Of a stretch of 22,024 nucleotides of DNA, positions 1 through 22,024 are shown piece after piece. This stretch comes from a virus: positions 1 to 22,024 of the IMG/VR virus record IMGVR_UViG_3300024518_002090; one strand, 5' to 3'. The position numbers were made by a program, and so were the translations under genes. Each line of letters starts with the position of its first letter. Position 1 is the first letter of the stretch. Under the pieces are notes generated by a model. That model searched no databases, was not told the origin of the DNA, and saw only the letters and a program-made list of their open reading frames with translations.

Positions 1-343
1 GTTCACAATGCCCTTCCCTCCCTCTGTGGGGGCTTGCTGGCGCGTCTTTGCTAACCGCTCAATACTTAGTAAGCGCGGGCGGGAATACAGGGAGGCGGCA
101 ATACAGGCAATAAAGGATCAGGGGTTAAGCGGTGAAAAATTGGATTCGAGGCTTAGCGTTTATATAAGAATGCACCCGCCAACACTCGCTAAGCGTGATG
201 TTGATAATTTCCTAAAGGCCCCACTTGACGCGCTAACTCATGCAGGATTTTGGGTTGACGACGAACAGATAGACAAGCTAACAATATGCAGAGCTGAAAA
301 AATAAAAGGGGGAAAGTTAATTGTCACTGTTAGAGAAATTTAA
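1..343 (+). CDS. rusA: RusA-family Holliday junction resolvase, 5' end cut by window
   Basis: Likely a RusA-family endonuclease that cuts Holliday junctions during phage recombination and replication. The frame is open to the window edge (codons Phe-Thr precede Met at 8-10), and FTMPFPPS lines up with the N-terminal ITLPWPPS of E. coli RusA, so the true start is probably just upstream of the window. Counting from the Met at 8, the family's acidic active site is visible: Asp64 and Asp66 in KRDVDN, Lys70 a few residues on, and Asp84/Asp85 in WVDDEQ. At 111 residues from that Met it is close to the 120 of E. coli RusA. The next small gene starts inside its last codons, so the two are co-transcribed. 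Family assignment is from motif recall; the active-site residues are directly visible. Confidence 0.88.
   Translation, partial: FTMPFPPSVGACWRVFANRSILSKRGREYREAAIQAIKDQGLSGEKLDSRLSVYIRMHPPTLAKRDVDNFLKAPLDALTHAGFWVDDEQIDKLTICRAEKIKGGKLIVTVREI
306..315 (+). promoter_or_regulatory. Ribosome binding site for the TTG-started 49-aa gene
   Basis: A purine-rich AGGGGGAAAG lies 5 bases before a TTG codon at 321. It is the reason for calling a gene at that TTG although no ATG is available in the frame. Confidence 0.5.
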
Positions 344-470
344 ATTGTGGCTGCGGAGCTTGGATAATCACCCACCTGCTGAATTATTTATTGGTGGGTT
401 AATCATAGTCGCGTACACCGGTATATTGGTTCATGGCTATATTTTGGCGAGGACGCTTGGTCATGGCTGA
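321..470 (+). CDS. Small single-pass membrane protein, TTG start
   Basis: A 49-residue protein read from TTG at 321 to TGA at 468-470. It has a basic amphipathic start (LLEKFKLWLRSL), then one hydrophobic stretch at about residues 22-43 (LFIGGLIIVAYTGILVHGY) that fits a single transmembrane helix, and a short tail. It overlaps the end of rusA by 23 bases and the preferred start of the NinB-like gene by 8 bases, which is typical of tightly packed phage operons, and it has a good purine-rich site upstream. I do not recognise the family. A holin-like or membrane-anchoring role is possible, but no lysis genes surround it. The TTG start and small size make it easy to miss; the overlap pattern and membrane helix are the main support. 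Confidence 0.6.
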   Translation: MSLLEKFKLWLRSLDNHPPAELFIGGLIIVAYTGILVHGYILARTLGHG

Positions 471-930
471 AGGATTCACGGTAAATTCAAAGCACACCCT
501 AGATTTTGCTATCAACTGGCTTAAGGATAACTTTGAAAAGAACAAATACAGCACGTATTCAGTCAGGCATGGTGCAGACCGCTCCATAGATCAAAATGCG
601 CTGTTTCATGTTTGGGCGCTTGAGTATGGATGCCATCTTTCTAAGTTACACCCAAAGGGCTTAGAGACGCTTGCACGCGAAGCAATCATTGAGCAAACAA
701 AGAGAGCGGCTAAGCGTAAGTTTTATTCAGAGTTCAGATATTCATGGATGGTAATTGTATTAACTGATCCGTTTACTGGTGAATCAAAGAAAGATTTGCG
801 AAGCAGTAAGGGATACAAAACCGCTGAAATGTTTGAGTTTTTAACTTGGCTGCAAGCAACCGCCATTAACGACGGGTGCTTGCTTGAGAGTAAAGGTGAA
901 TTTGCTAAGAAACAGCGTGATCAACCTTAG
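463..930 (+). CDS. NinB-like recombination protein
   Basis: A 155-residue protein resembling the NinB (lambda Orf) group, which binds single-stranded DNA and assists phage recombination. The clearest resemblance is RSIDQNALFHVWALEYG at about residues 40-56, which parallels RSLDQNRKLWACL of lambda NinB; lengths are similar (lambda NinB is 146). A central basic segment (TKRAAKRKFY) and a C-terminal SKGYKTAEMFEFLTWLQ helix follow. The frame opens at 433, but I chose ATG 463 because GAGG lies about 10 bases upstream and because the protein then starts MAEGFTVNSK, without the ill-fitting leader. It overlaps the stop of the small membrane gene. The location next to rusA, as in lambda nin regions, supports the call. 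The similarity is short, so the family is likely rather than certain. Confidence 0.6.
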   Translation: MAEGFTVNSKHTLDFAINWLKDNFEKNKYSTYSVRHGADRSIDQNALFHVWALEYGCHLSKLHPKGLETLAREAIIEQTKRAAKRKFYSEFRYSWMVIVLTDPFTGESKKDLRSSKGYKTAEMFEFLTWLQATAINDGCLLESKGEFAKKQRDQP

Positions 931-983
931 GGGGTTCTCGCTCCATTACTTATAATTGAAAAGCCCTACACTGGTATAGATAA

Positions 984-1550
984 ATGAAAAATATATTATT
1001 AGTATCGGTATTGTTTTTATCCGCATGTGGCGGTTCAGGCGACACCAGGCAAGAGCCTAAGGATAATCCCGCCGTGCCACAGAAGGATGTGCGATTTTTA
1101 GTGGCGGGTCAGTCAAACGCAGTGAGATGCGACTGGGATTATCTAGATATCAGCTATAAAAGCATAGCTGTAGGGTCACAATCCATTCAGGATTTAATTG
1201 ATATTTATGTAGATCAAGACTACGCCGCCTACGACGGTATATTGTTTGTGCACGGCGAGCAGGATGCCTACCTACTAACGGACCCAAAAATATATGTAGA
1301 TAAAGTTGAGGAGTACAGAAAAATGATAGGGCTTCCTATTTATATTTCGACGGTCGGTTATGATTTTAGATACTCCGGCAATCACGACCAAATCAGGGAT
1401 GCGGTAAACAGCGAAGCTAAGGCGAATAAAAACTGGACTGTAACTTTTAACGAGGCCCAGTATTTTCCTGAGTTAGGCAACCTTCTCGGAGATGGCGTTC
1501 ACTTTAACCAACAAGGCTGCGAGATGATGATGGATTATATTTTACCTTAG
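984..1550 (+). CDS. Lipoprotein with SGNH / sialate O-acetylesterase-type domain
   Basis: A 188-residue secreted esterase candidate. Residues 1-15 form a lipoprotein signal peptide ending in LSAC, so Cys15 should be lipidated; a Gly/Ser/Asp-rich linker follows. The rest carries SGNH-hydrolase blocks: GQSN at 42-45 with the presumed nucleophile Ser44, HGEQDA at 90-95 (block III-like), and DGVH at 170-173 with the presumed acid/base pair Asp170 and His173. The GQSN and GEQDA pattern is that of sialate O-acetylesterase-like carbohydrate esterases, which remove acetyl groups from sugars. It is short for the family, but all blocks are present. Residue after Cys15 is Gly, not Asp, so outer-membrane sorting is expected. 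No clear Shine-Dalgarno is seen before ATG 984. Its stop lies 4 bp from the convergent tailspike stop. A role in altering host surface glycan is inferred from context. Confidence 0.75.
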   Translation: MKNILLVSVLFLSACGGSGDTRQEPKDNPAVPQKDVRFLVAGQSNAVRCDWDYLDISYKSIAVGSQSIQDLIDIYVDQDYAAYDGILFVHGEQDAYLLTDPKIYVDKVEEYRKMIGLPIYISTVGYDFRYSGNHDQIRDAVNSEAKANKNWTVTFNEAQYFPELGNLLGDGVHFNQQGCEMMMDYILP

Positions 1551-1554
1551 CAGG

Positions 1555-3294
1555 CTAAAGCTGCATTATTCCGTAAAACCATATATTACCGAAATACATT
1601 CTAGCCTCACTAGATCTATCCGACCCGTCAAACTTTATCAATCTGTTTGAGTTTTTATTAAAGTTGAAGCTCATAGATGTTGTTTCTGCGCCAGTGTACA
1701 GATCTAATGCCCCGCCGTTAACGTATATAAAATTCACAGTCGCTGTATTATCGCCGACGACTTTTAATGAGGGTATGTATGGGACTATGCCGCCTGTCGA
1801 ACTTGGAGTTAAGCTAACATCACTGCCCAAGCAAAATGAATGTGAAAGCTCCAGATTACCGGCGCTATAAGACATATCCGCAAGTGGATTCACCGCATTT
1901 GTGGTGTAAATAGTCCCTTGATCCGTGCCCATTGACACCTTCCATCCCACACCATTCCAGTAAACCCTCCCCGCAACCGTCTTATTTAGCGAGGCTCTGA
2001 ACGCAATCGCGCTAGTCGATACTGATGACCCTATCACCATGCCCTGAGCGCCTGCTATTGTCTCATCAGGCCCAACCATCATCGTTAAAACCTTAGAGTA
2101 AGTTTTAGTGAACGGGACTAACAGTCCGTAGCCTGACGCATCGGATCTGACAGGTACGGAATCATTAACACCTAGCGGCTCATGGGAGCTATCTTTTATC
2201 CACTCCCATACGTCTGTACCAAATACGGTAATAGTTCCCGTCGCGGGTGTAGTTAGGCCCGAATCAACTAAAACTCTATATGTATCTACGTTGTCAACCT
2301 GAGCTATTTCTGCGGTTCCGTTGTACCCAGTTTCGACAGCCCCCTGTATAAAAACAAAATCTCCAACAGCCCTGCCGTGAGCAACTTCATTAACAATCCC
2401 GGAAGTCCCGCTGCGTGTAATGCCCGCTACCGCTGTTGGTTGCTCTTGTCGTATTGTCCCGCAAATAATTTCTATCCCTTTGTCTTTTAACTCTGGTGCA
2501 TGGGAGTATCCGTATATAGCACCAGCCGAGTGGCCAATAGCGTTTAAGTCGTCTGCTGTATCCGTTCCGGCAAGCTCAGTGGCAAGGTCGCCAAGAAACA
2601 CAAACGCGGTAGTACCTACCGATGCCCCAGACGAAACGTATCCGCTGGCAGACGCAGAAACTATGACTACGCTTGCTGCCGCCGACGCTGATGTAAATTT
2701 AGCTGTATCATCTGCAACCCCGTCGCCTACTGGTGCCCACCAGTCTAGATGTGCGGAACCACTGAAGCCCCTAACCGCCGCAAAACTCCCCCCAGTAATG
2801 ATAGTCCCAGCATTATCAACATTCGACCCAATAGCCTCTATAACGAAATCACCGGTTATTCCTGAGCCTGTGACCTTTACAACATCCCCCGCCACATAAT
2901 CACTAGCCGCTAATGCTGTGCGTAGTAGTGCGTAGGTGGCCTGGGTTTGATTGTCCAAGTAGTCCTGCAAAAGCCTATCTGTGCCGTTAATCTCAACTGT
3001 GATATTAGTCGCGCCAAGTATCGCACCGCTTAGATCCTCAAAAACTGGAACACCATCAACGTCATCAACTATGAAGGAATAATCACCGTCTAAATACAGC
3101 TTTTGCGCTACCTTCCCGCCAGAGGTTAGCGTCTGAGTGGTTGCAGCCGGAAGCGTTAAAGCAGCGTCAAGATAGGGCGTCTTAACGTTAGTCTTTGCAT
3201 CTTGATTTGGCAGCCCAAAATATACAGTGCCAAGGGCGTTAACCTCGCCGGAGTCAAGGAAAAAAGGTACGTCTGTGTTTATAAATCTGCTCAT
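1555..3294 (-). CDS. Tailspike with P22-type head-binding domain
   Basis: The receptor-binding tailspike, expected as a trimer on the tail. Residues 1 to about 90 resemble the P22 gp9 head-binding domain: GTVYFGLPNQDAKTN, TLTSGGKVAQKLYLDGDYSF and a closing VFEDLSG match the pattern of that fold (G.iYIG, G..V.dG, Y.i.v.d). The motif GDGVADDT at 190-197 marks the usual entry into a tailspike body domain. Residues about 292-357 contain an AHGRAVGDFVFIQGA.....YNGT segment, a small beta domain common in phage fibres. The remainder, to 579, is Ser/Gly/Thr-rich beta sequence. It is shorter than P22 gp9 (666), and I cannot identify catalytic residues, so enzymatic cleavage of polysaccharide is not shown. 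GAGGA lies just upstream of the ATG, and the gene follows the ejection genes as the last in the late operon. Confidence 0.85.
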   Translation of the reverse strand: MSRFINTDVPFFLDSGEVNALGTVYFGLPNQDAKTNVKTPYLDAALTLPAATTQTLTSGGKVAQKLYLDGDYSFIVDDVDGVPVFEDLSGAILGATNITVEINGTDRLLQDYLDNQTQATYALLRTALAASDYVAGDVVKVTGSGITGDFVIEAIGSNVDNAGTIITGGSFAAVRGFSGSAHLDWWAPVGDGVADDTAKFTSASAAASVVIVSASASGYVSSGASVGTTAFVFLGDLATELAGTDTADDLNAIGHSAGAIYGYSHAPELKDKGIEIICGTIRQEQPTAVAGITRSGTSGIVNEVAHGRAVGDFVFIQGAVETGYNGTAEIAQVDNVDTYRVLVDSGLTTPATGTITVFGTDVWEWIKDSSHEPLGVNDSVPVRSDASGYGLLVPFTKTYSKVLTMMVGPDETIAGAQGMVIGSSVSTSAIAFRASLNKTVAGRVYWNGVGWKVSMGTDQGTIYTTNAVNPLADMSYSAGNLELSHSFCLGSDVSLTPSSTGGIVPYIPSLKVVGDNTATVNFIYVNGGALDLYTGAETTSMSFNFNKNSNRLIKFDGSDRSSEARMYFGNIWFYGIMQL

Positions 3295-3295
3295 T

Positions 3296-4843
3296 TTATT
3301 CCTCTTGTGCTACGGCTGGCACAGCTATTGCCGCGCTTGATGCTGCTAATGATTGTCTTAGTGTTCCCGCCCTAGCAACCGCCTCTTGAATTATTGGGGT
3401 AGAGCTTTTTACTAATGCTAGGTTTAAATCTGGCCGCATTAATAATGACGCTAGATCTTCAGCGCTTCTTTCGGCTTTCGGTGTATTTCTTAGGTAGACC
3501 TTTGCTAGCCTATCAGCATCAGCACCGGCCCGTATAAGTTGGTTGGTCATTCTCGCAGAGTTGTGCGTGAGATTCCTTGCAAGCTTGTGTGATATTGTTC
3601 CAACTGTAGGCAGCAATATAAGCCCAATTCCGCCAGCTAGTGACCCGTCTATAACTAAAGCCGTAGCCCCGCCGCCAACCGTACCGCTAGCGAGCGCATT
3701 CAAAACTGTGCTTTGCTTCCCTTCACCCCAGCCAAGCTTGCCAATACGCCTTAATGTGTTAGCTGTGGTTGTTCCACGCTCAACCGCTTTCATGGCGTCC
3801 AGCTCAGCACCACTGAAGAATCGGCTTTTCTTTTTATTTTGTATAATCTGCTTAAATTGAATGCGTATGCCGTTTTCAAATCCGCTTTGCTGGCTTTTTG
3901 CCCTCTCGATAGCCTCATCTAAAACTTCAGATTTTCTGGCGCGCCCCCATAGATCTCTAGCTGCTGCAACCTCACGCCCTATGTTTGTTCGGCCTCCAGA
4001 GAACGAGGAAACGCTTATACCCTTCATAAAGTCATCAATGCTATCAACAACGGTTAGGTTTATGGTCTCGTCTGCAAAATTCCCTGCTCTATTAGCCACT
4101 CCCGCCGAGTTCTGTGCGGCGCGTCGAATACCCTCAAGCTCATCAAATGATATCTTTCCGGTTTTCATATCTTCCAAAACATTTAATATATCGGATGATT
4201 GCGGCGTTAGCTTCCTTCCAAGCTTTGATTGTAGAAGTCCCGCGTCATTCGCCTCGCGCAAAGCTTTATCAACAAAAGCGCTAAAGGCTTCAGGCTTAAC
4301 AACTACGCCAGACTCACTAAGGTCGTTATATATTGCCTTACTCGCATCTCTTAACTGTTGAGATGATGGAGCCGCACCACTTACAGCCTCCGCTATTTCT
4401 TTTTTGGTTGGCTCTCTTAGCGCTTGTCTTGCAGCCTCTACCTTTGCTTCACGAGGGATAGCGGGCACACCAATGTCTTGAGTTAGTTCATCTGCCCCAC
4501 CGCGAGCGCCACGAGGACCAATAGGGACCAGTGAAGCAATACCCGCGAGAGGGCCTGTGATAGCTGCTGTTTTAAGGGCTTGCTCTGTATCAGCCCCCTT
4601 TCCCTTAGCCAATACAAAGCCTTCTGTTGCACCTAAGCCACCTTGCGCAAGTCCACGCGTTAATGCTGTTTTACCAAAAGCGGATACAGGCCCGCCAGCC
4701 GCCAAAAATGGGGCCGTTTCGCCTAATATCTCGCCACCACCAACCGCTCCAGGCTGTTGAGCTTTAAGCCCTTCAACCCCCAGCTTTGAAATCGGGTCTT
4801 CCTGCTCTGCCAAGCCAACACCGCGACCAACTTTAGCGAATCC
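3296..4843 (-). CDS. gp16-position ejection protein, 3' part after in-frame TGA
   Basis: The larger part of an internal virion protein that should exit with the DNA during infection, in the place of P22 gp16. It is in the same frame as the upstream fragment and is separated from it only by a TGA at 4844-4846, so the intact gene would span 3296-5227 (643 codons; P22 gp16 is 609). The residues just after the stop, GFAKVGRGVGLAEQEDP, are typical of the middle of such proteins, not an N-terminus. Next comes a Gly/Ala-rich hydrophobic stretch (about 30 residues further), long helical regions, and a second hydrophobic segment (TALVIDGSLAGGIGLILLPTVG) that could insert into membrane. No ATG lies near the break; a TTG at 4811-4813 is the only early start candidate and lacks a clear ribosome site. 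It may be an unexpressed remnant or made by readthrough. Confidence 0.7.
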   Translation of the reverse strand, partial: GFAKVGRGVGLAEQEDPISKLGVEGLKAQQPGAVGGGEILGETAPFLAAGGPVSAFGKTALTRGLAQGGLGATEGFVLAKGKGADTEQALKTAAITGPLAGIASLVPIGPRGARGGADELTQDIGVPAIPREAKVEAARQALREPTKKEIAEAVSGAAPSSQQLRDASKAIYNDLSESGVVVKPEAFSAFVDKALREANDAGLLQSKLGRKLTPQSSDILNVLEDMKTGKISFDELEGIRRAAQNSAGVANRAGNFADETINLTVVDSIDDFMKGISVSSFSGGRTNIGREVAAARDLWGRARKSEVLDEAIERAKSQQSGFENGIRIQFKQIIQNKKKSRFFSGAELDAMKAVERGTTTANTLRRIGKLGWGEGKQSTVLNALASGTVGGGATALVIDGSLAGGIGLILLPTVGTISHKLARNLTHNSARMTNQLIRAGADADRLAKVYLRNTPKAERSAEDLASLLMRPDLNLALVKSSTPIIQEAVARAGTLRQSLAASSAAIAVPAVAQEE

Positions 4844-4846
4844 TCA
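4844..4846 (-). other. In-frame TGA interrupting the ejection-protein gene
   Basis: The codon after LEAFLVGTG is TGA, and the same frame continues open for 515 codons after it. One base change (for example CGA, GGA, TGG or TCA) would restore a 643-codon gene. TGA is the normal stop of several neighbouring genes (ends at 9100, 10452 and 16640), so the genetic code is not globally altered. Confidence 0.8.
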
Positions 4847-5227
4847 ACCAGTACCCACCAAGAATGCCTCTAAGCCGCCAGTACTCTCTATAAGTTCAGC
4901 TAGTTCAGGTTTAACAAGTCGAATCTGCTCAAGCTCTGCCGCCTGCCTGCGATTGCTTATTGCTGCCGCTCTAGGCTGTCCGCGACGCCTACGGTCCCCC
5001 GTATCAGGTAGTGGGAATCTAGATTCAATGTCTGCAAGTACGTTTTCTGGTAATCCCTCAAGAGGGTCCACCTTTGGCGCGTCAAGCTCGTGAACAGTTC
5101 GGCTTCGTCCGCGCCTTTGTGTTTCTCTTGGTGCGGCCTGAGCTTCTGGTTGTTGCGCTTGCTGGTCAGGTATTAAATCTGCAAACGATCCAGCCTGTTT
5201 TGGAATTAGATCATCAAAAGATCCCAC
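4844..5227 (-). CDS. gp16-position ejection protein, 5' part before in-frame TGA
   Basis: The N-terminal 127 residues of the split ejection protein. It starts at GTG 5225-5227, preceded by AGGGGG at a good distance, and the GTG overlaps the TAG of the upstream gene by one base. It opens with a tandem short motif, GSFDDLIP then GSFADLIP, which I recognise as a recurrent N-terminal linear motif of phage internal virion proteins, probably for docking to a partner. A Gln/Ala/Pro-rich linker, a basic patch (RRGRSR and RRRRGQPR) and a helical segment (QAAELEQIRLVKPELAELI) follow. The fragment ends abruptly at VGTG. It could persist as a short docking peptide if the TGA is real and never read through, but the continuous frame argues that the two parts belong together. 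Confidence 0.7.
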   Translation of the reverse strand: MGSFDDLIPKQAGSFADLIPDQQAQQPEAQAAPRETQRRGRSRTVHELDAPKVDPLEGLPENVLADIESRFPLPDTGDRRRRGQPRAAAISNRRQAAELEQIRLVKPELAELIESTGGLEAFLVGTG

Positions 5228-6531
5228 TATTGACCCCCTGTAAGCTGCTGAAGTCTTTGCATTACAGCTTCGCGATCTGCACCAGCCGCGATTGCTGCCT
5301 CTGCCTCTTGTGTTAGCGCTTGAATATCCACGACTGGAGGTGCTGCACTTGGCTGCTTAACAAGAAACCCCTCTCTTGTTGATTTGGCTAGCTGATTTCT
5401 TTCTGCTGATTTAGTAAAAACAGCCCTTATGGTGCGAAGCTCTTTACGGGCTAGATCATCGCTAATTAATGGATTGCTTAATAATGTGGCTGATTTTTCT
5501 AGGGTTTTCGATTCGCTATCACTTATAGTTCCCTGCCCTTTAAGCTTCTGACGAGACTCAAGAGAGACCAGCCCTCTAATTTGGTCTAACTCTGCAATAA
5601 CATCAATAGCTTCCTGTGATCTAAAGGTGTCGGGCGTGTTGGTTATCAGCTTTCCAAAACCAGAGGAGAACCTATCACCGGTAAGTAGGCCGTTTATTTG
5701 GCTGACAACTCTGTTAGCTTCATCCATAGCCGCCGTTTTGGCTGTTATTACGCTCTGCCGCTCCTCCTCATTTTTTATTTTTGTCTCGTCCATAGCTAGC
5801 AGTTTAGCCGCTAGGCTGGCTGCACCTAGCGGCGTATCTGCTTCTGCGGCACCTACAGCCGTAGCCACCTTGCCAGCAATATCAGCCTTGGACTTTGCAA
5901 CCGGATCGGTCAAGTCTTCTCTCGCTATTGTTATATCAGCGGACCCTTGAGATCGAGCTTTAATTCCCGATTGCCGCAACGCTACCTCTCGACGCGCTTC
6001 CGTCTCGGTGAAGGGCTGCTTTGTTTCTGGATTGACCGCACCAATAAGCGCCTGCACTTGACCCTCTGTTTCCCTTTCTTTTGCTGATTTTTGGAATGAT
6101 TTGGGGTCTGAAAAGAAAGCGTTAGCCGTTTGGTATTCATCAATTACGGATTGAGGGTTAGAGTCAAATCGGGCTATATCGTCCTGTATATCAGCGATCA
6201 AAGGCGCTAAGTCTGGATCTTCGTTAAGCAATGGAATAAGCGACTGAAGGGTTCTAACCGTCCCACCCTCGCCTGCGGAAGCAACCGTTCTAGCTATGCT
6301 AGCTTGAGCCTGTCTCTGCTTTAATTTAGCAGCCTTTGCACGCTCTTGATCGCCCTGCAATATAGAGCCAACCTGAAGACCAGCCCTAGGGTCACGGCTT
6401 GCTAAGCTGGACTGAGCCAACCGATCACCACTAAGCGCACGCTCTTGCAGCTTTTGGCTTATATTTCTATTTATAAGTCCGCTTATCCCCTCGGAAAGAG
6501 GTCTCACATCAGCAACAAATGGACTAGCCAT
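5227..6531 (-). CDS. Internal virion / DNA ejection protein in gp20 position
   Basis: A 434-residue, almost wholly helical protein with many Ala, Gln, Lys and Glu residues and no signal peptide or membrane segment. It lies between the gp7-position and gp16-position genes, where P22 encodes gp20, one of three proteins packed in the head and ejected with the DNA. The segment LRGLVSLESRQKL to SDSESKTLEKSATLL at about residues 310-345 resembles a conserved stretch in internal proteins of other podophages; the preceding region is heptad-like and may form coiled coils. It begins 3 bases after the upstream stop and overlaps the next start by one base. Function comes from position and composition; I see no catalytic motif. 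Confidence 0.6.
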   Translation of the reverse strand: MASPFVADVRPLSEGISGLINRNISQKLQERALSGDRLAQSSLASRDPRAGLQVGSILQGDQERAKAAKLKQRQAQASIARTVASAGEGGTVRTLQSLIPLLNEDPDLAPLIADIQDDIARFDSNPQSVIDEYQTANAFFSDPKSFQKSAKERETEGQVQALIGAVNPETKQPFTETEARREVALRQSGIKARSQGSADITIAREDLTDPVAKSKADIAGKVATAVGAAEADTPLGAASLAAKLLAMDETKIKNEEERQSVITAKTAAMDEANRVVSQINGLLTGDRFSSGFGKLITNTPDTFRSQEAIDVIAELDQIRGLVSLESRQKLKGQGTISDSESKTLEKSATLLSNPLISDDLARKELRTIRAVFTKSAERNQLAKSTREGFLVKQPSAAPPVVDIQALTQEAEAAIAAGADREAVMQRLQQLTGGQ

Positions 6532-6533
6532 AA

Positions 6534-7214
6534 CTAAAAACCTTTATTTATATTTAGACCGCCGCCACCAAAGCCACCCGCACCACCGCCCGCAGAAAGC
6601 GCCGAAGAGCCTATGTCGATAATATTACTAAGTCCCGCCGCTCGCGCTTGCAGCCCTCCCTTCGTTCCGCCGCTAATAATGCTGCCAATAACATCCTGAA
6701 GATTGATAGCCGTACCGATACCCGCTTGACCTCTGGAAGCGATATTCTCGCGCCGCCTGTTTAGCTCTTGCTCGATACCTAAAGATAGATTTGCCGGGAT
6801 TCTTGCAGCCTCAGTAGCCGCGGCCCCAGATCTACGCAAGCCTGCACCAGAAAGCGCGGCCTGTGATGCCCTTTGACGCTCAGCAATCAATGGATCAAGA
6901 GCGCCGCCAGATAGTATATCGCCTATGTTAGCCCCAAATCCGCCCGCCGATGCCGACTCCTCCAAAAAGGGTATTTGACGCTGACCAGCCTCAATAGTTG
7001 GATCAAGTAACGGTGCCAAACCCTCAAGCCTAGCCGCTCTAGCAGCCGCATCCTTCTTCAGAGAATCTTGCGCCGTTTGGCCTGATATGGACTTGAAAGC
7101 ATCTTCTAGCGGATCTCCTAGCGTCTGAGCAAAACCAGTTGAACCAGCAATACCGCCCCCGCGCGCATCCAGACCTAGAACGTCGTCGAAAAAATCACCA
7201 CTAAAAAGACCCAT
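6534..7214 (-). CDS. Internal virion / DNA ejection protein in gp7 position
   Basis: A 226-residue Gly/Ala-rich protein. The N-terminus (GLFSGDFFDDVLGLD) is amphipathic, a central helical region carries LRRSGAAATEAARI and LNRRRENIASRGQAGIG, and the C-terminus is a hydrophobic glycine-rich tail (SAGGGAGGFGGGG). This make-up, and its place as the first of three consecutive putative ejection genes, matches P22 gp7, which helps form the trans-envelope channel for DNA entry. P22 gp7 is of similar size (229). Sequence likeness to gp7 itself is weak by eye, so the functional label depends on gene order. It is co-directional and nearly contiguous with its neighbours. Confidence 0.55.
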   Translation of the reverse strand: MGLFSGDFFDDVLGLDARGGGIAGSTGFAQTLGDPLEDAFKSISGQTAQDSLKKDAAARAARLEGLAPLLDPTIEAGQRQIPFLEESASAGGFGANIGDILSGGALDPLIAERQRASQAALSGAGLRRSGAAATEAARIPANLSLGIEQELNRRRENIASRGQAGIGTAINLQDVIGSIISGGTKGGLQARAAGLSNIIDIGSSALSAGGGAGGFGGGGLNINKGF

Positions 7215-7215
7215 G

Positions 7216-7548
7216 CTATGTACTCACTAATTGGCCGGTAGCCCTAAACACTAGGGAATTTGCGGCGCTTGATTCTGCTCGAATTGTACCACCCTTGGGC
7301 ACTAAATGCCCTATGATGGCCGGAGCTAGATCAAAGCCGCGCAATGATGTTACAAATTTGGTTGGTGAGTTGGCACCTGGGGTGCTTGTTGAGTCGTAAA
7401 TATAGACTCTGTAGGAGCGGTTTACGCCAGTGTTATTGGTTGCCGTAAATGCTGTGATTTGCGTATCCTCAGACGCCGTGAATAATATCTCAACAGCATC
7501 AGCTACAGAGCTTTGAGCGTTAGCAATTAAGGTGTATTCATTCGCCAT
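7216..7548 (-). CDS. Small beta-rich virion protein of unknown role
   Basis: A 110-residue protein without signal peptide or membrane segment. It alternates hydrophobic and polar residues in a way that suggests a small beta-sandwich (EYTLIANAQSS, ITAFTATNNTG, YRVYIYDSTS, GGTIRAESS, NSLVFRATGQLV). Proteins of this look occur beside fibre genes in tailed phages and may decorate or trimerise a fibre. Its start overlaps the TAA of the 422-residue fibre-like gene by one base, so the two are probably translated together and may form one assembly. I do not recognise a named family. Confidence 0.55.
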   Translation of the reverse strand: MANEYTLIANAQSSVADAVEILFTASEDTQITAFTATNNTGVNRSYRVYIYDSTSTPGANSPTKFVTSLRGFDLAPAIIGHLVPKGGTIRAESSAANSLVFRATGQLVST

Positions 7549-8816
7549 TACAGAACCCTTAAAAACGCATGATCGACAATTATGTTCGTTGTGTTCGTCT
7601 GATTCTCTACAAACACTTCAATGTAATCATTCTCCTCAAATGTTAACTGCCAAGGAAGCGATAATGTGCGAGGGCTTGACCCACTAATAGCAACATCAAT
7701 ACCGGACGCGGTAATAGCTACGCCGTTAAAGAAAAGGTAGATCTTTACAGTTATCGCCCCACCCCCAGCTGAGATTAATCCTAAAGAGACATCGACCGGG
7801 CCTTTAAGATCCCTCTCAGCGAGATAAGTAATGCGTCCAGCCGCAGTTGTTGAGAATAGCGAGGACTGAACCTCAACCCATGTACCAGCAACCAGAACCG
7901 CATTAGATGCATCTGTGCTGGATGCTGAAATCACCGTTTCTGTAGCGTTCCCGCTAAAGGATGTTAGTGCGTCGGGCTGTGTGTCGGCTGTGGGGTTGTT
8001 GCCGGAAAATCTCCAGCGAATATCATCCGTGGTGATGTTCTCAAGATCGGTCATTCCGGCCAGAAATTCTGAGTTACTTACTGTCGCTAAGCGACCCGCA
8101 GGAACGTTGCCGCTACTAGCTAGACCAGATATACCATAAGCTCCAGCCGGGGCGGTAAAGAATAAGTTATTCATCTCTATGACGGTTGCGGTCGCTGACC
8201 CGAAATCAACGCCCTTAAAGGACGCGGACGTTGACGAGAACGCTAACCGCTCAAGAGACACGAGAAGAGGCGCGCCAACCAACTCTATGCCCAAGCCAAC
8301 ACCTAGCCCGGTCGTATTAGAGCATTGCAGTGAGCGAATATCCTCAAATCGGCCCCACTTAGCGCCACCCAGAACGCTTAGATTTAGCGCCGTAAACCGG
8401 TACACCTGTCCAACAGTATCACTAAAATCAAACGCCTGGTTTGTCGCCCCTATAATAATCTGCACGTCATGTATATATATTGAGGCGTCCACAGCCGTCA
8501 TAAATACGCCAGACCCTGTAAACGTTATGGCGTGGGCTGTAAACGCTGGCGAGCTAAATGCAACACCATCGAGAACAGTTATGCTTTTAGCAGTGGAGAA
8601 CGAGTCCATCAAAACGTATGACGTGTTCGCGTCAAGAGTAATGGTTGTTGCTGTCTGGTTGGGAAAGTCGGCCTCTTCTGATAGGTATACGGTCTTATCT
8701 GCGCCAAGCTGACTGTATAAATCAGTAAAATTATCGTTTGTTTTATCAAAAGCTACAGGAGGAGTGTCGCCGTTGCCGGCATCATCCGCGCCTATTGTAA
8801 TTAGTTGCTGAGCCAT
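7548..8816 (-). CDS. Fibre-like virion protein with jelly-roll C-terminus
   Basis: A 422-residue likely fibre protein. Residues about 6-36 (ITIGADDAGNGDTPPVAFDKTNDNFTDLY, split here only in description) follow the fibre N-terminal pattern of an IG..DDG.GD motif then AFDK.N.NF..LY. The middle (about 50-270) is repetitive beta sequence suited to a beta-helix. The C-terminus (about 290-422) holds TWVEVQSSLFSTTAAGRITY and ends in ENDYIEVFVENQTNTTNIIV, a jelly-roll-like module seen at the ends of many phage fibres. It occupies the position, after the gp10-like gene, where P22 has the tail needle gp26, but it lacks the long coiled coil of gp26. It could be a side or head fibre, or a functional substitute for the needle tip. 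The start overlaps the upstream stop by one base. Confidence 0.65.
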   Translation of the reverse strand: MAQQLITIGADDAGNGDTPPVAFDKTNDNFTDLYSQLGADKTVYLSEEADFPNQTATTITLDANTSYVLMDSFSTAKSITVLDGVAFSSPAFTAHAITFTGSGVFMTAVDASIYIHDVQIIIGATNQAFDFSDTVGQVYRFTALNLSVLGGAKWGRFEDIRSLQCSNTTGLGVGLGIELVGAPLLVSLERLAFSSTSASFKGVDFGSATATVIEMNNLFFTAPAGAYGISGLASSGNVPAGRLATVSNSEFLAGMTDLENITTDDIRWRFSGNNPTADTQPDALTSFSGNATETVISASSTDASNAVLVAGTWVEVQSSLFSTTAAGRITYLAERDLKGPVDVSLGLISAGGGAITVKIYLFFNGVAITASGIDVAISGSSPRTLSLPWQLTFEENDYIEVFVENQTNTTNIIVDHAFLRVL

Positions 8817-9103
8817 TATGCTTTCGCCATATCAATAGTTATTCTGGTTGTGTCAATAGTCCACCCGGTAGAATCTACCGTAAATGGGTTATCTGTTATT
8901 TCATTTTCGATCTGAACTATTCTAGCCATCATGCTCGCCATTAGGCCGGTATCCGACTTTTGACTCTCTGCGTTTGTGCTATTCTCCAAATCCTCGAAGA
9001 ATCGCTCTAGCTGAGTAGTAGCAACTAGGTTTTTTTCTCCTAGCTGGCTAGTCTGCTCTACTATAATCTCTTCACCTGAGCTTGGACGGCTAGTAATGGT
9101 CAT
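8816..9103 (-). CDS. Small coiled-coil virion protein of unknown role
   Basis: A 95-residue protein. Residues about 10-68 are predicted helical with heptad-like spacing (NLVATTQLERFFEDLEN, GLMASMMARIVQIENEI), followed by a short threonine-rich beta tail (FTVDSTGWTIDTTRITIDMAKA, two to three short FTVD-type repeats). Its ATG overlaps the stop of the gp10-like gene in an ATGA junction, and its own stop overlaps the next start by one base. The coiled coil immediately after gp10 raises the possibility that it does part of the work of a tail needle, but it is far shorter than P22 gp26 (233). No named family is recognised. Confidence 0.5.
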   Translation of the reverse strand: MTITSRPSSGEEIIVEQTSQLGEKNLVATTQLERFFEDLENSTNAESQKSDTGLMASMMARIVQIENEITDNPFTVDSTGWTIDTTRITIDMAKA

Positions 9104-10455
9104 AGATCAGCCTCAAGCGCTTCCATGGACAACTTAACGTTACCCGTGCCTCGCATTCTAATCTGGCAGAAACTCTCGTATGTACCAAGCCCACCGCCCC
9201 ACCTAATGCGGTGGTTATAGTTTCCCGTTGCTAGTAGATTTCTATACGTGAAATCATCATTAGCAACACCATCGCGACCAAGGCTTAAGCCTATTGTTGT
9301 GTCATCTTGACCTGTGAGCAAGTCAGCCTCTAAAGCTCTTAACGAGAAATAGCTGTTTTTTGTAGACCGAACAAATGTGCAAAGCTCATACTCAACCTGC
9401 GCACCATACTCTCCGGGCGTATCAGTTAAAGAGCCTATTTGGCCCGTAGTCCTGTGACCGACATAATACCGGTTATAAGCAAAGGTGACGTATTTACCAT
9501 TCCATGGGCCGGTTGTTAGCGCGTCAAGTGATGAGTCAAAATAGATCCAATTACCGCCAATGTAAGCAATGGTATACGGCGCAATGTTCCAGCCTATGAC
9601 CTGCGCACCTTTCCATTGAAACGAAAATGCGTTGGCGTCTTTTAATTGTCCAGACGTGTATTCAGTATTTAGCAGCTCATTGATAGCACTATTAGATATA
9701 GCCGGAGCTTGACCAGACTGCATAATATTAATCGAGTAGCCCTGATCCCTAGTATTGCCGATGAATGCAAACGTTCCAAGGTATCGAATGCCGCCGCCGA
9801 TATAACCAACATCAATACGCGCATTATCCCGCTTTAAAAACGGCGTTAATACATTAGTTGTGGGCCTGAATATCTCGAAAGCTTGACCGCCGCCAATATA
9901 TAATTGATTGGATATGTTTATAGTAAATTTGTTTAAATCTGGCAGCTCTTCGGCGTCGAAGAAGTTTAGCGGGTTAATGTTTCCCGCCTGGTCAACTTCA
10001 GAATAGAATGCTGGCTCGCCATCCGAAGGAATAAATACATGGCGACCGTTGATAAAATCAACACTATTGGACGGAATGAAATCAGGGTCCGTTATCTGGA
10101 CTAGACCCGTATCATCGTTGTATGTGTAGCCGTTGCCACCTTTAACGATAATAACTAGATTGACTTGACCTAATGAGAATACGCAATCAGCAGAACCTGC
10201 AATTGTTCCTAGGTCCGTAAGAGTACCGCCAACCTCCAGTCGTTGTAATTTTGAGCCGATAACAAAGTAGGGCTTAGAGTCAACATACCATGTAGCGTTG
10301 GCTCTGCACCCCACCTCACTAGACACAACTTCCGCCTTCGTTCCGGGCGTCCTAAGCAAATATCCTTCGTGTGAGAAAAGATTAATTAGATATTCGCTTA
10401 ATTTCGGCGTGTCTTTAATGCCAGTTATGCCCTGCGGCAAAGGTACAGCAGTCAT
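9100..10455 (-). CDS. Packaged-DNA stabilisation protein, gp10-like
   Basis: A 451-residue head-completion protein in the position of P22 gp10 (472 residues), which assembles below the gp4 ring and closes the tail hub so packaged DNA does not leak. The N-terminus has the family feel: LSEYLINLFSHEGYLLRTPGTKAEV parallels the Y..NL......YL.S.PG start of P22 gp10. Most of the remainder is beta-propeller-like with repeated aromatic-glycine strands (YIGGGIRYLGTFAFIGN, GGNWIYFDSS, YNRYYVGHRTTGQIGSL). It is linked to its neighbours by ATGA overlaps on both sides (10452-10455 and 9100-9103), a sign of coupled translation with the gp4-like protein it would contact. Confidence 0.8.
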   Translation of the reverse strand: MTAVPLPQGITGIKDTPKLSEYLINLFSHEGYLLRTPGTKAEVVSSEVGCRANATWYVDSKPYFVIGSKLQRLEVGGTLTDLGTIAGSADCVFSLGQVNLVIIVKGGNGYTYNDDTGLVQITDPDFIPSNSVDFINGRHVFIPSDGEPAFYSEVDQAGNINPLNFFDAEELPDLNKFTINISNQLYIGGGQAFEIFRPTTNVLTPFLKRDNARIDVGYIGGGIRYLGTFAFIGNTRDQGYSINIMQSGQAPAISNSAINELLNTEYTSGQLKDANAFSFQWKGAQVIGWNIAPYTIAYIGGNWIYFDSSLDALTTGPWNGKYVTFAYNRYYVGHRTTGQIGSLTDTPGEYGAQVEYELCTFVRSTKNSYFSLRALEADLLTGQDDTTIGLSLGRDGVANDDFTYRNLLATGNYNHRIRWGGGLGTYESFCQIRMRGTGNVKLSMEALEADL

Positions 10456-11168
10456 GATCCCACCGCGACGCTTACGTTAAATAAGAAATCAAAGTCGCGT
10501 ATCTCTGCATTTGCATAAGTGGCCCTAGCTTTGATTTTGATCACCCCCTCTGTTGTAAACGTCACTAGTGAAGTAGATGTATTCAATGTCGTGCTTGTGC
10601 CGCTTATCGTAGCCGTTCCCTGCTCTACCGTCCACACCACGCTAGATACTGTGGTGCCACTCTTAACGGCATCAGAATCAAAATCAGCGACATATAGGAA
10701 CGCCTCGCCTTTGTTTGGCGACTCAACGTAATTGTACTTAGTATTGTCGTGTTGGTTGTAGAACTGTCGAGACCACCAGCAACCGCCTGAATTGCCACTA
10801 CCTACAGGCATATTCTCAGGGAGTCTCTGATTGGTGGGCGGCTTGGCATTGACGTATAGCGTGTTGTTCGCAATCTTCTGCTGTTTGAAGAACGATGGAA
10901 CAAAATCACGTGTTTGAATAAATGGCGCAACCGCTTCGGCTAGATTAAAAATAAGCCCACGTTTGGCCCACGGGTATTCCTTTAATTCGTCGTTTATAGA
11001 CGCTGGAATCTGAGGCGTTACATACAACCCATTGCCACGCATAGTCTCAAGCATATCAACTAACTGTTGAAAGCCCTCGGACTGCATAGCGGGATCAACA
11101 GCTAGCAGTGATGAAAACTCATTACAGAGCTTTAAACTGCTGTTGACGATTATCTTTGCTGTTGTCAT
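10452..11168 (-). CDS. Head-completion adaptor, gp4-like, with extra Ig-like domain
   Basis: A 238-residue adaptor in the position of P22 gp4, which forms the ring that extends the portal after packaging. Residues 1 to about 150 are the gp4-like part: an initial helix (IIVNSSLKLCNEFSSLLAVD), a long helix with LVDMLETMRGNGLYV, a second helical block with LAEAVAPFI, and the signature LPENMPVGSGNS, close to RMPTGSGNS of P22 gp4. Residues about 155-238 form an added beta domain (SSVVWTVEQGTATISGTSTT, LVTFTTEGVIKIKARATYA) resembling a bacterial Ig-like fold, absent from the 166-residue P22 protein. Its start lies inside the end of the small gene upstream (47-base overlap). P22 gp4 also has muralytic activity; I see no clear active site here. 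Confidence 0.78.
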   Translation of the reverse strand: MTTAKIIVNSSLKLCNEFSSLLAVDPAMQSEGFQQLVDMLETMRGNGLYVTPQIPASINDELKEYPWAKRGLIFNLAEAVAPFIQTRDFVPSFFKQQKIANNTLYVNAKPPTNQRLPENMPVGSGNSGGCWWSRQFYNQHDNTKYNYVESPNKGEAFLYVADFDSDAVKSGTTVSSVVWTVEQGTATISGTSTTLNTSTSLVTFTTEGVIKIKARATYANAEIRDFDFLFNVSVAVGS

Positions 11169-11319
11169 AAGTGGCCTTGTTCGGTTTTGATTGCTTAGCG
11201 TTTTGACGCTTCCAGCCTAAAGACTTGGCATACTCAATCGTAGCAGGATTATGTACTGTCGTGATCTCTCTACCGCTAGGGCGTACCCATGTAATAGATT
11301 TGGTGCTGTTATCTTCCAC
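11122..11319 (-). CDS. Small basic protein between coat and gp4-like genes
   Basis: A 65-residue protein with WVRPSGREITTVHNPATIEY in the first third, then a Lys/Asn/Gln-rich hydrophilic tail. Similar small proteins often follow the coat gene in podophages; their role is unknown to me, though the first part could be a small folded domain binding DNA or a capsid partner. The frame extends to a GTG at 11329-11331, but I prefer the GTG at 11317-11319 because GGAG lies six bases before it, whereas the upstream GTG lacks a ribosome site. Both give the same downstream protein. It lies just after the probable coat terminator, so its expression may be lower than that of coat. Confidence 0.6.
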   Translation of the reverse strand: MEDNSTKSITWVRPSGREITTVHNPATIEYAKSLGWKRQNAKQSKPNKATYDNSKDNRQQQFKAL

Positions 11320-11330
11320 GGTTTTCTCCA

Positions 11331-11364
11331 CAAGAACAAAAGAAAGCGGCCCATTATAGACCGC
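11331..11364 (-). terminator. Probable intrinsic terminator after the coat gene
   Basis: On the minus strand, ten bases after the coat stop, GCGGTC and GGCCGC can pair as a 6-bp stem with one G-U pair and a 7-base loop (TATAATG), followed by TTTCTTTTGTTCTTG. The shape and position fit a terminator or attenuator that would limit readthrough from the strongly expressed coat gene. The stem is short, so partial termination is more likely than complete. Confidence 0.5.
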
Positions 11365-11373
11365 ATTAACAAC

Positions 11374-12642
11374 TTAAGGAGTACCGAAGCCTTGACCCGC
11401 GAAGAACGGATTAAGTGCCGCGTAAGCAGGACGTAAATCGAAGCGAACAATCTGTTTGTTCTCTCGGATTGATGCACCCTTACTACAGCGTAGCTGCATT
11501 CCATCCATAGTAGTGCCGATAGTATCAGTCGAGTACAATTTTTCAATTGGTACAGAGCCGACACCGAACGCATCACGATGGTAGAACAAGTTAGGCTGAG
11601 TAACCGCGCCATCTGGATAAAGCAGAGTAACAACATCACCAGAAGTGATTGCTGTGTCTACCGTATTGTATGCGCCAGCCGATTCAAATACACCCGGGCC
11701 AGTTACAACGATGTTACCAGCACCAGCGGCATCAAGTGTAACCTCGGCGGTAACTACTGCGGTCCATACAACTTGAGCACCAGCCGCGTTAATAACAGGG
11801 TTGCGCGTTGATAGGTTCAAGCGATTACGGCCTGTGACTTGGATGATCTCACCAGCTTTGACCACTGTGTTAGCTTGGAATGCAGTTACCGCAAGTGTTT
11901 GCGTCATTGTATCCTTCGCTGCAACGTATGTAGCAGTAGGTGTACCTGTTAATGTGCCAGCCCGATCTGCGCCCGCGCCTGTAGCGGTTGCTAGCGTGTC
12001 TGCTGTCATAACGCGCATTCCACCAAAGTTATCAGCGAGCGTAGCGTTACGGAAAGCTTCAGAGACTAGCGGATCAGCCGCGCCTAGACTGCGCTGCACG
12101 TCTGCTAGAGCTGTTTGCAAGAAAGGGTTGCCCATGTAGTTCCAGTCGCCAGCAGGAACACCACAAGAGCGCATAAGCGCGCCAGCGTTTGCCACTTCTG
12201 CCCAAGTACTTACTGCTGTGCCAGGCGTACCTGCAAGCATGGATGTGTTTTTCATAGCGAATGCTGAGAAATCGATCTCAAAATCCGTTACAACACGTCG
12301 AGCCGCGTCATCGAAGAAACGTTGACCGCCATCAGGCATTTTTAACGCTTGATCTGCCTCTTGGAAATCCATCTCAACAGTAATGTAATCCTGTACTGTT
12401 GCCGTGGCTTTACCGGTAATGATAGAAGAGGCTGTAGTGCCTGAGATATCACCATCAGAAGTACGGTTAGAAACGAAATCCGTTGGACGTGGGAAATCAA
12501 CCTGTGTGCCTGTATCTGACCCAAAAGCGCCAGAAAGTAAGGCTGTGTTTACTGTTTTTGTTACGGCGCGCTGACTCTCAAAGGACCCAAGGACCCCCTT
12601 CATTAGTTTGCGCGTAAAATTACTGTCAAAATCATTAGCCAT
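11374..12642 (-). CDS. Major coat protein, P22 gp5-like
   Basis: The shell protein of the head, 422 residues (P22 coat is 430). It starts ANDFDSNFTRKLMKGVLGSFE and has the P22-type HK97-fold pattern: an N-terminal helix, a DFPRPTDFVSNRTSDGDISG loop, and the long-helix region with ARRVVTDFEIDFSAFAM. Residues about 225-340 look like the insertion domain that folds apart from the HK97 core in P22 (PTATYVAAKDTMTQTLAV, GEIIQVTGRNRLNLSTRNPV). The C-terminus returns to the core (QLRCSKGASIRENKQIVRFD). GGAGG lies six bases before the ATG, the strongest ribosome site in the window, as expected for the most abundant virion protein. It follows scaffold by 14 bases and precedes a probable terminator. Confidence 0.9.
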   Translation of the reverse strand: MANDFDSNFTRKLMKGVLGSFESQRAVTKTVNTALLSGAFGSDTGTQVDFPRPTDFVSNRTSDGDISGTTASSIITGKATATVQDYITVEMDFQEADQALKMPDGGQRFFDDAARRVVTDFEIDFSAFAMKNTSMLAGTPGTAVSTWAEVANAGALMRSCGVPAGDWNYMGNPFLQTALADVQRSLGAADPLVSEAFRNATLADNFGGMRVMTADTLATATGAGADRAGTLTGTPTATYVAAKDTMTQTLAVTAFQANTVVKAGEIIQVTGRNRLNLSTRNPVINAAGAQVVWTAVVTAEVTLDAAGAGNIVVTGPGVFESAGAYNTVDTAITSGDVVTLLYPDGAVTQPNLFYHRDAFGVGSVPIEKLYSTDTIGTTMDGMQLRCSKGASIRENKQIVRFDLRPAYAALNPFFAGQGFGTP

Positions 12643-12648
12643 GATTGG

Positions 12649-12653
12649 CCTCC
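12649..12653 (-). promoter_or_regulatory. Strong ribosome binding site of the coat gene
   Basis: A perfect GGAGG six bases upstream of the coat ATG, consistent with high expression and confirming the start. Confidence 0.75.
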
Positions 12654-12656
12654 AGT

Positions 12657-13451
12657 TTATTCAAAAGTTGCGCCGGTTAACAAAGGACTTGTTCCGTCCG
12701 TTGGTGCTGATCCTGCTCCACGTGTGGGGCTTATTGGATCGGGCGCGTTAGTGTGTGCCGGTTTTTTGCTCAAAGCTTGAGGCTTGATCTCATTAGCCAA
12801 CTTAATGTAAGCGTGACCGCCTACGGACCCTCGCAATTCCTGTATTTTCTCTGGGTTGTCAGCCAGAAAGTCAACGATCTTTGCGCCATCGGGATCTGAA
12901 TATATAAATTCCGCCAAATCTGGTGGAAGCCGGTTAGACGCCAATACTTGCTCGTTCGCCTGCATTTTAACTTCAGATATTCCCGCTTTAATCCCGCCAT
13001 CGACATAGCTTGTAACTATTTCGTTGTGACGTTTTTGGCTGGCATCTGCTGCCTGTAGCTTTTCGCTAGCTATTCGACTTTCATCTTGATCCTTTTGGGC
13101 TTCCTGTAGAGCGTTTGCCGCTACAGCTTTGTGATAATCCGAAACCTGTTGCTTATATTTCGCTTCATCATCAAAACGTAAATCATCACTAGGCAATTCA
13201 GGAACAGTTACATCTTTAGGGGCTTCTTTAACCGCCTTCAATGTCTCAAGCTCAGCTTTTAACTGATCATTTTCCTGCTTTGCGTGAAAATTACGCGCCG
13301 TTAGGGTCGAGATTCGTTTCTCATAGCCATTCGATACTGGTTGTTCTACTTCTTCGGTGGTAGCTTCTGCCACCTCTGGACTTTCTACAGCGTCTACTAC
13401 TGGTTCAGCCGTTTGTGTCTCAGTTACTTCGTTCAGCTCTTCTTCACTCAT
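12657..13451 (-). CDS. Scaffolding protein, gp8 position
   Basis: A 264-residue protein that should guide coat assembly into a procapsid and then leave. It sits directly upstream of coat. The N-terminal 40 residues are strongly acidic (MSEEELNEVTETQTAEPVVD), followed by heptad-like helix (about 45-75, ISTLTARNFHAKQENDQLKA) and a Gln/Lys/Ala-rich charged helical centre. The final third is Pro/Gly/Thr-rich and probably flexible. This overall make-up is characteristic of phage scaffolds, which share little sequence. P22 scaffold (303) ends in a basic helix that binds coat; here the basic patch ALSKKPAHTN lies further in, so the coat-binding site may differ. AAGGTG precedes the ATG at a normal distance. 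Confidence 0.78.
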   Translation of the reverse strand: MSEEELNEVTETQTAEPVVDAVESPEVAEATTEEVEQPVSNGYEKRISTLTARNFHAKQENDQLKAELETLKAVKEAPKDVTVPELPSDDLRFDDEAKYKQQVSDYHKAVAANALQEAQKDQDESRIASEKLQAADASQKRHNEIVTSYVDGGIKAGISEVKMQANEQVLASNRLPPDLAEFIYSDPDGAKIVDFLADNPEKIQELRGSVGGHAYIKLANEIKPQALSKKPAHTNAPDPISPTRGAGSAPTDGTSPLLTGATFE

Positions 13452-13584
13452 TTAGCACACCTTATTTGATTGCTGGTTAGGCTCATAGCTTGAGGCTATT
13501 AATCTTCCTTGATTTTACTATTGTTATTGGCGTTGAACACGTTTAGACTAATACGCACCGTGATAACGTAATGGAGCGTGAAGA

Positions 13585-13743
13585 ATGGTTTATATAATTT
13601 TAGTCACACACCCTTATGAATTTTCGAAATGTAAGGGCGTCTTTTCGTCAAGAAAGAAGGCAGAAAAAGCGATGAGCTTATTCAAAAAAGACAGTTATGA
13701 CCAATGGGAAATAGAGGAGTTTCGACTGGATGAATGTAAATGA
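13585..13743 (+). CDS. Small DUF7336-like protein
   Basis: First gene of the reversed cassette between scaffold and portal; 52 residues. The order is a first beta strand (MVYIILVTHPYEF), the motif GVFSSRKKAEKAMSLFKK at 19-36, and a final IEEFRLDE, which matches a common small bacterial and phage protein (a DUF7336-like pattern of V.I..H.Y then G.FSS...A..A then F.I....LDE). The function of that group is unknown to me. GGAG lies eight bases before the ATG. Its last codons overlap the next start by 4 bases (ATGA). It is a counter-oriented small gene within the late module. Confidence 0.6.
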   Translation: MVYIILVTHPYEFSKCKGVFSSRKKAEKAMSLFKKDSYDQWEIEEFRLDECK

Positions 13744-13919
13744 AGCCAAAATATAGATATAACCACAAAAAACATAAATGGGATCGCCTTTATAGGTTTA
13801 ACACTAATGTGCGCGTGGTTACCGGCCAACAAAAGCCAGACGGCAGCCTTGTTACTTTCGATTTACCGTTTGATAGCCCGCTAGTTGACGTATATAGGAG
13901 GAATATATGCTCAAAGTAA
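13740..13919 (+). CDS. Small basic protein of unknown function
   Basis: A 59-residue protein whose first 20 residues are very basic and aromatic (KPKYRYNHKKHKWDRLYRF), followed by a short beta-like part (VRVVTGQQKPDGSLVTFDL). The basic start could bind nucleic acid, which is inference only. It is supported by chained overlaps: 4 bases with the gene before and 13 bases with the gene after. No family is recognised. Confidence 0.5.
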   Translation: MKPKYRYNHKKHKWDRLYRFNTNVRVVTGQQKPDGSLVTFDLPFDSPLVDVYRRNICSK

Positions 13920-14074
13920 CAGCAGAAGAGTTTAAGAAGAACCCGCGACGTGTTTATCGCGCAGCCGATAAGGGCGGAATAGTCAAAATTAATCACGATC
14001 ACTATCAAGATAAGGTTTTTGAATTGACTGCTAGGGATAGAATGCCGCTAGCTGAGGAGAAGAAAGATGTTTAA
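13907..14074 (+). CDS. Phd/YefM-like antitoxin-type protein
   Basis: A 55-residue protein resembling the N-terminal DNA-binding half of Phd/YefM antitoxins: VTAEEFKKNPRRVYRAADKG then GIVKINHDHYQDKVFEL follows the S..EF..N...V...A..G..V.I..H pattern of that fold. Full Phd-type antitoxins run to about 70-90 residues and end in a toxin-binding tail; here only a short charged tail (ARDRMPLAEEKKDV) follows, so it may be a stand-alone repressor or decoy. GGAGG lies close upstream of the ATG. It overlaps the gene before by 13 bases and the gene after by 8. No recognisable Doc, YoeB or RelE toxin is next to it, so a toxin-antitoxin pair is not shown. Confidence 0.6.
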   Translation: MLKVTAEEFKKNPRRVYRAADKGGIVKINHDHYQDKVFELTARDRMPLAEEKKDV

Positions 14075-14396
14075 ATGGTTTAAGGAAAACGAAGCTATAA
14101 ACGAAACATACAAAGGTCTCGCCGAAGTATCAAACACCGAAAAGAGGCAGGTTGCAGCAAGGGAGAATGCCCGAAGACTTGCACACGACCTATCTGGCGA
14201 TATCGGAATACTAAGGCAGTTTTTCGATATAACGCCAAAGATTGGCAAATTTGGCATAACAGAAAAAGGCAAGGATGGGTGTATATTAACAATGCAAGAG
14301 GAATTTATGCCTGGGGTGATGGCAACCTTTTACACCTCGCACGAGGGAGTTATGGGGTTTGAATTTATAGAGGTGGGCAGTAATGATAGCCAATAA
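14067..14396 (+). CDS. Unknown protein in reversed cassette
   Basis: A 109-residue soluble protein with no signal or membrane segment. The first half is a charged helix (NEAINETYKGLAEVSNTEKR, then QVAARENARRLAHDLSGDIG), and the second half is beta-rich with ITEKGKDGCILTMQEEF and VMATFYTSHEGVMGFEF. GAGGAG lies seven bases before the ATG. It starts inside the end of the Phd-like gene, so translation is likely coupled. The position after an antitoxin-like gene is where a toxin would be expected, but I see no known toxin motif. Function unknown. Confidence 0.55.
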   Translation: MFKWFKENEAINETYKGLAEVSNTEKRQVAARENARRLAHDLSGDIGILRQFFDITPKIGKFGITEKGKDGCILTMQEEFMPGVMATFYTSHEGVMGFEFIEVGSNDSQ

Positions 14397-14565
14397 AGCC
14401 AAACACGACATAGCACAAGCTATAATCCTTCAGAACATCCTTGTTCAAATAAAAGTTAAATCGCCTAAACTGTTCTCCAAGATACAACGTGACTTCAAAG
14501 AAGCGCTTAAGGACGACTCTAATTTTAATCCGATCAAGTCGCTTATTGAAATACTGGAATCTTAG
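14383..14565 (+). CDS. Small helical protein at the end of the reversed cassette
   Basis: A 60-residue helical protein (ANKAKHDIAQAIILQNILVQ, then SPKLFSKIQRDFKEALKDD). GAGGTG lies upstream, and the start overlaps the previous gene by 14 bases. Its stop codon overlaps the stop of the portal gene on the other strand (14562-14565), so the cassette is packed directly against portal with no terminator between. No family recognised. Confidence 0.5.
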   Translation: MIANKAKHDIAQAIILQNILVQIKVKSPKLFSKIQRDFKEALKDDSNFNPIKSLIEILES

Positions 14566-16643
14566 CTAGTAAGATCCTCGGCCTTATCGTTATAGGCTTC
14601 TGCTACATTCTCATTAATCACAGCGTCTGCACCGCTGGCATCCCTTAGCTTCACTAGGGTGTCAGCGTCTTTGTTGTCAATATCCGAATCAAGTTTGGCC
14701 TGGGCCTGCTCAATCTTAGCCATAGTTTCTAGCATTTTTCTAGACTGCTCTTGCAATTTAACTTGCATGTCAACTTGTCGCTCTTCCACTTGGCTTCCAA
14801 GATTCTGGACCTCTGCAAGTATCGCCTGCACCGTTGCCTCGCCAATCGGATCAGGTTGTTGATTTTCTTGTGCTGCTTGAATTTCCTCTGCAATCTTCTG
14901 CTTTTCATCATCTGTTAGCTGATCCTCTGGTACTCGGCCCTCAGCAACCATGCGCTTACGGACACGTGAAGAGATATCTTTAACGCCTGGAGCATCGAGC
15001 GATTTATAGATAATATCCTTACCTTCTTCAATAATGGATGGATCAAGAACGGCCCACTCCATAACAGCCTTAATACCCTCTGCTCTGCGACTTGTGAATG
15101 CCGGACCGGTTGTAACCTTAAACATATAATGACCGTGTGAGAGGTCGTTGATAGTCTCTACACCGCCGTCATCACCTCTAACCTCTTCATTGATGGCCTG
15201 AAACGCAGTTGTGTTATCTTCATTCGTTAAACGAACCTGCCTATTCTTAGCGTCATACACCCTAGGTATTGCGTCAATAATAATAGTATAGGTCCAGCTA
15301 ACAGCCTTTTCGAGCTGCTTAACGTATTTGAATGACGCTGTATCAGACTTCTCGTTAAGTATCTCGTAAGCCTTCCCGCTATGCCCTGATAGACCTTGCC
15401 CTTGTTGGGGTTGGTGAGACATTGAAATTTCTTTCATGTCTATCTGCGTGCGGTTTAGCGTGTTCTGTAACCCAACATCCATTTGAGAGCCGGCGATTAC
15501 ATGCGGTGGCATTTGCCCATCTACATGATTAGCTAGCAGTATGGGGTCGTCCTGAGTGCTAAGTCGTGCGTTTTGCTGCTCATGCCCGTCTGCCTGCTCT
15601 GGCGTCATGTGTATTTTGTCTTTACGACCTAAAGCACCATCGTTGATATCTTTAGATGTGCCATAGTCATAGATGCGCTGAGCATCCATCAGCTTGCGAG
15701 TCTCGCCACGGTAATAAGGGCGTTTGTTTAATATCTGGAAATTAGCCATAACCTGGATTACAGGAATGTAGCTAAATGCCGTTTTAGCCTCTTCTGTTAG
15801 CCATCCGCCACCATCAAGCTTGCGCATATAGCACGTTGGTAACTGTCGTGATTTCTGCCTTACTGATCTGATACCGCGCTCATTTAGAGATCCTTTAACC
15901 TCTTGATATTCTTCATTAGATATAACGCGGTTGTCGCTCAGTAAGTGCAGGAGTGTTTTAACCTCTTTCACATAGTAGTAATCGCTTACTGTAATGCTGT
16001 CTTTCTTTTCAGTTGAGCACTGCTTTAGTCGGTAATCATACCCAAAGTCGCTTAATGATTGCTGTGCGCCATCAGGGAATAGATCATCGTATTCATCAAC
16101 CGTTAAATCAGTATCGACAAACCCATGCTTGATATCACTGGGCTTTGTTGCTGCGGATATGCCAAGCAACCAAACGCGATTAACTGAGTCGGGTATCTTC
16201 TCGATAAGAATGTCTTGATCGAATGCGTCAACGTCCGCCCAGTCGTGTGTAACCATCCAAGCATCATAGGCATGGTCTACAATGTTTCGAGCCGCATCAC
16301 TATAAATGCCCACCGCATCACTCATATTTGAGATTGTGCGAATCATCTTTTCGTAAGTAAGCGCAATTTCTTCGGTGGCATCTGAACCAACCGGTATAAC
16401 TTGCCCGCCTATTTCTTGTTGTTCAATCTGCCCAGCTATCGAATCGATGATAGGTTTTACTAGGTCAATCTGATAGCGTGGCTTGCCCTCGAATCTTTTC
16501 GATGCGTAGTCTTCCCAATGTCCGTACTCATCAGCGTTAAAGTGAGCCTCTTCTATAGCCCCTTGTCTTGATTCGCGCTCATCGTTCTGCGCTTGCTCGC
16601 GTAAATCAATGACCGTTTGCCAGTCTCGTTCTTTATCGCTCAT
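14562..16643 (-). CDS. Portal protein, P22 gp1-like
   Basis: The dodecameric ring at one head vertex through which DNA is packaged and ejected. At 693 residues it is close to P22 gp1 (725) and much longer than lambda-type portals. Segments consistent with the P22 portal family are ADEYGHWEDYASKRFEGKPR at the start, followed by DLVKPIIDSIAGQIEQQ, the central VIQVMANFQILNKRPYYRGE, and the region MDAQRIYDYGTSKDIND. The C-terminus (about 600-690) is a long Gln/Glu/Lys helix with heptad spacing, which would form the coiled-coil barrel reaching into the head in P22-type portals. Its ATG overlaps the large terminase stop (ATGA, 16640-16643). Confidence 0.88.
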   Translation of the reverse strand: MSDKERDWQTVIDLREQAQNDERESRQGAIEEAHFNADEYGHWEDYASKRFEGKPRYQIDLVKPIIDSIAGQIEQQEIGGQVIPVGSDATEEIALTYEKMIRTISNMSDAVGIYSDAARNIVDHAYDAWMVTHDWADVDAFDQDILIEKIPDSVNRVWLLGISAATKPSDIKHGFVDTDLTVDEYDDLFPDGAQQSLSDFGYDYRLKQCSTEKKDSITVSDYYYVKEVKTLLHLLSDNRVISNEEYQEVKGSLNERGIRSVRQKSRQLPTCYMRKLDGGGWLTEEAKTAFSYIPVIQVMANFQILNKRPYYRGETRKLMDAQRIYDYGTSKDINDGALGRKDKIHMTPEQADGHEQQNARLSTQDDPILLANHVDGQMPPHVIAGSQMDVGLQNTLNRTQIDMKEISMSHQPQQGQGLSGHSGKAYEILNEKSDTASFKYVKQLEKAVSWTYTIIIDAIPRVYDAKNRQVRLTNEDNTTAFQAINEEVRGDDGGVETINDLSHGHYMFKVTTGPAFTSRRAEGIKAVMEWAVLDPSIIEEGKDIIYKSLDAPGVKDISSRVRKRMVAEGRVPEDQLTDDEKQKIAEEIQAAQENQQPDPIGEATVQAILAEVQNLGSQVEERQVDMQVKLQEQSRKMLETMAKIEQAQAKLDSDIDNKDADTLVKLRDASGADAVINENVAEAYNDKAEDLTS

Positions 16644-18316
16644 AGTATGGTCTCATACTGAATTGGTGTGAATTCTCGCTTAACTTCTATGCTTGCCGGA
16701 TCAAAGGAGAGCACAACAGAATCAAATAGGTTAGGTGATGGAATTTTTATCCTATCACCGTTGGGTAGCATGATACCACGCCGTAGCTCATCCTTAGTAT
16801 AGAACTGAACCGTAGAGCCGGGCTTGATTGGCGTCTTACATGCCTCTGCTTTTAGCTTCTCCATCATTTCCGGCTTAATAGTCTCGCTATCAAAGCTAAT
16901 CAGTGTGTCTGGATCTTGATATCGCTTAGATGGATCTGTTATAGCTTCGTGTGTTCTGAATATGCGCTCAGCTATGCTAATGGTGTTCTGAGCCTTCCTG
17001 TTCTTCAGTACGTCCTTATTCTTCAGCTTATCTGATCGGTTAGTAAGGTTTGCCGTTTCGCTCTTAAATAGCGCCTCTGGCTGGTGTACAGACTTCGACC
17101 CTTTATACGCAAAGATGTTTGTTTTCTTGCCAGAGAATGCCTTATCGACATTATCTCTCAGTGTTGCACCTAAACCATCGGCGTCATATCCGAACGAATC
17201 ACAGCCATCAAAGATAGCCCGTTTACAGGCTTCGTCCATTTTCCTATTACCATTCTCGCCCTGTATCTCATCGATAGCGAAGAATACAACGCCCTTGCGT
17301 GAAGCATAGCCGAATGGATCACTACCTACATCGGACGGGTCACCAGAAGAAACAACCGCGCCTTGAGCCTCAAAGCCTAGCTTTTTATGTGCATCGATAC
17401 ATGACTTGAACCAGTCTTCCTGAATGACTGAGGTCATCACATCATCATTGAATGCGCCTTCCCATATACCATTGAATCTTGATTTAGTCATAAAGCCCCG
17501 TTTAACCTTGTCTCGGTCTTTCTCAAGCTCACCCTGCAATGATTCGTCGTGCTCAAACCACGGATTGTCAGCATATGTAAGCTTAACGATCATGTGGTGC
17601 TTGTCCTCGTAGAATCCGCACTTATCAAGCTCAGCTTGGTACGGAGTAATAAACTCTTTGCTCATTGCATCCTGAGAGCTTCCTGTATTCCATAGATACC
17701 AAAGCTCAGCACCTGGCATATCTCGTAACGTTGGACCAAGCGTATCAATCGTCTTCTGGCAAGTACCCTCAGCCTCCTCCATTAGGAACCGCTTAAAGTC
17801 TGCCGTTCCTTTCATATCTAAGATGTTTTTCATACCGCCAAATACGAATTTACCCGCGTTTGTATTTCTTATTTCCCACTTAGACGGGACCGACATGAAC
17901 CCACCAAGCCCCATCTTACGTATAGTGCTTTCAATTCCTGAATATACCGATTCCCTTAGGGATGTCATTCGCTCACGTAATACATACGCTTTATTGCCGC
18001 ATGAGTGAACATCAGCTACGAATATGTTTTGCGCGAACCTAGTCTTTGTTGCGCCCCTTCCGCCAAACAATCCCTTATATTTTTTATACTTAAGAATGAA
18101 TGGTTCTAGCTTCTCAATAAGTAATACGCTTGGCTCTTCATCTGTGGGGTACATATCCCCTATCTCGCCTTTCCACCGCCGTATGATATTAGGTACTAAA
18201 TCACCATCAATCTTATCTACCCGATCAATTACACCGTACACTGTCTTTTCTAATGAGCCGGTTTGAGCTAATACAAGAGGCTCCATGGCGTCTAATCGTT
18301 TAGCTAGGCTGAGCAT
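16640..18316 (-). CDS. Terminase large subunit
   Basis: The DNA-packaging motor, 558 residues. The ATPase half shows a Walker A loop, GGRGATKT at 85-92, and a Walker B, RFLMEEAE at 176-183 with catalytic Glu180/Glu181. The nuclease half shows the acidic metal-binding residues: Asp326 in SSGDPSDVGSDP, Asp378/Asp380 in GYDADGLG, and Asp532 in NLFDSVVLS. It belongs with the large-terminase group seen in P22-like and marine podophages; whether it packages by headful or at cohesive ends cannot be read from the sequence. It begins within the last 17 bases of the small-subunit gene and overlaps portal by 4 bases at its end, which fits a packaging operon. Confidence 0.93.
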   Translation of the reverse strand: MLSLAKRLDAMEPLVLAQTGSLEKTVYGVIDRVDKIDGDLVPNIIRRWKGEIGDMYPTDEEPSVLLIEKLEPFILKYKKYKGLFGGRGATKTRFAQNIFVADVHSCGNKAYVLRERMTSLRESVYSGIESTIRKMGLGGFMSVPSKWEIRNTNAGKFVFGGMKNILDMKGTADFKRFLMEEAEGTCQKTIDTLGPTLRDMPGAELWYLWNTGSSQDAMSKEFITPYQAELDKCGFYEDKHHMIVKLTYADNPWFEHDESLQGELEKDRDKVKRGFMTKSRFNGIWEGAFNDDVMTSVIQEDWFKSCIDAHKKLGFEAQGAVVSSGDPSDVGSDPFGYASRKGVVFFAIDEIQGENGNRKMDEACKRAIFDGCDSFGYDADGLGATLRDNVDKAFSGKKTNIFAYKGSKSVHQPEALFKSETANLTNRSDKLKNKDVLKNRKAQNTISIAERIFRTHEAITDPSKRYQDPDTLISFDSETIKPEMMEKLKAEACKTPIKPGSTVQFYTKDELRRGIMLPNGDRIKIPSPNLFDSVVLSFDPASIEVKREFTPIQYETIL

Positions 18317-18719
18317 TAAGCATCTCTTCTAGCTTTTCAATTCTAACCTTAAGCTCTGTATTAACCTCGATTTCAATAGCACCCTTGATTGAGTTGATAA
18401 GCATACTAGCTACATCGGGTGGTATTTCCCCATTACTTACAGCGTCGAGTAATTGGCTAACCTGCTGCACTGGGGTTCCTCTTGCGTTGAAATTGAACTC
18501 AACATCAGGCATCACTGATTTTTTAAGCGGAGAGAATCTATTCAATACCTCTCGAAGTGCAAAGGAGTCTTCAGGATCTAATGCTCTAGTAACAAGCATT
18601 TCATAGAACCCTTCCTCCGTTTTGCCTTGCTTTTCGAGAGCGTCAAGAATTTTGGTCCGTTCAGACTTGCCGCGCTTGTTGTTCTGCCCCGATTTAAAGC
18701 TTGTCGATGATGTAGCCAT
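18300..18719 (-). CDS. Probable terminase small subunit
   Basis: A 139-residue protein immediately upstream of, and overlapping, the large terminase, so probably the DNA-recognition subunit. The N-terminus has FKSGQNNKRGKSERTKILDAL, like the basic FK.GQ..N.RG start of a group of phage proteins that occur before terminase genes; it may contact DNA. The centre has SPLKKSVMPDVEFNFNARG, and the C-terminus is helical (SMLINSIKGAIEIEVN, ELKVRIEKLEEML), suited to ring assembly. The frame also contains a TTG at 18729-18731, but ATG 18717-18719 is preceded by GAGGG at five bases and is preferred. Position is the strongest evidence; small subunits vary greatly in sequence. Confidence 0.7.
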   Translation of the reverse strand: MATSSTSFKSGQNNKRGKSERTKILDALEKQGKTEEGFYEMLVTRALDPEDSFALREVLNRFSPLKKSVMPDVEFNFNARGTPVQQVSQLLDAVSNGEIPPDVASMLINSIKGAIEIEVNTELKVRIEKLEEMLNAQPS

Positions 18720-18724
18720 GCTAG

Positions 18725-18744
18725 CCCTCAATTAACCCTCAATT
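18725..18744 (-). repeat. Direct repeat AATTGAGGG x2 upstream of small terminase
   Basis: On the minus strand AATTGAGGG occurs twice, 11 bases apart (18736-18744 and 18725-18733), just before the small-terminase ATG. The nearer copy supplies the ribosome site. The spacing of one helical turn could also suit protein binding, but the repeat may simply be a duplicated leader. Confidence 0.45.
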
Positions 18745-18750
18745 GTCAAC

Positions 18751-18778
18751 ATCATAACATTTCTTTAACACGCGTCAC
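18751..18778 (-). promoter_or_regulatory. Possible sigma70-type promoter for the packaging genes
   Basis: Minus-strand GTGACG (4 of 6 matches to TTGACA), a 16-base spacer and TATGAT (5 of 6 matches to TATAAT) lie just before the small-terminase leader. It overlaps the end of the preceding gene. Moderate match only. Confidence 0.3.
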
Positions 18779-19091
18779 CAATGGTAAACGTGGCGTCATT
18801 ACCAATAAACACCTTCGGTGTAGCGTCCGTATATGTTCCGCACACCGTCCAAGTACCGCCTTCAGTAAAGTCTGTGGCTTGAGTGGTGAACTCCATATAC
18901 TCACTTGCGAGCAATGAGCCTAGATCGGGATCTGTAATAGGTGTTGCTGGTGCTGTCACCCTGGGATTTGATATTGTTGTTGTATTCCCGCTAGGATCTG
19001 TAAATTTTAAATCAAGCGCTGTGCTTGAACTCATATCAAACTTAGTAGAGTAGCGAAACGTCTTACCCACTTCTGTAGCTTTAATGCCCAT
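18765..19091 (-). CDS. Small beta-rich protein of unknown role
   Basis: A 108-residue protein with a beta-sandwich look: KTFRYSTKFDMSSSTALDLK, then FTDPSGNTTTI, YMEFTTQATDF and GGTWTVCGTYTD. Proteins of this pattern (a FD.S..TAL.L.FT.P.G core) are common near terminase genes in phages, where they are uncharacterised and may be minor virion or fibre-attachment proteins. The two cysteines are at 83 and the last residue. It starts two bases after the upstream stop, and the small-terminase leader lies in the 45 bases after it. I do not assign a function. Confidence 0.5.
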   Translation of the reverse strand: MGIKATEVGKTFRYSTKFDMSSSTALDLKFTDPSGNTTTISNPRVTAPATPITDPDLGSLLASEYMEFTTQATDFTEGGTWTVCGTYTDATPKVFIGNDATFTIGDAC

Positions 19092-19093
19092 AA

Positions 19094-19579
19094 TTAACCT
19101 TCTGTACCTTGATCTGAAGCGTTTATTCGCCCTTCAACACTTAACCCTGTACCGTCTATTATGCCCGATACAGAAAATGATTCAAAAAACAAGCCTGTAA
19201 CACCCTCGCCATTATCAATGATTCTAGCGTCAACACTTGTGCCGTTTGGGTTTATATCGCCCTCTACTGCAAATGATTCTGTAATCAAGCCGTTAACCCC
19301 CTCGCCTAGCTCTAGTATTCTTGCGTAAACTCCTATGCCATTAGCGCTTAATAGACCCTGGACCGCAAAGGATTGAGCTATCTCACCAGCAACACCTTCA
19401 CCATTTGAAATTATCCTAGCCGCTAATGCCGCGCCGGTTTCGTCTATCTCGCCTTCAATGGCAAAAGATGTGACTATTAAACCTTCAACACCTATACCCG
19501 GTACAGGCTCCGCTACTGAGGTTGCGCCCCAAGAGTCTAGCCATGCTGTTAGCCATGAGTTGCCCCACGAGCTAGCCAC
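19094..19579 (-). CDS. Protein of four 32-residue repeats with W-rich N-terminus
   Basis: A 161-residue protein starting at GTG, placed immediately after the TAA of the large gene upstream, with GGGGG seven bases before it. The N-terminus is tryptophan-rich with a repeated W-G-N-S-W type motif (SSWGNSWLTAWLDSWG). From residue 27 to 154 there are four tandem 32-residue repeats with the consensus GEGV.GLI..SFAVEG.I...G..V.ARII. The regular hydrophobic alternation suggests a repeat beta structure, perhaps a short fibre or stalk, trimeric or solenoid. No signal or membrane segment is seen. I do not recognise a characterised family; the repeat is visible directly. Confidence 0.6.
   Translation of the reverse strand: MASSWGNSWLTAWLDSWGATSVAEPVPGIGVEGLIVTSFAIEGEIDETGAALAARIISNGEGVAGEIAQSFAVQGLLSANGIGVYARILELGEGVNGLITESFAVEGDINPNGTSVDARIIDNGEGVTGLFFESFSVSGIIDGTGLSVEGRINASDQGTEG
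19118..19501 (-). repeat. Four tandem 96-bp coding repeats
   Basis: Coding repeats of 96 bp (32 codons), at 19406-19501, 19310-19405, 19214-19309 and 19118-19213 in reading order. The copies have diverged in DNA while keeping the protein pattern (phrases such as GEGV, SFAV and ARII recur), which points to selection on the protein. Confidence 0.7.
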
Positions 19580-22024
19580 TTATGGCCCCCACTCATCACC
19601 AGATGCGCCTGTACCCGATACTGTTACATCATTTACTGATTGAATGTTGGAGTCTACTTGGTTGGCCACGGTGTACGTTAGCGGGTCCGTCTTAACCTTA
19701 ACGGCGTCTGATACGGTTTTAACCGCTGCTATATCTGTTGATACGTCTACCGCCGGAGTGCCTACAAGTGTAGTTAGTGATGCCTCAAGAGCTGTTCCGA
19801 ATAGTTGGTTACTTTCGGGTGTGGTTAATCCGCTTACGCCCGTCTCCGTTACAAGTGGAACGCCGGAATAATCCATAAATATAGAATTACCAGTCGTGTC
19901 GTAAGGGCTTGTAAAATCGCTGCGATAGTATCGGATATCATTATCAACAAACTGGAAGTTACCTACGGATGTTTTCTCAATTACAACATCAACAACAGAT
20001 ACCTCTTGACGTATTGACGCTGAGCTTTCTACGACATACGCGCCCCAGAAGTTCCACATACCACTACCGGTGGCTAGTATTGATGCCCACCAACTAACCA
20101 TTTCTGTTTTTTCGCCAGACCCCGAACCTATAATATCAATATCAATATTGGTTCCATCTTCTGCGTATTTAGTGATTGTGCTCGCATCCCATGCCCACGC
20201 CTCAACATCTGTCCAGCTAACTTGCGAAATAGGGGCGGTAAAGCCGGCACTGCTCACAATACCTGTTACCTCTACTGGCTCGTAGTAAGTGGTGGTATTT
20301 TGACGCATCCCTCTAACTCGGAAAGTATCACCTGAACTGAACTCCTCGCCATCCGTATAATTTAGGCTCCAGTCTGAAGCCTGAGAGCCATCCTCAACTA
20401 ATATGCTCATTGTTGTCCAAACAGCCGTACCATCTGCTGTAGTGTTGCCTGGTGTAGTATCCCAAGTTGGCTCACTACCACCGCTTGTGCCTGCTGTTGT
20501 GCATCGCATCCACAATAAATTAGGGTATGTGCCAATGCCTGTAGTTCTTAACGCCTTATCACCGATAACATAAGCGGTGGTTGCTGCCCAGTCACTAGCA
20601 TTTAAAGCTGTGTCGTTAATAGCCTGTATGTATGAATTTGCTATTAGCCCAAGAGTTGAAGCCGTTGCAGTTACCGCTGGCGTGTAATACGTACCATCGT
20701 TTGATTGAAAGCGTGTGAAATCTGGATGATCACTACCACCACGGCTTACATAAAATCCATGATCCCCTGCTACGCCCTCAACCAGTCCCTGTATTGTGTC
20801 GTATGCAGAGCCTAACTCACCGACTATTTCAGGCCAGTTAAAGGGGTCTTTGCCTTGGTATGTGGCGTCCAAGCTTAGGTTGTAATTAATCTCCCTAAGT
20901 ATATTTGTACCAGAGTTTGCACCGCCATCTTGCACTTCATAATCGAATGATTTTGTACCAACTACTAGGGGCGCACCGGTATGATCAACAATAGTAATAG
21001 TAATTGCTGGGTCACCTGTAGCCGCTGCTATTGCGACCGGCTCCATCGCTACTATGTATAGAATTGGGCTTAGTGTTGATATGCCGTAATCGCTTAGAAC
21101 ATCAGAGCGGGATTCTCTGTAACCGTTGGGCTGGTATTTAAGAACTAAGTGTCCACGGTAATCAAAATTGCCATGACTGGCATCACCATAAGTTTTAATA
21201 ACTTCATTGAATATTCCGCTTGCTCTTGCGTCTGTGGTGGTGGTGCCGTCTATCTGCTGGAACTCTCCCGTGAATCCCGTAGCTGTACCAGATGACTTAA
21301 TACCGCTCCAGCTAGCTGTGGTTGCTACCGCTGCTGATAAGTACTCGACACCGGCCTCTATCATATTCTCAATGCTGGCATCTGTTGCACCTTCAGCATC
21401 TTCCACTAAGTACAGTGATGCCGCCCCATCCATCTCTAGATTAAACGCTGTGTTTCTCAGTGCAGTCTCAGCTATAAAGCTGTCAATCATTAGACTAAAC
21501 ACGCCTTGAGCTGTCACACCCCATGTGGGTACCGTTAATTCATTCAATGATCTAGACCAGCTAGCGTCTGTTGTGTACGTCAAGCCGTGGCTAGAATCAT
21601 ACTCTCTCGATGCTACTAGATTAATCGTAGTGCTGGACGTACCACTCAGTGTGACACCTGTGAACCTTTGAGGGATAAAGCCTGCTTTTTGAACCGTATA
21701 ATCAACCGTTTGCCCAGTGTGGGTAAAGACTAAAGATGACCCTGTAGCGCTATCCAGAAGAGTCTGCGTTGCAGTTGTGAAGATTCTTATTGTTGAGCCA
21801 GTCTCACTTGAAGTAATAGTAAAGTCATCGGTAGGTGCTGATATAGTAATTGAACCACCAGCAGTAGAAGTGGTAGTGCTGATACCTGCTGCTAGCTGTA
21901 CTGTAATCGCGTTAGTAGCTGAGTCGTTGTGAACCAGCATAGTGTGACCGGCTTCAACTGTAAGCCCTGTCATAATGTAAGTACCGGCCCCTCCTGAACC
22001 TAAAGTAAGATCCTTACCTGAGTT
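19580..22024 (-). CDS. Large structural/fibre-like protein, 5' end cut by window
   Basis: At least 814 codons. An ATG lies at 21971-21973, but the frame is open to the window edge and the residues before it (KDLTLGSGGAGTYIMTGLTV) read as continuous beta sequence, so the gene probably starts outside. Counted from that Met: an Ig-like stretch at about 73-120, a helical/beta core at about 130-440 (WSRSLNELTVPTWGVTAQ, YRGHLVLKYQPNGYRE), a module at 461-522 of the SDWAATTAYVIGD ... GSEPTWDTTPGNTTADGT type that looks like a small carbohydrate-binding domain, and a C-terminal VKTKTD-like coil ending in GDEWGP, a common end of phage structural proteins. It is probably a minor virion or fibre protein. 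No enzymatic motif is identified. Confidence 0.6.
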   Translation of the reverse strand, partial: NSGKDLTLGSGGAGTYIMTGLTVEAGHTMLVHNDSATNAITVQLAAGISTTTSTAGGSITISAPTDDFTITSSETGSTIRIFTTATQTLLDSATGSSLVFTHTGQTVDYTVQKAGFIPQRFTGVTLSGTSSTTINLVASREYDSSHGLTYTTDASWSRSLNELTVPTWGVTAQGVFSLMIDSFIAETALRNTAFNLEMDGAASLYLVEDAEGATDASIENMIEAGVEYLSAAVATTASWSGIKSSGTATGFTGEFQQIDGTTTTDARASGIFNEVIKTYGDASHGNFDYRGHLVLKYQPNGYRESRSDVLSDYGISTLSPILYIVAMEPVAIAAATGDPAITITIVDHTGAPLVVGTKSFDYEVQDGGANSGTNILREINYNLSLDATYQGKDPFNWPEIVGELGSAYDTIQGLVEGVAGDHGFYVSRGGSDHPDFTRFQSNDGTYYTPAVTATASTLGLIANSYIQAINDTALNASDWAATTAYVIGDKALRTTGIGTYPNLLWMRCTTAGTSGGSEPTWDTTPGNTTADGTAVWTTMSILVEDGSQASDWSLNYTDGEEFSSGDTFRVRGMRQNTTTYYEPVEVTGIVSSAGFTAPISQVSWTDVEAWAWDASTITKYAEDGTNIDIDIIGSGSGEKTEMVSWWASILATGSGMWNFWGAYVVESSASIRQEVSVVDVVIEKTSVGNFQFVDNDIRYYRSDFTSPYDTTGNSIFMDYSGVPLVTETGVSGLTTPESNQLFGTALEASLTTLVGTPAVDVSTDIAAVKTVSDAVKVKTDPLTYTVANQVDSNIQSVNDVTVSGTGASGDEWGP

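What the first reader, a model, noticed from the sequence alone, without database searches (positions are those of the whole stretch)
984..1550. Secreted lipoprotein esterase next to the tailspike: a possible receptor-deacetylating conversion gene
A lipobox (LSAC) joined to a complete SGNH/sialate O-acetylesterase pattern (GQSN, HGEQDA, DGVH) predicts an enzyme anchored to the host envelope, not a virion part. P22-like phages often place O-antigen-altering genes beside the tailspike (for example acetyltransferases or glucosyltransferases). An esterase that removes acetyl groups would be the reverse strategy: changing the receptor to exclude later phages or prevent readsorption of progeny. I know of virion-bound phage deacetylases, but not of a lipoprotein form used this way.
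Basis: partly seen in the sequence, partly recalled or inferred. Interest (0 to 1): 0.7.

Follow-up and report, generated by a model that had tools for sequence, protein, structure and literature searches.

The report
Phage-encoded surface-anchored mini sugar esterase
A virus of bacteria carries a small enzyme, tethered to the envelope of the infected cell, that probably clips acetyl groups off the cell's own sugars; it sits beside the virus's attachment-protein gene, where related viruses keep genes that disguise the cell surface, but what it acts on is untested.

Summary
ORF 984-1550 (+) encodes a 188-aa predicted lipoprotein (LSAC lipobox) with a compact SGNH hydrolase domain of the SASA type: GQSN, HGEQD and DGVH, predicted fold Z 14 to SGNH enzymes. 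One true relative was found, in another P22-like viral contig: 41-42% identical, with its own lipobox and the same motifs. It passes Pfam's SASA threshold; the window protein alone does not. Both genes end a replication/recombination operon and converge on the tailspike gene, but the two tailspikes show no detectable similarity. P22 (gtrABC) and Sf6 (oac) keep their O-antigen-altering genes in the same convergent position. Other phage SASA domains found here are tail-type proteins with about 70 more residues between the first two motifs, so this is a miniature, envelope-anchored version. The receptor-altering role is plausible but inferred. Against it: presence is sporadic and not tied to tailspike type, no tyrosine integrase was found in relatives (lysogenic 'conversion' is unsupported), and an outer-membrane lipoprotein would by default face the periplasm, where peptidoglycan is a rival substrate. 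A non-virion phage SASA esterase has a precedent in NanS-p of Stx phages. Verdict: real, well-typed accessory enzyme; new variant of a known kind; function untested.

The parts
984..1550 (+). Mini-SASA lipoprotein esterase gene, 188 aa
   Evidence: ORF; relative in IMGVR_UViG_3300022693_000624, E 1e-36; fold
984..1028 (+). Signal peptide and lipobox L-S-A-C; C15 is the predicted lipidated cysteine
   Evidence: Read directly from the sequence; relative has LISC in the same place
1029..1091 (+). Linker of about 20 residues (16-36), poorly conserved, between the lipidated Cys and the enzyme domain
   Evidence: A1 alignment
1107..1118 (+). Block I GQSN: nucleophile S44, oxyanion-hole Q43
   Evidence: Invariant GQS in a 14-sequence alignment; role by family knowledge (PMC9487903)
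1251..1265 (+). Block III HGEQD, the SASA-type motif
   Evidence: H, G, E, D invariant
1491..1502 (+). Block V DGVH: D170 and H173, acid/base of the triad
   Evidence: D and H invariant
433..930 (+). NinB/Orf-like recombination gene upstream on the same strand
   Evidence: PHROG 72, E 5e-9
8..343 (+). RusA-like Holliday junction resolvase, same strand
   Evidence: Pfam RusA 3.5e-13, PHROG 34
1555..3294 (-). Tailspike / tail-fibre gene, convergent with the esterase gene
   Evidence: PHROG tail fiber 1e-8; C-terminus 68-69% identical to two other viral contigs

Best explanation
The gene encodes a small SASA-type carbohydrate O-acetylesterase that is exported by the infected host, lipidated at C15 and anchored in the envelope, most likely the outer membrane (residue +2 is Gly, not Asp). 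There it removes O-acetyl (or similar ester) groups from a host envelope polysaccharide, most probably O-antigen or capsule units passing through the periplasm. The altered glycan would no longer be a good receptor, so superinfecting phages are excluded and progeny do not stick to debris. Shown by sequence and model: lipoprotein signal, SASA motifs, SGNH fold, conserved position. Inferred: lipidation and sorting, catalysis, substrate, and benefit. Confidence by step: lipoprotein about 0.9; SASA-type esterase about 0.9; acts on an envelope glycan about 0.65; receptor/adsorption benefit about 0.4.
For: Lipobox in both members. The relative passes the Pfam SASA cut-off, 29.7 against 24.8 bits. 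A profile of 12 phage tail SASA domains, built without the two lipoproteins, ranks both above 395 decoy ORFs (E 1e-5 and 2.6e-4; best decoy 1.5). AlphaFold model pLDDT 72, pTM 0.68; VIA Z 14.3 to SGNH hydrolases, 153 of 156 residues, rmsd 2.7. The gene converges on the tailspike gene in window and relative, as P22 gtrC and Sf6 oac do. O-acetylation by Sf6 Oac causes superinfection immunity (PMC9558356). A receptor-masking benefit has been proposed for phage O-antigen-modifying genes in lytic phages too (PMC12373910).
Against: No substrate evidence. Not coupled to tailspike type. Absent from the same junction in G005 and G006 and not seen in two isolate genomes. The slot can hold ordinary genes (a RuvC-like ORF in G006). 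By default outer-membrane lipoproteins face the periplasm. The window protein alone scores below the Pfam cut-off (11.7 bits). The structural model used an alignment containing SASA tail domains, so the fold call is not fully independent of that alignment.
Confidence: 0.42

Rival explanations
1. Lysis helper: the lipoprotein faces the periplasm and removes O-acetyl groups from peptidoglycan (or loosens outer-membrane glycan contacts), so that the endolysin can cut the wall.
For: Default periplasmic orientation of outer-membrane lipoproteins. Among the best structural matches are the SGNH domains of peptidoglycan O-acetyltransferases OatA and PatB. A phage esterase that helps lysis is known in mycobacteriophage Ms6 (LysB, PMC5707550, listed).
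Against: Not in a lysis cassette: in the relative the DUF5675 gene and the adjacent 170-aa ORF lie about 3.5 kb away on the other strand, and the gene ends an ERF/SSB operon. SASA motifs are typical of carbohydrate/sialate esterases, not of peptidoglycan esterases. A shared fold shows no function.
Confidence: 0.2
2. Host-benefit or metabolic cargo, like NanS-p of Stx phages: the enzyme releases acetyl groups from environmental glycans so the host can use the sugars during infection.
For: Phage-encoded non-virion SASA esterases exist (NanS-p, PMC10462455). SASA enzymes are mostly sialate or xylan acetylesterases (PMC9487903).
Against: NanS-p is a three-domain protein next to stx in temperate phages. 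This one is a single mini-domain lipoprotein in a group with no integrase detected, where a growth advantage to the host would be short-lived.
Confidence: 0.12
3. Envelope esterase acting on another ester (acyl lipid, thioester), or SGNH acyltransferase partner of a host membrane acyltransferase, as PatB works with PatA.
For: Structural neighbours include TesA, OatA and PatB; SGNH domains can act in acyl transfer (PMC9558356).
Against: Block III HGE and Q43 are the SASA carbohydrate-esterase signature; no membrane partner gene is adjacent.
Confidence: 0.1
4. Virion-bound deacetylase: the protein is a separate virion component that works with the tailspike during adsorption.
For: Other phage SASA/SGNH domains are parts of large tail-type proteins; a related isolate's tailspike has a weak GDSL-like match.
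Against: Lipoprotein export signal, no head- or tail-binding domain, opposite strand to the late genes, linked to recombination genes.
Confidence: 0.03

Closest known systems
SASA family, PF03629 / CAZy CE6 (E. coli NanS, A. thaliana At4g34215, C. acetobutylicum 1ZMB)
   Same: GQSN block I with Gln next to the Ser, Gly-Glu block III, D-x-x-H block V, SGNH fold.
   Different: Only 156-aa domain; 48-51 residues between motifs I and III against 118-156 in most phage tail versions; HGE instead of HQGE; lipoprotein.
Phage tail-borne SGNH/SASA deacetylases (e.g. Acinetobacter phage Aristophanes, PMC8471582, read only as a search result)
   Same: Same motif set; phage-encoded; proposed to act on host surface polysaccharide.
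   Different: Those are parts of virion proteins used for entry; this one is predicted to be exported and anchored in the infected cell.
Sf6 oac and P22 gtrABC O-antigen conversion genes
   Same: Convergent with and immediately next to the 3' end of the tailspike gene; envelope location; acyl modification in the case of oac.
   Different: Opposite chemistry to oac (removal, not addition); no homology; no integrase/attP next to it; temperate phages there, probably not here.
NanS-p of Stx phages (PMC10462455)
   Same: Phage-encoded, non-virion SASA sialate O-acetylesterase.
   Different: Three-domain protein encoded between the Q and holin genes next to stx; host-growth role suggested.
Phage superinfection-exclusion lipoproteins (T5 Llp; from general knowledge)
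   Same: Phage lipoprotein in the infected cell's outer membrane affecting receptor use.
   Different: Llp binds and blocks a protein receptor and is not an enzyme.

Membership tests
SASA (PF03629/CE6) | Block I GQS with Gln adjacent to nucleophilic Ser | tested here: met
   G42 Q43 S44 invariant with 13 other sequences; family definition from PMC9487903
SASA (PF03629/CE6) | Block III (H)QGE motif replacing the classical Asn | tested here: inconclusive
   HGEQD: Gly-Glu kept, Gln replaced by His; the same HGE form occurs in phage domains that pass the Pfam SASA cut-off (L157, L064, L037, L122)
SASA (PF03629/CE6) | Block V D-x-x-H | tested here: met
   D170/H173, invariant D and H
SASA (PF03629/CE6) | Profile score above the curated cut-off | tested here: inconclusive
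   Window 11.7 bits, below 24.8; its relative 29.7, above; independent tail-SASA profile finds both
SASA (PF03629/CE6) | SGNH alpha/beta/alpha fold | tested here: met
   VIA Z 14.3 over 153 residues, rmsd 2.7, on a model of pLDDT 72
SASA (PF03629/CE6) | Ser-Asp-His arranged for catalysis | tested here: inconclusive
   Geometry not measured; the TesA range offsets (model 3..156 to chain 1..172) place S44/D170/H173 at S10/D154/H157 if no indels intervene at the two ends (inference)
SASA (PF03629/CE6) | Carbohydrate O-acetylesterase activity | not testable with these tools
   Needs purified enzyme
Bacterial lipoprotein | Short positive n-region, hydrophobic core, lipobox with Cys | tested here: met
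   MKNILLVSVLFLSAC and MKYLLVLILVTLISC in the relative; judged by motif, no signal-peptide predictor available
Phage O-antigen conversion gene (Oac/Gtr class) | Convergent, tailspike-adjacent location | tested here: met
Phage O-antigen conversion gene (Oac/Gtr class) | Own promoter and expression from the prophage of a temperate phage | tested here: inconclusive
   No sigma-70-like site scored just upstream of the gene; in the relative it follows the previous gene directly; no tyrosine integrase in nine related records, most of them fragments
Phage O-antigen conversion gene (Oac/Gtr class) | Changes the phage's own receptor | not testable with these tools
   No isolate, no host
NanS-p (Stx phages) | Three-domain architecture, located between Q and holin next to stx | tested here: not met
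   Single 156-aa domain behind a lipoprotein signal, between NinB and tailspike genes
Virion-bound tail deacetylase | Catalytic domain within a large tail protein | tested here: not met
   Stand-alone 188-aa ORF on the opposite strand to the late genes

The most novel reading that the evidence does not exclude
A class of receptor-stripping phage genes: miniature SASA esterases displayed as host-envelope lipoproteins that remove O-acetyl groups from the receptor glycan during the lytic cycle, the chemical reverse of Sf6 Oac, carried in the same tailspike-adjacent position.
Probability: 0.3. Interest if true: 0.7.

Novelty: new variant of a known kind. Interest (0 to 1): 0.42.

Why it matters
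Known phage seroconversion mostly adds groups to the O-antigen (acetyl, glucosyl) or alters its synthesis, and known phage deacetylases are mostly virion parts used for entry. An envelope-anchored esterase made after infection would be a simple, catalytic way for a phage, perhaps a virulent one, to erase its receptor. If true it gives a one-gene tool to test whether lytic phages modify receptors to avoid superinfection or losing progeny to debris. If the rival holds, it is a new lysis accessory enzyme.

Tried and rejected
tblastn of the window protein and its relative against 50,697 phage records, and of the window protein against plasmids: no match. Pattern and profile scans of IMG/VR and GTDB genomes found no further member; the three GTDB pattern matches were not examined further and are taken as probable chance. 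L088, which scored against the A1 profile, was rejected: a tail protein without block I, selected by the motif pattern itself. PHROG Rz-like spanin match (E 0.31) and PDB RAG1 match (E 0.15) rejected as chance or signal-peptide matches. Single-sequence AlphaFold model unusable, pLDDT 38. A promoter for the gene was considered: a TATAAT at 951-956 lacks a matching -35 element, and a terminator-like hairpin at 931-944 is no more than chance predicts. NanS, At4g34215 and 1ZMB were not among the listed structural rows; that is not evidence against SASA.

Full report
What was checked. The window is a 22,024-base IMG/VR virus record, a fragment of a P22-like podovirus: portal (Pfam P22_portal, 8e-101), coat (P22_CoatProtein, 5e-49), terminase and head-closure genes lie on the minus strand, and RusA and NinB on the plus strand at the left end. 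Shuffling the protein 200,000 times never gave the motif set.

It is a conserved gene. The window protein has no match in 50,697 phage records or in the plasmid collection. Searching contigs related through the terminase gave one relative, in IMGVR_UViG_3300022693_000624 (G003, locus L018 4650-5246, E 1e-36). It is 41-42% identical, begins MKYLLVLILVTLISCGKSS, and keeps GQSNALRCDW, HGESDA and DNVHF. Differences fall mostly at third codon positions (0.66 against 0.47 and 0.36; dS saturated). No third member was found with the scans available.

What family. The relative passes the Pfam SASA cut-off (29.7 against 24.8 bits); the window protein alone does not (11.7). The SASA signature, as reviewed in PMC9487903, is a Gln beside the nucleophilic Ser in block I and a (H)QGE motif in block III in place of the classical Asn. 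Here Q43-S44 and HGE are present; His replaces the Gln, as it also does in phage tail domains that pass the Pfam SASA cut-off. A profile of 12 such tail domains, built without the two lipoproteins, ranks both above 395 decoy ORFs (E 1e-5 and 2.6e-4; best decoy 1.5). Those tail domains were picked by motif pattern, so this test is supportive rather than fully independent. In a 14-sequence alignment the invariant columns are G-Q-S, H-G-E-x-D, one Tyr and D-x-x-H.

Structure. Folding alone failed (pLDDT 38). With the alignment the mature domain gave pLDDT 72, pTM 0.68. It matches SGNH hydrolases over nearly its whole length (4rw0 Z 14.3, TesA about 14, OatA C-terminal domain 13.7, Bacteroides sialate O-acetylesterase 13.2-13.3; Foldseek top hits OatA). 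The ends of the TesA alignment (model 3-156 to chain 1-172) would put S44, D170 and H173 on TesA's S10, D154 and H157 if there are no indels near the ends; this is an inference, since coordinates could not be measured.

What is unusual. Other phage proteins with this motif pairing are ORFs of roughly 400-1,100 residues with mostly 118-156 residues between GQS and HGE; the two lipoproteins have 48-51. They are compact SASA domains behind a lipoprotein signal and a linker, so they are most simply read as envelope enzymes of the infected cell, not virion parts.

Position. In the window the stop of the esterase ORF and the end of the tailspike ORF are 4 bp apart, on opposite strands. In G003 the esterase ORF overlaps the convergent tailspike ORF by 14 bp. 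The window tailspike has no match in G003, which has a P22-type head-binding tailspike. So the gene is kept at the junction while the tailspike differs. In G003 it starts 2 bp after the upstream gene with a good ribosome-binding sequence, in an operon with ERF and a putative SSB gene, which suggests early or middle expression. At the same junction G006 has a RuvC-like ORF and G005 has no esterase; G001 and G002, which share the window's tailspike C-terminus at 68-69%, and two isolate genomes have no SASA match (note that this Pfam scan also missed the window's own gene). P22 places gtrC convergent with the tailspike gene, about 60 bp away, and Sf6 places oac convergent, about 35 bp away. Sf6 Oac acetylates the O-antigen and blocks superinfection (PMC9558356).

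How it most likely works. I favour an exported, lipid-anchored O-acetylesterase that strips acetyl groups from host envelope glycan and so lowers receptor use by later phages or by progeny. Lipidation, catalysis, substrate and benefit are inferences. Two points temper it. An outer-membrane lipoprotein by default faces the periplasm, so it would act on glycan in transit, or on peptidoglycan (a lysis role, the main rival). And no tyrosine integrase was found in nine related records (two are isolate genomes, the rest mostly fragments), so a lytic-cycle role is more likely than lysogenic conversion. A benefit of receptor masking for lytic phages has been proposed for other O-antigen-modifying phage genes (PMC12373910).

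Novelty. SASA esterases, tail-borne phage deacetylases, tailspike-adjacent conversion genes and a non-virion phage SASA enzyme (NanS-p, PMC10462455) are all known. The combination of a miniature SASA domain, lipoprotein anchoring and this position was not found in the literature searches made here, which cover open-licence PMC papers only. I rate it a new variant of a known kind, of moderate interest until its substrate is known.

Noticed in passing
window 1555-3294 (-); L002 5512-7182; L003 5197-7119: The window tailspike's C-terminal part (about residues 186-579) is 68-69% identical to tail fibres of two other viral contigs with different N-termini; G001 has an unrelated, non-podovirus-like gene order. 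This suggests a receptor-binding module swapped between phage types.
   Followed up: partly
L002 7189-8220; L003 7123-8145: Directly downstream of that shared tail fibre both contigs carry a related gene of about 340 aa with a signal-peptide-like start; it is not seen in the window. It could be another receptor- or envelope-related companion gene.
   Followed up: no
L018 3056-3466 (+): In the relative's operon, upstream of the esterase, is a second small lipoprotein (lipobox VTGC) matching Pfam PF25682 (Phage_VG64, 2.6e-51).
   Followed up: no
window 19094-19579 (-): A 161-aa ORF upstream of the terminase genes appears to be built of about four near repeats of a 36-residue unit (GEGVxGLIxxSFAVEGxIxxxGxxVxARIxxN).
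   Followed up: no
window 19580-22024 (-): A large ORF (at least 797 aa, running off the window) lies upstream of the terminase genes, an unusual place for a structural-looking protein in a P22-like phage.
   Followed up: no
L025 15003-19526 (Pseudoalteromonas virus vB_PspP-H6/1): The tailspike of a related isolate has a weak GDSL-lipase match (PF13472, 26.1 bits, below the cut-off 32.9) at residues 589-656, a possible virion-borne SGNH domain in the same phage group.
   Followed up: partly
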